A DNA stretch of 64,000 nucleotides from Thermosipho ferrireducens (lineage in GTDB: Bacteria > Thermotogota > Thermotogae > Thermotogales > Fervidobacteriaceae), in the NCBI RefSeq assembly GCF_017358165.1, contig NZ_CP071446.1:186001-250000 (forward strand), written 5' to 3'. The position numbers were made by a program, and so were the translations under genes. The notes under the pieces are model-generated. The model had not been told where the DNA came from and did not search any database. It saw only the letters and a program-made list of their open reading frames with translations. Of the stretch, positions 1 through 64,000 are shown piece by piece (position 1 is the first letter of the stretch; every line of letters begins with the position of its first letter).

Positions 1-720
1 TCAGCTATGAGATTAAGATTCCACACACAAACAGGCGGTTCCACTTTAACAGCTCAGCAACCACTTAATAATATCATAAGAGTAACAATTCAAGCGCTTG
101 CCGCTGTTTTAGGAGGAACTCAATCATTACACACCAACAGTTACGACGAAGCCCTCGGGCTCCCAACAGAAGAATCAGTTATGATAGCTTTAAGAACTCA
201 GCAAATAATAGCGTATGAATCAGGTGTAGCAAATACAGTTGATCCACTTGCAGGTTCTTTCGCCATAGAGTCTATGACAAACGAAATTGAAAGAAGGGCA
301 AAAGAATACATACAAAAAATCGATGAAATGGGCGGTATGGTAAAAGCTATAGAAATGGGTTATATTCAAAAAGAAATCCACGAAAGTGCATATAAAGCCC
401 AGCTCGCCGTTGAAAATGGTGAAGAAGTAATAGTTGGAGTTAACAAATTCCAGATAGAAGAAACAATAGACCAAAAAAAGGTTTTAAAAGTTGACCCTGA
501 GCTTGAAGAAAAACAAAAACAAAAACTGAAAAAACTTCGAGAAAAACGTGATAACGAAAAAGTGAAGAAGACTCTTCAAAAAGTAAAAGAGGTTGCAGGG
601 ACCAACGAAAACTTAATGCCTTACATTATAGAAGCGGTTAAAGCTTACGCTACAGTAGGTGAAATCAGCAACGCATTACGCGAAGTCTTTGGAGAGTACA
701 CTGAAACAGTAATAATTTAA
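1..720 (+). CDS. mcmA1: methylmalonyl-CoA mutase large (catalytic) subunit, 3' part
   Basis: This is the C-terminal part of the substrate-binding TIM-barrel subunit of B12-dependent methylmalonyl-CoA mutase, which interconverts succinyl-CoA and (R)-methylmalonyl-CoA. The frame is open to the first base, so the start lies outside the window. Family hallmarks are [14 protein letters not shown] near the beginning, [16 protein letters not shown] and [17 protein letters not shown], followed by the usual charged C-terminal tail. There is no cobalamin-binding domain at the C-terminus. That domain is a separate gene at 22881-23285, as in split archaeal and Gram-positive-type enzymes. The ATG at position 7 is internal to the family alignment and is not the true start. 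Confidence 0.93.
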
Positions 721-745
721 AAGGTTAAACAGGGAGGTGTTTGAC

Positions 746-1624
746 ATGTCTGAAAGAGGAACATGGCTTGTAAAAGAAGGATTTGCTGAAATGTTCAAAG
801 GTGGAGTCATTATGGACGTAACAACAGCTGAACAGGCAAAAATAGCAGAAGAAGCTGGTGCCGTAGCAGTTATGGCCCTTGAACGTGTACCAGCTGACAT
901 AAGAAAAGCTGGTGGAGTTGCACGTATGGCAAGCATAAGCAAAATTAAAGAAATAATGGATGCTGTTTCAATACCTGTTATGGCTAAAGTAAGAATCGGA
1001 CATATAGCTGAAGCAAGGATCCTGGAAACACTTGGAGTAGATTTCATAGACGAATCTGAAGTATTAACTCCTGCTGATGATAAATATCACATAAACAAAT
1101 GGGACTTCAAAGTACCATTTGTGTGTGGTGCAAGGAATCTTGGAGAAGCTTTAAGAAGAATAGCAGAAGGCGCCGCAATGATAAGAACCAAAGGTGAAGC
1201 GGGAACTGGAAACGTTATAGAAGCAGTTAAGCACATGCGAACAGTCATGGACGAAATTAGAAAAGTCCAGAACATGCCAGATGAAGAATTAGTTACTTAT
1301 TCAAAAGAAATAGGCGCCCCTGTAAACTTAGTTGCAGAGGTTAAGAAACTTGGAAGACTTCCCGTTGTTAATTTCGCTGCAGGAGGTGTAGCTACACCAG
1401 CTGATGCTGCATTAATGATGATGTTAGGGGCAGACGGTGTTTTTGTTGGCAGTGGAATATTTAAATCCAAAGATCCTGCAAAAATGGCAAAAGCAATAGT
1501 TATGGCAGTAACATACTGGAACGATCCAGAAATGCTACTTAAAATTTCAGAAGACATAGGCCAGCCCATGGAAGGTCTCGAAATAGAACAGCTTGAGGTG
1601 CATATGCAGGAAAGGGGCTGGTGA
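746..1624 (+). CDS. pdxS: pyridoxal 5'-phosphate synthase lyase subunit PdxS
   Basis: PdxS condenses ribose 5-phosphate, glyceraldehyde 3-phosphate and PdxT-derived ammonia into PLP, as a dodecamer of (beta/alpha)8 barrels. The 292-residue product carries [20 protein letters not shown] at the N-terminus. The Schiff-base lysine lies in VMAKVRIGH and the second lysine in [13 protein letters not shown] 746 is chosen because AGGGAGGTG (731-739) ends six bases before it; an in-frame GTG at 737 lies inside that site. The gene begins 25 bases after mcmA1 and slightly precedes pdxT, so the pair is probably co-transcribed. Confidence 0.97.
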
Positions 1625-1625
1625 A

Positions 1626-2195
1626 GTGGTAATAGGAGTTTCGGGAATACAGGGAGATTTTAGAGAACACAAAACGATGCTCGAAAAAATGGGAATAAAG
1701 ACAATGGTAGTTAGAACCCCGGAAGAACTTGATAAAGTTGATGGGTTAATCATACCAGGTGGCGAATCAACTACTATGATTAGAATAATGAAAATGGTAA
1801 ACCTTTACGATGCTTTAAAGGCCAAAATAGAAACTGGGTTCCCTGTTTTTGGTACTTGTGCAGGTATGATCCTGCTATCAAACGAAGTTACCAATTTTAA
1901 ACAGGATTCTTTAAAAGCAATAAATATTAAAATTGAACGCAACGCTTACGGACGACAGGTAGAAAGTTTTGAAACTGATATAGAAATCAAAGGGTTTAAC
2001 TCAAAATTTCGGGCAATATTTATCCGTGCACCAAAAGTTGTTTCATACGACGAAAATATAGAAATTCTTGCAACTTTTGAAAATTCTCCCGTATTACTCA
2101 AACAGGACAATATTCTTGTTGCCTCATTCCATCCAGAATTAACAAATGATACAAGAGTTCACGAATACTTTTTAAACATGGTAAAACAACAATAA
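1626..2195 (+). CDS. pdxT: pyridoxal 5'-phosphate synthase glutaminase subunit PdxT
   Basis: PdxT is a class I glutamine amidotransferase that channels ammonia from glutamine to PdxS. Visible motifs are PGGESTTM (oxyanion region), the nucleophile cysteine in [10 protein letters not shown] and the His/Glu pair in [11 protein letters not shown] 1626 is chosen as the start because the product then begins with [11 protein letters not shown], as in the family, and AAAGGGG lies just upstream inside the end of pdxS. A longer in-frame start at 1593 would add an unlikely Cys-rich stretch that overlaps pdxS. About 189 residues, normal length. A strong terminator follows. Confidence 0.95.
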
Positions 2196-2213
2196 CACCA
2201 AATTAAAGACATC

Positions 2214-2252
2214 AAAACTGTGCCTGGTTTTAACCAGGCACAGTTTTTTTTA
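2214..2252 (+). terminator. intrinsic terminator after pdxST
   Basis: A perfect stem formed by AAACTGTGCCTGGTT and its complement with a minimal loop is followed by eight T residues. It lies 20 bases after the pdxT stop. Confidence 0.93.
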
Positions 2253-2261
2253 TTATAAATT

Positions 2262-2505
2262 AACCTCGCTGATTTTCTCTCATCCCGAGGAATGCAATGA
2301 CGAGGAATCTTGTTTCTATTGTCATTCCGAGCGAAGCGAGGAATCTTATTTTTTTATCAACCTCGCTAACTCTTGCTAAATCAAGATTCCTCGTCGCTTC
2401 ACTCCTCGGAATGACATGGGAGGTGGATTTCTCGCCTTTACGCTCCTTGGAATGATACGGGAGATAGATTATTCGCTTTTACACTCCTTGGAATAACATG
2501 AGTAG
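2262..2505. repeat. composite intergenic repeat cluster R1
   Basis: This 390-base gap between pdxT and holA holds no gene. It contains units of the dispersed family in both orientations: GTCATTCCGAGCGAAGCGAG near 2320 and its inverted partner with GATTCCTCG...CTCGGAATGACA at 2384-2416, which could pair into a long hairpin. There are also CTCGCTAAC/CTTGCTAAA 9-mers at 2371-2389 and two decayed units up to about 2505. The same family occurs at six other places in this window. Confidence 0.8.
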
Positions 2506-2587
2506 GGGTCATGAAAAATAAGACAAAATATGTTAGAATATCACTTAGATGTTTCATTTTTAATAAATCTAATAGGGAGTGGAATAG

Positions 2588-3532
2588 ATGCCAATTATTG
2601 TTTTATCCGGAGATTCTCTCTATCAAAAAAAGTTACTTATAGATTCGTATAAAAGTGCAGATTCAAAATATATAAAAATATACTCAGATGATACAGATAA
2701 ACTGAAAATAATAGAAAACAGCATAAAAAACGTTGGACTATTTTCAAAGCGATGGTTAATTGATATAGTCGACTACGATAATTGGAAGTCCGGTGATAAA
2801 AAATTGTTACTTGAGTTATTAAACAATGTACCGGAATATGTATACATATTTCTTCAAAGTTCAAATTGTCTAAAAAACTTTGAATGCAAAAGTTTTAATT
2901 TACCAAAACCATGGGAAATAGAAAAGTGGATCTTATATATAGAATCTTTTATGAAAAACAAGAATTTGAATTACGATGAAAACGTACCAAAAATCCTCTG
3001 GGAATATATTGGGCCAAACGAATTGTCTCTTCATAACGAAATTGAAAAGTTATCAATAATAAACAAGAAAATAACTGTAGATGATGTGGAAAAATTGGTT
3101 CATAAACTTGCTTCTACAAGATTAGATGAATTTTGTTTTGCACTGACTGAAAAAAATAATGAAATATACAGATATATAAAAAGTATATTGAATGAATACG
3201 AACCATTAGTTGTTACCGCTGCGCTTGCAAGACATTTTATTGACCTTTTACATATAATTTCAAATGTGGAACTGAAAGATAAATATTCATGGAAAGAAAT
3301 AACTTCCATTTCCAGAAATCTTAAGATACAACCTTCCAGAGTCGCAAGATTTCTGGGCTTCAAGTTTAAAACACAAAAGATTTCCCCTATAAATCATTTA
3401 AAAATTTACGATTACAAAAAGATAAGAGAAACAATTATTTCACTTTATAAGATGGAACGCTTGCTAAAAACAGGAGCAATTTCTGAAGTCGAATTAATAG
3501 ATTTTGTCAAAAATTTCTCAGAGGAGGAATAA
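2588..3532 (+). CDS. holA: DNA polymerase III delta subunit (clamp loader)
   Basis: The 314-residue product fits HolA, the clamp-loader subunit that opens the beta clamp. It starts with MPIIVLSGDSLYQKK, matching the family's opening strand and P-loop-like turn without a Walker A motif. A KLSIINKKITVDDVEKLV segment follows at about residues 158-175, as in delta subunits, with an all-helical C-terminal collar domain. It is divergent, so the assignment rests on pattern and length. ATG 2588 has AGGGAGTGG just upstream. The RND transporter starts three bases after its stop, so the two are probably one transcript. Confidence 0.82.
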   Translation: MPIIVLSGDSLYQKKLLIDSYKSADSKYIKIYSDDTDKLKIIENSIKNVGLFSKRWLIDIVDYDNWKSGDKKLLLELLNNVPEYVYIFLQSSNCLKNFECKSFNLPKPWEIEKWILYIESFMKNKNLNYDENVPKILWEYIGPNELSLHNEIEKLSIINKKITVDDVEKLVHKLASTRLDEFCFALTEKNNEIYRYIKSILNEYEPLVVTAALARHFIDLLHIISNVELKDKYSWKEITSISRNLKIQPSRVARFLGFKFKTQKISPINHLKIYDYKKIRETIISLYKMERLLKTGAISEVELIDFVKNFSEEE

Positions 3533-3535
3533 CAA

Positions 3536-5674
3536 ATGGAAAAATTTGTGTCAGTTGTCGAACGCAAAAGAAAACTTTTTATTGCTCTCATAATGATTTT
3601 CAACATTCTCGCGTTTTTTGGATTATTAAAGTTACGGTTAAATCCAGATTTTAAGGTGTTTATGGAAAGAGATTCTAAATATGTTTCCACACTCAATGAT
3701 ATTGAAAAATATTTCTCATCAAGCGATCAAATGAGTGTGATTATAGAAATGAAAACTGATCCATTAACAATCAACGGGCTAAGGAAAATAAAAGATATCC
3801 AGAAAAAACTTGAAAACATCGATGGAGTGGCAAGTGTTATTTCGCCTGTTCCCGACAAAATTCCTTTTGGTCTTACTCAAATAGATACCACACAAATTGA
3901 TGAAAAAACAGCAAAAGTCGCAATAGATTTTATAAAAAAGATGAATATGGATAACATAATCAAAAAAAATGGAAAGTTTTATGTACAATTTTACATAATG
4001 CCAGATAAGCGTGGCACTGTTAAAAGAATTTCTAAATTATTAAATAATATACCCCATTATTTTGGAGGAACCACGTATCTTGAAGAAAAAATATCGAATT
4101 ATTTACTATGGATAGTGCTTACTCTCCCTCCAATAGCAGTTATTACCATATTTTTGGTTTTTAAATGGCGATTAGGAAGTATGTGGGCAACATTTCTATC
4201 AATTGTTCCTGCGGGAATTGGTGCTCTGTGGACATTAGGATTTCTGGGCTGGTTAAAAGGAGAAGTATCTATACTTACAGTCTTAGTACCTATATTCACC
4301 ATAGTTATGGGAAGCGCAGACGGCTTACATTTTGTCTCTCATTTCATGGACGAAAGAAAAACAAAAAATAATAGAGATGCTTTAGTAGAAGCACTGAGAA
4401 GTACCGGAGTTGCTTTAATTTTAACAACCATTACAACTGTTGCAGGTTTCTTATCTTTAACACTTATAAATTCTGATGCTATAGCAGAAATGGGGCTTTA
4501 TGGTAGTGTGGGAATTGCTCTTGCTGGAATAGCAACATGGCTTGTATTACCACCTATTTTGATTAACACAACAAAAATCTCAGATGATAAAAATAAAGAA
4601 AGTAAAATTTCAACGTTCTTCGTACATTTAATGGGTAAAAAAGCAGTTTTAATTTCTCTTCTATTGGTATTGCTGTTTTTACCTGGTATTTTCTTTATAA
4701 ATTCTGACTTTTATATGACAGACATTTACAAAAAATACACAGATGTCAGAAAAAATATCAACACAGTTCAGGAAATATTTGGCACTGCAACTCCTATATT
4801 CATTTTCTTTAAGTCAAAAGTTGATCCAGTTACGCCAATATTTGCAAATCAGGTTCTGAAACTGGAAAATGAACTTTTAAAGCTCCCTGAAATCAAAAAA
4901 GTAATATCCTTCTACGACGTTATGAGTAGAGTAAATGAAAAAATATTCAACAAAAAAGGATATCCCTCAAATCTTGGACAGGTGTTACTGCTTATGAAAT
5001 TAATGCCGGATACATACAAAAATTTTCTAAACAGAAAAGAAAAAGCCGGTAGATTAATAGTTTTTCCAACGAAAATTTCCAGGAACAGTCTTAATAAAAT
5101 TGAAAGTAAAATTTCTGAACCATTCAAACTCACAGGAGCTCCACTTATAATGAAAGAAATGAATGAAAAAATAGTACCTCAACAGGTCAAATCTCTCATG
5201 TTCGCTGTTGGAATGGTCTTTCTAATAGTTCTACTTAGAGTAAAAGATTTAAAAAAAGCATTTATCTCGATTATTCCTATATCTTTAACGCTAATTACTT
5301 TATTCGGTTTTATGGGATACACCGGCATAAAATTGAGTATAATAACCGCAACTATGGGAAGTATTGTCATAGGAGTTGGAATAGATTATGCAATACATTT
5401 CATAGAAAATTACGAATATAACAAAAATAAAGGTCTTTCTATAAAAAAAGCAATAGAAATTTCTTTTATGCACACCTCAAAACCTATTTTAGCCAATGCT
5501 CTTGGACTTTCAATAGGATTCACGGTAATGATTCTTTCGCCATTTATCATTCACACATATCTTGTAGAGATCATCTGGGTGTCAATGCTCTCAAGTTCAT
5601 TTATGAGCTTAACACTTCTTCCAACACTTTTAAGATATGTCGACAGAAAAAAAGAAGCAAAAGTTTCAAAATAG
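3536..5674 (+). CDS. RND-superfamily (MMPL-type) exporter
   Basis: The 712-residue integral membrane protein has the internally duplicated RND architecture. There is one N-terminal membrane helix at about residues 13-33, a periplasmic domain and a helix bundle (about 190-345). A second helix, a second extracellular domain and a second bundle (about 555-700) follow. Each bundle shows the family signature, GSADGLHFVSHF in the first and GVGIDYAIHFIENYEYNK in the second, with the conserved Asp. The substrate cannot be inferred; homologues move lipids or hydrophobic compounds by proton or sodium antiport. GAGGAGGAATAACAA gives a clear ribosome binding site. Confidence 0.88.
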   Translation: MEKFVSVVERKRKLFIALIMIFNILAFFGLLKLRLNPDFKVFMERDSKYVSTLNDIEKYFSSSDQMSVIIEMKTDPLTINGLRKIKDIQKKLENIDGVASVISPVPDKIPFGLTQIDTTQIDEKTAKVAIDFIKKMNMDNIIKKNGKFYVQFYIMPDKRGTVKRISKLLNNIPHYFGGTTYLEEKISNYLLWIVLTLPPIAVITIFLVFKWRLGSMWATFLSIVPAGIGALWTLGFLGWLKGEVSILTVLVPIFTIVMGSADGLHFVSHFMDERKTKNNRDALVEALRSTGVALILTTITTVAGFLSLTLINSDAIAEMGLYGSVGIALAGIATWLVLPPILINTTKISDDKNKESKISTFFVHLMGKKAVLISLLLVLLFLPGIFFINSDFYMTDIYKKYTDVRKNINTVQEIFGTATPIFIFFKSKVDPVTPIFANQVLKLENELLKLPEIKKVISFYDVMSRVNEKIFNKKGYPSNLGQVLLLMKLMPDTYKNFLNRKEKAGRLIVFPTKISRNSLNKIESKISEPFKLTGAPLIMKEMNEKIVPQQVKSLMFAVGMVFLIVLLRVKDLKKAFISIIPISLTLITLFGFMGYTGIKLSIITATMGSIVIGVGIDYAIHFIENYEYNKNKGLSIKKAIEISFMHTSKPILANALGLSIGFTVMILSPFIIHTYLVEIIWVSMLSSSFMSLTLLPTLLRYVDRKKEAKVSK

Positions 5675-5744
5675 TTTTCAAATTACATTTATCCTGATAT
5701 ATAAACATATACTTTGTTTCTCTTAAAAAAGAATTATTTTGTAG

Positions 5745-5750
5745 TATAAT
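5745..5750 (+). promoter_or_regulatory. candidate -10 element
   Basis: TATAAT stands 23 bases before the start of the RodZ-like gene, after a 98-base gap. No convincing -35 hexamer is seen at 16-18 bases, so this is a tentative promoter. Confidence 0.4.
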
Positions 5751-5772
5751 TAGATGTTAGGAGATAGATAAA

Positions 5773-6330
5773 ATGTGGAGCAAAATATCAAATATTCTCA
5801 AAGAAAGGATGGAAACATCCAAAGATAGTTTGTTACAGATTTCTATAAAAACTGGCATAGATAAATTTACTCTTGAAAGATATTTAAGAGGAGACTTTAG
5901 TGGCCCGGGAATTTATATAAAACACCATTTGAAAAAACTGGAAGAATACTTCCAGATAAAAGAGGATTTATTAGAACTTTACGAGCAGGGACTAACTGAA
6001 GAGACAGCTTTAGAAGAGGAAACTCACAAAAAGTTTCGAACAAATCATAGGATAGGAATTAGAATATTCTTCTATTTGTTATTGTTTTTTGCAATTCTCA
6101 TACTTATTTATTCCTATTTGATGTTCAGCAATATTTTGAAAACGGGATTGGTCACTTTGACACCTTTAAATGAACGAGTTATAGTAGATGGAAAATACTA
6201 TGAAAACACAATAAATTTAGGAATAGGAGAATATTTAGTAGAAGGTCCAGCTATATTAAAAACAACAGATGGTTCTTCAAAAAAGATTCTTATGAAAAAG
6301 TACATGGTGGTGGTTAGATGGGTAAAGTAA
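5773..6330 (+). CDS. RodZ-like membrane-anchored helix-turn-helix protein
   Basis: The 185-residue protein has an N-terminal helix-turn-helix-like segment (about residues 1-60: SKDSLLQISIKTGIDKFTLERYLRG). A charged linker is followed by one membrane helix (about 96-118, FFYLLLFFAILILIYSYLM) and a short C-terminal beta-rich domain. This is the order found in RodZ, which couples MreB to the elongation machinery. The HTH is divergent and the C-terminal domain short, so the assignment is structural rather than by strong motif. Its end overlaps the DUF4416 gene by 13 bases, suggesting translational coupling. Confidence 0.55.
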   Translation: MWSKISNILKERMETSKDSLLQISIKTGIDKFTLERYLRGDFSGPGIYIKHHLKKLEEYFQIKEDLLELYEQGLTEETALEEETHKKFRTNHRIGIRIFFYLLLFFAILILIYSYLMFSNILKTGLVTLTPLNERVIVDGKYYENTINLGIGEYLVEGPAILKTTDGSSKKILMKKYMVVVRWVK

Positions 6331-6857
6331 GACATACAGATCTGGTAAATCTTGTAATGTTTTTCTTCTCTTCACAGGTTGAATACTGGTTTTCTGAAAT
6401 TGAAAGTAGACTTGTGAAAATTTTTGGACCTATTGATTATAAATCAGAAATTTTAGATTTTGAAAAATACACCTTATACTACAACAAAGAAATGGGCGAT
6501 GGAGTGAAAGGAATACTGGTAAGTTTTGAAAGATTGATACATCCCTATCAGCTGGCTGATATCAAATTAGAAACCAACAAAATAGAGCAGGAGTTCGCCG
6601 TGAATGGAAACCGTCGATTTAATATAGATCCCGGGTATGTTCACCACATGCAATTTGTCCTGGCTACTACTAAAATGTGGCCCCATAGAATTTACATAGG
6701 AAAAGGAATTTACGCTGAAACAACATTAATGTATGTAAATGGAAAATGGAAAGATTATGATTTTACCTATCCAAATTATAAAGAAGATGAATATAAAAGA
6801 GAGCTGGAAAAGATAAGAAAGCTATATCTTACAAAAAGGAAAAAATTTATAAAGTGA
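6318..6857 (+). CDS. DUF4416 family protein
   Basis: The 179-residue soluble protein resembles the uncharacterised DUF4416 family. Characteristic segments are FEKYTLYYNKEMGDGVKGILVSF, the central NRRFNIDPGYV and KMWPHRIYIGKGIYAE, and a C-terminal DFTYPNYK. No catalytic residues are known. It sits between the RodZ-like gene (overlapping) and rimO (10-base gap), so it is probably in the same operon. No function is assigned. Confidence 0.75.
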   Translation: MGKVRHTDLVNLVMFFFSSQVEYWFSEIESRLVKIFGPIDYKSEILDFEKYTLYYNKEMGDGVKGILVSFERLIHPYQLADIKLETNKIEQEFAVNGNRRFNIDPGYVHHMQFVLATTKMWPHRIYIGKGIYAETTLMYVNGKWKDYDFTYPNYKEDEYKRELEKIRKLYLTKRKKFIK

Positions 6858-6867
6858 GGGAAAGAAC

Positions 6868-8163
6868 GTGAAAATTTACATAGAAATGCTCGGTTGTCCT
6901 AAAAATGAAGCCGACTGTTCAAATTTAAAGGGATATCTAAAAAAATTAGGATACGAATTAGTTGATAATATTAATAAAGCAAACGCAGTAATCATTGATA
7001 CATGTGGCTTTATACTTGAGGCAAAAAAAGAATCCATAGAAGAAATTTTATTAAATGTTGAACGAAAAAAGAAAGATAAAAATTATAAAGTATTTGTCAC
7101 AGGATGCCTGGTGCAGAGATATAGCAAAGAGCTTGAAAAAGAAATCCCCGAAGTAGATGGATGGTATGGAATTTTACCTCCAAAAACAATAGCTGAAAAA
7201 ATAGGAAAGGAAAAAAAATTAATATCTACCACACCTGAACCTATTTATCACTTTGAAGATAGAGTAGATGAAAGTTTTCAATATGCCTATGTAAAAATAG
7301 CGGATGGTTGTGATAGAGCATGCTCATTTTGTACCATTCCATACTTTAAAGGCCCTTTTAAAAGCAGAAATATTGAAGATATAAAAAAAGAAGTGGAAAT
7401 ATTAGTAAAACGTGGAAAAAAGGAAATAATTCTCGTCGCTCAGGATACTACAGGCTATGGGGTAGACATTTACGGAAAGCAGGCGCTGCCTGAATTATTA
7501 AAAACTTTAAACGATATAAAAGGAGATTTCTGGATAAGAGTTATGTATATGCATCCTGACCATATTACAGATGAAATTATAGATGCTTTTCAGTTCTCAA
7601 AAGTTTTAAAATATTTTGATGTTCCTGTTCAACACGGAAGTGATCAAATATTAACCATGATGAATAGAACAAAAAAGTCAGAGGATCTGAAAAAACTTAT
7701 CAACAAAATAAGAAATATATATCCACAGGCCATCGTAAGAACAAGTATAATTGTAGGTTTTCCAGGAGAAACAGATGAAGATTTTGAAAAACTTCTGGAA
7801 TTTGTAAATGAGATGGAATTTGACAGACTTGGAACTTTTATTTACTCAGATGAAGAAGAGGCATCATCTTATACGCTGGACAAAAAAGTAAGCCGCGAAA
7901 TTGCCCAGGAAAGGCTTGACATACTCATGGAAGCTCAGGCCAGAATATCTTTTGAAAAAAACCAAAAATACTTAGGAAGAAAAATAAAAGTCCTCTTTGA
8001 TGAAGAAAATGATGGAGTACTTCTTGGCCGTTCATATATGGATGCACCTGAAATTGATGGAAATATTTTTGTAAAAGGAAATTACAGGGAAGGTTTTTGT
8101 ACAGTAAAAATCAACGCAGCAGATGTCTATGACCTGGAAGGAGAGTTAGTAGAGGAGGGTTAA
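6868..8163 (+). CDS. rimO: ribosomal protein S12 methylthiotransferase RimO
   Basis: This radical-SAM enzyme adds a methylthio group to the aspartate of ribosomal protein S12. The N-terminal UPF0004 domain has the three cluster cysteines (MLGCPKN, DTCGFI, TGCLVQR). The radical-SAM CxxxCxxC is at DRACSFCTIP, and a C-terminal TRAM domain follows (about 365-428). The MLGCPKNEADC start and 431-residue length fit RimO rather than the tRNA enzyme MiaB. It starts with GTG preceded by GTGAGGG. pgsA starts two bases after its stop. Confidence 0.95.
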   Translation: MKIYIEMLGCPKNEADCSNLKGYLKKLGYELVDNINKANAVIIDTCGFILEAKKESIEEILLNVERKKKDKNYKVFVTGCLVQRYSKELEKEIPEVDGWYGILPPKTIAEKIGKEKKLISTTPEPIYHFEDRVDESFQYAYVKIADGCDRACSFCTIPYFKGPFKSRNIEDIKKEVEILVKRGKKEIILVAQDTTGYGVDIYGKQALPELLKTLNDIKGDFWIRVMYMHPDHITDEIIDAFQFSKVLKYFDVPVQHGSDQILTMMNRTKKSEDLKKLINKIRNIYPQAIVRTSIIVGFPGETDEDFEKLLEFVNEMEFDRLGTFIYSDEEEASSYTLDKKVSREIAQERLDILMEAQARISFEKNQKYLGRKIKVLFDEENDGVLLGRSYMDAPEIDGNIFVKGNYREGFCTVKINAADVYDLEGELVEEG

Positions 8164-8165
8164 TA

Positions 8166-8690
8166 TTGAATGTACCAAATACTATAACGTGGGGCCGTAT
8201 ATTTCTAACCGGTATTATTGTAACCTTCATGATCTTTGAAAAATATCAAACTGCTTTTATTCTTTTTTTAATAGCAGCATTGAGCGATTACGCAGATGGT
8301 TATTTTGCTCGAAAACTCAACCAGGTGACCACTTTTGGAAAAGTGTTTGACCAAATGAGTGATAAGATTTTGATTACAAGTGTTATGATTATTATGGTGG
8401 AAAAATCTTTCCTGCCAGGATGGATAGTTGTTACCATTGTATTTAGAGATACTATTGTTAGCGCTGTAAGAATGACAGCTTCAACCACAGGGAAAGTCAT
8501 TGCAGCAAATTATTTTGGTAAAATCAAAACAGTTTTTCAAATGGCACTGGTGATAGGGATATTCCTACAAATGGGAAATCTGGGAGACTTTTACATGCTA
8601 AACACTATTTTAGAATATGTTGTAGTATTTTTTACCATTTTATCTGGTTTTATTTATGTGTATCAAAACAGAAGTGTATTAAAGGGGTGA
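8166..8690 (+). CDS. pgsA: CDP-diacylglycerol-glycerol-3-phosphate 3-phosphatidyltransferase
   Basis: PgsA makes phosphatidylglycerol phosphate from CDP-diacylglycerol and glycerol 3-phosphate in the membrane. The CDP-alcohol phosphotransferase signature D-x2-DG-x2-AR-x8-G-x3-D-x3-D is complete, from DYADGYFARK to GKVFDQMSDK at about residues 39-62. About five to six membrane helices fill 174 residues. The start is TTG 8166; a nearby ATG at 8170 is out of frame. The site GGAGGGT lies within the end of rimO. Confidence 0.93.
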   Translation: MNVPNTITWGRIFLTGIIVTFMIFEKYQTAFILFLIAALSDYADGYFARKLNQVTTFGKVFDQMSDKILITSVMIIMVEKSFLPGWIVVTIVFRDTIVSAVRMTASTTGKVIAANYFGKIKTVFQMALVIGIFLQMGNLGDFYMLNTILEYVVVFFTILSGFIYVYQNRSVLKG

Positions 8691-8694
8691 GTAA

Positions 8695-9267
8695 ATGCGT
8701 ACTTTTATAGCTTTGGATATAAACAATGATGTAAAGCAAACTGCTAATGATACTATATCTAAACTCATGCGAATGGGATTCAAAGCCTCATGGGTAAAAC
8801 CAGAAAACATGCATCTTACATTGTTCTTTCTGGGGGATGTCAGGGAGTCTTTAATTGATAACATGGCTGAACATCTTAACAAACGATTGGCAGGTTTCCC
8901 TTCATTTTCCATCGAAATTTCCGGGTTTGGTTACTTTAGGTTCCGCAATCGGCCACGGGTAGTTTTTTTGAAAGTGGTGCCCAGTAAAGCACTTCAGACG
9001 TTGTATTTAGAGATGAGATCTGAGTTGAAAAAATTAAAAATTCCATTTGATGACCAGGGAAATTTTGTACCTCATATAACTCTGGGAAGAGTCAAAGAGA
9101 GTCCAGAAAAATGGGAAAACTTACTAAAAGGAATAACAGTGCCAAAAATCTTAGTAGCAGTAGACAGCTTCACAATATACTCTTCTACGTTAACACCAAG
9201 AGGCCCCATTTACAATTGGATTTACAGGTCGAAATTTGAAGGAGGTTTGATGAAGAATGAGCGATAA
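8695..9267 (+). CDS. thpR: RNA 2',3'-cyclic phosphodiesterase (LigT/ThpR family)
   Basis: A two-histidine phosphoesterase that hydrolyses 2',3'-cyclic phosphates to 2'-phosphomonoesters. Both HxT/S motifs are visible: HLTLFFLG near residue 41 and HITLGRVK near residue 126, in a 190-residue protein of normal length. It begins four bases after pgsA. Its end overlaps recA by 11 bases, placing it in the conserved rimO-pgsA-thpR-recA-recX-rny block. The in vivo substrate is unknown. Confidence 0.9.
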
Positions 9268-10318
9268 TAAAAAGTTTGAAGTTTTGAAAAAGGCCATAAG
9301 TAAAATCGAAAAAACTTATGGTAAAGGTTCTATAATGCTCTTAGGTGAAGGTGCAAGTATCCAGAAAGTAGACGTAATACCAAGTGGATCTGTGGCTATT
9401 GATGTAGCTTCAGGGGTAGGCGGATACCCAAGAGGTCGAATAATAGAAATATACGGTCCAGAATCCAGTGGTAAAACTACAATAGCTCTCCACGCTATTG
9501 CTTCAGCTCAAAAAAACGGTGGAGTCGCAGCATTCATAGATGCCGAGCACGCCCTTGATCCAACTTATGCAAAAAATTTAGGTGTGGATACATCAAACCT
9601 GTTGATTGCTCAACCAGATTATGGAGAACAGGCTCTTGAAATAGTGGATGAACTTGTTAGAAGTAATGCCGTTGACCTTGTAGTCGTAGATTCAGTCGCT
9701 GCTCTTGTACCAAGGGCTGAAATTGAAGGTGCCATGGGGGATATGCAGGTAGGTCTTCAGGCGAGGTTAATGTCCCAGGCTTTAAGAAAATTGGCTGGAA
9801 ACATAAATAAGTCGAAGGCAGTTATAATTTTCATAAATCAAACAAGGATGAAAATAGGAGTAATGTACGGAAATCCCGAAACAACGACAGGTGGTGTAGC
9901 TTTAAAGTTCTATTCCACCATGAGATTAGAAGTAAGGACTATTGGAAAAATTACAGAGGGTCAGACTCACATAGGGAACGAAGTCAAAGTCAAATTTGTT
10001 AAAAATAAAGTTGCTCCTCCTTTCAAAGAAGCTATAGTTGATGTTATATATGGAAAAGGAATCGTAAGAGAATATGAATTGTTTAATCTGGCAATTGATG
10101 AAGGATTCATTCAAAGAAGAGGCAGCTGGTTCTCTTACAAAGATTCAAAGGGAACCGAGCACTCCTTAGGTCAGGGAAAAAATAATTCTATAGAATACCT
10201 AACAAATCACCCGGAACTAATTGATGAAATAGAAGAAAGAATAAAAGAAAAACATGGAATTAATATGGAGAAAAAGATAATTGAAGTTGAAAAAAATGAA
10301 AAGAAATCCAATAAATGA
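9257..10318 (+). CDS. recA: recombinase RecA
   Basis: RecA forms filaments on single-stranded DNA, catalyses strand exchange and activates the SOS response. Walker A is GPESSGKTT, the following acidic segment is [12 protein letters not shown], and the DNA-binding loop-1 region is [20 protein letters not shown], followed by [20 protein letters not shown]. At 353 residues it is a standard RecA with a Lys/Glu-rich tail and no intein. ATG 9257 overlaps the end of thpR. recX overlaps its 3' end, a common arrangement that lets the inhibitor be made with RecA. Confidence 0.99.
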
Positions 10319-10685
10319 CGCTTTAAGACTTTTAAAATTTAGGGCAAGATCTGAAAATGAAATCAAGACAAGATTGAAACAGAAGGGTTATTCCAGGGAA
10401 GAGATAGAACAAACCATAGCTTTTCTCAAAGAAAAAGGATATTTAGATGATGAGAAATTTGCGTATCTTTTTGCATATGACGCACTCACACTAAAAAAAC
10501 ACGGCCCATTCAAAATAAAGTGGGAATTACGCAAACTTGGCGTAGATGAATATATTATAGAAGATACTATCTCAAAAATACTGGAAGAAGTTGATATTGA
10601 GGAAATTAAAAGAGAACTTACAAAAGGTTTAGAACCAAAAAAAGCCAGAGAATTACTATATAGAAAAGGATTTGGAGGTGAATAA
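10296..10685 (+). CDS. recX: regulatory protein RecX
   Basis: RecX caps and limits RecA filaments. The 129-residue product has the repeating three-helix units of the family, including [20 protein letters not shown] and [17 protein letters not shown] 10296 is favoured over an upstream TTG at 10281 because the product then opens with [19 protein letters not shown], as in the family. The 5' end overlaps recA by 23 bases. Confidence 0.88.
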
Positions 10686-10687
10686 TT

Positions 10688-12220
10688 ATGTTAACATATA
10701 TACTAACTGCTTTAGGGGTTGTTATTGGCTTATTATTCGGATATGTTATTGCCAGGAGAAAAATAGAACATGAGTTGCTCATCTCAAGAAAAGATGCAGA
10801 ACACATAATTAAAGAAGCTGAAAAAGAAGCTAATGAAATTAAGAAAAGAGCAGTAATAGAATCCCGCGAAGAACTACACAAACTAAGAGAAGAATGGGAA
10901 AAAGAAAGAAGGATTCGCGAAGAGGAATTAAGACATAATGAAGAAAGACTATTAAAAAGAGAAGAAATGCTCGCAAAAAGAGAAGAACTCCTTGATAAAA
11001 AGGAAAATTACATAGAAAATCTCAGAGTAGAATTGGAAACAAGACAGAAAGAAATAGCTGAAAAAGAACGTGTTCTTGAGGAAAAATTTCAAAAGCTTGC
11101 TGGTATAACTCAGGAACAGGCAAGAGAAATGGTTCTTCAAGAAGCAAGAGAACGGTACGAACATGAAATTGCCAAAGTTTATTCTCAAATAAAAATGAGA
11201 TACGAAGAAGATGCAGAAAAGTATGCAAAAAAGGTTATAGCCGATGCTATTCAACGATATGCCCCGGAATATGCGGGCGAAATTACCGTTAGTACTATAA
11301 TGCTACCAAATGACGACATGAAAGGACGACTCATAGGAAGAGAAGGAAGAAATATTAGAGCATTTGAAAAAGTAACAGGAGTAGATCTCATAATAGATGA
11401 TACTCCGGAAATGGTAACAGTTAGCTGTTTTAATCCTCTAAGGCGCGAAATTGCAAGAAGAACTGTTGAAAAGCTTGTAGCCGATGGAAGAATTCATCCA
11501 ACAAGAATAGAAGAAATGTATGAAAAATCTAAATCAGAAGTTGAAAAACTTATCAAAGAAGCGGGACAGGAAGCAACCTTTGTAACAGGTGTCGGAGGAT
11601 TACACCCTGAAATTATAAAACTTCTTGGACGGTTAAAATTCAGGACAAGTTACGGTCAGAACGTCCTTTCTCACTCGATTGAAGTAGCTTTAATAGCTGG
11701 ACTAATTGCCTCCGAACTCGGATTAAACGTAGAAAAGGCAAAAAGAGGAGCACTATTACATGATATAGGTAAGGCTCTTGACCATGAAGTTGAAGGTTCA
11801 CATACCGTTATTGGCGCTGAAATCTTGAAAAGATACGGTGAAACAAGAGATGTTATTAACATGGTAATGGCACATCATGGTGAAGAAGAACCAATGAGCC
11901 CTGAAGCAGTTATAGTTGCAGCAGCAGATGCTCTTTCAGCTGCAAGACCGGGAGCAAGACGTGAAGACGTTGAAAACTACATAAAGAGATTAATAAAATT
12001 AGAAGAAATAGCGAAAAGCTTTAAATACGTTGAAAATGCGTATGCAATACAGGCTGGTAGAGAAGTAAGAGTAATAGTTCAACCTGATAAAGTTGATGAC
12101 ACTCTTGCAGAAAAGTTGTCACATGATATTGCAATGAAAATAGAGGAAGAACTTCAATACCCTGGCGTTTTGAAAGTAGTTGTAATTAGAGAAAAACGAA
12201 GTGTTGCATATGCCAAGTAA
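10688..12220 (+). CDS. rny: ribonuclease Y
   Basis: RNase Y is the membrane-anchored endoribonuclease that starts mRNA decay. Domain order is one N-terminal membrane helix (about residues 2-23), a long Glu/Lys/Arg coiled coil (about 25-190), then a KH domain around GRLIGREGRNIRAFEKVTG. The HD domain carries LLHDIGKALDHE and AHHGEEEPMSPEA. Length 510 is typical. The start has GGAGGTG seven bases upstream, two bases after recX. A bidirectional terminator follows. Confidence 0.97.
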   Translation: MLTYILTALGVVIGLLFGYVIARRKIEHELLISRKDAEHIIKEAEKEANEIKKRAVIESREELHKLREEWEKERRIREEELRHNEERLLKREEMLAKREELLDKKENYIENLRVELETRQKEIAEKERVLEEKFQKLAGITQEQAREMVLQEARERYEHEIAKVYSQIKMRYEEDAEKYAKKVIADAIQRYAPEYAGEITVSTIMLPNDDMKGRLIGREGRNIRAFEKVTGVDLIIDDTPEMVTVSCFNPLRREIARRTVEKLVADGRIHPTRIEEMYEKSKSEVEKLIKEAGQEATFVTGVGGLHPEIIKLLGRLKFRTSYGQNVLSHSIEVALIAGLIASELGLNVEKAKRGALLHDIGKALDHEVEGSHTVIGAEILKRYGETRDVINMVMAHHGEEEPMSPEAVIVAAADALSAARPGARREDVENYIKRLIKLEEIAKSFKYVENAYAIQAGREVRVIVQPDKVDDTLAEKLSHDIAMKIEEELQYPGVLKVVVIREKRSVAYAK

Positions 12221-12230
12221 GTAAATAAGT

Positions 12231-12262
12231 AAAAATCCCGCACCATCTGTGCGGGATTTATT
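12231..12262. terminator. bidirectional terminator between rny and fliE
   Basis: AAATCCCGCAC pairs perfectly with GTGCGGGATTT around a five-base loop, with an A-run before and a T-run after. It can end the plus-strand rny transcript and the converging minus-strand flagellar transcript. Confidence 0.9.
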
Positions 12263-12279
12263 TTCATTACCCAATTAAA

Positions 12280-12570
12280 TTAAAACTGCATCCTCATAAT
12301 TTCCCTATATGCGTCCACAATTCTGTTTCTCACTTCAACAGTAAGTCTTAAAGAAATAGAGGCTTTTTCCGCTTCAATTATTACTTCATGAATATTACTT
12401 ATTTTTCCTGTTGCAAAATCATCAGCCATTTTTTCAGCCTTTTTTTGCTGCTCATTCACATTTTTAAGAGCATCATTCAAAACTCTGGTAAAATCAGGTG
12501 CTTTGGAATTTTTTGTTATATTTGGTTTTAAATTATTATAATTTCCTACCCCATTTATCTTATCTATCAT
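12280..12570 (-). CDS. fliE: flagellar hook-basal body protein FliE
   Basis: FliE joins the MS ring to the proximal rod. The product of about 96 residues has the family's helical C-terminus ([20 protein letters not shown]-like, then [17 protein letters not shown]). ATG 12570 is chosen because GGGAGG lies eight bases before it; an upstream GTG at 12579 sits inside that site. It follows flgC with a five-base gap and is the last gene of flgB-flgC-fliE. Confidence 0.93.
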
Positions 12571-12575
12571 AAAAA

Positions 12576-12989
12576 TCACCTCCCAATTTGCAGCGCACTG
12601 GTTATCATAGCCTTTGTAGTATTAAATGCTGTAACATTTGCTTCATACGCTCTTTGAGCGTTTATCATATCCACCATTTCTCGAACGACATTCACATTTG
12701 GAAGCTTCACATACCCATTTTCATCCGCGTCTGGATGAGTGGGATCATATACTATTCTAAACGGAGACCTGTCTTCATATATCTCCTTAACTATAACTCC
12801 TCCATTTTCGACTTTCCCTTTGACAGTTCTCAGTAATTCTTGAAACACTGGAACTTTCCTTCTATATGGTTCTCCATTTTCTGTTCTTGTTGTTTCTGAA
12901 TTTGCAATATTATTCGATATTATATCAATTCTTAATCTTTGAGCGGACATCCCCGTAGCTGAAATTGTCATTATGTTAAACTCGTTCAT
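12576..12989 (-). CDS. flgC: flagellar basal-body rod protein FlgC
   Basis: A proximal rod subunit. The N-terminal [20 protein letters not shown] and the C-terminal [20 protein letters not shown] are the paired flagellar rod/hook signatures, in a normal-length protein of 137 residues. The region between them is the [19 protein letters not shown] stretch typical of FlgC. It lies between flgB and fliE; other rod, switch and export genes are not in this window. Confidence 0.96.
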
Positions 12990-13031
12990 TCAAAACACTC
13001 TCCTTTTACTTATAAAATCCCTTTTTTCTTA

Positions 13032-13415
13032 TTATCTTACACCTCGAACAACAGCGTTGTATCTATCGATGTTGGAAGTCATCAATCTTGATAATGTCTG
13101 ATATTTTAATGCATTTTTAACCATTTCTACCATTTCAATATCTACATCCACATTATTTTTATCATTTGTAAGAGTTGTATCTTTTTGTACTTTTATTTTT
13201 GGAACTACTTTCTTATTCGCAAGAGGCAAATGCCTTTCTGAAGTTCTTTTAAGTGTTAACTTCATAGTAGATTCACGAAAATATTCTTCAAATTCTATAT
13301 ATTTCCTTTTATAATTAGGAGTCTCTGCATTAGCTATATTCTGTGAATGTATCTCCTGTCTTGCCAATGCCACATCCATTGCTGCTTTAAGCGTAACAAA
13401 ATTCGAGTTGAACAT
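13032..13415 (-). CDS. flgB: flagellar basal-body rod protein FlgB
   Basis: A rod protein next to the MS ring. It has the N-terminal rod motif (ALARQEIHSQNIANAETPNY) and a C-terminal VDIEMVEMVKNALKYQTLSR. At 127 residues it has the usual length. It is first of the three-gene rod cluster and is preceded by CGGAGGAGGGG. The DMT transporter gene ends 59 bases upstream on the same strand, so read-through from it is possible. Confidence 0.95.
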   Translation of the reverse strand: MFNSNFVTLKAAMDVALARQEIHSQNIANAETPNYKRKYIEFEEYFRESTMKLTLKRTSERHLPLANKKVVPKIKVQKDTTLTNDKNNVDVDIEMVEMVKNALKYQTLSRLMTSNIDRYNAVVRGVR

Positions 13416-13474
13416 TTTTCCCCTCCTCCGAAAGAATATTTCTACATCTCGAAGGCTTTATCCTAAAAACCATG

Positions 13475-14323
13475 TCAAATTATATCATATCTTTTAGTTT
13501 TTATCTGAATAATAGATAACAGTATGGCAATTGAAGTTAAAACAATACCGAAAATTTGCCCCCTGGACAGTTTCTCTGAAAGAATAAGCATAGAAAATAC
13601 TGTGGCAAAAATTGGCTCTCCAACAAAAATTAAAGCAGAAGTGTTACTGCTCACAACTTTTTGATACTTTGTCTGAGCAATAAGTGCATAAATAGTTGCA
13701 AAAACTGCTGTAAATAATGCAACACCAAGAATTTCCAGATTTATAATCCATGGCGCGGTTATCCCAAGAATACTATTTAAAACTGCAACAGTAAAAAATT
13801 GAGATGTTAATAAAGTTTTCTCGGGAACAACTTTCGAAAACTTTGTAATAAGCACAACGTGCAAAGCATAAAAAACCGCACAAATGAAAGTAAGAAAATC
13901 TCCAAAATTAAAATTATCTATCCCACCAGAAAGGAAATACTCACCAATTATTGCTATTGCAAAACCAATCACCTGCAACTTTGTAACCCTTTCTTTTTCA
14001 ATAAAATATGAAAAAATCGGAATTAAAACTATATAAAAAGCAGTAATAAAGCCACTCTTTGAAGAAGTTGTTAAACTCAATCCCCACGTTTGTGTCGCAT
14101 AAGCTATTCCAAGTACCACCCCAAGTAATATTCCATATTTGTTACCTTTCCCGAATACAAATAAAGAAATAATAGCAGCAATCCAGAATCTAATGGCATT
14201 ATATACAAACGGCGATATTTGTGGAAGTACAAGTTTTTGAACTGGAAACGTTAATCCCCATATTAAAGTAACAGCTACCAGATTCAAAATCGCCACAAAC
14301 TTTTTATTGTTTATATACTCCAC
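13475..14323 (-). CDS. EamA/DMT-superfamily transporter
   Basis: The 282-residue protein has ten predicted membrane helices in two five-helix repeats. It shows the EamA hallmarks LIWGLTFPVQK in helix 1 and a C-terminal second repeat with ALIFVGEPIFATVFSMLILSEKLS. These proteins usually export amino acids or other metabolites; the substrate is not predictable. The start is uncertain: the GTG at 14323 directly abuts GGAGG, and a later GTG (residue 10) is possible. Confidence 0.85.
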   Translation of the reverse strand: MEYINNKKFVAILNLVAVTLIWGLTFPVQKLVLPQISPFVYNAIRFWIAAIISLFVFGKGNKYGILLGVVLGIAYATQTWGLSLTTSSKSGFITAFYIVLIPIFSYFIEKERVTKLQVIGFAIAIIGEYFLSGGIDNFNFGDFLTFICAVFYALHVVLITKFSKVVPEKTLLTSQFFTVAVLNSILGITAPWIINLEILGVALFTAVFATIYALIAQTKYQKVVSSNTSALIFVGEPIFATVFSMLILSEKLSRGQIFGIVLTSIAILLSIIQIKTKRYDII

Positions 14324-14399
14324 CTCCAGGACAAATTCTACTGCTACTTACAACATTATTCACAGCAAAATCCTGTTAAAATTATATCATAACTATAAA

Positions 14400-14541
14400 T
14401 AGATTGGCGAGAGTTGGCAAGATTAGCAAGATTAGCGAGGGTTAGCGAGAGTTAGAAAAGAATAAGATCCCTCGTCACTTCGTTCCTCGGGATGACAAAA
14501 AAAGGAAAAAGATCCTTCGCCTTCCCGTTCCTCAGGGCAAC
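14400..14541. repeat. composite intergenic repeat cluster R2
   Basis: The 315-base gap between the divergent EamA and HD genes contains reverse-orientation 9-mers (TTAGCGAGG, TTGGCAAGA) at about 14403-14455, followed by CCCTCGTCACTTCGTTCCTC (14469-14488) and a decayed second unit ending near 14541. No gene is seen. Confidence 0.75.
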
Positions 14542-14638
14542 AATATTTTTTGCCATAATGTAAATAACATCGTCTATTTATTTCACGATAAACACTTTCT
14601 TATGTTAAAATTAAAATAAAGTTCCGGGAGGGATTTCA

Positions 14639-15691
14639 TTGGGATACGGAAAATTTTTATTTATGTTAAATAACCTTTTTACCATTCAAAGATGGAATAA
14701 TAGACCTTCAGTTATCAAATTTTCAGAAGCAGACAATGCTTTTTCTACAATATTTCTATCGTTTGTTTTAAATGAAATAACGGAAAATGATGTGGAGAAT
14801 TCCCTAAAATGGCGGTTATCAAGGGTATTACCTAAATTAGTCTTATCTGACATTTCGTTGGAATTGAAAGAACGAGTAGAACGATTTTCTCCAGACGTAT
14901 GGAAAATTGTTAGAAAAAAAGCTTTTCAAGATCTCTACAAGGTTGTGGATAAAACGTTCATCGAAAAAATTACCGACGCAATTCCAACTACTATTGACAA
15001 ATATGCCGATATAACCATAAGTCTTAATGAGGCTAAAATCAACGGAAAGTTGTTTGATTATGAAAAGCCTATATTAGAACTCTCTGAAAAACTAAGTTCT
15101 CTAAACTTAGAAAATTCTGATCTTTTTTCCAGAATTTCCAGAATAATATTTTCTGTGTTATTGAACTTAATTTCCATGATTCGCTGGAATAGAATACATA
15201 GAAACATACGTTCAACAGTTGCGGGACATTCTTTCGTAGTAGTTACTATATCTTATTTGATAGCTACCCTCATGAAACTTGATAAAAACTTACGAAAAGA
15301 AGTAATAATAAAAGCGTTACTACATGATTTACCGGAAGCCTTTACCGGGGATGTAATAACCCCCACCAAGAAAAAGACCCCGGAATTAGACAGATTGGTT
15401 GCCCTGGTGGAAAAAGAAATGTTCATAGATTGGATTGAAAATAATCCAGATATTGTCATCCTTAAAAATTATGTAGAACACGCTGTTAACCCTTTTGAAA
15501 AAGAAAGCGGCAGGATCGTTCGAGTAGCAGATTATATAGCTGCACTTTTAGAATGTGCTGCAGAAATATCCTCGGGAAATCGCACCGCTATTTTTAAAAG
15601 GTCATTTTTTAATTTTAAGTCGTATATAAAACGATTGTCCCCTCTGGATATTTCCGACTGGATAGACGAAATAGAATCTCTGGTTTTATAA
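14639..15691 (+). CDS. HD-domain hydrolase (YfbR-like)
   Basis: The 350-residue protein appears to contain two HD-type halves. The C-terminal one is complete: the first His is in RSTVAGHSFVV, the HD pair in LLHDLPEAFTGDVITPTKKK, and the last Asp in RVADYIAALLE. This resembles the YfbR/HD_3 nucleotidase family. The N-terminal half opens with NNRPSVIKFSEADNAFSTIF, like a degenerate copy with its His residues replaced. The substrate is unknown. The start is TTG with GGGAGGG upstream. It is followed by minC with a 14-base gap. Confidence 0.72.
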   Translation: MGYGKFLFMLNNLFTIQRWNNRPSVIKFSEADNAFSTIFLSFVLNEITENDVENSLKWRLSRVLPKLVLSDISLELKERVERFSPDVWKIVRKKAFQDLYKVVDKTFIEKITDAIPTTIDKYADITISLNEAKINGKLFDYEKPILELSEKLSSLNLENSDLFSRISRIIFSVLLNLISMIRWNRIHRNIRSTVAGHSFVVVTISYLIATLMKLDKNLRKEVIIKALLHDLPEAFTGDVITPTKKKTPELDRLVALVEKEMFIDWIENNPDIVILKNYVEHAVNPFEKESGRIVRVADYIAALLECAAEISSGNRTAIFKRSFFNFKSYIKRLSPLDISDWIDEIESLVL

Positions 15692-15705
15692 AGGGGTGAA
15701 TAATA

Positions 15706-16347
15706 ATGATAGACTTTAAAATGAGTCGTGAAGGGATTATTTTGTGCATAAATGATTATAAAGACTTAAAAAATGTCTTAGAAGGAATTAGAAAAAGATT
15801 CAAACAAACGGAAGATTTCTTTCAACCAGGAGATAGAATTATGCTTATGGTTGAAAATTACGAAAATCATATAGGAGATATACCAAAAATAATAGAGGTT
15901 ATAGACAGTCTCGGCATAAAGGTCTCACATATTCTAACAGATATGGAGGAAAAAAACAAAGAGATCGTCATAAGAAAAAAGGTTGACATGGTCCTTCAGG
16001 GAAACACAAAGTCTGGTACAAAAATTGTAAGAAAAAACGTACGTTCTGGACAGAATGTAATACATTCAGGGGATGTAATAATAGTTGGAAACGTTCATTC
16101 TGGTGCTGAAATTATAGCAGGTGGGAGCGTAGTTGTTTTCGGTGAATGTAAGGGCATCATACGTGCAGGAACCAACGAAGGAGCTTCAGCTCTTGTACTT
16201 GCTCTGTTACTTCAAAGTCCTTACATTCAAATAGGAGAAATCAGACAAAATATATCAAAAAAATTCACAGAACCAGTTGTTGTTTTTGTAAAAGGTGGAA
16301 AGATACAAATTGAAAAATACGATAATTTAAATCAAATATGGAGCTAA
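15706..16347 (+). CDS. minC: septum site-determining protein MinC
   Basis: MinC inhibits FtsZ assembly away from midcell. The C-terminal MinC_C beta-helix is recognisable from the SGTKIVRKNVRSGQNVIHSG turn onwards, with the repeated DVIIVGNVHSGAEIIAGGSV and FGECKGIIRAG. The N-terminal domain (about residues 1-95) is short and divergent. minD and minE are not adjacent. A terminator follows, separating it from secA. Confidence 0.92.
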   Translation: MIDFKMSREGIILCINDYKDLKNVLEGIRKRFKQTEDFFQPGDRIMLMVENYENHIGDIPKIIEVIDSLGIKVSHILTDMEEKNKEIVIRKKVDMVLQGNTKSGTKIVRKNVRSGQNVIHSGDVIIVGNVHSGAEIIAGGSVVVFGECKGIIRAGTNEGASALVLALLLQSPYIQIGEIRQNISKKFTEPVVVFVKGGKIQIEKYDNLNQIWS

Positions 16348-16369
16348 AATAAATTTCAACCTTTCGCAG

Positions 16370-16394
16370 GCTCACCATCAAGGTGAGCTTTTTT
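16370..16394 (+). terminator. intrinsic terminator after minC
   Basis: GCTCACC and GGTGAGC form a seven-base-pair stem with a five-base loop, followed by six T residues. Confidence 0.85.
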
Positions 16395-16402
16395 ACAATT
16401 AT

Positions 16403-16413
16403 TGTGTTAAAAT
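16403..16413 (+). promoter_or_regulatory. candidate extended -10 promoter for secA
   Basis: TTGTG directly precedes TTAAAAT, 42 bases before the secA start and just after the minC terminator. The same TTGTG(A/T)TAAAAT core occurs before gntP, mutL, mscS and tRNA-Gln. No clear -35 hexamer is present here. Confidence 0.45.
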
Positions 16414-16454
16414 TAATTAAAAAGCGAAGAGACTACCAAAAGGAGGTCCAATTA

Positions 16455-19031
16455 GTGAAATTATTTGACAAAAACGAATGGAAGCTAAAAAAGTACAGGA
16501 AAAGAGTAAATATAATAAACCAATTAGATCTCAAAGTAAAAGAAAAACCCACAAAAGCTCTGATAGAAAAACTTTCCAGCATAAAGAGTAAAATTACTGA
16601 GAAAAAAATTGATGAATATCTGCCAGAAGTGTTCGCAATAGTAAGAGAAATAGCACGAAGAACTGTAGGTATGAGGCCATTTGATGTACAATTAATAGGT
16701 GGTATGGTTCTAAACGAAGGCAAAGTTGCCGAAATGAAAACAGGAGAAGGTAAAACGCTGGCAGCTACCATGCCAATAGTTCTCAATGCTTTGCTGGGAA
16801 AAGGCGTTCATCTTGTAACTGTAAATGACTATCTTGCCAGAAGAGACGCACAATGGATGGGGCCTATTTATCTCTCCCTTGGTTTAAGGGTAAGTGTTAT
16901 AAATACTCAAAACAAATCTTATGAAGTAATATGGAAAAACCCGGAATTAGCCCATAAAGCTATAAAAGAAAACTGGTGTGTATGGCCAGAAGACTTTAAA
17001 GATGAATTTCTGCCCGATGAGAAAAAAGTAAAAAAAGCTGTTGAAGCCTTTGAGATTGAGCTAAAAGAAATATCCAGAAAAGAAGCCTATTTATGCGATA
17101 TAACTTACGGCACCAACACAGAGTTTGGTTTTGATTATTTAAGGGACAATCTGGTCATAGACTTAGAGGAAAAGGTACAGAGAAGCCACTTTTATGCGAT
17201 AGTTGACGAAGTGGACAGTATTTTGATTGATGAAGCGCGAACACCACTTATCATAAGTGGCCCTGCTAAGAATAGAGCTTCTGATTACAGACGATTTGAT
17301 CAGCTTGCAAAAAAACTAACAAAAGATAAGCACTTCAAAGTGGATGAAAAGAAAAAAACGGTAATACTAACAGACGAAGGAATAGAACACGTTGAAAAGC
17401 TTTTAAAGATAGATAACCTATATGATCCAGAACACGTAAACAAAATGTATTTTCTTTTAAATGCTTTGAAAGCTCACCATTTATTTAAAAAAGATGTTGA
17501 TTATATTATACACAACGGCGAAGTGATAATAGTAGACGAATTTACAGGAAGACTCCTGCCTGGAAGAAGATACAGCGGAGGATTACATCAGGCAATAGAA
17601 GCAAAAGAAGGCGTACCAATAAAAGAAGAATCTATAACCTATGCCACAATAACATACCAGAATTATTTTAGAATGTATGAAAAACTTGCAGGTATGACAG
17701 GAACAGCAAAAACGGAGGAAGAAGAGTTCATCCAGATATATGGTATGGAAGTAATAGTTATCCCCACACACAAACCAATGATTCGTATAGATAGGGATGA
17801 CTTAATATATAGAACCCAGCACGAAAAATATGAGGCTATTGTAAAAGAAATCAAAAAACGCTACGAGAAAGGACAACCTGTTCTGGTTGGTACAACTTCC
17901 ATAGAAAAAAGTGAACTTCTCAGCAAATTGTTGCGAAAAGAAAAAATTCCTCACGAAGTACTAAACGCAAAATATCACGAAAAAGAAGCTCAAATAATAG
18001 CAAAAGCTGGCCAGAAGGGAGCAGTAACTATAGCAACAAACATGGCGGGTCGTGGTACAGACATAAAGCTTGGTCCAGGCGTTAAAGAATTAGGAGGATT
18101 ACTAATAATTGGCACAGAAAGACATGAAAGCAGGAGAATAGACAATCAACTTAGAGGACGTGCAGGCCGACAGGGAGACCCGGGAGAATCAATATTCTTT
18201 CTTTCTGTAGAAGATGATATTGTAAGAATATTTGGAGGAGAAAAAATTGCCAGAATAATGGATATGGTAAAAATAGAAAAGGGAGAGCCAATATATCATC
18301 CAATGCTTACACGATTAATAGAACAGGTACAAAAGAAAGTTGAAAGTATTAACTTTGGTATAAGAAAAAATCTGTTACAGATGGATACTGTACTGGATGC
18401 CCAGAGAAAAGCCGTTTATGGTTATAGAGAATACATTCTTTCCGGCGGGTTAGATGAACATGTGGGCGAGGCTATCGAAGATTTCGTCGAAAGAAGAGTT
18501 TCAGAATTTTGCCAGAATGGAGTCTGTGATGTAGAAGCTATAAAAAATTCATTAAAAATGATAAATATCAATGGAAAATTCCCAGATATAACTAAGGAGC
18601 TTTCAGATTATCTGAAAGAAGAGCTAAAAAAGAAATTTAATTCAAAAAGGCAGGAATTTGGAGAAGACTTCGAAAAAGTAGCGCGCTTTATAGCAGTGCG
18701 AATAATAGATGAAAACTGGCGGCAATATTTAGAAGAAGTAGATCATGTAAAAGAAGCAGTTAGTCTTCGAGCTTACGGTCAAAAAGATCCTATAGTTGAA
18801 TTCAAACGCGAAACCTTCAGAATGTTTGACGAAATGATGGCAAGAATCTATGAGCAAACTATATTGTACCTTACAAACTTGAGGAAACTCGATGACAAGG
18901 CGGAAAAAGAGTCGAAAAAAGATCTCGAAAAAGTCAGTGTTGTTCACGAAGAATTTAGCTTGATTAATAGAAAGGAACGTCGAATGGGTGAAAAAAAGAA
19001 AAATGTCAAAAGATTAAAAGTAAAAAGGTGA
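16455..19031 (+). CDS. secA: preprotein translocase ATPase SecA
   Basis: SecA drives protein export through SecYEG. Walker A is in [15 protein letters not shown], the DEAD-type Walker B in [19 protein letters not shown], and motor motif VI in [23 protein letters not shown] 16455 is used because AGGAGGTCC lies just before it; the frame extends 24 codons further upstream without a ribosome binding site. The 858-residue protein has an extra charged segment after the first nucleotide motif (about residues 175-215). It ends in a Lys/Arg-rich tail without the C-terminal zinc-binding cysteines. Confidence 0.98.
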
Positions 19032-19038
19032 TGAGAAC

Positions 19039-19767
19039 ATGAAAGTTCAGGGAATAATATTCACGATAAATGAGGTGCCAAAAAGACTGTATAAAATTAC
19101 AAAAGGTTCTGTCAGGGAAATGAGAGCCTCTGGAAACGTAACTTTAGAACCCGGGGATTACGTCGCTTTACCAGAATATCTACTGGAAATCCCTTTGAAT
19201 GGTGATATAGCAGCTATAGATGAAGTGGAACTAATCGAAGTGGATCTAAAAACCGAATTTGACAAAATATTAAAACGTCTTGTAAATTTACGCAAAGCTT
19301 TTAAAGAAGCATCAGTAACAAGCGTAGAAACTCTTGGAGATCTGGATCTTGATTTTGAAACAGTTGATGATCTAATAGATCATGTAGAATCTTTACTCAG
19401 TTTAAGTGTCGGCGAAATACCTGATGACGAAGAAACTGCGCTTACTTTAATAGAAACGCTCGACGAAACGAAAATCTTAACAAAAGCAAATTATGTTAAA
19501 CGTTTTGTAGAAAAATTTCCGGAGTCCAGGTACGGTGCTCCTCTACTTTTAGACATCGCAAAAAAAGTTTATGCAACAGTGGGCGATAGATACCTTACGA
19601 AACTATTGTGCAAAAAACTATTAGTTTTTTACCCAAAAGATTTAGAACATTGTATGGATGCAATAAATCTTTTAACCCTTGTATATAGAGAAGAAGGAAA
19701 TATAATCTGGATGAACTATGCAAAATTAAGCAAAATTTTAGAGGTGATGCTAAATGAAAAGTCTTGA
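19039..19767 (+). CDS. hypothetical protein with degenerate cNMP-domain-like N-terminus
   Basis: The 242-residue protein is not a recognised family to me. Its first 75 residues (VQGIIFTINEVPKRLYKITKGSVREM, then LEPGDYVALPEYLLEIP) follow the beta-roll pattern of a cyclic-nucleotide-binding fold but lack its glycine and arginine motif. The rest is acidic and helical (about 75-240), with a tetratricopeptide-like feel. It starts seven bases after secA and overlaps the stand-alone cNMP-domain gene by 14 bases. The three genes are probably co-transcribed. Confidence 0.6.
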   Translation: MKVQGIIFTINEVPKRLYKITKGSVREMRASGNVTLEPGDYVALPEYLLEIPLNGDIAAIDEVELIEVDLKTEFDKILKRLVNLRKAFKEASVTSVETLGDLDLDFETVDDLIDHVESLLSLSVGEIPDDEETALTLIETLDETKILTKANYVKRFVEKFPESRYGAPLLLDIAKKVYATVGDRYLTKLLCKKLLVFYPKDLEHCMDAINLLTLVYREEGNIIWMNYAKLSKILEVMLNEKS

Positions 19768-20071
19768 TATAAAAGCCGGTGAAAAAATAATAGAAGAAAA
19801 TACTGAAGCCACTCACGTTTATCTCATAAAAAAAGGGGAAGTAGTTGTAAAATATGGAGACCATGAAGAGATCTTAGAAGAAGGAAACGTTTTTGGAATA
19901 GAATCACTGGTTGGAGAAAACTACCAGGAGAACGCTATTGCAAGAACTGATGTGAAATTAAACCAATTTTCACCTGAAGAATTTAAAGAACTTTACGCGG
20001 GAACCGATGTGGAGAAAAAAGCGTTAAAATATTATACTAAACGAACTATGAAATTGTTAGGATGGATTTAG
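19754..20071 (+). CDS. stand-alone cyclic-nucleotide-binding-domain protein
   Basis: The 105-residue protein is essentially one CAP-like beta-roll: LDIKAGEKIIEENTEATHVY, IKKGEVVVKYG, then EEGNVFGIESLVG. The phosphate-binding cassette is unusual. After the FGIESLVG helix the expected Arg is absent (ENYQENAIA), so classic cAMP binding is doubtful. No output domain is attached. It overlaps the upstream gene, whose N-terminus looks like a second degenerate copy of the same fold. The start has GAGGTGATG upstream. Confidence 0.72.
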   Translation: MKSLDIKAGEKIIEENTEATHVYLIKKGEVVVKYGDHEEILEEGNVFGIESLVGENYQENAIARTDVKLNQFSPEEFKELYAGTDVEKKALKYYTKRTMKLLGWI

Positions 20072-20135
20072 TTGCGCTTAAAAACATTTGCCTGCTATAC
20101 AATGTGATGTTACAATCGTTGATGGAGGTGAAAAA

Positions 20136-20546
20136 GTGATAACCAAAAAAGTTGATCATATAGGAATAGTGGTAAAAAACGCAGAAGAACGACTAAAATT
20201 ATACAGAGATTTTCTGGGACTTAAAGTAACACATGTTGAGGAACTTCCAGAAAGAGGAATAAAAGTCTATTTTGTAAAAATAGGAGAGACAAGATTTGAA
20301 CTCCTTGAGCCTATGTCAGAAAACTCTGAAATTTCAGGTTTTCTTGAAAAAAAAGGAGAAGGGATTCATCATATAGCTGTTAACGTGGAAGGAATAGAAG
20401 AATCTGTTAGCCTTGCACTGGAAAAGGGATTTAAACCCCTATCAAGTGAACCTAAAACTGGTGCAGGGGGAACTCGTGTGCTGTTTTTGCACCCTAAAAC
20501 AACAGGCGGTGTTCTTTTAGAATTAGTTGAAGGTGAACATGAGTAG
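20136..20546 (+). CDS. mce: methylmalonyl-CoA epimerase
   Basis: Interconverts (R)- and (S)-methylmalonyl-CoA, linking mutase and decarboxylase. It is a vicinal-oxygen-chelate fold of 136 residues. The metal ligands are visible: His in KVDHIGIVVKN, His in GEGIHHIAVNV and Glu in LLELVEG, plus the internal ETRFELLEP. GTG 20136 is chosen because GATGGAGGTG lies six bases upstream; a longer frame from 20088 is unlikely. It is first of the methylmalonyl-CoA gene block. Confidence 0.95.
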   Translation: MITKKVDHIGIVVKNAEERLKLYRDFLGLKVTHVEELPERGIKVYFVKIGETRFELLEPMSENSEISGFLEKKGEGIHHIAVNVEGIEESVSLALEKGFKPLSSEPKTGAGGTRVLFLHPKTTGGVLLELVEGEHE

Positions 20547-20571
20547 CAATTACAAAAAAGGAGGTTCTAAA

Positions 20572-22110
20572 ATGGAAGAATTGATAAAAAAACTCAAAGA
20601 AATGGAAGAAAAAATAGAAAAAGGCGGAGGCGAGGCGCTCATTGAAAAACAACACAAAGCAGGAAAATTAACCGCCCGCGAAAGATTACAATTATTATTT
20701 GACAACGGAATTTTTGTGGAAATAGATAAATTTGTAAAGCATAGAAATACATATTTTGGCCTGGATAAAAAAGAACTTCCTGCAGATGGAGTTGTAACAG
20801 GTATAGGTAAAGTTAATGGTAGACCAGTTGCAGCATTCTCGCAGGATTTTACAGTAATGGGTGGCTCCCTTGGGGAAATGCATGCGAAAAAAATTATAAA
20901 AGTTATGGATCTTGCCCTTAAATTAGGTATACCTCTTGTTGGAATAAACGATTCCGGGGGCGCCAGGATCCAGGAAGGTGTGGATTCGCTTTACGGTTAT
21001 GGAGAAATATTCTATAGAAATACTTTAGCATCAGGTGTTATACCGCAAATAACATTAATATCCGGCCCCTGTGCTGGCGGAGCAGTATATTCACCTGCCA
21101 TTACTGATTTTGTAATTATGGTTGATAAAGTTTCGCAGATGTTTATAACAGGACCAAATGTCATAAAAGCAGTCACAGGAGAAGAAATATCAAAAGAAGA
21201 ATTAGGCGGAGCATTTGTTCATAATAGTAAAAGTGGAAATGCACATTTTATAGCAAATAGCGATGAAGATGCGATAAATCTTATAAAAGAACTCCTATCT
21301 TATATTCCACAGAACAATGCGGAAGATGCTCCGTACACTTATTCGGATTCACTTGAAATGGACGAAAGTATATTAAATATAGTTTCAGCAGATTCTAAAA
21401 AAGCGTACGATGTTAGAGAAGTTATAAAAAGAATAGTTGATAATGGAGAATTTTTAGAAGTACACGCCCATTTTGCAAAAAGTATGGTAACGGGATTTGG
21501 AAGAATCAACGGACATAGCGTTGGAATAATAGCAAATCAACCCAACGTTCTGGCAGGCGTGCTGGATATTGATTCCTCCGATAAAGCTGCAAGATTCATA
21601 AGATTTCTTGACGCCTTTAATATCCCAATAGTAACACTGGTGGATACCCCTGGATACCTTCCAGGCACAAAACAGGAACACGGTGGAATCATAAGACATG
21701 GCGCAAAGCTTCTATATGCATACAGTGAAGCCACCGTTCCATTGATCACAATAATTTTAAGAAAAGCCTACGGTGGAGCTTACATAGCGATGGGAAGTAA
21801 GCACCTTGGCGCAGATTTTGTTGCAGCCTGGCCTACCGCAGAAATCGCTGTCATGGGTCCAGAAGGTGCAGCTAATATAATCTTCAGAAAGGAAATTGCA
21901 AATTCAGAAAATCCTGAAGAAGTGAGAATTCAAAAAATCAACGAATACAGAGAAATGTTTGCCAACCCGTATGTTGCAGCATCAAGAGGATACGTAGACG
22001 CTGTAATCGATCCAAGAGATACTCGAAAATGGATCGCCCAGGCACTTGAGTTTGGAAAAACAAAAGTTGAACCACGTCCAAAGAAGAAACATGGAAACAT
22101 TCCTTTATAA
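20572..22110 (+). CDS. mmdA: methylmalonyl-CoA decarboxylase alpha subunit (carboxyltransferase)
   Basis: The 512-residue acyl-CoA carboxyltransferase transfers the carboxyl of (S)-methylmalonyl-CoA to biotin, giving propionyl-CoA. Family motifs are GKLTARERLQLLFDNG, the first oxyanion hole GINDSGGARIQEGVDSL, SGPCAGGAVYSPA and the second oxyanion region RKAYGGAYIAMGSKHLGAD. The same fold serves propionyl-CoA carboxylase beta. The adjacent OadG-like and biotin-carrier genes, and the lack of a biotin carboxylase gene here, favour the decarboxylase. ATG 20572 follows GGAGGT. Confidence 0.9.
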   Translation: MEELIKKLKEMEEKIEKGGGEALIEKQHKAGKLTARERLQLLFDNGIFVEIDKFVKHRNTYFGLDKKELPADGVVTGIGKVNGRPVAAFSQDFTVMGGSLGEMHAKKIIKVMDLALKLGIPLVGINDSGGARIQEGVDSLYGYGEIFYRNTLASGVIPQITLISGPCAGGAVYSPAITDFVIMVDKVSQMFITGPNVIKAVTGEEISKEELGGAFVHNSKSGNAHFIANSDEDAINLIKELLSYIPQNNAEDAPYTYSDSLEMDESILNIVSADSKKAYDVREVIKRIVDNGEFLEVHAHFAKSMVTGFGRINGHSVGIIANQPNVLAGVLDIDSSDKAARFIRFLDAFNIPIVTLVDTPGYLPGTKQEHGGIIRHGAKLLYAYSEATVPLITIILRKAYGGAYIAMGSKHLGADFVAAWPTAEIAVMGPEGAANIIFRKEIANSENPEEVRIQKINEYREMFANPYVAASRGYVDAVIDPRDTRKWIAQALEFGKTKVEPRPKKKHGNIPL

Positions 22111-22135
22111 TTTCTAAAAGTTAGAGGTGAGCTAA

Positions 22136-22474
22136 TTGCAACAGGAAGCGATAATTACTACAATAGGTATTGTAACTGTATTCATGGTATTTTTTATACT
22201 ATATTTTGTTTTCTGGCTTTTTGGTTATTTCTCAAAAAAAGCTGCTATGAAACTTCCTGGAAGTATCCCTTCAAGGGAGAAAGGTTTGAAAAAATTTGAT
22301 GAAGAAGCTGAAATAGCTGCAGTTTTTGCTGCTGTATATTGTATGCTGGGTGAAAATATTAAAATTCGTTCTGTAAAACCTGTAAAAGAAAATAAAAATC
22401 GCATATGGGAATACTGGAAAAAAACTGGGTGGAGAGGTGTTAAAAAATGGTCCGAAAGTTCAAGGTACGAGTAA
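22136..22474 (+). CDS. OadG/MmdD-like small membrane subunit of a Na+-pumping decarboxylase
   Basis: The 112-residue protein has one N-terminal membrane helix (about residues 8-33, IGIVTVFMVFFILYFVFWLF) followed by a soluble tail (EEAEIAAVFAAVYCMLGE). This is the pattern of the sodium-pump decarboxylase gamma/delta subunit, which assembles the soluble and membrane parts. The start is TTG with AGAGGTGA upstream. Its end overlaps the biotin-carrier gene by 28 bases. Assignment rests on topology, the EEAEIAAVFAA segment and gene order. Confidence 0.8.
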   Translation: MQQEAIITTIGIVTVFMVFFILYFVFWLFGYFSKKAAMKLPGSIPSREKGLKKFDEEAEIAAVFAAVYCMLGENIKIRSVKPVKENKNRIWEYWKKTGWRGVKKWSESSRYE

Positions 22475-22869
22475 ATGGAAAAGAATATTTAGTAGAAGTC
22501 GAAGAAATGGGAAAAACTTCCGAAGGTCCCGTTCCTAAACAGGTTCAGGAAGTTACTCCCAAAGTGGAAAAAACTGTAGAATCACAACCTATAGAAAAGC
22601 AGGAAGTTAAAGAAAAAACTCAAACACCATCTGTTTCGGAAAAAACAACTGGTAGTGTAAAAACCATTAAATCACCTATGTCAGGATTAATTGTAAAAGT
22701 TCTTGTAACACCAGGCCAAAATGTAAATTCTGGCGACAAGGTTATTATACTTGAAGCGATGAAAATGGAAAACGATATACTTGCAGATGCAAGCGGAAAA
22801 GTTAAAAGTGTTCTTGTCAAAGAGGGAGATAACGTCGATACAGGTCAGGTTCTCATAGAACTTGATTAA
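22447..22869 (+). CDS. mmdC: biotin carboxyl carrier subunit of methylmalonyl-CoA decarboxylase
   Basis: The 140-residue protein has an N-terminal [17 protein letters not shown] strand pair and a flexible Pro/Glu/Lys/Thr linker (about 25-70). A C-terminal biotinyl domain contains the EAMKMEN motif with the biotinylated lysine. It would carry carboxyl from the alpha subunit to the membrane beta subunit. It overlaps the OadG-like gene and precedes mcmA2 by 11 bases. Confidence 0.93.
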
Positions 22870-22880
22870 GGAGTGATAAC

Positions 22881-23285
22881 ATGGAAAAGAAAATAAGAGT
22901 ATTAATAGCAAAACCCGGGCTTGATGGCCACGATCGAGGAGCTAAAGTTGTTGCCAAAGCATTAAGAGACGCTGGTATGGAAGTAATCTACACAGGCTTA
23001 AGGCAAACCCCTGAACAAATAGTAACCACCGCAATGCAGGAAGATGTGGATGTAATAGGACTCTCAATATTATCCGGCGCGCATATGAGCATTTGTAAAA
23101 AAATGCTTGAACTTTTAAAAGAAAAAGATATGTTAGAAATCCCCGTCTTTGTTGGAGGGATAATTCCATCAGATGATGCTGAAGAACTTAAAAAAATGGG
23201 AATAAAGGCTGTGTTTGGACCTGGCACACCACTATCTACAATAGTAGAAAGTATAAAAAATTTATTCGCGGGGGTCGAATTTTGA
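22881..23285 (+). CDS. mcmA2: methylmalonyl-CoA mutase small (cobalamin-binding) subunit
   Basis: The 134-residue B12-binding domain opens with [18 protein letters not shown], containing the DxHxxG cobalt-ligand histidine. LSILSGAH and a late glycine-rich [10 protein letters not shown] follow, binding the nucleotide tail. It partners the barrel subunit encoded at position 1, more than 22 kb away, which is an unusual separation. It overlaps meaB by four bases. Confidence 0.95.
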
Positions 23286-24172
23286 AAGATAATTTGGTAA
23301 AAAAAATGTTAAATGGCGATATAAAAGCACTTGCAAAGCTCATAACATACGTCGAAGAAAACCCGGACGATAGATTTTGCGATAACCTGCCTTCAAAAAA
23401 CGCGAAAATTATTGGTTTTACCGGAAGTCCCGGAGCAGGAAAAAGTACAATTGTTAGTGGAATAACTTCAAACTTAAGAAATAAAGGTAAAAAAATAGGA
23501 GTAATAGCTGTAGATCCATCCAGCCCCTTCACAGGTGGGGCTTTTCTTGGTGATAGAATAAGAATGAAGCGCCATTTTCTCGATTCAGATGTTTTCATCA
23601 GAAGCATGGCAAGCCGCGGAAATATTGGCGGATTGAACGAAAGCATTTTCGATGTAATAAAAATTATGGATTCTTTCGGATTCGATTACATACTTATAGA
23701 AACTGTTGGAGCAGGCCAGAGCGAAATAGAAATAGTCTATGCAGCAGACATAGTTGTTTTAGTGCTTTCTCCAGGAAGTGGTGATGAAATTCAACTTATG
23801 AAAGCCGGAATAATGGAAATAGCAGATATCTACGTTATTAATAAAGCAGACCAAGATGGTGCAAATGTACTAAAAACTCAACTTGAAGCTTTACTATCTT
23901 TTTCAAACTCACAAAAACCCATTTATACCACAGTAGCCACCACGGGGATTGGAATAGAAGATGTAACATCTTCCATCATAGAGCTTTTAAAAAATTTCGA
24001 AAAAAGTGGAGAACTTCAAAAAAGAACATTACGCCGAAATAAAAAGCACGTTGAAACAATTATATTAAGAAAGGTACGAGAGACTATAGAATCTCAAAAA
24101 TATGATTTTACAAACACAAGTAGTATAATTAAAAATGTTATAGAGAAATTGTGCAAAGAGTTTGAGAGTTGA
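23282..24172 (+). CDS. meaB: methylmalonyl-CoA mutase G-protein chaperone MeaB
   Basis: A G3E-family GTPase that protects and reloads the mutase with adenosylcobalamin. Walker A is GSPGAGKST, followed by [20 protein letters not shown], the [11 protein letters not shown] loop and the Walker B region ETVGAGQSE. The specificity motif is NKAD. At 296 residues it has the usual length. It starts with TTG and overlaps mcmA2, as expected for partner proteins. It is the last recognisable gene of the methylmalonyl block. Confidence 0.95.
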
Positions 24173-24189
24173 ATGGGGAGGGGGAAAAT

Positions 24190-24921
24190 ATGATTCAAAG
24201 GTTTTTTATAATTCTTTTAACAGTTATCTTGGGTGCAACGATTCTGGCTTTTGATTTAACAAAAGTAGAAAAAGAATTTTTTAAAGCTCGTTCTCAACAA
24301 AATGTCCAACTTATGGAAAAAGTAATATCAGAAATTGAAAGTCAAATCAGTTCAAAAAAAGATAGCTATTTGCTAACAATTCTTGCTGAAGCTTATATGG
24401 AATACGGACTCTGGGGAGTAGATGATTCAAAAAAGGAAGAAACTTTTCAAAAAGCACTTGATATTGCAAAAGAGGCTATAGAACTTGACAAAAGTAACGG
24501 TAGAGCATATTACGTTGCAGGCGCAACTATAGGAAGACTTGCCCAGTATAAAGGAATTGTCCAGAGTCTCTTCATGCTGGGAGATTTTGATGACTACATA
24601 GAAAAAGCAATAAAACTTTTAAACGATAATTTTTATAAAGGTCTTGCACTAATTGCCATGGGAATGAGATACCGAGACGTACCATGGCCGTTGAACAGCT
24701 ACAAAAAATCAGAAAAATATTTAAAACAAGCGTTAGAAATTTTACCAAATTATCCAAATATTCATCTGGAACTTGGAATATTGTACAATAAATGGAAAAA
24801 ATATGACCTTGCAAAAATTGAACTTGAAACTGTTTTAAATAGTCCACCACATCCAGCCTTTGTTGCAAAACACGAAGAAGCAAAAGCGGAAGCAGAGAAG
24901 ATTTTAAAAGAATTGAAATGA
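24190..24921 (+). CDS. TPR-repeat protein with signal peptide
   Basis: The 243-residue protein has an N-terminal hydrophobic signal (about 1-22, FFIILLTVILGATILAF) and then helical repeats of tetratricopeptide type: ALDIAKEAIELDKSNGRAYY, KSEKYLKQALEILPNYPNIH and WKKYDLAKIELETVL. It is probably exported to the periplasm or outer envelope. ATG 24190 has a strong G-rich site (GGGGAGGGGG) upstream. The length and the DVPWPLNSYKKSEKYL block recall TatT-like TRAP-accessory proteins, but no transporter genes are adjacent. Confidence 0.72.
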   Translation: MIQRFFIILLTVILGATILAFDLTKVEKEFFKARSQQNVQLMEKVISEIESQISSKKDSYLLTILAEAYMEYGLWGVDDSKKEETFQKALDIAKEAIELDKSNGRAYYVAGATIGRLAQYKGIVQSLFMLGDFDDYIEKAIKLLNDNFYKGLALIAMGMRYRDVPWPLNSYKKSEKYLKQALEILPNYPNIHLELGILYNKWKKYDLAKIELETVLNSPPHPAFVAKHEEAKAEAEKILKELK

Positions 24922-24930
24922 GGTGTTTGA

Positions 24931-25890
24931 GTGGCTGTTATAAAAAAAATAAAAATTCCCCGGGATTTGATGATCGTAGAAATTTTCGGACAGTATGACA
25001 ATAGAGCAAGATACTTAAAAAAACGATTTGGCGTAGATATAACAATAAGTGAAAATAATATTATCATAAGAGGCGATAACGAAAACACTGTGGAAACTGT
25101 GGAAAGTATTATAAAAGAAATGATAAGCATAACATTGGATGGTCATCTTTTAGATTGGAGTGAATTTGAATATTTAATAGAAGAAAAAGAACCTGAAAGC
25201 AATGAACCTGTTTTAAGCAACGTAGTAACCAAAACTATTGCAAGAGGCAGAATAAAACCTAAAACTCAGGGACAAAAAAAATACATAGAAGCCATAGAAA
25301 ACAATGATGTAGTATTTGCAATAGGTCCTGCTGGCACAGGAAAAACTTATCTGGCATCTGCTATGGCAGTAGATTATCTTAGAACAGGTAAAGTTAACAG
25401 AATAATACTCACACGACCAGCAGTAGAAGCAGGTGAAAAACTTGGATTTCTCCCAGGAGATCTTGCAGAAAAAGTTGATCCATACCTACGACCTCTATAC
25501 GATGCTCTCATGGATATGATTCCCATGGAAAAATTCATTTCATACAGAGAACGTAACATAATAGAAATCGCACCGCTTGCGTATATGAGAGGAAGGACTT
25601 TAAATAATGCGTTTATAATCCTTGATGAAGCCCAAAATACAACTTACGAGCAGATGAAAATGTTCCTGACAAGACTTGGTTTTAATTCCAAAGCTGTTGT
25701 AACAGGTGATATTACGCAAATTGATATCAAAGAAAATTCCGGGCTCGTAATGTCTCAAAAAATCCTGCAGGGTATTGAAGGGATAAAATTTGTTTATTTA
25801 ACAGATGCAGATGTAGTACGACATCCGCTGGTAAAGAAAATTATAAGAGCATACGAAAATTATGAAAAAAGGAGTAAAGATCAAGAGTGA
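24931..25890 (+). CDS. phoH: PhoH-family ATPase
   Basis: The 319-residue protein has an N-terminal KH-like segment (about 1-95) and a P-loop ATPase domain. Walker A is GPAGTGKTY, the switch region is RPAVEAGEKLGFLPGD, and Walker B is AFIILDEAQNT, with VVTGDITQID as sensor. PhoH with YbeY and an HD phosphohydrolase is a common bacterial cluster tied to RNA metabolism. It starts with GTG after GAGGTG and overlaps the HD gene by four bases. Confidence 0.94.
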   Translation: MAVIKKIKIPRDLMIVEIFGQYDNRARYLKKRFGVDITISENNIIIRGDNENTVETVESIIKEMISITLDGHLLDWSEFEYLIEEKEPESNEPVLSNVVTKTIARGRIKPKTQGQKKYIEAIENNDVVFAIGPAGTGKTYLASAMAVDYLRTGKVNRIILTRPAVEAGEKLGFLPGDLAEKVDPYLRPLYDALMDMIPMEKFISYRERNIIEIAPLAYMRGRTLNNAFIILDEAQNTTYEQMKMFLTRLGFNSKAVVTGDITQIDIKENSGLVMSQKILQGIEGIKFVYLTDADVVRHPLVKKIIRAYENYEKRSKDQE

Positions 25891-27272
25891 AAAAAATAAA
25901 CGAACTTCTAAAAAAATTCGATTATGAAGGAATAATTGTTTCCTTAATTGCCGTTTTGCTTCTTAATTTGTATGATTTCAGAATAGACTCTTTTATAAAT
26001 GAATATTTAATTTTAATATTTATATGGTACGTCATTGTTGGAATAGTTTTTAAATCGGTATATCACTTTCACCTTGCAAAAGTTTTTAGGTATACATTTC
26101 ACATCCTTTTTCTTTTCGGAATTATAATCACATATCCTGTGATAGACAAGTTTGGGTTCACACTTTCACCATTTTTAATCTCACCACTTCTATTAACACT
26201 ACTTATGTCATACGAAGTGGGAATAACAGCAGGAGTCATTCAGGCACTTTTATTTTCTATTCACAGGCACGATCCATATCTTTTTATATATCTGGTCCCA
26301 CAAATTTTACTTATGAACTATATTGTTCGAAATATAAACAGAAGGATAGAAATAGCTCGTTCCGCTTTCTTTACAGGCATCCTGGGATTGGTTACCCTTA
26401 TAGTACAATTAAACATACGGTTCTACTACATAAACTATATTGATTATATTGCCGCATTGATAAATCCTTTTGTTTCCACAGTCTTCATATTCGGTTTTCT
26501 TCCATACATTGAATACTCTACAAGAATATATTCCAACATAGGACTCTCAGAACTTGGCAATATTAATCATCCACTCCTCAAGCAACTTTCTATACAGGCT
26601 CCTGGAACTTATTATCACAGTATAATGGTTGCAAACTTAGCAGAGGCCGCCGCTGAAAGTATCGGGGCAAATTCAACATTTGTGCGTGTTGCCTCCTATT
26701 TTCACGATATTGGAAAAATGAAAAGGCCTTACTTTTTCACAGAAAATATTCCGTCAGGTGATGAGAACCCACATGATAATATAAGCCCTTATCTAAGTCA
26801 CATAATACTTGAAGATCATATAAAGTCCGGTATTGAATTAGTACGAAAATATAGATTGCCTTTGAGAATAGAATTTATTATTCCTCAACATCATGGCAAC
26901 AGAGTTCAAAAATATTTTTATTACAAAGCGCAGAAAATAGACTTCAAAGTTTCAGAAGATGCCTTCAGATATCCAGGACCCAAACCTCAATTTAAAGAAG
27001 CTGGCATAATAATGCTCGCCGATAGTGTGGAAGCAGCAATAAAAAGTTTGAAAAGTGCAAATTATCAAAAAATAAAAGAAATGGTAGAAAACATAGTCTC
27101 GGGAATATATAATGAACGTCAACTTGATGAGTCTGGTTTAACACTAAAAGATTTAGAAATCATTATCGAAGAATTCATAAAAGTGATAGTCAACATTACA
27201 AGAACACGTATTGAATATCCAAAAGAACAGGTTCAAAAGGTGGTGCAAATAAATGATATACCTGGAGAGTAA
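25887..27272 (+). CDS. short PgpH-like (7TM-HD) phosphohydrolase
   Basis: The 461-residue protein has about six to seven membrane helices (residues 15-210) directly followed by a cytosolic HD domain. HD motifs are [35 protein letters not shown], the IPQHHGN histidines and [13 protein letters not shown]. It matches the 7TM-HD family (PgpH/YqfF, cyclic-di-AMP phosphodiesterases) but lacks the large extracellular domain that usually precedes the helices, so it is about 250 residues shorter. Whether it cleaves c-di-AMP is not shown by sequence. It overlaps phoH and ybeY. Confidence 0.85.
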
Positions 27273-27660
27273 AGAAAATATAGAAAGCGCTCTTTTAAAA
27301 GCTATGGAAAATGTATTGAAAGAAGAATTGGGAAAAGATGTAAACGTTAACCTTATAACTGTTGATAAAAATACAATAGCTCAACTAAACAAACAATACA
27401 GAGACATACAATCCCCCACAGACGTACTCACCTTTGTATACGGCGAAGAAGATGTCTACGCCGAAGTTTACATATGCACAGATGTAATTAAAGAAAATTC
27501 CGTTACTTACAACAATAGCTTTAAAAAAGAACTTCTTACAGTATTAATCCACGCTGCCCTTCATATCTCAGGATACGATCATGAATATGATACATCAAAA
27601 GAAAAGGAAATGTTCCAAAAGCAAAGTGAATATCTAAAAAAATTTGAAAGTTTATTATAA
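27253..27660 (+). CDS. ybeY: rRNA maturation endoribonuclease YbeY
   Basis: A zinc-dependent RNase needed for 16S rRNA 3' processing. The H-x3-H-x5-H motif is present as [14 protein letters not shown], and [13 protein letters not shown] is the usual upstream block. Its 135 residues fit the family. The 5' end overlaps the HD gene by 20 bases; AAAGGTGGTG is the ribosome binding site. Confidence 0.95.
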
Positions 27661-27727
27661 GATTCCCTCTATCTTTTACCAATTGAAAATTTTTCTTTGC
27701 ATGCTCTCTTTGAAATAACATTCTTTT

Positions 27728-27984
27728 TGTCATCCTGAGGAATGTAATGACGAGGGGGATGTCATCCTGAGGAGCGTCAGCGACGAAGGATCTTAATCCC
27801 TGTCATTCCGAACGCATGTAAGGAATCTTACTCTTTTACTAACTCTTGCAAGAACCTTCGCACTTCGTGCTCAGGAAAGGCCTTGCCAACACTCGCTAAT
27901 TATTAAGATTCCTCACCCTTCGGGTTCGGAATGACATAAATAGTGGAACAAATCTCGCTAATCTCGCCAAACTCGCCAATCTGC
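27728..27984. repeat. composite intergenic repeat cluster R3
   Basis: This fills most of the 413-base gap after ybeY. There are two to three GTCATCCTGAGGA...GAAGGATCTTA-type units (27729-27795) and GTCATTCCGAACG...GGAATCTTA (27802-27830). A CAGGAAAGGCCTTGCCAAC module lies near 27872. An inverted unit around CCCTTCGGGTTCGGAATGAC (27917-27936) is nearly identical over about 50 bases to one in R4. CTCGCTAAT/CTCGCCAAA 9-mers end the cluster. Confidence 0.8.
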
Positions 27985-28009
27985 TATTTCTGCTGATTTT
28001 CTTTGATTG

Positions 28010-28038
28010 TTGAAATATTATTTTTTATGTGGTATAAT
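28010..28038 (+). promoter_or_regulatory. promoter of the nucleotide-sugar dehydrogenase gene
   Basis: TTGAAA (28010-28015) and TATAAT (28033-28038) are separated by 17 bases. The start codon is 36 bases further downstream. Confidence 0.8.
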
Positions 28039-28073
28039 TCATTCAGTGAATGAACGATAAAAGAGGTGAGAGT

Positions 28074-29384
28074 ATGGGCAAAAAGCTATACGAAAAAATA
28101 TTAAGTAAATCGGCGGTTATTGGCGTTATGGGATTAGGATATGTTGGACTTCCTCTTGCTGTTGAAAAGGCAAGAGCCGGGTACAAAGTTATAGGTTTTG
28201 ATATTCAGCAAAAACGAGTTGATATGATAAACCAGGGAAAAAACTATATTGGTGATGTAAATGATAACGAATTAAAAGAATTTGTAGAAAAAGGATTACT
28301 TACTGCTACAACCGATTTTGATGAATTAAAAAACTGCGATGTAATAAGTATTTGTGTTCCTACACCTCTTGATAAATTTAAACAACCTGATCTTTCTTAT
28401 ATAATAAAAACTTCCAGAGACATCTCCAAAAGACTGCGTTCACAGCAGCTTATAATACTTGAAAGTACAACCTATCCAGGTACAACTGAAGAGGTTGTGC
28501 TTCCCATCCTTTCTGAAAGTAATTTGAAAGTGGGAAAAGACTTTTATCTTGCCTTCAGTCCAGAAAGAGTCGATCCAGGAAATGTTAGATACAAAACAAG
28601 GAACACTCCAAAAGTTGTTGGAGGAGTTACTCCTGAATGTACAAAGCATGCAAGAGCTTTGTACGAAAATGTAATAGATGCACCTGTTTTTCCTGTGTCT
28701 TCTCCAAGGGCTGCTGAAATGTCAAAGATACTGGAAAATACTTTCAGGCTTGTTAACATAGCGTTAGTTCAGGAAATGACAAAAGTTGCGGAAAAAATGG
28801 GAGTTAGCATATGGGAAGTAATAGATGCTGCCTCCACAAAACCATTTGGATTTATGCCCTTTTACCCGGGGCCTGGAATTGGAGGACATTGTATTCCAAT
28901 AGATCCTTTTTACTTAGCGTACAAAGCAAGAGAATTTGACCTTCACATGATGCTCGTAGAAATAGCCGGCGAAATTTCCGATGACATGCCCTATTATGTT
29001 GTTCAAAGACTTTCTGACATCCTAAACGATTTCAAAAAGCCCATAAACGGCTCAAAAATACTTATATTGGGTGTGGCATACAAGGGTAATATAGATGATC
29101 TTAGAGAAAGTCCAGCGTTGAAAGTTATAGAAATTCTTGAAAAGAAAAAAGCTGAAATATATTATTTTGATCCATTTGTTTCCGAATTTTCTCACAACGG
29201 AAAACACTACAAAAGTTCAAAATTAACGGAAAGTTTCCTGAAAAAAATAGACGGAGTTGTCATAACCACTGCCCACACAATAGGAGTAGACTATGAAAAA
29301 ATATTAAATCATGTCCCATTTATTTTTGATACAAAAAATGTTCTAAAAAACGTTAAAACTCGCGAAAAAATAATACTCCTCTAA
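28074..29384 (+). CDS. nucleotide-sugar dehydrogenase (UDP-GlcNAc/ManNAc type)
   Basis: An NAD-dependent four-electron dehydrogenase that oxidises a UDP-sugar to the uronic acid for polysaccharide synthesis. The Rossmann motif is GVMGLGYVGLPLA. ESTTYPGTTEEVV is the second-domain marker, and the catalytic cysteine is in GPGIGGHCIPIDPFYL. The sequence fits the UDP-N-acetyl-hexosamine branch (WbpA/WecC-like) better than UDP-glucose dehydrogenase, but the substrate is inferred. ATG 28074 follows AGAGGTGAG. It stands alone in its transcript, converging with the glucosaminidase gene. Confidence 0.88.
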   Translation: MGKKLYEKILSKSAVIGVMGLGYVGLPLAVEKARAGYKVIGFDIQQKRVDMINQGKNYIGDVNDNELKEFVEKGLLTATTDFDELKNCDVISICVPTPLDKFKQPDLSYIIKTSRDISKRLRSQQLIILESTTYPGTTEEVVLPILSESNLKVGKDFYLAFSPERVDPGNVRYKTRNTPKVVGGVTPECTKHARALYENVIDAPVFPVSSPRAAEMSKILENTFRLVNIALVQEMTKVAEKMGVSIWEVIDAASTKPFGFMPFYPGPGIGGHCIPIDPFYLAYKAREFDLHMMLVEIAGEISDDMPYYVVQRLSDILNDFKKPINGSKILILGVAYKGNIDDLRESPALKVIEILEKKKAEIYYFDPFVSEFSHNGKHYKSSKLTESFLKKIDGVVITTAHTIGVDYEKILNHVPFIFDTKNVLKNVKTREKIILL

Positions 29385-29388
29385 CACT

Positions 29389-30183
29389 TCACGGCAAATT
29401 GTTTATAATCAATTTTACAAGTTCTACATATTCTGTTCCAAGCTCAGAATATTTTACAAGGCCATCTGCCGGATGGCCTTTCTTCTTTCCAGCACGGATT
29501 AATCTAAAGGTTTCATAATAAGGCAAACTATTTAAGTTCATAGCATAACTTTCCATAGACGAAATCAGGTCAGGAAAAATTCTTATTTCATAAGTTGCAT
29601 TTTCAGGCCTCTCCTTAGGTACCAATCCAGTACCCGGGGTAAAAGTCCATTCACCAAAAATATTATTTGCCTCAATAGCAAAACGGCTTGTTCCCCACGC
29701 TGACTCAAGCGCTGCTTGAGCTAACGCTAAATCTTCGGGAATTACATCCACTTTCAAAAGCAAATCTTTCACATTCTTTGCCTTATATTTTTTCATAAGG
29801 TAGTTTATATAATCACTCTGTCCTTTTTCCAGAGCCAAAAACAAATTTTGACGTTCCTGCAAAATTTCAGAATTGACCTTTCTTATTATGGGAACCATTA
29901 CCTTTACAAATATTTCTTTTCTAACAGCGATTGGAGCAGCAGACAAATCCTCAGGAAGCCTTTTAACTATAATATTTGGTGGGTTCTTATAAGAATAATA
30001 ACCTATTTCATCAAAGTAGTTTTTTAAATCCTTCCATGATTCAAATTCAACTTCCACAACATCTGGAATAATCTGAGCTTTCAAAACATCAGTTGAAATT
30101 ATAAAAGAACTTCCCACAAAATAAATATCTACTATAAAAAACGCCACCAATAAAAAAGTACTAAATAACAAAAGCTTTTTCAT
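29389..30183 (-). CDS. Bax-like glucosaminidase-family protein, exported
   Basis: A predicted peptidoglycan N-acetylglucosaminidase of about 264 residues with an N-terminal signal anchor (KKLLLFSTFLLVAFFIVDIYF). The C-terminal domain has LALAQAALESAWGTSRFA, where the Glu is the expected catalytic acid, then NNIFGEWTF and the SMESYAMNLNSLPYYETFR block typical of Bax/glucosaminidase proteins. ATG 30183 is chosen because GGAGGG lies five bases before it. Confidence 0.85.
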   Translation of the reverse strand: MKKLLLFSTFLLVAFFIVDIYFVGSSFIISTDVLKAQIIPDVVEVEFESWKDLKNYFDEIGYYSYKNPPNIIVKRLPEDLSAAPIAVRKEIFVKVMVPIIRKVNSEILQERQNLFLALEKGQSDYINYLMKKYKAKNVKDLLLKVDVIPEDLALAQAALESAWGTSRFAIEANNIFGEWTFTPGTGLVPKERPENATYEIRIFPDLISSMESYAMNLNSLPYYETFRLIRAGKKKGHPADGLVKYSELGTEYVELVKLIINNLP

Positions 30184-30304
30184 CTTTTCCCTCCAGAATA
30201 TCATAATTTCCCCAACACAAAACTTTTTTAGGTTTCCCTAAATAAGTATATCAGCAATATGTATAAAAACAGTGACTACATATTTAAGTTTTTCACAACA
30301 AAAG

Positions 30305-30766
30305 TTACAAAAGTGCTTTTATTTCATCATAATGGGGTTCTATGGCAGGATTTTCGGTAACCCAGGAATACATTATTTTTCCACCTTCATCAATTACAAA
30401 CACCGCTCTTTTTGAAGCAGTGTAATATGGAATTCCTGCAAAATTTTCATGAACTCCCCCATATTTTTTGGACACTACTCCACAAAAGTCGGAAAGTAAA
30501 TCAAACTCTATCCTGTTCTTTTCGGCAAATGCCTTATTGGCAAATGGTGAATCTGCGCTAATTCCCAAAACAATTGCATTTAGATTATTCATTTTAGCAA
30601 GTATATCCCTGAAAGTACAAAGCTCTTTTTCACAAACATTTGTAAAAGCTCCAGGGTAGAATATCAAAACTACCTTTTTCCCCCTAAAATTTGATAACTT
30701 CACTTTCTCAAGCTTTGTATTGTAAAGCTCAAAATCTGGGGCAGTATCCCCTATCCTCAACATCAT
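30305..30766 (-). CDS. peroxiredoxin (AhpC/TSA family)
   Basis: A thiol peroxidase of about 153 residues with a thioredoxin fold. The peroxidatic site is PGAFTNVCEKELC: the Pro, Thr and first Cys form the catalytic triad with a downstream Arg (KRAVFVID). The second Cys five residues on may be the resolving cysteine, as in AhpE/BCP-type proteins. Two adjacent ATG codons follow GGAGGTGAT. It is probably monocistronic. Confidence 0.92.
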   Translation of the reverse strand: MMLRIGDTAPDFELYNTKLEKVKLSNFRGKKVVLIFYPGAFTNVCEKELCTFRDILAKMNNLNAIVLGISADSPFANKAFAEKNRIEFDLLSDFCGVVSKKYGGVHENFAGIPYYTASKRAVFVIDEGGKIMYSWVTENPAIEPHYDEIKALL

Positions 30767-30865
30767 ATCACCTCCTCGTGTATAATATATTATAACTTAA
30801 TTAAACTTAAAAATTAAAATAACCTTTTTTCATCACTTTAAACAAAACTTACATTACTTCTACAA

Positions 30866-31182
30866 ACCTTGCAAGATATTTCACCATTTCACTCCTCAAG
30901 ACAGGCCTTACTAATTTTGCTAATTATAAGATTCCTAACCCTTCGGGTTCGGAATGACATAAATGGGGGAACAAATCTTGCCGATCTCGCTAACACTCGC
31001 TATTCTTTGTCATCCCGAGAAATGCAATGACGAGGGATCTTTCTTTTTCGTCATCCTGAGGAACGAAGTGACAAAGGATCTTATTTTAATAACTTTTTCT
31101 AACTCTCGCTAATCTTGCCAACACTCGCCAATCCTCGCTGTTCTTTGTCATCCTGAGGAGCAGGAAGGCGAAGGATCTTATT
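30866..31182. repeat. composite intergenic repeat cluster R4
   Basis: The gap between the peroxiredoxin gene and tRNA-Asn contains the GACAGGCCTTACTAAT module, the CCCTTCGGGTTCGGAATGAC unit shared with R3, and several GTCATCC(C/T)GAG...AAGGATCTT units (31009-31083, 31147-31181). Two CTCGCTAAT/CTTGCCAAC 9-mer runs are also present. No gene is seen. Confidence 0.8.
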
Positions 31183-31255
31183 TTTTCACCAATTGACAAC
31201 TTAAAAATTTGTGATAACATAATATCGAAAGAAAACAGTTGATTGAAAAAGATAA

Positions 31256-31284
31256 TTGACAAAATTCAGGAAATATGATATAAT
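31256..31284 (+). promoter_or_regulatory. promoter of tRNA-Asn
   Basis: Consensus TTGACA (31256-31261) and TATAAT (31279-31284) are separated by 17 bases, 20 bases before the tRNA. Confidence 0.92.
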
Positions 31285-31304
31285 ATATGGCGATGTGGAA
31301 AAGT

Positions 31305-31380
31305 TCCGGCGTAGCTCAATCGGCAGAGCGGGTGGCTGTTAACCACTAGGTTGGGGGTTCGAGTCCCTCCGCCGGAGCCA
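31305..31380 (+). tRNA. tRNA-Asn (GTT)
   Basis: A complete cloverleaf: acceptor TCCGGCG/CGCCGGA, the D arm with AGCTCAATCGGCAGAGC, an anticodon loop with GTT at 31338-31340, and a T arm with GGTTCGAGTCC. Discriminator G 31377 and an encoded CCA at 31378-31380 complete it. Confidence 0.97.
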
Positions 31381-31388
31381 GATGCAAG

Positions 31389-31417
31389 AAACGTCCAGCT
31401 ATGCTGGACGTTTTTTT
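31389..31417 (+). terminator. terminator of tRNA-Asn; left copy of the hairpin flanking the cmr cassette
   Basis: AACGTCCAGC and GCTGGACGTT form a ten-base-pair stem with a TAT loop, then seven T. The same stem sequence recurs after the last cmr gene (40483-40508). Confidence 0.92.
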
Positions 31418-31662
31418 ATGATACATTATAAATTCCTCCATTATATTCTCTCCATACTATATTTTCTCCTAATATTAAAAAAATAATCATATCAAAAATA
31501 GCTCAAAGTTATACAAATTTCTTTCGATAAATTTTTCAAAAATGTAAAATAAGCGAAAAAGAAATTTGGCTTAAAAAATCCATCAATGTGAGATAAACAT
31601 AAAAACATATGGTGTTTGATAGAAAAATCAGATCGCGTTATCTCTGAGTAACAAATAATTAA

Positions 31663-31690
31663 TTGTTTTGAAAAGTAACTGATGTATAAT
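31663..31690 (+). promoter_or_regulatory. candidate promoter reading through the decayed array into the cmr operon
   Basis: TTGTTT (31663-31668) and TATAAT (31685-31690) are separated by 16 bases. No terminator is seen between it and cmr1, so it may act as array leader promoter and operon promoter. The rest of 31420-31690 is featureless AT-rich sequence. Confidence 0.55.
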
Positions 31691-31756
31691 TAAAAAAGGC
31701 ACCTTGAAAGGTAATAAAAAGATAAAAAATGTAACTAATCATATGGCTTTTTTAAC

Positions 31757-32054
31757 ATTTAAACCGTTCCTATAAAGAATTGAAACAATTCTTCATTTAT
31801 TTCTTTTATTTTTGGAAAACGTTATCTCTTATCGTGCTTAAAATAAATTGAAATATGTATAAAAGATATTTTTATATGTATTACAAAAAGCTTTTTCACA
31901 GCATCTATGAAGAATTTAAATACATTAAATATTCTTTGGTTTAGCACGTTTTCACCTCCTTTCTATTTTTATTAATGAATCAAGTTCTTATAAATGGGCA
32001 TTATCGCCTTTTTCTAAAATGGAGTTCTGCCACGTCACCTATGAGGAATTGAAA
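31757..32054 (+). CRISPR. decayed CRISPR array upstream of cmr1
   Basis: Four degenerate 30-base repeats share a 3' end like CCTATGAGGAATTGAAAC. They are A 31757-31786 (ends CCTATAAAGAATTGAAAC), B 31825-31854 (TTATCGTGCTTA, ending AATTGAAAT), C 31892-31921 (CATCTATGAAGAATTTAAAT) and D 32025-32054 (CACCTATGAGGAATTGAAAC). Against the repeat type recalled from thermophiles each matches about 20-23 of 30. Spacers A-B and B-C are 38 and 37 bases. C to D is 103 bases, exactly room for one lost repeat (faint trace at 31959-31988) and two spacers. Another faint copy lies at about 31690-31720, one period before A. The regular period of about 67 bases is the main evidence. Confidence 0.75.
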
Positions 32055-32086
32055 CTTAACTGATATAAGAAGGAGATGGTGATGTA

Positions 32087-33145
32087 ATGCAGGAAATAAC
32101 CGTGAAATTCAGAACAATAACTCCGCTCTGGACGGGAAACGCGTGGGGGAAATGTGACGAAATAAAACCAGCTGCTTTGATAGGGAGTTTAAGATTCTGG
32201 TTTGAAGTTATTTGCTATTTTTCCGGTGTTGTAAGTGGAGAGGATTTTGATACTAAACTTGGTAGGTTTGAAAGAGAAGTTGATAGTAAAAAATTCAAAG
32301 GATATCTAAGTAGCAATGGAAATTCTTTCAAAGACAAGATAAAGGGATTGTTAAACCAAAACATTCCATTACCTTCGATAATATTTGGGACGACAAATTG
32401 GGAAAGTTTAATAAAAATTAAACATATTGAACCTATCGGTAATTATTGTTTTGGAAATAAGCTAAACATCCCTAAAAAGATATGTATTAACAAAAATGGC
32501 ACAAATAATATAAAGGAAAATCAAGAATGTCCAAATAGAAGCAACAATGGATGGTCAGTATTTTATTTTAATAACCCGTATTTCTATGGACAATTTAGAG
32601 TTAAATTTTTAGTGAATGAAAGTATTTTAAATGAGATATTTTACCCACTACTAAACTTTATGGATAAATATGGATACTGGGGTGGAAAATGGAACATTGG
32701 ATATGGAAGATTAAAAATAGAAAAAGTAGAATTTAAAAATAAAGGACAATGGTACGAAAGAGAGATTTCTGGAGAATATGAGTTTAAATTTAGTAATTTG
32801 CATAATATGTTAAAAGACAAAAAGTTCATTAATTTAATAACCAATAGTCCTAATTTTGACAATTTAATTACTAAAAAAACATCATTATATATATTGGAGA
32901 ATCAATTTTCAAAAAATGATTTTAAAAGTGTAATAAAGGAACTATTAAAAATTAAATCTAAAAAGAGGGGAATTTTTAGAAATGACAAAGAATTTAGACA
33001 TAAAGTTTTTGGAAAAACAGGAAGAGAAGATTATCTTCCGCAAGGCTCAAAAATACTTCCTTACATCTATGAAGAAAATGGGCAATATCACGGTGGATTT
33101 CTATCTATCGCCGGATTGCTAAATTTACAGGAGGAGACAAAATGA
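32087..33145 (+). CDS. cmr1: type III CRISPR RAMP protein Cmr1
   Basis: The 352-residue product is a Cas7-group RAMP subunit of the Cmr effector complex, usually at the head of the complex opposite Cas10. The N-terminus carries the Cmr1 signature (ITPLWTGNAWGKCDEIKPAA followed by LIGSLRFWFEV). A central glycine-rich YWGGKWNIGYGRLKI matches the family's second RAMP motif. The start has AAGGAGATGG eight bases upstream, and the last repeat of the decayed array ends 32 bases before the ATG. It overlaps cmr6 by four bases. Confidence 0.9.
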   Translation: MQEITVKFRTITPLWTGNAWGKCDEIKPAALIGSLRFWFEVICYFSGVVSGEDFDTKLGRFEREVDSKKFKGYLSSNGNSFKDKIKGLLNQNIPLPSIIFGTTNWESLIKIKHIEPIGNYCFGNKLNIPKKICINKNGTNNIKENQECPNRSNNGWSVFYFNNPYFYGQFRVKFLVNESILNEIFYPLLNFMDKYGYWGGKWNIGYGRLKIEKVEFKNKGQWYEREISGEYEFKFSNLHNMLKDKKFINLITNSPNFDNLITKKTSLYILENQFSKNDFKSVIKELLKIKSKKRGIFRNDKEFRHKVFGKTGREDYLPQGSKILPYIYEENGQYHGGFLSIAGLLNLQEETK

Positions 33146-34419
33146 AACATTTTGAATCTTTGATAGAAATTAATCCTGAGAAAGTTAAAGATTTAAATGA
33201 ATATATTGCATATTGTAAGTATTTTTTCAAATATAAAAGCGAAGAAAAAATAAAAGGATATCTAAGCGGGCAAGATATAGATAAAGACAAATTCGATAAT
33301 TTGTGCAAGGATTTCCCTTTTTTGAAACATGACTTTGACAAAGATGTGAATGGTGGAAAATTTAATGTAGATTTGTTTAAATACTTAAAAAAGAACAAAG
33401 CTAATAATACATTTAAAGATTTTCCTCTAAGTTGGCTGAAAGATAAAATTATAAAAGAAGATAAATACCTCCAAATTGATAATAAAACAATAAATAAGCT
33501 CAAAAAAATCTCCGGGATCTTAGAATCATCAGAAATAAAAAAATATTCAAGTAGCCTTCCTAAATACTCATTTATAATCTGGGTGAAAATAGAATTAACT
33601 GCGCCATATTTTTCTAAAGACGATGATGAATTTTATATCATCCAGAATCCCATATTAAAAGAAACTAATTTTAAAATTCCAATACTCCGAGGTTCGGGAT
33701 TGAAAGGGAGTATGGCAAACGCATTTAAAAATCCATCTGAAAGCGAAGAAAATTCAGGCAATCGGAAAATAATGATAGAGAGTTTTTTGAGAATATTTGG
33801 CACAGGCTCTGAGAGCATTAAATGTATTGAAAATTATCTAAAGAAAGGTAAGAAATTTGAAGAATTTAAAAAGAAGATCGTTGAATTCATACTATTTGAA
33901 TTAGGGTTAGATGTTGATAAAAAAGATATAGAGACAATAAATAAAGCAAAAAGCGATAAAGAACTCTTTGAAGAATTTTTAAAAGATAAAATTTCCGAGA
34001 AGCTTGAAAAATCACAGAATCTGCCAATAGAATTTCAAACTCATAAAGGAAGAGCTATATTTTATCCTATTTACTTTGACAGGCTCTCATTAGAAATCAT
34101 AAATCCGCATGACAGAATAAAAAGAGCAGGTAAAAATCCTATTCACTATGAAATAGTACCAGAAGGCACAAAAGGTATTTTACAAATTATCTACGTACCT
34201 TATGATGCAGTTTTGAAAAAAAATGAAGAAATAGAAAAAGAGGTATGTAAAGACTTAAAACATTTATGTGAAGCTGTTGAAAAACTTGCAACAAACGGTA
34301 TAGGTGCTAAAACAAAACTTGGCTGGGGAAGTTTTGAGTTGAAACAAAAAATATACTGTGTAAATGCCGATCTGAAAATAGAAAATGTTCCAGAGGGGTG
34401 GAAAGAATGCCAGAGTTGA
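33142..34419 (+). CDS. cmr6: type III CRISPR RAMP protein Cmr6
   Basis: The 425-residue Cas7-group RAMP protein has a long, Lys-rich N-terminal extension (about 1-130). The core motifs follow: PILRGSGLKGSMANAF (G-rich loop after the first strands), EIINPHDRIKRAGKNPIHYE with VPEGTKG, and the terminal GIGAKTKLGWGSFEL. The Asp-Pro-His-like NPH block and GAKTxLGxG are Cmr6 features. It overlaps cmr1 and cas10, implying translational coupling. Composition is visibly more AT-rich than the housekeeping genes nearby. Confidence 0.82.
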   Translation: MKHFESLIEINPEKVKDLNEYIAYCKYFFKYKSEEKIKGYLSGQDIDKDKFDNLCKDFPFLKHDFDKDVNGGKFNVDLFKYLKKNKANNTFKDFPLSWLKDKIIKEDKYLQIDNKTINKLKKISGILESSEIKKYSSSLPKYSFIIWVKIELTAPYFSKDDDEFYIIQNPILKETNFKIPILRGSGLKGSMANAFKNPSESEENSGNRKIMIESFLRIFGTGSESIKCIENYLKKGKKFEEFKKKIVEFILFELGLDVDKKDIETINKAKSDKELFEEFLKDKISEKLEKSQNLPIEFQTHKGRAIFYPIYFDRLSLEIINPHDRIKRAGKNPIHYEIVPEGTKGILQIIYVPYDAVLKKNEEIEKEVCKDLKHLCEAVEKLATNGIGAKTKLGWGSFELKQKIYCVNADLKIENVPEGWKECQS

Positions 34420-37400
34420 ATTTGAAAAATTTAGAAAAATATAAGGATGAAATATTAAAAGCAGAGATTGGCACTTTGCTCTTTAATTTAGGTAAGACAC
34501 ACATTGGTTTTTGGAGAGAAAAAGATGAACAACGTTATTTTCAAGTTCATGAAAGTGCTTTTGAAGATATTTTTGGCTATAAACCTTTTGGAAGTTACAA
34601 AAAATATTATGAAAAAGAAAAAGATAATGATAAAAATAAGGATAAGAACAAAAAACTTCCTTTTGAATGGGAATTAGAAAAATATGGTTTAAAAGATTTT
34701 ATAGAAAATCAGGAAGTTAAATTTCCTTTCAAGATTGACAATGAAAATGGAAGTATAAATTGGGTGGAATTTTTTAAAGGCAATAGTTCGAATACTGAAT
34801 TCATGAAAAGAATATTTTTTGGAGGTTGTGAAAACATAAACTCTGGTATAGATAAAGGGGCTCCTAAAGTACAGATGACCCCACCCTTATGGTTGTCAAA
34901 TGCCTTTGGGAGTTTTAAAAGAGAACTGAATGAAAAAGATTATGATAAAAGAAGGGGATGTTTTTACCAGAAGTTCTATGATTTTTTAAAAAAGAAAAAT
35001 TATTTCAATGAACCAGATTGGATAGAGATAAGAAAATTCGTGTTTAAAGAAATAAAAACGTGGTATTCTGAACTGCTCAGCGACAGTCGTTTCCCGGTTA
35101 ATGATGTTTCTCTATGGGATCAGGCTTATATGACAGCATCTATGTTTAAAGCTGTTTTAGCTCAATTGGTGTTAGATGAAACACTGAAAAATAAAAATAT
35201 TGAAAATCACAATTATTTTAAAAAGCCCTCAGAGATAAAGTGGAGAATATTAGGAATACAGTATGACAAACTTGGTTTAGCTGAAAAAGGCTATAAACCC
35301 GCGCATATTCAGTGGTACAGGCAAACAGCGAAAGAAATAGACGATGAAATAAAAAAACTCTTAGAATATGAATACCCAATAGGAAATGAGATCTATAGAG
35401 ATGAAACAGGGATATATTTTATAGTTGGAGAAAGTTTGGGAAAAGATAAAGGAGATCTTGCAAAGTTACATTCTGACTTAGATGAAATTAAGTGTAAAAT
35501 TTTGAATATTTTTAAAGAAAAAACAGATGATGAATTTTACCCGGCAATAATTTTAACAAAAGCCTCCAGAGGATTAATGAATTTAGGGTATTTAATTCAG
35601 AAAGCAAAAGAGAATTTTTTGAAACCTGAAACAATTAAATTTAATATAAATTTCGCAAACAGTCCTGATAATAATGATAATAATAAAGGTGATGCGATAA
35701 ACATCTGTCCTGTATGCCAGCAGAGGTTGATTTATGAAGTTGACAAAAAAAGAAATATAAAACCGACAGTGTGTGAAACCTGTTATGAAAGAACGTATAG
35801 TAAAAGGGTTAAAGAATGGAAGGAAAACTTAAAAAATGGTTCAAAAAACAATGAAACCATATGGCTTGATCAAATAAAAGACAAAAACAACAGAATTGCT
35901 CTGGTTACTTTGAAATTTGAAACAGAGGACTGGCTGAATGGAAATTTATTGAATAGTTTGTTGACTAATAAAATTGATAGCAAACTTTACAATGATATAA
36001 AAAAGAATTGTATTGAATTTATAAAGATTATTTCAGGCAAAAACTTTATATCACACAACATTGTAATTCTTATTAAAAATTTGAAAAATATAAACTCAAG
36101 CGAGTATGGATGTTTGATGTCGCTTGAAAGTTATTTAGAAGAAATCAATAAAACATTTACAAAATTCAGAGATAATGAAATATCAGTTTTTCTGACTAAA
36201 GATAAAAATAATAAACTGCTCTTTGCTAAGGATTATAATAAGAATAAGAAAAAATTAAGAAATCTTCAAGATGATATTAATTTAGGTGGCGGTCATGTAA
36301 TCAAAAAAACGGTAGATTGGGCAAAAGATGAAAAAATTAAAACTTTAAAAAGTAATATACAAAAACTCTTACATGATTATTTTTCTGCGCTGGAGTTTAT
36401 AGGATTCCTTAAGACATACTCAGAAGACAGCATAAAGGGACATTACAAAAATTCTTTTAATGATTTTATCAGACAAATATTTTTTGACTCGATTATAGGT
36501 ACAAAATGGGAAGAGTTTATTAAAAGCAAATCATTATGCAAAAAAATAGACTGGAGCACTAAAAAGATAGAATGGGATAAATTGACAGACGAAGATATAG
36601 ATTTACTGGCAACAACAATATTACAGCTCCTTCTTCGAAAAAACCCTTCACCTGCAAGATTGAGAAGAATCTGGGAGAGTACACTGGAGTTTATGGAAGA
36701 TATTGAAAAGAATATAATAAACTTACTCGAGATTCCAGTTTGGGAGAGAAAAGGTCTGGTACTGAAAGGAAAAATTGATAAAGGTAACATAAAACAAACA
36801 GGAGAAGAATTAGAATGCAAAAATATTTTGTTCTGGGCTGAGCCTGTGAACGACTCAAAGAACGACAGGGTTAAACTATATTTAATCAGTTCCGTAAGAG
36901 ACTTTTTAAATGAATTCGGTAATACAAAAGTAAAAAAATTATTGAAAAATGCGCAGGAAAATCAAGAAGAATTAGCCGGGATTCTCAAAAGTCCTGAAAA
37001 AGTTAAGGAGAATATTGAGTTTAAACCAGAGCAAGATAGCAATTCACTTAAATTTAAGCAATATGACAATCCAGATAAAAATTACAAAATAAGCGAGATT
37101 GATATAGAAAGTGTTTATAGCTATAAACCATATTTTTCAATCATAGACCCAACACCTGTGTCGTGGCAGTTTGCAATTCCAGCAGAATACGTTCCTAAAT
37201 TATTGGAAAAAGTTGAAGAAGAGTATAGTAAAAGATTTAAATATGTTTATGGAAAGCTACCGCTTCATGTTGGTGTTATAGTACAAAACTATAAAAGCCC
37301 ACTTTATATAGGCGTGAAAGCTTTACGTAAAATCAGAAGAGATACGTCAAACATAGATGAGCTTTATAAAGAGATTGCGGTTTCAAAATTTTGCATTAAA

Positions 37401-38045
37401 CAAAAGAAAAAATTATCTTTTGCAAATTCAGAAGAAAAAGCCAACAGCACAGAAAACTATTATTCTCTTTACTGGAGCAACTCAAACAATAAAGACTACG
37501 AGTTTTATATAAAACCAGATGATAAATGGAAAAAATGGCTCAGCACATTAGACAAATTCAAGAATAATAGTAAAGTTAGCATAATTCCTAACACGTTTGA
37601 CTTTGAATTTTTAGATTCAAATGCCAGAAGAAATGATATAGAGTATTATAAAGGCAAAAGAATTTTACCAATTAAGTCAAATCGACCTTATGATACATCA
37701 GATTGGGAAAAATTTTTAAAATTTAGAGAAATCTTTAAAAATGCAAAAAACAGGTTCAATACAATGGTGAGCAATATATATAAATACTTAGATGACTGGA
37801 ATGAACAAAATAAAGAGTCAATCGTGAAATTGTTAATTTCAGGCCTTGTAAACATACTTGAGCTTAACAAGAACACAAATAAAGAGATACTAAAAGAGTT
37901 ATGCGATATATTTGAGTTAGATGAATGTGAAAACTCAGATGCTTTTGCAGAAGCACTCAAAAGACTTTCTCCAGAAAAAGTAAAAGAAAAAATGCTGTTA
38001 TTTTTAGATATGTATGATTTTTGGCATAGAGCATTGAAAGAGTAA
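34407..38045 (+). CDS. cas10: Cas10-like large subunit (Csx11/III-C-like) lacking HD and GGDD motifs
   Basis: The 1212-residue protein is longer than typical Cmr2. The N-terminal region that normally carries the HD nuclease pair reads LLFNLGKTH, so both HD residues are replaced. A zinc-ribbon CPVC...CETC lies at about 434-456. The palm region is recognisable from FAIPAEYVPKLLEKVEEEY and YGKLPLHVGVIVQNYKSPLY, but the position of GGDD reads TPVS (about residues 914-917). No GGDD occurs elsewhere. Neither single-stranded DNase nor cyclic oligoadenylate synthesis is therefore expected. This is the described hallmark of subtype III-C (MTH326-like). ATG 34407 follows GAGGGGTGG; a GTG at 34398 lies in that site. 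Confidence 0.82.
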   Translation: MPELNLKNLEKYKDEILKAEIGTLLFNLGKTHIGFWREKDEQRYFQVHESAFEDIFGYKPFGSYKKYYEKEKDNDKNKDKNKKLPFEWELEKYGLKDFIENQEVKFPFKIDNENGSINWVEFFKGNSSNTEFMKRIFFGGCENINSGIDKGAPKVQMTPPLWLSNAFGSFKRELNEKDYDKRRGCFYQKFYDFLKKKNYFNEPDWIEIRKFVFKEIKTWYSELLSDSRFPVNDVSLWDQAYMTASMFKAVLAQLVLDETLKNKNIENHNYFKKPSEIKWRILGIQYDKLGLAEKGYKPAHIQWYRQTAKEIDDEIKKLLEYEYPIGNEIYRDETGIYFIVGESLGKDKGDLAKLHSDLDEIKCKILNIFKEKTDDEFYPAIILTKASRGLMNLGYLIQKAKENFLKPETIKFNINFANSPDNNDNNKGDAINICPVCQQRLIYEVDKKRNIKPTVCETCYERTYSKRVKEWKENLKNGSKNNETIWLDQIKDKNNRIALVTLKFETEDWLNGNLLNSLLTNKIDSKLYNDIKKNCIEFIKIISGKNFISHNIVILIKNLKNINSSEYGCLMSLESYLEEINKTFTKFRDNEISVFLTKDKNNKLLFAKDYNKNKKKLRNLQDDINLGGGHVIKKTVDWAKDEKIKTLKSNIQKLLHDYFSALEFIGFLKTYSEDSIKGHYKNSFNDFIRQIFFDSIIGTKWEEFIKSKSLCKKIDWSTKKIEWDKLTDEDIDLLATTILQLLLRKNPSPARLRRIWESTLEFMEDIEKNIINLLEIPVWERKGLVLKGKIDKGNIKQTGEELECKNILFWAEPVNDSKNDRVKLYLISSVRDFLNEFGNTKVKKLLKNAQENQEELAGILKSPEKVKENIEFKPEQDSNSLKFKQYDNPDKNYKISEIDIESVYSYKPYFSIIDPTPVSWQFAIPAEYVPKLLEKVEEEYSKRFKYVYGKLPLHVGVIVQNYKSPLYIGVKALRKIRRDTSNIDELYKEIAVSKFCIKQKKKLSFANSEEKANSTENYYSLYWSNSNNKDYEFYIKPDDKWKKWLSTLDKFKNNSKVSIIPNTFDFEFLDSNARRNDIEYYKGKRILPIKSNRPYDTSDWEKFLKFREIFKNAKNRFNTMVSNIYKYLDDWNEQNKESIVKLLISGLVNILELNKNTNKEILKELCDIFELDECENSDAFAEALKRLSPEKVKEKMLLFLDMYDFWHRALKE

Positions 38046-38096
38046 TTTAAATCTATTATGCATGTAAACAATAATTTTTTAAACGAGGTGATAAAC

Positions 38097-39227
38097 ATGT
38101 CAGAAAATCAAAAAGTTAAGAACAATTTGGTAAAGGAACTAAAAATTTTCGCTTTGACTATGGACCCCGTGTACATAGGAACAGGTGGTTATACAATAGG
38201 CAGAGTAGATAACACAATCGTAAGAGAACCCATAACACGTATTCCCAAGATTCCAGGATCCAGTCTGGCTGGTGTCTGGAGGTATTATGTGGCTTTAAAA
38301 TTACATGAATTTTTGAAAGAAGAATATAGGATAAGCAAGCGCAAAAGAAAAGATAAAGATATAGAAGAAATATTTTCTCAGAAGAAAAAATGGGTTTTAT
38401 TTGAAGGAAATAGGTATATAGGAATAAAATGTGCAGGGCAGGACGATAAACCACAATTGAATTTCGATGACAGTCAATTTGAACAAAAAGCCCATTGTGG
38501 TCACTGTATTGTATGCAAAAGCTTTGGATTTTCTAAAAAGGATTTGAGCTGGCAGGGACTTTTATTCTTTTCAGACTTAAACATTTTTCTGTTTCCGGTA
38601 CATACAATGTATGGGGTTAAATGGATTACCACCGCTTCAAAACTAAAAGAGCTGGGTATACAAACAGATAGTCCAGGTAAAGAAAAAGTTTTGGCAAATG
38701 GAGTCGATAATCAGCATATCAACTTAGGATGGCTTTATTTAGAAATAGAAAGAGAGCATAATATTGACTGTGAGTTATTAAATAAAAATTTTGGTTCCTT
38801 GGTTCAATCCGAAGATCAATCCAAAAGCGTTTTTCAAGATGAAGACATTATTGTTGTTCCTGAAAACTTAATTTCACAAATAATAAATTCAAACCTTGAA
38901 GTGCGTACATCTGTATCGATAGATCCTATTACAGGAGCAGCAAAAGAAGGAGCGCTTTTCACATCAGAAGCTATCCCAAGAGGTACGGTGCTGTATGGAA
39001 ATATTAGAATATTTGATAAATCCCAGTTCAATGGGATTAACGATAAATTAAAAGATTTACCAGCTAAAGAAGATATAGAAGAAGCGTTAAAAGATTCAAA
39101 GCATTTCTTTGAAACCTTAGGAATTGGAGGAATGACTACAAGAGGCTTTGGAAGAATCAAGATTGAATTAAGCGATAGTAATGATGATAGTGAAACTGAA
39201 GGGGATAGCAAAGGTGGTGATTCTTAA
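38097..39227 (+). CDS. cmr4: type III CRISPR RAMP backbone protein Cmr4 (Cas7)
   Basis: The 376-residue backbone subunit that lines crRNA and cuts target RNA at six-base intervals. Motifs are YIGTGGYTIGRVDNTIVRE, IPKIPGSSLAGVWRYYVALK, a cysteine cluster HCGHCIVCKSFG, FFSDLNIFLFPVHTMYGVKW, TSVSIDPITGAAKEGALF and GIGGMTTRGFGRIKI. The aspartate in GRVDNTI sits where the catalytic Asp of characterised Cmr4 lies, so RNA cleavage may be retained. ATG 38097 follows GAGGTG; the frame runs 13 codons further upstream without a good site. It is joined to cmr5 by TAATG. Confidence 0.88.
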   Translation: MSENQKVKNNLVKELKIFALTMDPVYIGTGGYTIGRVDNTIVREPITRIPKIPGSSLAGVWRYYVALKLHEFLKEEYRISKRKRKDKDIEEIFSQKKKWVLFEGNRYIGIKCAGQDDKPQLNFDDSQFEQKAHCGHCIVCKSFGFSKKDLSWQGLLFFSDLNIFLFPVHTMYGVKWITTASKLKELGIQTDSPGKEKVLANGVDNQHINLGWLYLEIEREHNIDCELLNKNFGSLVQSEDQSKSVFQDEDIIVVPENLISQIINSNLEVRTSVSIDPITGAAKEGALFTSEAIPRGTVLYGNIRIFDKSQFNGINDKLKDLPAKEDIEEALKDSKHFFETLGIGGMTTRGFGRIKIELSDSNDDSETEGDSKGGDS

Positions 39228-39604
39228 TGGAAAACCTTGAGTATAAAATTAATGAAGTAGCTTGGAAAATCGTTGAAAAGATAAAAGAAGACAAAAAGAA
39301 ATATAAAAATGAAATTGATAAAGCTCTGGGAGTGCTTACTAATAACGGAGTATATGCTTACTGGGTATATTGTAAATCTAAGGGAATAGAGAAAGTTTTC
39401 ATAGAAGAGGTCAGGGAACTTATGAAATATACTTCCGTTAATCTTAAAGATGAAAATGGGAAGAATAAAAATGAAGAATATGAGAAATACTTCAGAGAAC
39501 TTTCAAAAAGTCTAAAGGATCTATTGTTTTTTAAAGAAATCTTAGAAAAAACTCTTATTCTGGTTAGATACCATGCAAAAGCTTTAGAAGATGGTGATGA
39601 GTAA
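39227..39604 (+). CDS. cmr5: type III CRISPR small subunit Cmr5 (Cas11)
   Basis: The 125-residue all-helical protein forms the minor filament of the Cmr complex. It fits the Cmr5 pattern in length, charge and the ALGVLTNNGVYAYWVYCKSKG helix pair. Its start shares a TAATG with the cmr4 stop, and its stop shares another TAATG with the last RAMP gene. Such small subunits diverge quickly, so position supports the call as much as sequence. Confidence 0.85.
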   Translation: MENLEYKINEVAWKIVEKIKEDKKKYKNEIDKALGVLTNNGVYAYWVYCKSKGIEKVFIEEVRELMKYTSVNLKDENGKNKNEEYEKYFRELSKSLKDLLFFKEILEKTLILVRYHAKALEDGDE

Positions 39605-40449
39605 TGAGTAAAAAATGGTATAAATTGGTTATAAATCAAATACAGCCAATACATCTGGGAAAGGCTGTTTATGGAGTTTTAGGAGAAACCAGAATCTTTA
39701 TACCAGGTCAGACTGTGTGGGGAGCACTTGCAAAAGCTTATTGTATAAATAAAAAACTACCGTTTGAAAAGAATAAAAATTTATTTGAAGAAATAACCTG
39801 TTTTTATCCAGCTTTTGATAATCAATCTTTTTTAAAACCACGTTTTTCAGGTGGTGAATTTTATCTGGGAGATTTGCCAGAACGGGAGTTTAAACTCTTA
39901 TTTGCGGACACTTTTGTCTCCACAGCTGTGCTACCAGAAACAAAGTCAGCTAAGGATGAGTCGCTACACGAAATAGAGTATATTCTTCCAAGACACAAAA
40001 AGGAACTTGAAAGCACCGAACTTTACAAAAAACTAACACAATTGGGTTATAAAAATAGCAACTTAAAATGGGTTGGTTTAATAAAGTTAGAGGAAAATAT
40101 CAAAAAAGAAATAGAAGGAATGGAAATATATGTAGGTGGAGATGTCAGATATGGATTTGGTTTGATGAAAATAACTAAGATCACAGAGACATATAAAAGC
40201 ATGGAAGAAGATTTCAATATTATTTCTGAAATAAAAAAAGGAAAAATAAATAATGCAGATTTTCCAAGCGAAAATATAACACTATTAAATTTCTTCTGTA
40301 TTGACAATACCGATGTAAAGATTGAAGGTAAAATTGAAATTATTATAGAAAAAGACTTTTATGATAACAACAGACAAAACATCGAAGGTAAAATTGTGCA
40401 TGCAGGCTATTATGCAGTACCTGGTAGTAAAATTTTAAAAAATATCTAA
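39604..40449 (+). CDS. RAMP protein, probable Cmr3/Cas5 equivalent
   Basis: The 281-residue RAMP-superfamily protein opens with KLVINQIQPIHLGKAVYG, then TRIFIPGQTVWGALAKAYC. This is a G-rich RAMP loop reminiscent of Cmr3/Cas5, which caps the crRNA 5' handle. GGDVRYGFGLMKI near residue 190 is the second glycine motif. Since cmr1, 2, 4, 5 and 6 are all accounted for, this gene most probably fills the Cmr3 role. It lacks the usual Cmr3 opening (PLFFRDGRPF-type), so the assignment is by elimination. A terminator follows. Confidence 0.6.
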   Translation: MSKKWYKLVINQIQPIHLGKAVYGVLGETRIFIPGQTVWGALAKAYCINKKLPFEKNKNLFEEITCFYPAFDNQSFLKPRFSGGEFYLGDLPEREFKLLFADTFVSTAVLPETKSAKDESLHEIEYILPRHKKELESTELYKKLTQLGYKNSNLKWVGLIKLEENIKKEIEGMEIYVGGDVRYGFGLMKITKITETYKSMEEDFNIISEIKKGKINNADFPSENITLLNFFCIDNTDVKIEGKIEIIIEKDFYDNNRQNIEGKIVHAGYYAVPGSKILKNI

Positions 40450-40482
40450 ATTTTTTATTTCAAACAAAACAATTCAAAATAA

Positions 40483-40508
40483 AAACGTCCAGCTGCTGGA
40501 CGTTTTTT
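40483..40508 (+). terminator. terminator of the cmr operon; right copy of the flanking hairpin
   Basis: AACGTCCAG and CTGGACGTT form a nine-base-pair stem around CTG, followed by T residues. The stem sequence is the same as that of the tRNA-Asn terminator at 31389-31417. Confidence 0.9.
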
Positions 40509-40564
40509 ACTCATTATAACTCACAGTTTTTGTGATTTGGTTATTTAATTGTTGTTTATAGTAG

Positions 40565-41191
40565 TTAATGTTTATAAGAAATAACTTTTACAGGGCAAAC
40601 ATTTTTACATTCAAAACATAATAAACATTCGTTATTTATAATTCTTCGCTTTTTATTGTTCAGGCTTTTTATTGCATTTGCATTGCATACCTTCTGACAG
40701 AGTCCACAACCTATACATTCACTTTCTTCAATCTCAAGTCCAAACATCGCCGGTTGAGAAACAATTGATAAAATTGCACCGTAAGGGCAAAGAACTTTAT
40801 GCCAGAATTCTTCTTTAAAAAATAACGTGATTATAAAAGCTCCTATCAGGATAAATAGAAGTAAAGGTATCTTTATTTTTAATACTCTTATAGCAATGAG
40901 TAAGCCAATAAAGAACAAAAGGATTATGTAACGAACCACTGGATGTTTCATAAACTTCGGAGTAGAAAATCTTTTTATTCTTAGTTTCTTATAAATCCAT
41001 CCAACTGGTCTAAAAACTGTTTGAATGGGACAAATCCATCCACAATAAAATCTTCCAAAAAACAACGATAAAATTGCCAATCCTCCAAAAATCAATATCC
41101 ATGATTGGAGCTTTCCATTGAAAAATAAAAATAAAAACAGCAAAAATGCCAGGATCTCAGTAACTGTTCTTAAAAACTTTGTTAATTTCAT
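40565..41191 (-). CDS. membrane 4Fe-4S ferredoxin-type protein (NapH/YccM-like)
   Basis: The 208-residue protein has about five membrane helices, the FYCGWICPIQTVF and VLCPYGAILS cysteine motifs, and two C-terminal ferredoxin clusters (CIGCGLCQKVC and CLLCFECKNVCP). This is the 4Fe-4S polyferredoxin membrane family that passes electrons from quinol or ferredoxin to a partner enzyme. No partner oxidoreductase is adjacent, so the pathway is unknown. It faces away from the small gene at 41365. Confidence 0.87.
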   Translation of the reverse strand: MKLTKFLRTVTEILAFLLFLFLFFNGKLQSWILIFGGLAILSLFFGRFYCGWICPIQTVFRPVGWIYKKLRIKRFSTPKFMKHPVVRYIILLFFIGLLIAIRVLKIKIPLLLFILIGAFIITLFFKEEFWHKVLCPYGAILSIVSQPAMFGLEIEESECIGCGLCQKVCNANAIKSLNNKKRRIINNECLLCFECKNVCPVKVISYKH

Positions 41192-41298
41192 ATTCGGTTC
41201 CCCCTTTCCACAAATTTCTGATTTTTTATCCCTGCAAGTTTATCACACTAAAATATTTCTGTCTGTCACATTTATTACTATTCTTTAAAAAGCTCCAA

Positions 41299-41327
41299 TT
41301 GACCAATAAATGTTTTAATGTTATACT
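41299..41327 (+). promoter_or_regulatory. promoter of the small membrane-protein gene
   Basis: TTGACC (41299-41304) and TATACT (41322-41327) are separated by 17 bases, 38 bases before the ATG. Confidence 0.75.
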
Positions 41328-41364
41328 GTGTTTTAAATGAGATTTCAAAAGGGGGTAATAAATT

Positions 41365-41553
41365 ATGTGGGGAATAATAGGTGGTTTTATTGCAGCAATC
41401 TTTTTGGTTGAAGTTCTTGATCTTCCTGAAATGGTTGCTAAAAAATTGCGGGGGAAATTGACTAACAAAGAGTTAGAAGAGAAAGTCAACCAGCTCGAAT
41501 CACGGGTAATAAAATTAGAAAAAATGATGCAAATAGAAAACAAGGAAATTTAG
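41365..41553 (+). CDS. small membrane protein with coiled-coil tail
   Basis: A 62-residue protein with one N-terminal hydrophobic helix (GIIGGFIAAIFLVEVLDL) and a C-terminal heptad-like coil (LEEKVNQLESRVIKLEKMM). I do not recognise a family. It is probably real because a near-consensus promoter and AAAAGGGGG precede it in the expected positions. Size and layout recall small envelope or phage-shock-like proteins, but nothing more can be said. Confidence 0.65.
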   Translation: MWGIIGGFIAAIFLVEVLDLPEMVAKKLRGKLTNKELEEKVNQLESRVIKLEKMMQIENKEI

Positions 41554-41575
41554 AAAGTTTTAGTACAATTATCTC

Positions 41576-42110
41576 CAGCCTCGTTAATTTTAAGATTCCT
41601 CGTCACTTCGTTCCTCGAAATGACACCTCTTTCATGTCATCCTGAGGAGCGTCAGCGACGAAGGATCTTATTTTACTAACACGTGCTAACCTTGCCAACT
41701 TCGTTAAATCAAGATTCCTCACGCTAAACGCTCAGAATGACAGAAAGGAAGAGTCCAACCTCGTTAATCTTGCTAATATTAAGATTCCTCGTCACTTCGT
41801 TCCTCGGAATGACAGGTGTGGGGAAATTCCTCATCACTGCGTTCCTTGGAATGATATTTTCTTTTTTTTGTCATCCTGAGCATAGCGAAGGGGATGTCAT
41901 CCTGAGGAACGGAGTGACGAAGGATCTTATTCCTTATTGTCATTCCGAACGAACGTGAGGAATCCTGTTTTTTACCAACTCTCGCTAACCTCGCTAACCT
42001 CGCCAATCTTGCTAATCTTGCCAACTCTCGCTAATCTTGCTAACCTCGCCAATCTCGCAAGATCCTTCGCACTTCGTGCTCAGGACAGGCCCTGCCATTT
42101 TTACTAATAA
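41576..42110. repeat. composite intergenic repeat cluster R5 (largest)
   Basis: About 535 bases without a real gene. At least seven repeat units in both orientations are present: GATTCCTCGTCACTTCGTTC at 41593 and 41782, GTCATCCTGAGGAGCGTCAG at 41636, GTCATCCTGAG(C/G)... at 41870 and 41896, GTCATTCCGAACGAACGTGA at 41939, and others. A tandem 9-mer block and the CTCAGGACAGGCCCTGCCA module (42080-42098) close the cluster. Minus-strand open frames here (e.g. ARLARLARL) are repeat artefacts. Confidence 0.85.
41981..42053. repeat. 9-bp tandem repeat (CTCGCTAAC type)
   Basis: Eight consecutive 9-mers: CTCGCTAAC, CTCGCTAAC, CTCGCCAAT, CTTGCTAAT, CTTGCCAAC, (T) CTCGCTAAT, CTTGCTAAC, CTCGCCAAT. Variation is confined to transitions at three positions. 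Shorter runs occur in every other R cluster. Confidence 0.88.
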
Positions 42111-42122
42111 TTGTGTTAAAAT
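42092..42122 (+). promoter_or_regulatory. candidate promoter of the glycerate operon, adjoining a repeat module
   Basis: CTGCCA (42092-42097) as a weak -35, then 19 bases to TAAAAT (42117-42122) with TTGTG before it. The sequence from AGGACAGG to TTTAAAT is almost the same as that upstream of the MutL-like gene (46118-46164). Confidence 0.45.
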
Positions 42123-42157
42123 TTAAATGGACTTTTAATAAATCAGGTTATAAACAA

Positions 42158-42180
42158 TCACATGGTAACTAACCATGTGA
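42158..42180 (+). promoter_or_regulatory. candidate operator upstream of gntP
   Basis: A perfect inverted repeat, TCACATGGT and ACCATGTGA around AACTA, lies between the candidate promoter and the gntP start. No T-run follows, so it is more like a repressor site or RNA hairpin than a terminator. Confidence 0.5.
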
Positions 42181-42211
42181 AGCAAAAACATATTGGGGAG
42201 GTGCTGCGGGG

Positions 42212-43549
42212 ATGTGGCTGGTTATTTTGTTACTGTTGTCAGTATTTTTCATTGTTGTTTCTACCGTTAAATGGCGTCTTCATCCATTCCTGTCATTATT
42301 GTTTGCTGCGTTTGCGTTTGGACTTCTTGCAGGCATGAAACCAGTGGATATTATAAATTCGATTAAGCAGGGGTTTGGTGGCACACTTGGAGCAATTGGT
42401 ATTGTGATTGTTGCAGGAACAATCATAGGCACCTTTCTCGAAAAATCTGGAGGGGCATACACCATGGCGGAAAGTGTTCTTAAAATTACAGGCAAAAAGA
42501 ACGTACCACTTGCCATGGGAATTATAGGTTATATTGTATCAATACCTGTTTTTTGTGATTCAGGATTTGTTATATTAAGTCCACTTAATAAGGCTCTTTC
42601 AAAACGTGCAGGGATTTCACTTGCAGCAAGCGCTATAGCTCTTAGCTTAGGATTATACGCAACACATACAATGGTACCTCCTACACCTGGTCCGATTGCC
42701 GCTGCTGGAATCCTTGGAGCAGATCTTGGAGTCGTTATCCTGTTTGGCTTGCTTGTATCCATTCCTGCACTTATTGTTGGATGGCTGTTTGCTGTAAATT
42801 CTGGTAAGAAAATAAAAATAGATCCAGATCCAGAACTATCCGAAGCTGATATAAAAAAGAAAATGGAAGATGCACCTTCTTCCTTCAAAGCTTTTACTCC
42901 TATAGTTCTTCCAATAATTCTTATTCTTTTTAAATCTATTTCTGATCTTCCTGGAAGACCTTTTGGCGACGGCCTTTTCAGATCTATTATAGGCTTTATT
43001 GGACATCCAATAACTGCTCTGCTTATAGGTGTGTTAATCGCCTTTACCCTTCCAAAAAAGCTGAAAAAAGAAATGCTTTCAACAAGCGGTTGGGTTGGTG
43101 AAGGTCTTATTAATTCTGCTATAATAATACTTATAACAGCAGCAGGTGGCGCTTTTGGTAAGGTTCTTCAAAATTCCGGTATAGCACAGGTTATTGGTGA
43201 TACACTTGCGCAGGCAAATCTTGGAATATGGCTTCCTTTTATAATAGCGGCGGGAATAAAAACCGCCCAGGGGTCTTCAACTGTTGCAATAATAACAACA
43301 GCATCGCTTATGGCTCCACTTATGGAACCGCTTGGATTTACAAGCACAGCGATAAAAGCATTGGTAGTTGTAGCAATTGGTGCTGGTTCCATGGTTGTGT
43401 CCCATGCAAATGATAGTTACTTCTGGGTGGTAACTCAATTCTCCAGAATGGACATTAAACTTGGATACAGGTTGCAGACCCTGGGAACCCTTTTTGAAGG
43501 TCTTGCTGCAGCGGTAATTGTGTGGATAATAAGTTTTGCCGTTGTATAA
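42212..43549 (+). CDS. GntP-family permease, probable glycerate transporter
   Basis: The 445-residue protein has about 12-14 membrane helices and GntP features: FGGTLGAIGIVIVAGTIIG, IVSIPVFCDSGFVILSPL, THTMVPPTPGPIAAAGILGA and a C-terminal VVVAIGAGSMVVSHANDSYF. GntP proteins take up gluconate, glycerate or related acids with protons. The glycerate kinase gene 18 bases downstream argues for glycerate. The start ATG follows GGGGAGGTGC. Confidence 0.92.
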   Translation: MWLVILLLLSVFFIVVSTVKWRLHPFLSLLFAAFAFGLLAGMKPVDIINSIKQGFGGTLGAIGIVIVAGTIIGTFLEKSGGAYTMAESVLKITGKKNVPLAMGIIGYIVSIPVFCDSGFVILSPLNKALSKRAGISLAASAIALSLGLYATHTMVPPTPGPIAAAGILGADLGVVILFGLLVSIPALIVGWLFAVNSGKKIKIDPDPELSEADIKKKMEDAPSSFKAFTPIVLPIILILFKSISDLPGRPFGDGLFRSIIGFIGHPITALLIGVLIAFTLPKKLKKEMLSTSGWVGEGLINSAIIILITAAGGAFGKVLQNSGIAQVIGDTLAQANLGIWLPFIIAAGIKTAQGSSTVAIITTASLMAPLMEPLGFTSTAIKALVVVAIGAGSMVVSHANDSYFWVVTQFSRMDIKLGYRLQTLGTLFEGLAAAVIVWIISFAVV

Positions 43550-43567
43550 AATCAGGAGGTTATTTAT

Positions 43568-44824
43568 ATGACAAAATCACAAAAGATGAGGCAGGAAATA
43601 TCAGAAATAATAAAATATTCCATCGAAAAAGTTTTGCCAGATGTAGCGGTAAAAGAAGAATTGAATAATTTACAATTGAACAACGTTTACGTTGTGGCTA
43701 TAGGAAAGGCTTCATGGAGGATGGCAAAAGCCACCGCCGATGTTCTTGGAAAGTGTATCAAAAAAGGTATTGTCATAACAAAATACGGTCATAGTGAGGG
43801 TAATATTGAAAAATTCATTATATATGAAGCTGGCCATCCTTTACCAGATGAAAATACGATAAAAGCAACTGATGAAGTATTAAAAATGGTTTCAAATTTA
43901 AGTGAAAATGATACTGTTTTGTTCCTTGTATCAGGTGGCGGTTCAGCGCTCTTTGAAAAACCAGCTGAAGGAGTAACTCTTGAAAACATAATGAAAATAA
44001 CGGATAAACTCATGAAATCAGGTGCCAATATATACGAACTTAACACTGTACGAAAACATCTCTCTCAGGTAAAAGGCGGAAGATTTGCAGAACATGTAGC
44101 GCCTGCAAAGCTTAAAGTTCTGGTGCTATCTGATGTTCTTGGTGACAGGCTTGACATGATAGCCTCTGGCCCGGCTTATCCAGACTCAACAACTTCTGAG
44201 GACGCACTGTTAATTTTAAAAAAGTATAAGATAAACATAGATGAAAACATAAAACAAGTTATTCTAAGAGAAACACCAAAAAGTGTAAATAATGCAACAC
44301 ATACAATAATAGGAAATGTAGAAAAAGTGTGCCAGGCAGCTGCTTCAAAAGCCATAGAGCTTGGCTATAATCCTATGATATTCACCACAACTTTGCAAGG
44401 TGAGGCAAGAGAAGCAGCAAAATTTATAATGTCAATTGCGAAAGAAGTTATTAAAAATAACAGACCAGTTGGTGTTCCAGCAGCACTAATTTTCGGAGGA
44501 GAAACAACTGTGCAGGTCAGAGGAAATGGTGTTGGTGGAAGAAATCAAGAGCTTGCACTGGCAGCTGCGCTGGACATAGCCGGAATGAAAAATGTCGTTC
44601 TGGCATCGGTTGGAACAGATGGGACAGATGGACCAACAGATGCTGCCGGTGGAATCATTGATGGCGACTCAGTTCAGCGAATGAAAAATTCTGGTGTAAA
44701 TCCTGTAAAATATTTAGAAAATAACGATTCATATAATGCATTAAAATCGTCTGGAGATTTGTTGATTACCGGTCCAACCGGCACAAATGTAAATGATATA
44801 ATTGTGGTATTAATCAGTGATTAG
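43568..44824 (+). CDS. glycerate 2-kinase (GckA/MOFRL family)
   Basis: The 418-residue kinase phosphorylates D-glycerate to 2-phosphoglycerate for entry to glycolysis. Marker motifs are VAIGKASWRMAKA, YEAGHPLPDE, FLVSGGGSALFEKPAEG and NTVRKHLSQVKGGR. The C-terminal MOFRL domain has FGGETTVQVRGNGVGGRNQE and SVGTDGTDGPTDAAGG. It is co-transcribed with the permease; CAGGAGG is its ribosome binding site. A terminator follows. Confidence 0.94.
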   Translation: MTKSQKMRQEISEIIKYSIEKVLPDVAVKEELNNLQLNNVYVVAIGKASWRMAKATADVLGKCIKKGIVITKYGHSEGNIEKFIIYEAGHPLPDENTIKATDEVLKMVSNLSENDTVLFLVSGGGSALFEKPAEGVTLENIMKITDKLMKSGANIYELNTVRKHLSQVKGGRFAEHVAPAKLKVLVLSDVLGDRLDMIASGPAYPDSTTSEDALLILKKYKINIDENIKQVILRETPKSVNNATHTIIGNVEKVCQAAASKAIELGYNPMIFTTTLQGEAREAAKFIMSIAKEVIKNNRPVGVPAALIFGGETTVQVRGNGVGGRNQELALAAALDIAGMKNVVLASVGTDGTDGPTDAAGGIIDGDSVQRMKNSGVNPVKYLENNDSYNALKSSGDLLITGPTGTNVNDIIVVLISD

Positions 44825-44843
44825 AATATTTTCTGTATTATTG

Positions 44844-44869
44844 AAAGAGGGGCATTACGCTCCTCTTTT
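44844..44869 (+). terminator. terminator of the glycerate operon
   Basis: AAAGAGGGGC and GCTCCTCTTT pair (one mismatch) around ATTAC, ending in T residues. Confidence 0.75.
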
Positions 44870-44901
44870 GTGTTTAAAATGTCAGGTGCAGGGAGGAAAT
44901 A

Positions 44902-45693
44902 ATGTCAGATAAAAAACTTCTAAACAGTTTGGTATTTTTTTATATACTGGTATACACAATTTCCTATGTTGCAGTTCCCGCTTTTCACAAATTTTTCAAA
45001 CCAAAAACAATTTCTGGAACACTGCTTTTAAATTCAGTAGTATTGCTTATGATGTTTGCCGTTATATACACAATAATTAAGATAAACAAAAATGATAAAA
45101 CTTTTTTTGCAACGCTTGGAATTAGAAAGAAGAATACGTTTTCAAGTTTTTTATTAGCGGAAGCTTTTTCAATACCAATTCTTTTATCCTGGCTTATTGG
45201 GGTAAAAGTTGCAGGGATAAATGCCATGTTAGTTGCCGCAAAACCTTCCTGGATTAACATGGAAGATGTGTCGTTCCAATCGTTGTTTTTTGCCATAATT
45301 TTATGGACTTTAACAGGAATTATTTCGTTTTCCTTCTGGCAAGCGTTCCCTTATGAACTTATGAATAGTTTTCCATTAAAACTCAAATTAACACTGATCG
45401 TAATTTTGTGGAGTGGCTTGTACAACGCTCCCCTTTTATCTGGCAAGTTTGATTTGTTCGATATTGTATTTTTTGGTTTGCTCTTCACAATAGTTTACCA
45501 TAAAAGAAAAAATAGTATAGGAATACTAATTGCTTACCTTTTAAATGAAAATCCATTGTGGTGGATCATAGCAGCATTGTTTAAACCAAATATTGAAAAT
45601 GTTTTTCTTATATTGCTGATTTTTAGAGCACTTATATCTTTTGTCTCTATAATATTGATGATTAGATTGAAAAAAACTGCTTCCATTATTTAA
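44902..45693 (+). CDS. CPBP-family-like membrane protein, catalytic motifs degenerate
   Basis: The 263-residue protein has about eight membrane helices. The order of its motifs follows the CPBP/CAAX-protease-like family. However, the EExxxR position reads SFWQAFPYELM and the second motif (normally a His near GLxHxP) reads SGLYNAPLL. The usual glutamates and histidine are absent, so it is probably not an active protease. GGGAGGAAATA precedes the ATG. It is separated from the glycerate operon by a terminator. Another polytopic family remains possible. Confidence 0.5.
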   Translation: MSDKKLLNSLVFFYILVYTISYVAVPAFHKFFKPKTISGTLLLNSVVLLMMFAVIYTIIKINKNDKTFFATLGIRKKNTFSSFLLAEAFSIPILLSWLIGVKVAGINAMLVAAKPSWINMEDVSFQSLFFAIILWTLTGIISFSFWQAFPYELMNSFPLKLKLTLIVILWSGLYNAPLLSGKFDLFDIVFFGLLFTIVYHKRKNSIGILIAYLLNENPLWWIIAALFKPNIENVFLILLIFRALISFVSIILMIRLKKTASII

Positions 45694-45699
45694 ACTAAC

Positions 45700-46133
45700 T
45701 TTCGCTAACATCACCAAATTAAGATTCCTCGTCACTACGTTCCTCGGAATGACAAAGAGGTAAGATGTCATACTGAGCGTAGCGGAGGATATTTTTTGCC
45801 AATCTCGCCAACTCTTGCTAACCTCGCTAGCCTCGCTAATTATAAGATTCCTCGTCGCATACGCTCCTCGGAATGACATAGATGGTTGATTTCTCGCTTT
45901 CTTGCTCCTTAGAATGACATTTGCCTTCTTTTGTCATCCTGAGCGCAGCGAAGAATATGTCATCCCGAGGAACGAAGTAACGAGGGGGATGTCATCCTGA
46001 GGAGCGAAAGCGACGAAGGGGATGTCATCCCGAGGAATGTAATGACGAGGGATCTTATTTTTCTAACTCTCGCTAACTCTCGCCACCTTTGCAAGTTCTT
46101 TCATCGTTTCACTCCTCAGGACAGGTCCTGCCA
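45700..46133. repeat. composite intergenic repeat cluster R6
   Basis: A 500-base gap with no real gene. Units in both orientations are at 45723, 45766, 45848, 45932, 45960, 45989 and 46023. There is a 9-mer run CTCGCCAAC/CTTGCTAAC/CTCGCTAGC near 45802-45840, and the CTCAGGACAGGTCCTGCCA module at 46115-46133 abuts a candidate promoter. Confidence 0.82.
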
Positions 46134-46158
46134 TTTTTACTAATATTTGTGATAAAAT
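46128..46158 (+). promoter_or_regulatory. candidate promoter of the MutL-like gene, adjoining a repeat module
   Basis: CTGCCA (46128-46133), 19 bases, then TAAAAT (46153-46158) preceded by TTTGTGA. Geometry and sequence match the gntP promoter candidate. Confidence 0.45.
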
Positions 46159-46195
46159 TTAAATAGTGATTTTTATTAAAAGATGGAGGGATTTT

Positions 46196-47563
46196 GTGAA
46201 AGTAGATCTGATATTCGCTGAAATTGGTTCAACCACGACAGTTGTTACCGCTTTTTCTGGAATCGGAGATAATCCAGAGATACTTGCTCAAAGCGAGCAC
46301 TGGACAACTGTAGACCAGGGAGATGTAACAATAGGAATAGAAAATGCTATAAAAAGCTTGAAAAAAAAGCTTGGTGTTGAAAATCTTGATTGGGAAAAAT
46401 TTGCTGCAACAAGCAGTGCAGCTGGTGGTTTAAAAATGACTGTGCACGGACTTGTTTATGATATGACTGTTCGCGCTGCAAGAGAAGCCGCTCTTGGCGC
46501 TGGTGCTGTTATAAAGTATGTAACAGCGGGAAAGATGGATGAGTTTCATCTTGAAAAAATCAAAAAGATCAACCCAAAATTAATTCTTTTAGCTGGAGGA
46601 GTTGATTATGGAGAAAAAGACACAGTCATTCATAACGCAAAGCTTCTTGCTTCACTTCCTCTCGATATTCCAATAATATACGCTGGAAATGTAGCAGCCG
46701 CCGAACACGTTGAATATATTTTAAACAGCGCGGGAAAAAAGGTTTTTATTACAGAAAATGTGTATCCCAAAATAGATGAGCTAAATGTGGAACCAACAAG
46801 AAACATTGTTAAAAATGTTTTTGCAGAGCATATAACACGCGCCCCTGGAATGGAAAAAATTTATGAAATTGTTGATTACAATCTTTTACCCACCCCAGGA
46901 GCCGTTATGAAAACCACAGAACTTCTTAACAAAATGTTTGGTGATGTTGTAACAATAGATATTGGAGGAGCCACAACAGATGTTGATTCTGTAACTGAAG
47001 GCAGTAATGAAATTCAAGAAATAATGATTTCTCCTGAACCTGTTGCTAAACGAACAGTTGAAGGAGATCTTGGATTGTTTGTAAACGCTCATAATGTTAT
47101 TGATCTAATTGGAGAGGCTAATCTAAAAAAAGAGTTCGAAGATTACGATAACCTTGTAAACAGAATTTCACCTTACCCGAAAACAGAAAGAGATGAATAC
47201 TTTATTTCAAAACTTGCATTATACTGCTTCCAGCAAGGTCTCAGAAGACACGTTGGAAAGAAAAAACATCTTTATACTCCTTTCGGAAGAAAATTAGTAG
47301 CTGAAGGTAAAGACCTAACTGCTGTAAAATATTTGTTTGGAACAGGAGGTTTTCTCAGTCGCTCAAAATATGCCAAACAAATAATGAATACTATCAACAA
47401 TTTATCCAGAATGCACCCTATGGAATTGTTGCCTCAATATAAAGTAGAAATCTTTAGAGATAAATATTATATATTCGCTGGAATAGGCGTTATAGCTTCT
47501 GAAATCGATTCAGAAACTGCAATTAAACTTTTGAAAATGGATATAGAAAAAATAGGAGGATAG
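46196..47563 (+). CDS. MutL/GlmL-family ATPase-like protein (B12-mutase reactivase type)
   Basis: A 455-residue ASKHA-fold protein of the GlmL/MutL family, members of which sit beside glutamate mutase or ornithine aminomutase. Markers are FAEIGSTTTVVTAF (phosphate-1), LILLAGGVDYGEKD, TIDIGGATTDVDSV (phosphate-2) and FGTGGFLSRSKYA. GTG 46196 follows GGAGGGA. No glutamate mutase or aminomutase gene lies nearby, so its partner is elsewhere or it serves another enzyme. The window's only B12 enzyme is methylmalonyl-CoA mutase, which already has MeaB. Confidence 0.85.
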   Translation: MKVDLIFAEIGSTTTVVTAFSGIGDNPEILAQSEHWTTVDQGDVTIGIENAIKSLKKKLGVENLDWEKFAATSSAAGGLKMTVHGLVYDMTVRAAREAALGAGAVIKYVTAGKMDEFHLEKIKKINPKLILLAGGVDYGEKDTVIHNAKLLASLPLDIPIIYAGNVAAAEHVEYILNSAGKKVFITENVYPKIDELNVEPTRNIVKNVFAEHITRAPGMEKIYEIVDYNLLPTPGAVMKTTELLNKMFGDVVTIDIGGATTDVDSVTEGSNEIQEIMISPEPVAKRTVEGDLGLFVNAHNVIDLIGEANLKKEFEDYDNLVNRISPYPKTERDEYFISKLALYCFQQGLRRHVGKKKHLYTPFGRKLVAEGKDLTAVKYLFGTGGFLSRSKYAKQIMNTINNLSRMHPMELLPQYKVEIFRDKYYIFAGIGVIASEIDSETAIKLLKMDIEKIGG

Positions 47564-47568
47564 ACATT

Positions 47569-48159
47569 ATGGCATACGAAAATGAGAAAGTTTTAGTAGT
47601 TCCAACAGATGATGTAATCAAACTTTGTAACGGAAAAATTGGACTTGTTGAGGTAGAAGAGGTAGAAATTTTAAAATTGATAAAAGAAGCGGGTTTTTTT
47701 ATTGACAGAGAAAAAGCAGAATTTGATGAAACAATAAGACAGGTTATACCTTACATTTTACTCAAAGAGAACAATAAATATCTCTTATTCAAACGAACAA
47801 GCGCTCAAGGTGAAAAAAGGCTTCACGGTAAAATTACTATAGGTGTAGGAGGACACATAAATACAGATGACTCTTTAAATCCCATAGATGCATTCAAAAA
47901 AGGAATGCAGCGAGAGATAGCAGAAGAAGTCAACGTAAAAGTCTTAAACATGAATTATATAGGAGTTATAAATATAACAGATAACGCTGTGAGCAGAGTT
48001 CACGTTGGAGTGTGCTACGAGGCAGAAATAGAATATTATGGACTTGTTGAGAAAGATAAATTTATTGAAATCTTTTCAGAAGCTCCGGAAATTTATAACA
48101 AGGAGATGGAAGGATGGAGCAAAGCGGTAGTAAAACACTTAGGGCATATGCAAAAATAA
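47569..48159 (+). CDS. Nudix hydrolase family protein
   Basis: The 196-residue protein has a Nudix domain from about residue 60. YLLFKRTSAQGEKRLHGK leads into GVGGHINTDD and the box core MQREIAEEV with its metal-binding glutamates. The N-terminal 60 residues are a separate short extension. The substrate cannot be predicted. It begins five bases after the MutL-like gene, and ispE starts inside its last 46 bases. Confidence 0.85.
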   Translation: MAYENEKVLVVPTDDVIKLCNGKIGLVEVEEVEILKLIKEAGFFIDREKAEFDETIRQVIPYILLKENNKYLLFKRTSAQGEKRLHGKITIGVGGHINTDDSLNPIDAFKKGMQREIAEEVNVKVLNMNYIGVINITDNAVSRVHVGVCYEAEIEYYGLVEKDKFIEIFSEAPEIYNKEMEGWSKAVVKHLGHMQK

Positions 48160-48941
48160 ACCTTTATTTAGATGTTATAGGAAGAAGAAAAGACGGCTAT
48201 CACGATATAATTTCTCTATTTCAAAATATCTCCCTATATGACACTCTTTATATAGAGAAAAAAGATAAAGGAATAGAAATTGAAACAAATGAGCACATCG
48301 AAAATAACATATTGTACAGAACCTGGAATATTTTTGCAAACCAGCTTGGAACTCCAGATTTTGGAGTAAAAATTATTCTTGAGAAACGAATCCCTATAAA
48401 AGCCGGTCTGGGTGGAGGAAGTGCAGATGCGGCTGCACTTTTAAGATTTCTTGGAGACACAATGAAAATCCCGGAGCATCAACTGTTAAAGGTTGCTGCT
48501 ATTGTAGGAAGCGATGTCCCATTTTTCTTATATGGAGGTACCGCGATAGTAAAAGGCAAGGGACATATTATAGAAAAATTAAAACCGCTAAGCGGTTATA
48601 AGGTAAGGCTTCTTGTAGCCAAAGAAGGAATTTCCACCAGAGACGCGTACGCCACGTTGAAAGAAAAACATTTCAAAAAAAGCACCTGCGAAGTTTATGA
48701 ACTCTACGAAGCTTATTTTTACAGAAATCTTTCACAAATAAGTAAATGTACATATAACATTTTTGAGCATGTACTTTTACCTGTCTATGAAGAAATAGAT
48801 GGAAACTTAAAAAAACTCAAGCGTAATTGTATTGCTGCAGCTTTAACAGGCTCAGGAAGCGCTGTTTTTGGAATAAGTCTAACTCAAGGGGATTATGAGT
48901 TTGTTAAGAGAGGGGTAGAATATGAAACTTCTGAAATATGA
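48114..48941 (+). CDS. ispE: 4-diphosphocytidyl-2-C-methyl-D-erythritol kinase
   Basis: A GHMP kinase of the non-mevalonate isoprenoid pathway that phosphorylates CDP-methylerythritol. Markers are RAYAKINLYLDVIGRRKDGYHD, the ATP loop IKAGLGGGSADAAAL, GSDVPFFLYGGTAIVKG and ALTGSGSAVFG. The 275 residues match the family. The start lies inside the Nudix gene after AAGGAG, and the Lon-like gene begins 20 bases before its end. Confidence 0.95.
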   Translation: MEQSGSKTLRAYAKINLYLDVIGRRKDGYHDIISLFQNISLYDTLYIEKKDKGIEIETNEHIENNILYRTWNIFANQLGTPDFGVKIILEKRIPIKAGLGGGSADAAALLRFLGDTMKIPEHQLLKVAAIVGSDVPFFLYGGTAIVKGKGHIIEKLKPLSGYKVRLLVAKEGISTRDAYATLKEKHFKKSTCEVYELYEAYFYRNLSQISKCTYNIFEHVLLPVYEEIDGNLKKLKRNCIAAALTGSGSAVFGISLTQGDYEFVKRGVEYETSEI

Positions 48942-51297
48942 AGAATTAATATTACCCAATAACACATTTCCAAAAACAAAAACATCTGATCAAATAACTC
49001 CTTGCGAATCTTTTATAGGACAAAAAAAGGCCTGGGATGCTATAAACTTTGGACTTTCAATAGATTCTAAAGGCTACAATATCTTTGTTGTCGGGCCATC
49101 TGGAACTGGAAGAAAGTCATTTGTACTTGAATTAGTAAAAAGTTTTGCCAAAAATAAAAAAAAGCAGGAAGATTTAATATATGTTGTTGATCTCGACAAT
49201 CCTTACTCTGCTAAAGCAATAGAATTACCCGCTGGATATGGGAAAGAACTAAAGCGTGAAATGTCAAAAATTTCCGAAGAAATTTTTGTAAGGCTAAAAA
49301 GCGTTTTTGAAAGTGATGAATATGAGCACAGGAAAAAAGAACTTGAAGATGAATACAGAGAAGTAAGAGAAAAAATCTTAAAAGATTTACAGGAAAAAGC
49401 TCTCAAATTAGGTTTTATAGTAAAATTAACACCAACTGGCTTTATCTACATGCCAGCACTGGATGGAAAACCTATTTCAAAAGAGCAATATGAGGAACTT
49501 CCCGATGAAAAAAAGCAATATTATGAAGAAGAGGCAAAAAAGGTTGATCATTTAATCTCAGGGACACTTCACAAACTTAGAAAGGTAGATTCAAATTACT
49601 CTGAAAAACTGAAAGATCTGGATAAATACGCTTCTCTTTTTGCAATCGAAGAGGTTTTTGAAAAATTAAAAGTCAAGTATAAAAATTATCCAAAACTAGT
49701 TGATTATCTGGAAAAACTCAAAGATCATTTTATAAATAATATAGAAAAGATAAAAGGCTCTGAAGAAGGAAAAGAATATATAAAGCATATGTTGAATATT
49801 AACCTTTTGGTAGATAATTCTGAAGTTCAAGGAGCTCCTGTAATATTTGAAAAAAATCCGACCTATCCAAATCTTTTTGGAAAAATAGAATATATTTCAA
49901 AATTAGGTGTTTTATACACAGATTTTACTATGATTCGCGGCGGTGCTATACATAAAGCAAATGGTGGATATTTAATAATAAACGCGGAAGAAATTTTGAA
50001 ATACCCTTATGTTTGGGATAAATTGAAAAAAACACTTTTAACTGAAAAAATCCTGATTGAAAACGTAGACATGGCATACGGTTTTAACCCTACAGTATCT
50101 TTAAAACCCGAACCAGTTGATGCAAAATTAAAAATAATAATGGTTGGAACCCCAGAGATATATTATCTATTGTACGAGTATGACGAAGACTTTAAAAAAT
50201 TATTTAAAGTAAAAGTAGAGTTTGATTGGGAAATAGATGTTACTCAAAAAAACGTAAAAGAGTACTATTCCTTTATATCCAGCGTCATCAAAAATAACCA
50301 GCTCAAACCCTTTTCTAATAAAGCCCTTCAGAGAATAATCTGGTATTCTATGCGTCTTTCAGGAAGCAGAGAAAAATTATCGATGAAAATGGGGGAGATA
50401 GTTAACCTAATGGTGGAAGCAGATTATAAAGCTACCCTAAGAAACGCAAAAATCGTCAGTAAAAAAGATGTAGACAATGCTTTAGAGGCTTATGAAAATC
50501 GGGTAAGTCTTATAAGAGAAAAATACGACAAATCCTTGAGAAAATATGAAATAATGATAGAAACAGATGGCAGAGAAGTTGGACAGGTAAACGGTCTTAC
50601 TGTGACACATCTTGGAGATTATTCTTTCGGCCTGCCTGTAAAAATTACAGCAAAATCATATGTAGGTAACATTGGTATAATAGACATTCAAAGGGAATCA
50701 GATTTAAGTGGAAATATTCACAGTAAAGCAGTAATGACTTTAATAGGCTATTTAGGAAGTAAATATGCCAATGAAATCCCATTTTCTCTTGGAGTCTCAA
50801 TAAGTTTTGAACAGGTTTATGCTGTTGTAGAAGGAGACAGTGCTTCTCTTGCCGAAACAATAGCCATTATTTCTGCTATATCAAAAATCCCTATAAAACA
50901 ATCAATAGCTATAACAGGTTCTATAAATCAGCATGGAATTGTTCAGCCAATAGGTGGGGTAAATGAAAAAGTTGAAGGATTTTATAGACTATGTAAATAT
51001 CGTGGATTAAACGGTGAGCATGGCGTTATAATACCTGAAGCTAACGTAAAAAACCTCGTATTAAATGATGAAATTTTAAAAGATATAAAACTTGGCAAAT
51101 TTAATATTTGGGCAGTAAAAACTGTTGATGAAGCACTTGAAATTCTAACTGAGCTCCCCGCGGGAAAATTGTCATCCAGAGGTACATATCCAAGAGGCAG
51201 TGTGAATTATTATGTCACCAAAGAACTAAGAAAAGTGTATGAAAAGCTTGAAGGAAAAGACACTTCAAAAGGAAAAAAGAAAAAAGGGAAAAAATAG
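48922..51297 (+). CDS. Lon-like ATP-dependent protease (S16, LonB/LonC type)
   Basis: The 791-residue protein has Walker A VVGPSGTGRKSF near residue 57, a charged helical insertion (about 100-280), a second AAA part and a C-terminal S16 protease domain. The catalytic Ser is in VVEGDSASLAE and the Lys in GGVNEKVEGFY. It lacks the N-terminal substrate domain of classical Lon, as in LonB/LonC. The Walker A Lys is preceded by Arg (GTGRKS), so ATPase strength is uncertain. The Lys/Gly-rich tail is low-complexity. It follows ispE with overlap. Confidence 0.88.
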   Translation: MKLLKYEELILPNNTFPKTKTSDQITPCESFIGQKKAWDAINFGLSIDSKGYNIFVVGPSGTGRKSFVLELVKSFAKNKKKQEDLIYVVDLDNPYSAKAIELPAGYGKELKREMSKISEEIFVRLKSVFESDEYEHRKKELEDEYREVREKILKDLQEKALKLGFIVKLTPTGFIYMPALDGKPISKEQYEELPDEKKQYYEEEAKKVDHLISGTLHKLRKVDSNYSEKLKDLDKYASLFAIEEVFEKLKVKYKNYPKLVDYLEKLKDHFINNIEKIKGSEEGKEYIKHMLNINLLVDNSEVQGAPVIFEKNPTYPNLFGKIEYISKLGVLYTDFTMIRGGAIHKANGGYLIINAEEILKYPYVWDKLKKTLLTEKILIENVDMAYGFNPTVSLKPEPVDAKLKIIMVGTPEIYYLLYEYDEDFKKLFKVKVEFDWEIDVTQKNVKEYYSFISSVIKNNQLKPFSNKALQRIIWYSMRLSGSREKLSMKMGEIVNLMVEADYKATLRNAKIVSKKDVDNALEAYENRVSLIREKYDKSLRKYEIMIETDGREVGQVNGLTVTHLGDYSFGLPVKITAKSYVGNIGIIDIQRESDLSGNIHSKAVMTLIGYLGSKYANEIPFSLGVSISFEQVYAVVEGDSASLAETIAIISAISKIPIKQSIAITGSINQHGIVQPIGGVNEKVEGFYRLCKYRGLNGEHGVIIPEANVKNLVLNDEILKDIKLGKFNIWAVKTVDEALEILTELPAGKLSSRGTYPRGSVNYYVTKELRKVYEKLEGKDTSKGKKKKGKK

Positions 51298-51321
51298 TAA
51301 AAGTATTTGGGAGGGATTAAT

Positions 51322-52317
51322 TTGCGAATACTAAGCGGCATGCGACCTACAGGAAAACTTCATATAGGACACCTTTTTGGTGCATTAAATTCCTGGATAA
51401 AGCTTCAGGAAGAGGGCAACGAATGTTTTTATTTTATTGCAGATTGGCATGCACTTACCACGCACTATAACGATACAGAAGAGATAACAAAAAATTCTTT
51501 TGAAATTGCAAAAAGCTATATCGCAGCTGGAATTAACCCCGAAAAATCCATAATTTTTATACAATCAGAAATAAAAGAGCACGCCGAACTTACTTTGCTT
51601 TTCTCCATGTTCGTGTCCGTGTCTCGCCTTGAGAGAGTTCCCACGTACAAAGAATTAAAGCAACAACTGAGTGATAAAGATTTATCAAATGCGGGTTTTT
51701 TGATTTATCCTATATTACAAGCTGCAGATATTTTAATTTACAGAGCTGACGGGGTACCAGTTGGAGAAGATCAGGTATATCATATAGAACTGACCCGAGA
51801 AATTGCCAGAAAATTCAATTATTTATATGAAAATGTGTTTCCTGAACCAGAACCAATACTATCAAAAATCACAAAATTGTTAGGGGTCGACGGAAGAAAA
51901 ATGAGCAAAAGTTATGGAAACATAGTGCCGTTAATTGCCACTAAAGAAGAACTGAGAAAAAAGATAATGCCAATGATAACTGATCCAGCAAGAAAAAGGC
52001 GCACTGACCCTGGAACACCTGAAAAATGCCCTGTCTGGGATTATCATAAGGCTTTTGGAATAACAAAAGAAGATGCCCAATGGGTAAAAAATGGTTGTAC
52101 AACAGCCTCTATTGGTTGTGTTGACTGTAAAAAACTCCTACTAAAAAATATGTTATCAACTCTTGAACCAATCTGGGAACGATACGATAAGTTAACCAAT
52201 GAGTACGTAAAAGATGTTATTTGCGAGGGAAATAAACGTGCAAAAGAAGAAGCACAAAAAACTATGGAATTAGTGAGAAATGCAATGAAATTAGATTATA
52301 CAAAATATTTAAAATAA
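51322..52317 (+). CDS. trpS: tryptophanyl-tRNA synthetase
   Basis: A class I aminoacyl-tRNA synthetase. The HIGH motif is RPTGKLHIGHLFGAL and the KMSKS motif GRKMSKSYGN; GEDQVYHIELTREIA is the tryptophan-adenylate region. 331 residues. TTG 51322 is chosen because GGGAGGG ends six bases before it and the product then begins RILSGMRPTG. It follows the Lon-like gene by 24 bases. Confidence 0.97.
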   Translation: MRILSGMRPTGKLHIGHLFGALNSWIKLQEEGNECFYFIADWHALTTHYNDTEEITKNSFEIAKSYIAAGINPEKSIIFIQSEIKEHAELTLLFSMFVSVSRLERVPTYKELKQQLSDKDLSNAGFLIYPILQAADILIYRADGVPVGEDQVYHIELTREIARKFNYLYENVFPEPEPILSKITKLLGVDGRKMSKSYGNIVPLIATKEELRKKIMPMITDPARKRRTDPGTPEKCPVWDYHKAFGITKEDAQWVKNGCTTASIGCVDCKKLLLKNMLSTLEPIWERYDKLTNEYVKDVICEGNKRAKEEAQKTMELVRNAMKLDYTKYLK

Positions 52318-52393
52318 AATAACTGAAATATCGCATCGTTTTGTGATAAAATATAAATACAAATTAAATAGGATGGTTAATTGGGGGCAAACC

Positions 52394-53194
52394 ATGGGGG
52401 AGTGGCTTTTAAATAACTGGGATAAAATTTTCTGGAGTTTTATAACAATCATTATTTCTCTTTTTATATACAAATACATATTAAAAGTTCTCAAAAAAAC
52501 TTTAGAAACTTTTGGAAAAGATTTAAGAGCACCAAAAACTGTTCAATTTTTCATAGGTATTATCATAGCAGTTTTTGCCATTTTTGCACTCCTGAGTATA
52601 TGGAACGTAGACCTTCTCCCTTACATAACCGGACTTGGAATATCAAGTATTGTCGTTGGGCTTGCTCTTCAAGAGCCTTTAGCGAATTTTGTTTCGGGAA
52701 TACTTGTTATTACAACGCGAAAATTGTTTGAAGGAGAAGTTGTAGATGTAAATGGTATAGTAGGTTCTGTTCAGGAAATAAAAATGAATCATTCGTTAAT
52801 AAAAACATTCGATGGAAAACTTATTTACGTTCCCAATAGAGCTGTCTGGAACGGAATAGTAACAAAGTTCTGGCCAGGTCCAATAAGACGAATTACTATG
52901 GAAATAGGTGTCTCTTATGATTGTAATCTTGAAAAAGTAGTAAAAATTCTCCAACAAGCTCTTGATGAAGAACCTCTTGTTGTAAAAAACAATACAGTTA
53001 GTAATTTCGTGGCTTTCAAAAGGTTTGGTTCAAGCTCAATAGATTTTACTGTTTATTTCTGGGTGGAAAGAGCCAATTATTTTGATGCTGTTAACTCTCT
53101 TGCCTTTCGAATAAAAAATCTCTTCGATAAAGAAAACATAGAAATACCGTACACACAAATAGATCTTCACATAAAAAATGAAAAATATCTTTAA
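52394..53194 (+). CDS. small-conductance mechanosensitive channel (MscS family)
   Basis: The 266-residue protein has three membrane helices (about 12-30, 50-72 and 80-110) and the pore-helix region ISSIVVGLALQEPLANFVSG. The MscS beta domain has VVDVNGIVGSVQEIKMNHSL and the IYVPNRAVWNG motif. It would gate under membrane tension to release solutes. ATG 52394 follows TTGGGGGC. The start is uncertain because the frame extends 17 codons upstream. A TTGTGATAAAAT -10-like box is at 52340-52350. Confidence 0.92.
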   Translation: MGEWLLNNWDKIFWSFITIIISLFIYKYILKVLKKTLETFGKDLRAPKTVQFFIGIIIAVFAIFALLSIWNVDLLPYITGLGISSIVVGLALQEPLANFVSGILVITTRKLFEGEVVDVNGIVGSVQEIKMNHSLIKTFDGKLIYVPNRAVWNGIVTKFWPGPIRRITMEIGVSYDCNLEKVVKILQQALDEEPLVVKNNTVSNFVAFKRFGSSSIDFTVYFWVERANYFDAVNSLAFRIKNLFDKENIEIPYTQIDLHIKNEKYL

Positions 53195-53225
53195 AAAATT
53201 CCGTATCTTATGAGGAGGTGAAAAA

Positions 53226-55220
53226 ATGTTCAAAAACTTAAGTGTAAGAGCAAAACTATGGTTGCTGGTTCTTGTTGCCTCTGTTATACCTTTGTCAATA
53301 GTCTCATACATTTCAATATACAACTCATTTAAGATAGGTAGAGATTTAGGTGAACAGGCTCTTGTATCTATTGTAGAAAGTGGAACACAGGGTTTTGAAA
53401 GCTTTTTAATGGGATACACTCACCTTGTAAAATTTCTATCCACAGATGCCAATGTAGTTGGTGTATTTGAAAATAAGTATGGAGAAGATGTATGGATGTT
53501 AAAAACTTTCCAGAACGCAAAAGAGCAGTACAAAGAAGCTCTGTATGTATACATTGGTTTAGAAGATGGTAGATTTTATATATACCCAAAAGTTGATCTT
53601 CCCGAAGGATATGATCCAAGAATAAGACCATGGTATAAAAAAGCCATGGAAAATAAGGGAAAGGTGATAATTACAGAACCATATATCGATGCTGCGTCTG
53701 AAAATATAGTGATGACAGTTGCAAAAACGGTGACTTCGAACGGGAAAGTTGTTGGAGTTGTTGCAATAGATTTTAACGCAGCTGATCTTGCAAATACATT
53801 ACTTTCAGCTAAATTCGGAGACGAGGGTTATAGCTATCTTCTTTCAGAAAATGGAGTGACATTGTTACACGTTGATACAGAAAAAATAGGAAAAAGCGTA
53901 GCCGAAGCTGACTGGTTTAAAAAAATCTCAAATAGCAGCAGCAAAATAGGAACAATTTCTTATAAACTTGATGATGGCAAAACAAGAATTGCCGCTTTTT
54001 CAAAACTCAGCAATAACTGGATTTTTGTTTCAGTAGCCACAAAAGCGGCGGTAAATGAAAGGGCTACAAAAATTATGATAGTACTGCTCAGCGTTTCATT
54101 AGCTGTTATAATCCTGGCATTTCTCTTTGGAACATCTTTGAGCTCTGGTATTGTAAAACCTATAAAGAAAGTTATGATAGCTGTTGAAAATCTTGGAAAA
54201 GGTGATTTAACAACAAGAGTTGACTGGAACTCAAAAGATGAGCTGGGAAAAATGGCAAAAGCTTTAAACAACGCTGTTGAAAATCTTTCAGAACTTATAG
54301 GTGAAGTGGGAAGCGGAATGGATAGGCTGAAAAACACTTCTGAAAGTCTGAACAATGTGGCTGAAAAACAGGTTGAAGAGGTTAAAGCATTTGTTAGCAA
54401 CATAGAAGAAATAAATTATGAAGTTCAAAACACTTCATCCGCCATTGAACAAACTTCAAGTGGCGTTGAAGAAGTGGCCGCAAGTGCACAGAATGTATCT
54501 AAAACCTCTCAAAATCTAACAGATAAAGCTTCTCAGGTTGCAAGTGCCGCGCAGGAGAGTGAAAAAGCTATTGATACCATAGTAAAAACAATTGAAAACA
54601 TGAAAGAACGTTCAACCACCATGGCAAACAAAGTGGAAGAACTGTCATCCAACGCCAAAAATATAGGGGAAATAGTTGAAACAATTTCAAGCATAGCAGA
54701 GCAAACGAATCTTTTAGCGTTAAATGCCGCGATTGAAGCGGCAAGAGCTGGAGAAGCTGGAAGAGGCTTTGCCGTTGTAGCAGATGAAATTAGGAAATTA
54801 GCAGAAGAAAGTAAAACTGCTACTGAAAATATAACAAACATATTAAAAAGCATTCAAGAAGGTGCAGAATCAGTAAGAAAAGAAACCGATAGTATGGTTG
54901 ACATCGTCAATGAAGCAAGTCAGGAAACAAGAGGCATAGCGAAAAATTTAAGAGGAATTCTTGGGGAAATAACCAACATATCTGAATTAATTGAAAATCT
55001 TGCAGCAGTTGCCCAGGAACAAAGCGCCGCAGCAGAAGAAATGGCAAGCGCAATGGATGTTGCAAGCAAAAATATTATGAACATTTCCGATAAAATGGGA
55101 GTAGTAGTTTCAGGAGTAAAACAACAGGAAGAAATAGCAAAACAAGTAAGCAACGCAGGAGAAGAACTCTCTGAAGTAGCTAACAAATTGTATGAAAGAG
55201 TAAACAAGTTCAAAATATAA
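53226..55220 (+). CDS. methyl-accepting chemotaxis protein with dCache sensor
   Basis: The 664-residue chemoreceptor has a first membrane helix (about 11-30) and a periplasmic dCache domain (about 34-283, with [12 protein letters not shown] and [15 protein letters not shown]). A second helix (about 284-305), HAMP (about 306-360) and a cytoplasmic signalling coil follow. The tip is [19 protein letters not shown] followed by [18 protein letters not shown]. The ligand is unknown; the Cache motif suggests amino or carboxylic acids. GAGGAGGTG precedes the ATG and a terminator follows. Confidence 0.95.
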
Positions 55221-55241
55221 TAGCAAATCTATCTCTGTTTT

Positions 55242-55276
55242 AACCAACCGTTTGGCTTTTGCCAAACGGTTGGTTT
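55242..55276 (+). terminator. terminator after the chemoreceptor gene
   Basis: AACCAACCGTTTGGC pairs perfectly with GCCAAACGGTTGGTT around TTTT, followed by a short T-rich stretch. Confidence 0.9.
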
Positions 55277-55291
55277 TATTTATCAAAAATT

Positions 55292-55556
55292 AACCCTCGC
55301 AAGATCCTTTATCACTATGTTCATCAAGACAAACCTTGCCGATTATAAGATTCATCGCCTTCACGCTCCTCGGAATGACATTTTCTTTTTTTGTCATCCT
55401 GAGCGTAGCGAAGGATCTTGTTTTTTACCAACCTCGCTAACTCTCACTGTTTTTTGTCATTCCGAACGAATGTGAGGAATCTTATTCTTTTACCAATCTC
55501 GCCAACCTTCGCTAAATACAAGATTCCTCAATGACACCTTTTTCATGTCATCCCAA
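55292..55556. repeat. composite intergenic repeat cluster R7
   Basis: Units at 55357-55380 (CTCCTCGGAATGACA), 55392-55420 (GTCATCCTGAGCGTAGCGAA), 55457-55482 (GTCATTCCGAACGAATGTGA) and decayed copies to 55556, with short 9-mer runs. The next sequence (55568 on) is an IS remnant, apparently inserted into the cluster. Confidence 0.78.
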
Positions 55557-55567
55557 AAAACAAAAAA

Positions 55568-55653
55568 TGGACTGCCCCCCGAAAGTGAAACAAATAAAAA
55601 AAGACTTATTTAACCCGGCTTCTATACTCTATAGGAGTCAGGCTATTTAAATT
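55568..55653 (-). pseudogene. remnant of an IS3-family transposase (orfB 3' end) with terminal repeat
   Basis: Read on the minus strand, this encodes NLNSLTPIEYRSRVK and a stop, the usual C-terminus of IS3-family OrfB. After the stop comes TTTCACTTTCGGGGGGCAGT, an IS3-like end beginning TGGACTGCCCCCC on the plus strand. The rest of the element is missing, cut by the IS fragment that starts at 55654. Confidence 0.75.
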
Positions 55654-55883
55654 GGCACTAATAAAGTTTTTATTGTACAACCTGTATGTGGCATATATTT
55701 TTCTTTTTACAAAGCTATGTATTGATATTACGAATTTTATAGAAATTCATATAAAAATATACAAATTTTATATAATTCCATGTAAAATTAGATAAAATTA
55801 GATAAAATTAGATAAAATTACATAAATTCACATGAATTTACGTATTTCAAGCTTATTTTTATTCAATTTTTGAAACAGAGCCC
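55654..55883 (+). pseudogene. 3' fragment of the tandem insertion sequence
   Basis: It matches the last part of the transposase gene of the adjacent copies (ALIKFLLYNLYVAYIFLFTK and onward) and the right end with AATTTTTGAAACAGAGCCC. No start codon or catalytic region remains. The right end is separated from copy 1 by AATTCTCT (55884-55891). An extra TAAAATTAGA direct repetition occurs around 55785-55815. Confidence 0.88.
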
Positions 55884-55932
55884 AATTCTCTGGGTCTGTT
55901 TCAAAAATAGGAAGGAAAAGGTATAGAAAAAA

Positions 55933-55962
55933 AGCAAGGGAGATGTTATAATCTCCCTTGCT
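55933..55962 (+). promoter_or_regulatory. hairpin with embedded -10 directly before the transposase start (copy 1)
   Basis: AGCAAGGGAGAT and ATCTCCCTTGCT form a perfect 12-base-pair stem ending on the base before the ATG. TATAAT (55947-55952) overlaps the loop. A transcript started from it would have almost no leader, while a read-through transcript would fold and hide GGGAG. Copy 2 has the same at 56997-57026. Confidence 0.7.
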
Positions 55963-56868
55963 ATGAGAAGAAGAAACATAAAGAAGATATTCAAACTTAT
56001 CCAAAAATTCTACAAAAATATTTTACCACAACTTCCCCAAAAATCTACCAATAGGGGGAGGCCTAGGAAATATTCAGATGTATTAATACTTTCATTAGCA
56101 GTTCTTAAAGAACTGTTGGGACTTTCATTCAGAGAGACATTAGAAATAGGTACAATGTACTTTAACAAAGTTCCATCACTCAGGGACTTTCATTACAGGG
56201 TTCTTCAGTTAGAAGAGATTATAAAACATCTTATAAACTTCATACACGACACACTCCAGTGTGAGATAGAGAGTATTATAGTAGACGGTACAGGAATAGG
56301 GTTTAAGAAACATACTACCTTGAACTGGATGAGAGGCACATATGTAAGACAGATAAAGAACCACGTTAGATGTGAAGTAGTGTTAACAAAAGGAAAATAC
56401 AAACTTTTTCAGTATGTGGAAGTGGGAAAAGCTTATTCAAGTGAAATAAAACTTCTAAAAAAACTATTGAAAAAGATAGAACTCAAGGGAAAGAAATTCA
56501 TAGCAGACAAGTTGTACGATGTTAAATGGTTGAGGGAGTATCTGAAAAAAAGAGGAATAAAAGAGGTAATAAAAATAAGAAAAAGAGCAATAGGCAGGAA
56601 AGAAGTAGATTATGAAGAATACAAAGAAAGGAACGAAATAGAAGGACTATTTGGAAACATAAAAACAAAGCTTGGGGGATATGTATACGCCTACAGAGAG
56701 GACATGGCAAGGATACAGGCACTAATAAAGTTTTTATTGTACAACCTGTATGTGGCATATATTTTTCTTTTTACAAAGCTATGTATTGATATTACAAATT
56801 TTATAGAAATTCATATAAAAATATACAAATTTTATATAATTCCATGTAAAATTAGAAAAAACGCATAA
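55963..56868 (+). CDS. transposase, IS4/IS5-like DDE type (copy 1)
   Basis: A 301-residue transposase with an N-terminal basic DNA-binding part (about 1-50). The first Asp is in IVDGTGIGF, the second Asp in FIADKLYDV, and the catalytic Glu in ERNEIEGLFGNIKTKLGG. It lacks an internal frameshift and appears complete. It differs from copy 2 only near the C-terminus (TKLCIDITNFIEIHI versus TQLWNDITNFIENHI and the last residues). The IS group cannot be fixed without a search. Confidence 0.9.
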   Translation: MRRRNIKKIFKLIQKFYKNILPQLPQKSTNRGRPRKYSDVLILSLAVLKELLGLSFRETLEIGTMYFNKVPSLRDFHYRVLQLEEIIKHLINFIHDTLQCEIESIIVDGTGIGFKKHTTLNWMRGTYVRQIKNHVRCEVVLTKGKYKLFQYVEVGKAYSSEIKLLKKLLKKIELKGKKFIADKLYDVKWLREYLKKRGIKEVIKIRKRAIGRKEVDYEEYKERNEIEGLFGNIKTKLGGYVYAYREDMARIQALIKFLLYNLYVAYIFLFTKLCIDITNFIEIHIKIYKFYIIPCKIRKNA

Positions 56869-56956
56869 ATTCACATGAAATTCATAAAAAAATTGTATAT
56901 TTCAAGTTCATTTTTCTTATTCTTATACGATTTTTGAAACAGGGCCCCAATTCTCT

Positions 56957-58023
56957 GGGTCTGTTTCAAAAATAGGAAGGAAAGGTATAGAAAAAAAGCA
57001 AGGGAGATGTTATAATCTCCCTTGCTATGAGAAGAAGAAACATAAAGAAGATATTCAAACTTATCCAAAAATTCTACAAAAATATTTTACCACAACTTCC
57101 CCAAAAATCTACCAATAGGGGGAGGCCTAGGAAATATTCAGATGTATTAATACTTTCATTAGCAGTTCTTAAAGAACTGTTGGGACTTTCATTCAGAGAG
57201 ACATTAGAAATAGGTACAATGTACTTTAACAAAGTTCCATCACTCAGGGACTTTCATTACAGGGTTCTTCAATTAGAAGAGATTATAAAACATCTTATAA
57301 ACTTCATACACGACACACTCCAGTGTGAGATAGAGAGTATTATAGTAGACGGTACAGGAATAGGGTTTAAGAAACATACTACCTTGAACTGGATGAGAGG
57401 CACATATGTAAGACAGATAAAGAACCACGTTAGATGTGAAGTAGTGTTAACAAAAGGAAAATACAAACTTTTTCAGTATGTGGAAGTGGGAAAAGCTTAT
57501 TCAAGTGAAATAAAACTTCTAAAAAAACTATTGAAAAAGATAGAACTCAAGGGAAAGAAATTCATAGCAGACAAGTTGTACGATGTTAAATGGTTGAGGG
57601 AGTATCTGAAAAAAAGAGGAATAAAAGAGGTAATAAAAATAAGAAAAAGAGCAATAGGCAGGAAAGAAGTAGATTATGAAGAATACAAAGAAAGGAACGA
57701 AATAGAAGGACTATTTGGAAACATAAAAACAAAGCTTGGGGGATATGTATACGCCTACAGAGAGGACATGGCAAGGATACAGGCACTAATAAAGTTTTTA
57801 TTGTACAACCTGTATGTGGCATATATTTTTCTTTTTACACAGTTGTGGAATGATATTACAAATTTCATAGAAAATCATATAAAAATATACAAATTTTATA
57901 TAATTCCATGTAAAATTAGATAAAATTAGATAAAATTACATAAATTCACATGAAATTCATAAAAAAATTGTATATTTCAAGTTCATTTTTCTTATTCTTA
58001 TACGATTTTTGAAACAGGGCCCC
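56957..58023 (+). mobile_element. insertion sequence copy 2 (DDE family)
   Basis: About 1067 bases with the same ends as copy 1 and in the same orientation. AATTCTCT lies before it (56949-56956) and after it (58024-58031). The last base of the right octamer is the first base of the tRNA-Gln -35 element. The coding part is nearly identical to copy 1 apart from the 3' end. Confidence 0.88.
57027..57923 (+). CDS. transposase, IS4/IS5-like DDE type (copy 2)
   Basis: A 298-residue, nearly identical sister of the transposase at 55963. All three catalytic acidic residues are present (VDGTGIGF, IADKLYD, NEIEGLFGN). The difference is confined to the C-terminal 25 residues, where it reads TQLWNDITNFIENH and stops at KIR. 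Start context and hairpin are the same as in copy 1. It is probably functional. Confidence 0.9.
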   Translation: MRRRNIKKIFKLIQKFYKNILPQLPQKSTNRGRPRKYSDVLILSLAVLKELLGLSFRETLEIGTMYFNKVPSLRDFHYRVLQLEEIIKHLINFIHDTLQCEIESIIVDGTGIGFKKHTTLNWMRGTYVRQIKNHVRCEVVLTKGKYKLFQYVEVGKAYSSEIKLLKKLLKKIELKGKKFIADKLYDVKWLREYLKKRGIKEVIKIRKRAIGRKEVDYEEYKERNEIEGLFGNIKTKLGGYVYAYREDMARIQALIKFLLYNLYVAYIFLFTQLWNDITNFIENHIKIYKFYIIPCKIR

Positions 58024-58030
58024 AATTCTC

Positions 58031-58059
58031 TTGATTTTTCTATTTAGTTGTGATAAAAT
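58031..58059 (+). promoter_or_regulatory. promoter of tRNA-Gln
   Basis: TTGATT (58031-58036), 17 bases, then TAAAAT (58054-58059) with TTGTGA before it. It starts at the last base of the IS-flanking octamer. Confidence 0.7.
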
Positions 58060-58074
58060 ACGATACGGACACTA

Positions 58075-58148
58075 TGGGAGGTCGTCTAATGGCAGGACTG
58101 CGGACTCTGGATCCGCCAGTGGTGGTTCGAATCCACCCCTCCCAGCCA
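58075..58148 (+). tRNA. tRNA-Gln (CTG)
   Basis: Acceptor TGGGAGG/CCTCCCA, the D arm GTCTAATGGCAGGAC, anticodon stem GCGGA/TCCGC with CTG at 58107-58109, and the T arm with GGTTCGAATCC. Discriminator G 58145 and an encoded CCA complete it. A plus-strand open frame across it is spurious. Confidence 0.97.
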
Positions 58149-58155
58149 GGATAAT

Positions 58156-58184
58156 AAAGAGGCCCTTGGAGGGCCTCTTTTTAT
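58156..58184. terminator. terminator of tRNA-Gln, shared with the converging operon
   Basis: AAAGAGGCCC and GGGCCTCTTT form a perfect stem around TTGGA, with T residues after and an AT-rich stretch before. It sits between the tRNA and the end of the minus-strand signalling operon. Confidence 0.9.
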
Positions 58185-59401
58185 TTAAGCGCTTTTTTCA
58201 GGGCAGATACAACTTTTTTGTCTAACTTTCCTTTTTCTGAGTCTTCGAATAAGATTTTTAAAATTTTTTCTTTAGGCCATGGCTCTTTATATGGTCTTTT
58301 TGTTGCAAGTGCGTCGTATATATCAGCAACTCCTATTATTCTTCCGTATAAAGATATTTCGCCGTTGCTCTTTCCGTTAGGATAACCTGAACCATCTAAT
58401 TTTTCATGGTGTTCCAGGGCACCTGATATTATCTCTTTTGTGGTGTACTTAATTTTTGAGATAATTTCTGCTCCAATAGTTGTATGTGACTGTATGACTT
58501 TAAACTCTTCTTTAGTTAGCTTCCCGGATTTGAGTAAAATATCATCGGGAACTCCAATTTTCCCCACATCATGTAATATAGCTGAGATTTCAAGTTTTTC
58601 CAGATCATTCTCAGATAAACCTAAAACCTGACCAATTTTCAAAGAATAGTCTGCAACGTTTTTTGAATGATCATGAGTATATTTATCACGTTTATCTATT
58701 GCCGTAGTTATTGCTAAAATTATGTTTTTAAATAATCTGCTCATTCTTTCGTACTCCCAGGTGCTAAGGAGTTTTTTTCCAATTAATCCTGCAAAGATTT
58801 CTATAACTTCAGCATCTTCTTTGCTAAAACCCATATCCTTATTGAGGACCTCGATTACACCTACCTTTTTTTCTCCAGCCCATATAGGAGCACCTACTAT
58901 ATTTTTTGTGATAAACTTTGCTGCTTTGTCTACACCTTTGAAATGTTTCTTTTCTGACTCTAAATCATTGAAAATCATGACTTTTCCTTCAAGAAATATT
59001 GTGCCTGCAATAGATTCCATTGGCACAGGTATACTTTCTATTTTTCCACTCGCTTCTCCCACAGTAACCATAAATTCCAGATGATCTTCTTTGAATAATA
59101 AAATGGAGGCTGCTTCTGCTTTAACCAATGAGCAAATGTTTGATTGTATAGCTTTCAGCAAACTCGACAGCCTTATTTTGCTGTTTAATTGCGCAGCAAC
59201 AAAAGGAACTTTTTCTTTTGGTGTTAAAACTTTTAGATGTTCTTTTTTTGCTTCTGGAAGTACAATGTTTAAAATATTGATATTTACATCTGGAAATAGA
59301 AGGTAAAATTTTACATCTTCTATATTTACTACATATTCAGACGCTCTTCCAACTAACTTTTGAGAATGTTCATATCCTTCTATCCAGAAAGGAGCGTACA
59401 A
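58181..59401 (-). CDS. GAF and HD-GYP domain phosphodiesterase
   Basis: A signalling protein of about 406 residues: an N-terminal unassigned part (about 1-80), a GAF domain (about 80-225) and an intact HD-GYP domain (about 235-406). The HD-GYP motifs are DKYTHDHSKNVADYSLKIG, ILHDVGKIGVPDDIL, HTTIGAEII, LEHHEKLDGSGYPNG and IGVADIYDALATKRPYK. Such domains degrade cyclic di-GMP. TTG 59401 is chosen because TCTGGAGGTG lies just upstream; the frame extends nine codons into the FecR gene. It is last in the minus-strand operon. Confidence 0.9.
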   Translation of the reverse strand: MYAPFWIEGYEHSQKLVGRASEYVVNIEDVKFYLLFPDVNINILNIVLPEAKKEHLKVLTPKEKVPFVAAQLNSKIRLSSLLKAIQSNICSLVKAEAASILLFKEDHLEFMVTVGEASGKIESIPVPMESIAGTIFLEGKVMIFNDLESEKKHFKGVDKAAKFITKNIVGAPIWAGEKKVGVIEVLNKDMGFSKEDAEVIEIFAGLIGKKLLSTWEYERMSRLFKNIILAITTAIDKRDKYTHDHSKNVADYSLKIGQVLGLSENDLEKLEISAILHDVGKIGVPDDILLKSGKLTKEEFKVIQSHTTIGAEIISKIKYTTKEIISGALEHHEKLDGSGYPNGKSNGEISLYGRIIGVADIYDALATKRPYKEPWPKEKILKILFEDSEKGKLDKKVVSALKKALK

Positions 59402-59405
59402 AAAT

Positions 59406-61502
59406 TCACCTCCAGATGTCGGCGCCAATTATTACACCTTTTTGCCATTCAGTTCCAGTCCACTCAAAAATTATTCCGCCTGTCAGGTTCTCCCCAAGAA
59501 GTGGGTAGGTTATTTTTACAGTACATATGGTATCCGGACTTAAAAATTCTCCAAATGGTGTTTCATCGTAATAATATGCTGTAATAAACAAACCACTGAA
59601 TGCACCTATTTGAGGTACAATTGCTCTTGCTTCACCTTCAAGTGTTGGACTGGATTCGGAAGAAAGTAATCCGCTCAAGTAAAATCTTCCAGCTGCGTAT
59701 GACGTTTCAAAGTCAAATCCTACTAAGTAGCCTGCTCCTCCAGGATTGTCCATTCCCTGTAATGTGTTGTTAAGCTTATTTGTGCTGTAATTTCTGTTGA
59801 ATATGTATGGAACAAAGCCATCCATTGTATAGTAAACACCAGCGGTTACGTTGGCAACCCATAACTTTCCATATAAACCTGCGAATCCTCCAAATGTTGT
59901 TAACTCTTCTCCCGTTTCTACAGAAACCTCAACTCCGAGTCTAAAATCACCAAAAACAGGTTTCCTGAGCGAGAGAATAGCGGCAAGTTCTACAGGGGTT
60001 GCAGAATTTAATGTGTAAACATTGCTTGCTTCCATGTCGTAGACTACTCCAAGTCCAAGCTCTGTTTCTCCAATTAAAGGAAGAGCAAAATTCAATACTA
60101 CTTCTCCAAAATATACACTATCTGATTGTACAAACTCTAATGGATAGATTTTTGTTAATTCGTATGGCACATGTACATAAAAGTTAATTTCTCCTAAGCT
60201 TAACTGAAGATCAAATGCCCTGGCAGTAGGTTTGTAATAATCTCTCATTGTAAAGCCCATTCCCAGAGACATTGGTGCCATGTTGCCATATCTAAATGCC
60301 ATAGGTCCTATATTTAGTCCTATTGAGTTTAACGTGAAAGCGTTTATTATGTTAGTACTTGGTGTGCTGGATGGTTGACCAAAGTATAATTCTCCACCAA
60401 CTTCTGTAGCATACGCCGTGAATCCTATACCAAGACTTACCGGTCCAATGTTAAATTCAGGAGCAATTGAGTATACAAAATAGTTTTGACCATCCTTGTT
60501 TACAGGTCCTATGGACATAGGTGGTATTGCTGCAACTGGTTGTGCTGGAGCCTGAGGTTGAGTAACTTTTTCAGGGATTTCTTCAGGTTTCTTTTCAGGT
60601 TCTTCAACAGGTGGTTTTTCTACTTCAGGTTTTGTTTTTATGAATTTTTCTTCAGGAACTTCCACAGGCGCTGGTGGAGCGAAAACAGGTCCTATGCTAT
60701 ATCCAGCGGGAACTGGTAGAATTTTTCCATCTGCAAAGTAAGCAAAAACTTTTCCTTCATATGTCATTATTTTTGCCTCTCCTTCCCGGTTAACCACGGC
60801 AAATCTTGTACCTCTAACACCTGCTGTGACACTTCCCGTTTTAATTTCGAACTTTGATCCAGAGACGAGAAATTTTTCGACTACGTTGTATGTATCGCCT
60901 TTTTTGAGTTCTATAGAGATTGCAACTTTTCCATTAGCAAATTTGAGTTCTTTAAATAAGACCTGTGAATTTTCAAGGATTTTTGATATACTGCCATCTG
61001 GAAATTGTATCTCCACGTAAGAATTTTGCATGGTTAATAGTTCATCGCCTTCTGAAAGTATTGTATCCATGGTAAGAGCTTCCCATATATCTGAGTTTGC
61101 TTTTTTAAATGCTACAGTTCCTGAAAAATCTTTAATTTTAGCCGTTGCTGTTTCAAGTTCTTCTTCCTGTGGTTTTACAAAGTACAGTGTAACTTTGAAG
61201 ATTTCTTCTGCGTATGAAAAACTAATTGTCTCTGAACCTTCAACCAATGGTGCCAGATATTTTACATTTGCTTCACCATCAACGTTTATCCCCTCGAATA
61301 TAATCTCTGGATTTTCAAATCCACCGACGTTGAAGTCTACGTTTACGTTTCCAGCAATCGGATTTCCAGAATCATCAGAAAGAGTTATTTTAATGTTGAC
61401 TTCAGAACCAATGTACACCTGCGTTGCATCAGGAATTACTGATAACCCGGCAAAAACTGTAAAGCTCAATAGCATGAGGAAAAATACCATGCTCTTTTTC
61501 AT
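59406..61502 (-). CDS. FecR-domain envelope protein with probable C-terminal beta structure
   Basis: The 698-residue exported protein has a signal peptide (about 1-18, SMVFFLMLLSFTVFAG) and an Ig-like segment (about 20-110). A FecR domain (about 120-270) includes ISIELKKGDTYNVVEKFLVSG and GSVTAGVRGTRFAV. A Pro/Glu-rich linker (about 280-345) and a glycine/aromatic-rich region with alternating strands (about 350-698) ending in GADIWR follow, which could be a beta-barrel-like or beta-rich outer-envelope domain. Its ATG overlaps the DUF3307 stop (ATGA). Confidence 0.75.
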   Translation of the reverse strand: MKKSMVFFLMLLSFTVFAGLSVIPDATQVYIGSEVNIKITLSDDSGNPIAGNVNVDFNVGGFENPEIIFEGINVDGEANVKYLAPLVEGSETISFSYAEEIFKVTLYFVKPQEEELETATAKIKDFSGTVAFKKANSDIWEALTMDTILSEGDELLTMQNSYVEIQFPDGSISKILENSQVLFKELKFANGKVAISIELKKGDTYNVVEKFLVSGSKFEIKTGSVTAGVRGTRFAVVNREGEAKIMTYEGKVFAYFADGKILPVPAGYSIGPVFAPPAPVEVPEEKFIKTKPEVEKPPVEEPEKKPEEIPEKVTQPQAPAQPVAAIPPMSIGPVNKDGQNYFVYSIAPEFNIGPVSLGIGFTAYATEVGGELYFGQPSSTPSTNIINAFTLNSIGLNIGPMAFRYGNMAPMSLGMGFTMRDYYKPTARAFDLQLSLGEINFYVHVPYELTKIYPLEFVQSDSVYFGEVVLNFALPLIGETELGLGVVYDMEASNVYTLNSATPVELAAILSLRKPVFGDFRLGVEVSVETGEELTTFGGFAGLYGKLWVANVTAGVYYTMDGFVPYIFNRNYSTNKLNNTLQGMDNPGGAGYLVGFDFETSYAAGRFYLSGLLSSESSPTLEGEARAIVPQIGAFSGLFITAYYYDETPFGEFLSPDTICTVKITYPLLGENLTGGIIFEWTGTEWQKGVIIGADIWR

Positions 61503-62128
61503 AACATCACCTCCAGTAATATTACTGTGAAAATTGCTGACAAAGTCCAGGATAAAACCTGATGTTTTTTAAATGTGTAAATAGCTAACACACCTGACAC
61601 TATTATATATATTCCATAAGATAAACCACCAAATACGTAAAACAACGGGGCAATGGCTCTGAAGAAATACCCATACAAATCTCTTTTATAAATACCTCCC
61701 CCGTTCAGGAAGTGGGTAAATATACCAAGAAGATACGCGTTAAATATAGCAACGGAAATAACCGCTGCAATTTTGTCTGGAATGAAAAAGTTACTTTGTT
61801 TAAATACGGGAAGTACTATTAATAAGCTTAGAACATGTAAACTCTGATCGAAAATATAATAGTATGTTGTCCTGGAGAATTTTTTACGTCTAAAATAAAA
61901 CTTAAATAAATCAATGAAAAGATGCATGAGTGCAACCAAAGACACAGCTATTAAAGTTTTTCTATTGAAATCCAATCCTAATATTACAACGAGTTGGCTT
62001 AGAAATATTATTCCTATATGAATTATCAAAACATTTAATCTTTTTGATTTGCCTCTTGCTATCCAGCTATTCTGAAAAACGTAATCTCCTACAAGATGCC
62101 CGAGAAAAAGGTGAATAAATTTGCTCAT
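61499..62128 (-). CDS. DUF3307 family membrane protein
   Basis: The 209-residue protein has about six membrane helices. It begins with the family's FIHLFLGHLVGDYVFQNSWI and has ALMHLFIDLFKFYF and YYIFDQSLHVLSL. Function is unknown. It is linked on both sides by ATGA-type overlaps to the degenerate HD-GYP and FecR genes, so it is made with them. Confidence 0.82.
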   Translation of the reverse strand: MSKFIHLFLGHLVGDYVFQNSWIARGKSKRLNVLIIHIGIIFLSQLVVILGLDFNRKTLIAVSLVALMHLFIDLFKFYFRRKKFSRTTYYYIFDQSLHVLSLLIVLPVFKQSNFFIPDKIAAVISVAIFNAYLLGIFTHFLNGGGIYKRDLYGYFFRAIAPLFYVFGGLSYGIYIIVSGVLAIYTFKKHQVLSWTLSAIFTVILLEVML

Positions 62129-63111
62129 AACGATTTTTTCATCTCCTCTAATATGGTGTCAGAAAATTTTCCTTTTAATTTTTCGATTTCTTTTTTCAAA
62201 TCTTTTTCAGGATAATTAGCCAATTCATCAACAAGTCCTACTATCTGGGCTATTAGCGGAACTTTTTTAACCTTTTTAGGTCCGCTTCCGTCTATTCGCT
62301 CATGATGAAATAATACAGCATCTAAAATCTCACCAGGAATTCCTTCTATTTTGTTTAATATTTCATATCCAAAGTCTACATGTTTTTCAACAAGTTTTTG
62401 TTCCTCTTCTGTTAGTGTTTGCTTTTTGAAAACTTTATCGGGTACTCCTATTTTACCTATATCGTATACCTGAGCACATAGTCTCATTAATTCTTTATCA
62501 AAACCAAATTTTTCGCCTAATTTTATGATATTGTTTTCAATAAATTTTCTCTTTTCATTTTCAATTTCAACTCTTCTTCCAAGGGCTTCTGCAAGAGCAG
62601 ACATAGTACTTTTTAAAAGTTCTGATATTCTATGCCTTATTATTAATCCTTCCAGAATAGAGACTATAGTATCAGAAATTGTTAGAAAATTTAAAACAAA
62701 TTTTGTATTTAAATTACCATAAATTTTCAATTTTCCCAGTACTCCAGATGAACTACTTTTTATAGGAAAGTTCATGCAATTATCTTTTATTTCAAAGTTA
62801 TCTTCCTTCTCTTCATATTCTACATTAAAAATGCCATATTTTTGCCAGCATTTTTGAGCATTGTGTAAAAACTCTTCAAGGTTTTCAACATTTACTATGG
62901 TAGTAACACTTTCTAAAGCAAATTCTGGATCAAAAACTCCCAATTCTGAAGCAAGAAGGTTAACGACATAACCTGGCGGAATCTGATCATAAATTTTTAT
63001 ATGAAACTTTTCATCTTTTAGTTCTAAAATAAGAGAATTTCCAGCTTTTCCAGAACCATTTATGGTAATACTGTAACCCTGGTCAAATATATGATTTAGT
63101 ATCTTAAACAT
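62125..63111 (-). CDS. degenerate HD-GYP domain protein
   Basis: A 328-residue protein with an unassigned N-terminal region (about 1-150) and an HD-GYP-like domain (about 165-328). Compared with the intact relative at 58181, the HD pair is YD (CAQVYDIGKIGVPD) and the first His region reads RRVEIENEKRKF. GSGYP is GSGPKK, and the final Asp motif is VGLVDELANY. FHHERIDG remains. Phosphodiesterase activity is doubtful; a binding or scaffold role is possible. It overlaps the cyclase gene by eight bases and the DUF3307 gene by four. Confidence 0.8.
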   Translation of the reverse strand: MFKILNHIFDQGYSITINGSGKAGNSLILELKDEKFHIKIYDQIPPGYVVNLLASELGVFDPEFALESVTTIVNVENLEEFLHNAQKCWQKYGIFNVEYEEKEDNFEIKDNCMNFPIKSSSSGVLGKLKIYGNLNTKFVLNFLTISDTIVSILEGLIIRHRISELLKSTMSALAEALGRRVEIENEKRKFIENNIIKLGEKFGFDKELMRLCAQVYDIGKIGVPDKVFKKQTLTEEEQKLVEKHVDFGYEILNKIEGIPGEILDAVLFHHERIDGSGPKKVKKVPLIAQIVGLVDELANYPEKDLKKEIEKLKGKFSDTILEEMKKSL

Positions 63112-64000
63112 TATTTTTTTTAACTCCTTTCAACTCATAAAGTTTTAAAGGTTTACTTTTTCCTTTAACGGAAAATTCACCAAGATATTTAAATTCAAAA
63201 TTTTTAGTGTTTTTTACTATAACATCTGAAACTATTATGTCAGCATCCAGCTCCCTTGTGAGATGTTCCATCCGGGAACAGGTATTTATTGTATCTCCTA
63301 TGGATGTATAGTCCATTCTAAACGGTGCTCCTATGTTTCCTACAACTGCTGGACCAAAATGTATTCCAATGCCACTATCAAGGTTGATTCCCATTTCTTC
63401 ATTGAAGCGGTTAAGTTCCTTTCTCATATCAAGAGCACATTTTAAGGCCCTTTCAATATCATTTTCATACGAAACAGGTGCACCGAATATAGCCATAATA
63501 GCATCACCTACAAACTTGTCGATAGTTCCGCCGTATTTATTTCTTATAACCTCACTCATACGTGTTAAGTATCCATTCAGGATTTTTACAACTTCTTCAG
63601 CAGACTTTTTTTCTGATAGGGATGTGAATCCCTTCACATCTGAAAACAGTACCACTATTTCTCGATTTTCTCCGCCAAGTTCTAATTTTCCTTTTTTCAC
63701 AAGATAATCTGCTACAGTGTCAGGTACATATCTGTACAAATATTCTTTCATTTTCTTTTTTTCTCTACTTTCGCGTAAAAGATTCATACTTAATCCTACA
63801 GTACTCAATGTTACAGAAGAAAAAATGGAATAAAAAACGTCCATATAATATTGATTCAAAAAAAGATAGTATCCCAGAAGTAAAATAGCAGGTACTATTA
63901 AAAAAGCCAGGATGTTCCATCTAATTTTCTTTTTCATGAGAAATATATCAACTAAAATTAACGAACCAATTAAAATTATTATTCTTATCCACATGGGAGC
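63104..64000 (-). CDS. class III adenylate/guanylate cyclase, 3' part (probable CHASE2 type)
   Basis: The frame stays open to the window edge, so the N-terminus is outside. The visible part has three closely spaced membrane helices (first about 85 residues), then a linker (EYLYRYVPDTVADYLVKKG) and a full cyclase domain. Metal Asp residues are in VVLFSDVKGFTSLSE and DKFVGDAIMAIFGAP; the substrate and transition-state residues are in YTSIGDTINTCSRME. Three helices before this linker are typical of CHASE2-cyclases, but that sensor is not visible. It is first in an operon with two HD-GYP-type genes. Confidence 0.88.
   Translation of the reverse strand, partial: APMWIRIIILIGSLILVDIFLMKKKIRWNILAFLIVPAILLLGYYLFLNQYYMDVFYSIFSSVTLSTVGLSMNLLRESREKKKMKEYLYRYVPDTVADYLVKKGKLELGGENREIVVLFSDVKGFTSLSEKKSAEEVVKILNGYLTRMSEVIRNKYGGTIDKFVGDAIMAIFGAPVSYENDIERALKCALDMRKELNRFNEEMGINLDSGIGIHFGPAVVGNIGAPFRMDYTSIGDTINTCSRMEHLTRELDADIIVSDVIVKNTKNFEFKYLGEFSVKGKSKPLKLYELKGVKKNNV

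Follow-up and report, generated by a model that had tools for sequence, protein, structure and literature searches.

A degenerate CRISPR array remnant and its leader upstream of a type III-B cmr operon in Thermosipho ferrireducens

Type III CRISPR effectors are able to use crRNAs that originate at other loci. Degraded and vestigial CRISPR loci are already known: in Escherichia and Salmonella, CRISPR loci undergoing degradation have been described whose leaders remain after the system has degraded (PMC2886076), and Haloquadratum walsbyi DSM 16790 has a CRISPR locus that is cited as vestigial in PMC3404096. The array studied here adds a well-resolved example to this ordinary class, and a single small feature of it, the repeat that we designate D, stands unexplained. 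It resembles the Escherichia and Salmonella loci in being a CRISPR in degradation with a remaining leader; those loci, however, display total or partial deletions (PMC2886076), whereas in the present case point changes account for most of the erosion of the array, and the effector genes have been retained. The Haloquadratum locus is likewise vestigial and has a counterpart elsewhere, but it is archaeal and its counterpart lies in a sister strain (PMC3404096).

The analysed window comprises 64,000 nt, corresponding to positions 186001-250000 of a single-contig genome of 1.98 Mb, and at 31757-32055 it contains four degenerate copies of R1 (GTTTTTACCGTACCTATGAGGAATTGAAAC), the genome's own CRISPR repeat. 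To our main reading we assign a probability of roughly nine in ten: this segment is the remnant of a short host R1-class array of at least four repeats, with the leader on its left, which once read towards the cmr genes, was no longer renewed and drifted neutrally, being dispensable through crRNA supply in trans. The array is plainly a decayed one, as its repeats and leader are homologous to those of an intact R1 array at 973 kb, none of its repeats is intact, its changes are biased towards AT and its leader dyad is damaged. The features of this segment and of its upstream side are the following:

31305-31380, plus strand: tRNA-Asn (gtt), upstream neighbour, found with ARAGORN
31386-31416, 3' of tRNA-Asn: inverted repeat and T run, probable terminator
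31457-31756, plus strand: CRISPR leader (31708-31756 certain; weaker to the left of about 31700)
31570-31616, plus strand: degenerate dyad of the leader, TCCATCAAT...TTTGATAGA; two of its nine pairs are broken
31757-31786, plus strand: repeat A, leader-proximal, matching R1 at 24/30 positions
31787-31824, plus strand: former spacer 1, 38 nt, 18% G+C
31825-31854, plus strand: repeat B, R1 match 19/30
31855-31891, plus strand: former spacer 2, 37 nt, 16% G+C
31892-31921, plus strand: repeat C, R1 match 22/30
31922-32025, plus strand: C-D interval, 104 nt, two periods; best repeat match 13/30, none recognisable
32026-32055, plus strand: repeat D, R1 match 22/30; 3' 19 nt (32037-32055) identical, first 11 nt at chance level

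Repeats homologous to a CRISPR repeat of the genome, regular spacing and a leader at the correct end, which together define a decayed array, were all found. The A-B, B-C and C-D spacings are 68, 67 and 134 nt, the last being twice 67, and those of the intact array are 65-70 nt. An earlier note had proposed four degenerate 30-nt repeats in this segment, and its positions for A, B and C were exact (31757, 31825 and 31892), while D begins at 32026 instead of 32025; similarly, its first two spacings were confirmed, and the third measures 134 nt rather than 133. Its placing of D two periods after C is numerically right, but nothing repeat-like is left between them, and the faint copies that it reported at about 31690 (12/30) and 31959 (13/30) both lie at chance level. 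Taken together, A-D fit R1 better than R2, R3 or the R4 repeat of relatives, and the segment CCTATGAGGAATTGAAAC of D is an exact match to the 973-kb array.

The four best non-overlapping R1 matches within 31690-32086 sum to 87, a score attained by none of 3000 dinucleotide shuffles (mean 59.3, sd 2.3, maximum 70) and by none of 3000 permuted-repeat controls (maximum 68). The region is AT-rich, and a 19/30 match, as good as that of B alone, also occurs elsewhere in the window, both of which would suit a merely fortuitous likeness of A-D to the repeat; against these controls, and with the leader homology as independent evidence, we regard such a coincidence as having a negligible probability. 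The objection foreseen in the earlier note, that A-D might prove unrelated to the repeats of the genome, does not hold either, the R1 match being far above the shuffled controls. Elsewhere in the genome a single solitary R1-like site was detected, at 1381 kb within an apparent protein-coding frame, which approximates the chance expectation.

In a genome-wide blastn search, the leader together with repeat A was 81% identical to the 973-kb R1 array over 31708-31788 (E 1e-13); without the repeat, the identity of the two leaders was 85% over 46 nt, the leader-proximal 50 nt or so being the best preserved part. The distal part retains a weak similarity to the 973-kb leader that exceeds the shuffles (score 142, versus 99 +/- 11 with a maximum of 138). 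The homology continues unbroken into A, and since the leader, by its orientation and homology, adjoins this repeat, A was the first of the array and only leader lies to its left. The leader was therefore correctly placed on the left in the earlier note; the additional repeat claimed at 31690-31720, on the other hand, aligns with leader and not with repeat, and the array is shorter on this side than had been claimed.

The functional counterpart of the leader dyad, TCWGTCGAT...ATCGACWGA (9 bp), displays perfect pairing in 8 leaders from 4 species of the family, and its conservation suggests that it may be bound in the course of adaptation or regulation. The gap between its arms is about 26 nt, and between species an A/T swap is seen at one pair (L031, L066, L067, L090-L094); a related pair, TGTCAA...TTGACA, is present in the leader of Persephonella. 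As for the dyad of the window, two matched G-C to A-T swaps were considered as compensatory change under selection, yet two pairs are broken, and selection is not claimed because AT-biased mutation makes such a coincidence fairly likely (about 0.1 by our own rough estimate).

The preservation of the leader-proximal 50 nt might also indicate that the eroded leader still provides the cmr operon with its promoter, the array having been exapted as a promoter region, and the terminator-like hairpin 3' of the tRNA gene means that cmr probably needs a promoter of its own. No sigma-70-type promoter above shuffle level was found in the leader, however, its dyad is damaged, and a promoter might equally well lie between C and D, so that we consider this role of the leader rather unlikely.

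The pattern of changes points to neutral decay. Repeats A-C differ from R1 at 25 positions, of which 16 are GC to AT and 5 AT to GC changes, though only 11 positions of R1 are G or C. No two of A-D are identical, and their divergence from R1 (20-37%) departs from the near-identity that characterizes a functional array; the former spacers contain 16-18% G+C, while those of the intact array average 35%. Changes towards AT and a broken dyad are what would be expected of unselected sequence in an AT-rich genome, and they fit the erosion in place that the earlier note had envisaged. Two observations speak against this reading: the mismatches of D are clustered, which does not suggest uniform erosion, and the C-D slot is without a repeat.

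The intact R1 array at 973 kb is akin to the window array in repeat class, leader and spacer length (37-38 nt in the window, 35-40 nt at 973 kb), and differs from it in its 12 identical repeats and intact leader dyad; no cas genes were found among the neighbouring proteins scanned. A second repeat, R2 (GTTTGCATATTACCTATGAGGGATTGAAAC), forms an array at 1924 kb, and arrays of R3 lie at 812, 926, 942 and 948 kb. The 1924-kb array (L032) switches repeat type along its length, with R2 on the leader side and R1-type sequence in its three oldest repeats, of which the final one is degenerate. Two cas6 genes are located elsewhere in the genome, and a Cas6 is encoded at 1935 kb. We infer that renewal of the local array ceased and was followed by neutral drift, and that the Cmr effector would be supplied in trans with crRNAs from the intact R1/R2 arrays, processed by one or other of the two Cas6 proteins. 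Because crRNAs can come from these arrays, the genome would have been able to do without the local one and yet retain the effector genes. It may be that no R1-class array is renewed any longer, since a frameshift has divided the type I-B cas1 next to the R1/R2 array into two frames (minus strand, 1927842-1928683 of the genome, G000; L065:15701-16740). The other cas1 gene, at 939 kb, is intact.

The operon that follows the array comprises six genes, all with open frames:

32087-33145, plus strand: cmr1, first effector gene (TIGR01894, PF03787)
33142-34419, plus strand: Cmr6-like RAMP gene (TIGR01898 below cut-off; PF03787)
34398-38045, plus strand: csx11, Cas10-type large subunit, 1215 aa (TIGR02682, 618 bits)
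38058-39227, plus strand: cmr4 (TIGR02580, 112 bits)
39227-39604, plus strand: cmr5-like small subunit (weak TIGR01881 / PF09701)
39604-40449, plus strand: sixth operon gene, weak RAMP match (PF03787, E 0.0046)

Matches above cut-off to TIGR01894, TIGR02580 and TIGR02682 identify it as a type III-B effector operon of the Csx11 variant. In the Cmr1 tree, the window protein groups with those of Clostridia, Aquificota, Nitrospirota and others (support 100/98), apart from three members of the family; because it falls outside the same-family species, acquisition of the csx11-type cmr operon (32087-40449) by horizontal transfer is suggested by the phylogeny.

The three family members (G004, G011 and G010), which belong to other genera, carry co-directional arrays that lead directly into cmr1. 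These comprise 9, 11 and at least 3 near-identical repeats, respectively, and the distance from the terminal repeat to the cmr1 start is roughly 33-95 nt. As in the window, these arrays are co-directional, end before cmr1 and have ATTGAAAC-type repeats, and the leaders compared belong to the same leader family; unlike the window, their near-identical repeats are of other sequences, and their Cmr1 proteins are of another clade and about 40% identical. The earlier note had suggested that related strains might preserve the array intact. Array-cmr1 arrangements do exist in relatives, but with a Cmr1 of a different clade, and these loci are therefore analogues of the window locus and not the same locus before its decay; as an undecayed ancestor they are ruled out by the Cmr1 tree (100/98). 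Given the similar arrangement beside different Cmr1 clades, the array-cmr1 order either has more than one origin or outlasted an exchange of the cmr genes. Within the clade of the window Cmr1, no array reading into cmr1 was found; one Persephonella locus of this clade has an array with a repeat matching R1 at 29/30 positions that points away, and a 252-aa gene that stops shortly before cmr1 begins is a candidate cas6 by its C-terminal glycine-rich motif.

Repeat D, whose 3' end lies 31 nt upstream of the cmr1 start codon, departs from the rest of the array in the distribution of its changes. All 8 of its mismatches fall within the first 11 nt (P 2.8e-5 under random placement, post hoc), and none is found in the last 19 nt, whereas A-C have lost 25% of those positions (P 0.005 for none of 19, also post hoc). 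The simplest reading of D is that a deletion or an insertion left a scar at 32036/32037. More specifically, D could be a 19-nt fragment at a deletion or insertion junction, for instance one formed when the cmr operon arrived by horizontal transfer and became linked to the array. This would refine the decayed-array reading, A-C remaining an array. The sharp boundary, with chance-level similarity on its left and perfect identity on its right, the repeat-free slot between C and D, and the grouping of Cmr1 with other phyla rather than with the Cmr1 of the family are in line with such an event. On the other side, D is in register with C, for which chance would account about one time in six by our own estimate, and searches for a second copy of the flank found none, the C-D interval having no convincing copy elsewhere in the genome; we therefore put the junction forward tentatively, as a possibility somewhat short of even odds.

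The intact 3' 19 nt could alternatively have been retained because Cas6 recognises them within the 5' leader of the cmr mRNA. Cas6 would cut 8 nt from the 3' end of D, at GGA|AUUGAAAC, and leave AUUGAAAC at the mRNA end; cmr expression would then depend on the level of Cas6 or crRNA, and the capacity for crRNA processing would control a type III effector. These 19 nt contain a possible CCU-AUG-AGG mini-hairpin and the 8-nt tag, in the repeat that stands nearest to the cmr1 ATG and in a genome that has cas6, while A-C lost about a quarter of the corresponding positions. This element is not conserved, however: the terminal repeats of the three same-family species lie at the varying distances from cmr1 given above and that of G010 is degenerate, no such repeat directly precedes cmr1 in the clade of the window Cmr1, and the mRNA start does not fold more stably than shuffled sequence (z -0.64). 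A retained Cas6 site is accordingly quite improbable in our view. A regulatory RNA fold at the cmr1 start was also considered and rejected, as pairing between the 5' half of D and the ribosome-binding region gave this same z value and a longer stretch gave z -0.89. No conserved solitary repeat of the CreR or Cas-regulating RNA type was seen in the relatives compared, and a literature search for cas mRNA leaders cleaved by Cas6, or for co-transcription of an array with cmr, found nothing relevant.

With its decayed array, the locus illustrates how an array can erode past identity-based repeat finders, which would probably miss it, while the adjoining effector genes stay open, in keeping with the idea that crRNAs produced at other places in the genome can sustain type III effectors. 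Moreover, an aged repeat and leader pair together with its intact paralogue provides a means to measure the erosion of CRISPR repeats and leaders. Other repeats also occur in the window: intergenic dispersed repeats (GTCATCCYGAGGAACGAAGTGAC...) and CTCGCTAAC-type tandem units are found at 31000-31180, 45957-46051 and 55387-55506.

What the first reader, a model, noticed from the sequence alone, without database searches (positions are those of the whole stretch)
42079..46164. Repeat module and promoter core duplicated upstream of two unrelated genes
Seen: the gntP promoter region (42079-42128) and the MutL-like promoter region (46115-46164) are almost the same over about 48 bases. They run from CTCAGGACAGG through CTGCCATTTTTACTAATA to TTGTG(A/T)TAAAATTTAAAT. 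The left part belongs to the dispersed repeat family. Inference: the repeat may carry, or insert next to, a working promoter, which would rewire expression when it moves.
Basis: partly seen in the sequence, partly recalled or inferred. Interest (0 to 1): 0.5.

Follow-up and report, generated by a model that had tools for sequence, protein, structure and literature searches.

The report
Borrowed promoter beside a repeat array
In this heat-loving bacterium a short stretch of DNA holding one gene's own start signal, together with the end of a neighbouring repeat, appears to have been copied in front of an unrelated transporter gene; the repeat itself does not seem to carry the start signal, although repeat arrays often sit right beside such signals.

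Summary
Window 42079-42128 and 46115-46164 match at 47 of 50 bases, with 7/32 and 9/32 just outside. The repeat part is dispersed (41 matches listed). The promoter part is not: the 32-base core, up to 3 mismatches, occurs twice in this genome and in none of 19 relatives.

Arrays do often lie beside extended -10 promoters: 24 of 107 array flanks have one pointing away within 80 bases, 4 inward. At pheS, murJ and an MBL-fold gene the -10 resembles that of orthologs without the array.

Most likely mutL's own promoter plus the adjoining repeat end was copied in front of gntP by recombination starting in the repeat. Six of 8 sister-genus mutL orthologs have TGnTAAAAT; 1 of 10 gntP orthologs does, none of 4 in the sister genus that has gntP. 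Chance likeness is unlikely: 29 of 31 unconstrained positions match, next best of 15,576 pairs 21. Direction is only moderately supported, mechanism is inferred, transcription was not tested.

The parts
42079..42128 (+). Block copy upstream of gntP: end of repeat unit plus promoter core
   Evidence: 47/50 identical to 46115-46164; core at only two places in the genome
46115..46164 (+). Block copy upstream of the GlmL-like (mutL) gene; inferred source
   Evidence: similar extended -10 in mutL orthologs of the two sister genera
42114..42122 (+). Extended -10 TGTTAAAAT of gntP (predicted)
   Evidence: sequence; no transcription data
46150..46158 (+). Extended -10 TGATAAAAT of mutL (predicted)
   Evidence: sequence; no transcription data
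42057..42095 (+). Terminal repeat unit GCAAGATCC..AGGACAGGCCCTGC
   Evidence: 41 matches listed in the genome; its fold is not clearly better than shuffles (z -1.2)
46091..46131 (+). Terminal repeat unit, other stem subtype (TTTCATCGTTTCACTC)
   Evidence: fold z +0.45
41577..42110 (+). Repeat array upstream of gntP (mosaic of several unit types); limits approximate
   Evidence: long stretches match arrays at 1.749, 1.741 and 0.639 Mb better than the mutL array
45697..46145 (+). Repeat array upstream of mutL; synteny break at its right edge; limits approximate
42158..42180 (.). Palindrome TCACATGGTAACTAACCATGTGA in the gntP leader, only match in the genome up to 3 mismatches; possible operator, or a terminator-like hairpin on the minus strand
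42212..43549 (+). gntP, gluconate:H+ symporter family permease
   Evidence: TIGR00791 above cut-off, PF02447
43568..44824 (+). glycerate 2-kinase-like gene (DUF4147 + MOFRL), next to gntP also in two relatives
   Evidence: below the NCBIfam equivalog cut-offs
44902..45693 (+). unidentified, membrane-like protein gene (by eye) between gntP pair and the mutL array
   Evidence: no Pfam or NCBIfam match at E <= 0.001
   Evidence: NF040744 above cut-off, PF13941

Best explanation
The 50-base block is a copied promoter, not a promoter-bearing transposable repeat. (1) Shown by sequence: a repeat family expanded in this lineage fills intergenic regions, and its arrays often run right up to extended -10 elements. 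(2) Inferred with moderate support: the promoter core in the block is the native mutL promoter, with a repeat array abutting it from upstream. (3) Inferred: a recombination event that began in the shared repeat end (gene conversion or template switching between two same-direction arrays, the blocks lying 4,036 bases apart) copied the last bases of the repeat plus about 30 bases of mutL promoter in front of gntP, where it stopped just after the -10. The gntP-glycerate kinase pair thereby gained a mutL-type promoter while keeping a leader with its own palindrome. (4) Not shown: that either promoter is active, or that gntP expression changed.
For: Common origin: 29/31 unconstrained positions, next best of 15,576 pairs 21/31; the 32-mer exists only twice, none in 19 relatives. 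Upstream of the shared unit end the two copies are no more alike than others (9 of 40 bases without gaps, rank 756 of 780 pairs of 40 copies), so the likeness is a sharp block. The two whole arrays are not unusually alike (rank 206 of 528 array pairs), so it is a local copy. Direction: of 8 mutL orthologs in the two sister genera 6 have TGnTAAAAT 26-30 bases before the match start and the other two have TGnTAnAAT there; of 10 gntP orthologs 1 has TGnTAAAAT, none of 4 in the sister genus that has gntP. The mutL operon downstream and the MBL-fold gene cluster on the other side keep the order of relatives, while gntP lies elsewhere in three genomes of that sister genus, beside a FolP-like gene. 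Arrays beside native promoters: 24 against 4 of 107 flanks; pheS, murJ and MBL-fold -10s resemble those of relatives without the array.
Against: The mutL -10 lies 46 bases before the start here, 26-30 in the sister genera (one of the 8 also has a second element at -44), so it is not in exactly the ancestral place. Alignment is modest: with the mutL core as query, four orthologs of one sister genus rank 1-4 of 103 background regions, the four of the other 9-20, nine mutL orthologs of two further genera 15-102, and one gntP ortholog (L069) ranks 7. With the gntP core as query the sister-genus mutL orthologs rank 1, 1, 4, 9, 19, 32, 45 and 45, and two gntP orthologs rank 2 (L069) and 5 (L066), so the gntP copy does not clearly prefer mutL orthologs. 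The background held some mutL and gntP regions itself. Two of the 4 sister-genus gntP orthologs have TGnTATAAT. Extended -10s are common here, so part of the likeness may be convergent. No general excess of likeness between neighbouring copies was found (permutation 678/10,000 with the pair, 2,109/10,000 without), so gene conversion as a habit is not shown. No other genome of the same genus was available.
Confidence: 0.55

Rival explanations
1. Copying in the other direction, or from a third lost source: gntP came with repeat plus promoter and mutL received it.
For: The mutL -10 is displaced by 16-20 bases from its place in orthologs; the gntP core aligns about as well to two gntP orthologs as to mutL orthologs; both loci have a repeat at the junction and the region between mutL and its former neighbour is rearranged.
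Against: Nine of ten gntP orthologs lack TGnTAAAAT, 6 of 8 sister-genus mutL orthologs have it.
Confidence: 0.23
2. A mobile promoter unit: half repeat plus promoter moves as one element.
For: The unit is nearly the same at both places with sharp edges.
Against: Only two copies, 4 kb apart on the same strand, among 41 listed matches to the repeat; none in 19 relatives. Inverted ends and target duplications were not searched for systematically; none was seen by eye.
Confidence: 0.08
3. Independent repeat insertions next to two promoters that look alike because of promoter constraint or a shared regulator site.
For: Extended -10s are common; a 1-mismatch match to the right part stands before another gene and a clpX-like gene of a relative shares the core.
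Against: The 18 bases between repeat end and -10 and their spacing also match, with no other exact copy in the genome; 29/31 positions against a next best of 21/31.
Confidence: 0.07
4. Tandem duplication of the region around mutL's promoter followed by insertion of the gntP cluster between the copies.
For: Same orientation, short distance.
Against: Likeness stops at both edges (7/32 and 9/32); the gntP array resembles distant arrays more than the mutL array.
Confidence: 0.05

Closest known systems
Putative mobile promoters / promoter propagation in prokaryotes (Matus-Garcia, Nijveen, van Passel 2012; seen only as reference entries, content recalled)
   Same: Nearly identical promoter sequence upstream of unrelated genes in one genome
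   Different: Here only two copies, and the copy includes the end of a dispersed repeat that may have guided it
Horizontal regulatory transfer / switched intergenic regions (Oren 2014, reference entry; described in passages of PMC5890482)
   Same: A gene's promoter region replaced by a non-homologous or highly divergent one
   Different: The inferred donor is inside the same genome (which the passage allows) and the tract is about 50 bases
Correia elements (NEMIS) of Neisseria (section 5, part 1, of PMC2229807; start of the abstract of PMC2649163)
   Same: Small dispersed intergenic repeat beside promoters
   Different: Correia elements can make promoters at their own ends; this repeat does not in the copies listed

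Membership tests
Promoter duplication upstream of non-homologous genes (putative mobile promoter; definition recalled) | Nearly identical upstream region in front of at least two unrelated genes of one genome | tested here: met
   47/50; the genes belong to GntP permease and GlmL families
Promoter duplication upstream of non-homologous genes (putative mobile promoter; definition recalled) | The shared region is an active promoter | not testable with these tools
   only sequence: extended -10 present in both
Promoter-carrying MITE such as the Correia element | Promoter formed by the element itself in many copies | tested here: not met
   2 of 41 listed matches reach the -10; 4 extended -10 lookalikes inside 55 arrays, about 9 expected at sample density
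Promoter-carrying MITE such as the Correia element | Terminal inverted repeats with TA target duplication | not tested
   empty sites not compared
Switched intergenic region (horizontal regulatory transfer) | Orthologous gene has a non-homologous or highly divergent promoter region in relatives | tested here: met
   Against 10 gntP orthologs: TGnTAAAAT in 1 and TGnTATAAT in 4, all 47-52 bases before the match start instead of 98; one other (L074) has a plain TAAAAT at -100 besides a TATAAT at -62. All relatives are of other genera, so divergence by time is not excluded
Known structured RNA | Match to an Rfam family | tested here: not met
   none at E <= 1 in window 40000-48000

The most novel reading that the evidence does not exclude
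Repeat arrays in this lineage serve as a trading ground for promoters: because arrays stand directly against extended -10 elements at many genes, recombination between arrays can carry short native promoters from gene to gene, and the -35 regions of many genes have been replaced by repeat sequence, with extended -10s selected in compensation (as at the MBL-fold gene, where the TG is seen only in the species whose -35 is replaced).
Probability: 0.15. Interest if true: 0.65.

Novelty: new member of a known kind. Interest (0 to 1): 0.38.

Why it matters
If right, it is a clean, small example of a gene gaining another gene's promoter inside one genome, with a plausible physical reason (shared repeat ends beside promoters). 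The wider pattern, arrays standing directly against native extended -10 promoters of housekeeping genes such as pheS and murJ, is testable and would help explain how a dense repeat family is tolerated.

Tried and rejected
Rejected or not supported: repeat carries the promoter; whole-array duplication; chance likeness; structured RNA of Rfam; habitual gene conversion between neighbouring copies (not shown). A hairpin or terminator role of the terminal unit gets no support from folding: z -1.21 (gntP copy), +0.45 (mutL copy), -1.13 (typed consensus); a different unit at 41585-41628 gave z -2.60 and was not followed up. The first genome-contig scan found no relative; the second returned 80 loci, of which I used only titles and contig lengths. 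A literature search for six repeat strings gave 0 papers in that library. In one search loci of minus-strand matches were shown unturned; one search repeated the thirty of L001-L030 turned where needed. My working name CPBP for the gene at 44902 found no support.
Full report
Observation. Window 42079-42128 and 46115-46164 agree at 47 of 50 bases; agreement falls to 7 of 32 before and 9 of 32 after. The window is a stretch of a single-contig genome of 1,982,543 bases. Its family includes Thermosipho and Fervidobacterium: contigs of unnamed relatives G007, G013 and G006 have the lengths of contigs titled Thermosipho sp. (two) and Fervidobacterium sp., and two other contig lengths fit T. melanesiensis and F. 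nodosum (recalled). No other genome of its own genus appeared among the relatives searched.

The repeat part. Searching 76 bases around the gntP copy lists 41 matches in the genome (57 first-look candidates, 40 scored), 36 of them at E <= 1e-3, while 16 of 19 family relatives have none and three have one each. Of those three, two match a 26-base stretch of the hairpin and one a promoter before a gene that I recognise by eye as clpX. The family is therefore expanded in this lineage. The unit reads GCAAGATCCTTCGCAC-TTC-GTGCTCAGGACAGGCCTTGC, commonly followed by 9-base steps such as CTCGCTAAC. The terminal unit does not fold clearly better than shuffles and Rfam has no match in window 40000-48000.

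The promoter part. Only two of the 41 matches continue into the -10. The 32-base pattern up to TAAAAT, with up to 3 mismatches, is present twice here and in none of 19 relatives, two of which are incomplete genomes. Extended -10 elements as such are ordinary in this genome. To ask whether two such promoters could look this alike by constraint, 177 TGnTAnAAT sites in the own sequence held at the time were compared at 31 other positions: the pair scores 29, the next best of 15,576 pairs 21, mean 9.0, sd 2.7. The sample is about 14% of the genome (277,630 bases), holds the loci listed, and part of it was fetched because it resembled the -10. Among 40 copies of the unit (the 14-base match was dropped) the pair ranks 13 of 780 in the 20 bases after the anchor, because other pairs share the intact repeat there, and 756 of 780 in the 40 bases before it, compared without gaps.

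Where the promoter came from. mutL was found in 17 of 18 family relatives and in none of 12 genomes of other families of the order. In the two sister genera 6 of 8 mutL orthologs have TGnTAAAAT 26-30 bases before the match start (one of them has a second one at -44), and the other two have TGATACAAT and TGGTAGAAT at the same place; of nine orthologs from two other genera none has TGnTAnAAT. Of ten gntP orthologs one has TGnTAAAAT and four others TGnTATAAT, all 47-52 bases before the match start instead of 98; the four of the sister genus that has gntP have no TGnTAAAAT, two of them TGnTATAAT; one ortholog from another family (L074) has a plain TAAAAT at -100. I left out five further rows (two paralogs at 43-44% identity, two fragments in G006, and the second piece of the G010 gene). 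By local alignment the mutL core ranks 1, 3, 4 and 4 of 103 background regions for the four orthologs of one sister genus, 9-20 for the four of the other, and 7 to 93 for the ten gntP orthologs. With the gntP core as query, sister-genus mutL orthologs rank 1, 1, 4, 9, 19, 32, 45, 45 and gntP orthologs 2 to 103. The background was taken from the relatives' loci and holds some mutL and gntP regions. This favours mutL as the source without proving it, the more so because the own mutL -10 is displaced by 16-20 bases.

Synteny. In the five sister-genus loci fetched (L112-L116), mutL stands back to back with an MBL-fold gene (family). Here that gene is at 148,879-149,547 on the minus strand, with its former neighbours kept on one side, while mutL keeps its operon on the other. 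About 82.6 kb now lie between them in the ancestral orientation, and at both junctions a repeat unit stands next to the promoter. In three genomes of the sister genus gntP sits beside a FolP-like gene (recognised by eye); in G017 and G023 it sits beside the glycerate kinase gene, as here.

Arrays and promoters in general. In the own sequence held then, 55 arrays gave 107 usable flanks: 24 had an extended -10 within 80 bases pointing away and 4 pointing inward (Fisher p 6e-5). Of the 24, two are the pair under study and one (at 23,372) is itself repeat sequence, GTTGGTAAAATAAG. Because 51 of 55 arrays lie mainly outside genes, some outward bias is expected from gene layout; the close contact is the informative part: in nine of the sixteen sites listed within 60 bases the distance is 2-22 bases, eight without the repeat-derived one. 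Array limits come from a crude motif marking, so distances are approximate. Inside the arrays there are 4 extended -10 lookalikes in 14,042 bases, about 9 expected at sample density; three read TGGTAAAAT within repeat sequence, so a few copies might by chance hold a weak one on the other strand. Genes behind an array have an extended -10 in 14 of 24 cases (2 on the other strand) against 23 of 75 without an array (5 on the other strand) (Fisher p 0.028), a suggestive result from a non-random sample. Three further genes were compared with orthologs, pheS and murJ chosen from ten array-side promoters printed, and the MBL-fold gene for its synteny. At pheS the element TGTTATAAT is the same in all 8 sister-genus relatives shown; at murJ this genome has TGCTAAAAT and the 8 relatives TGCTATAAT or TGGTATAAT; at the MBL-fold gene this genome and the 5 relatives shown have TATAAT. 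I saw no array in the 110-120 bases shown for the relatives. At the MBL-fold gene the relatives read AGAGTATAAT and this genome CATGGTATAAT, so a TG is present where the upstream half was replaced.

Mechanism. The shared end of the repeat lies at the left edge of the block; the right edge is just after the -10. The two arrays as wholes are not special to each other (rank 206 of 528), and 5' of the unit end the copies are of different stem subtypes. The simplest history is a short copying event starting in the repeat; this is inference. A general tendency of neighbouring copies to be alike was looked for and not found.

Literature. Searches covered Thermosipho and intergenic repeats, six repeat strings (0 papers), bacterial repeats and promoters, Correia repeats, mobile promoters, regulatory rewiring and Thermotoga promoters. 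I saw the outline and section 5, part 1, of PMC2229807 and passages of PMC11111574, PMC9208149 and PMC5890482. The primary papers on promoter propagation and regulatory rewiring were seen only as reference entries; the rest are search listings.

Noticed in passing
window 1 to about 45700 (genome 149.7-231.7 kb): About 82.6 kb separate the MBL-fold gene and mutL, which are back-to-back neighbours in the five sister-genus loci fetched; both ends carry repeat units.
   Followed up: partly
window 42158-42180: Palindrome TCACATGGTAACTAACCATGTGA (9-base arms) in the gntP leader, only match in the genome up to 3 mismatches; possible regulator site or minus-strand terminator.
   Followed up: partly
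window 55654-58031: Two nearly identical transposase genes (one matched to DDE_Tnp_1) in tandem with a 1064-base period.
   Followed up: no
genome 149.5-149.7 kb (L008, L206): At the MBL-fold gene the upstream half of the promoter, with the relatives' TTGCA-type -35, is replaced by repeat sequence, and a TG extended -10 is present that the five relatives shown lack.
   Followed up: partly
genome 708.7-709.0 kb and 1632.0-1632.3 kb: Arrays abut extended -10 elements of pheS and murJ that resemble those of orthologs.
   Followed up: partly
genome 23,372; 290.8, 1300.3 and 1322.0 kb arrays: Some repeat copies hold the string TGGTAAAAT, an extended -10 lookalike, inside repeat sequence.
   Followed up: partly
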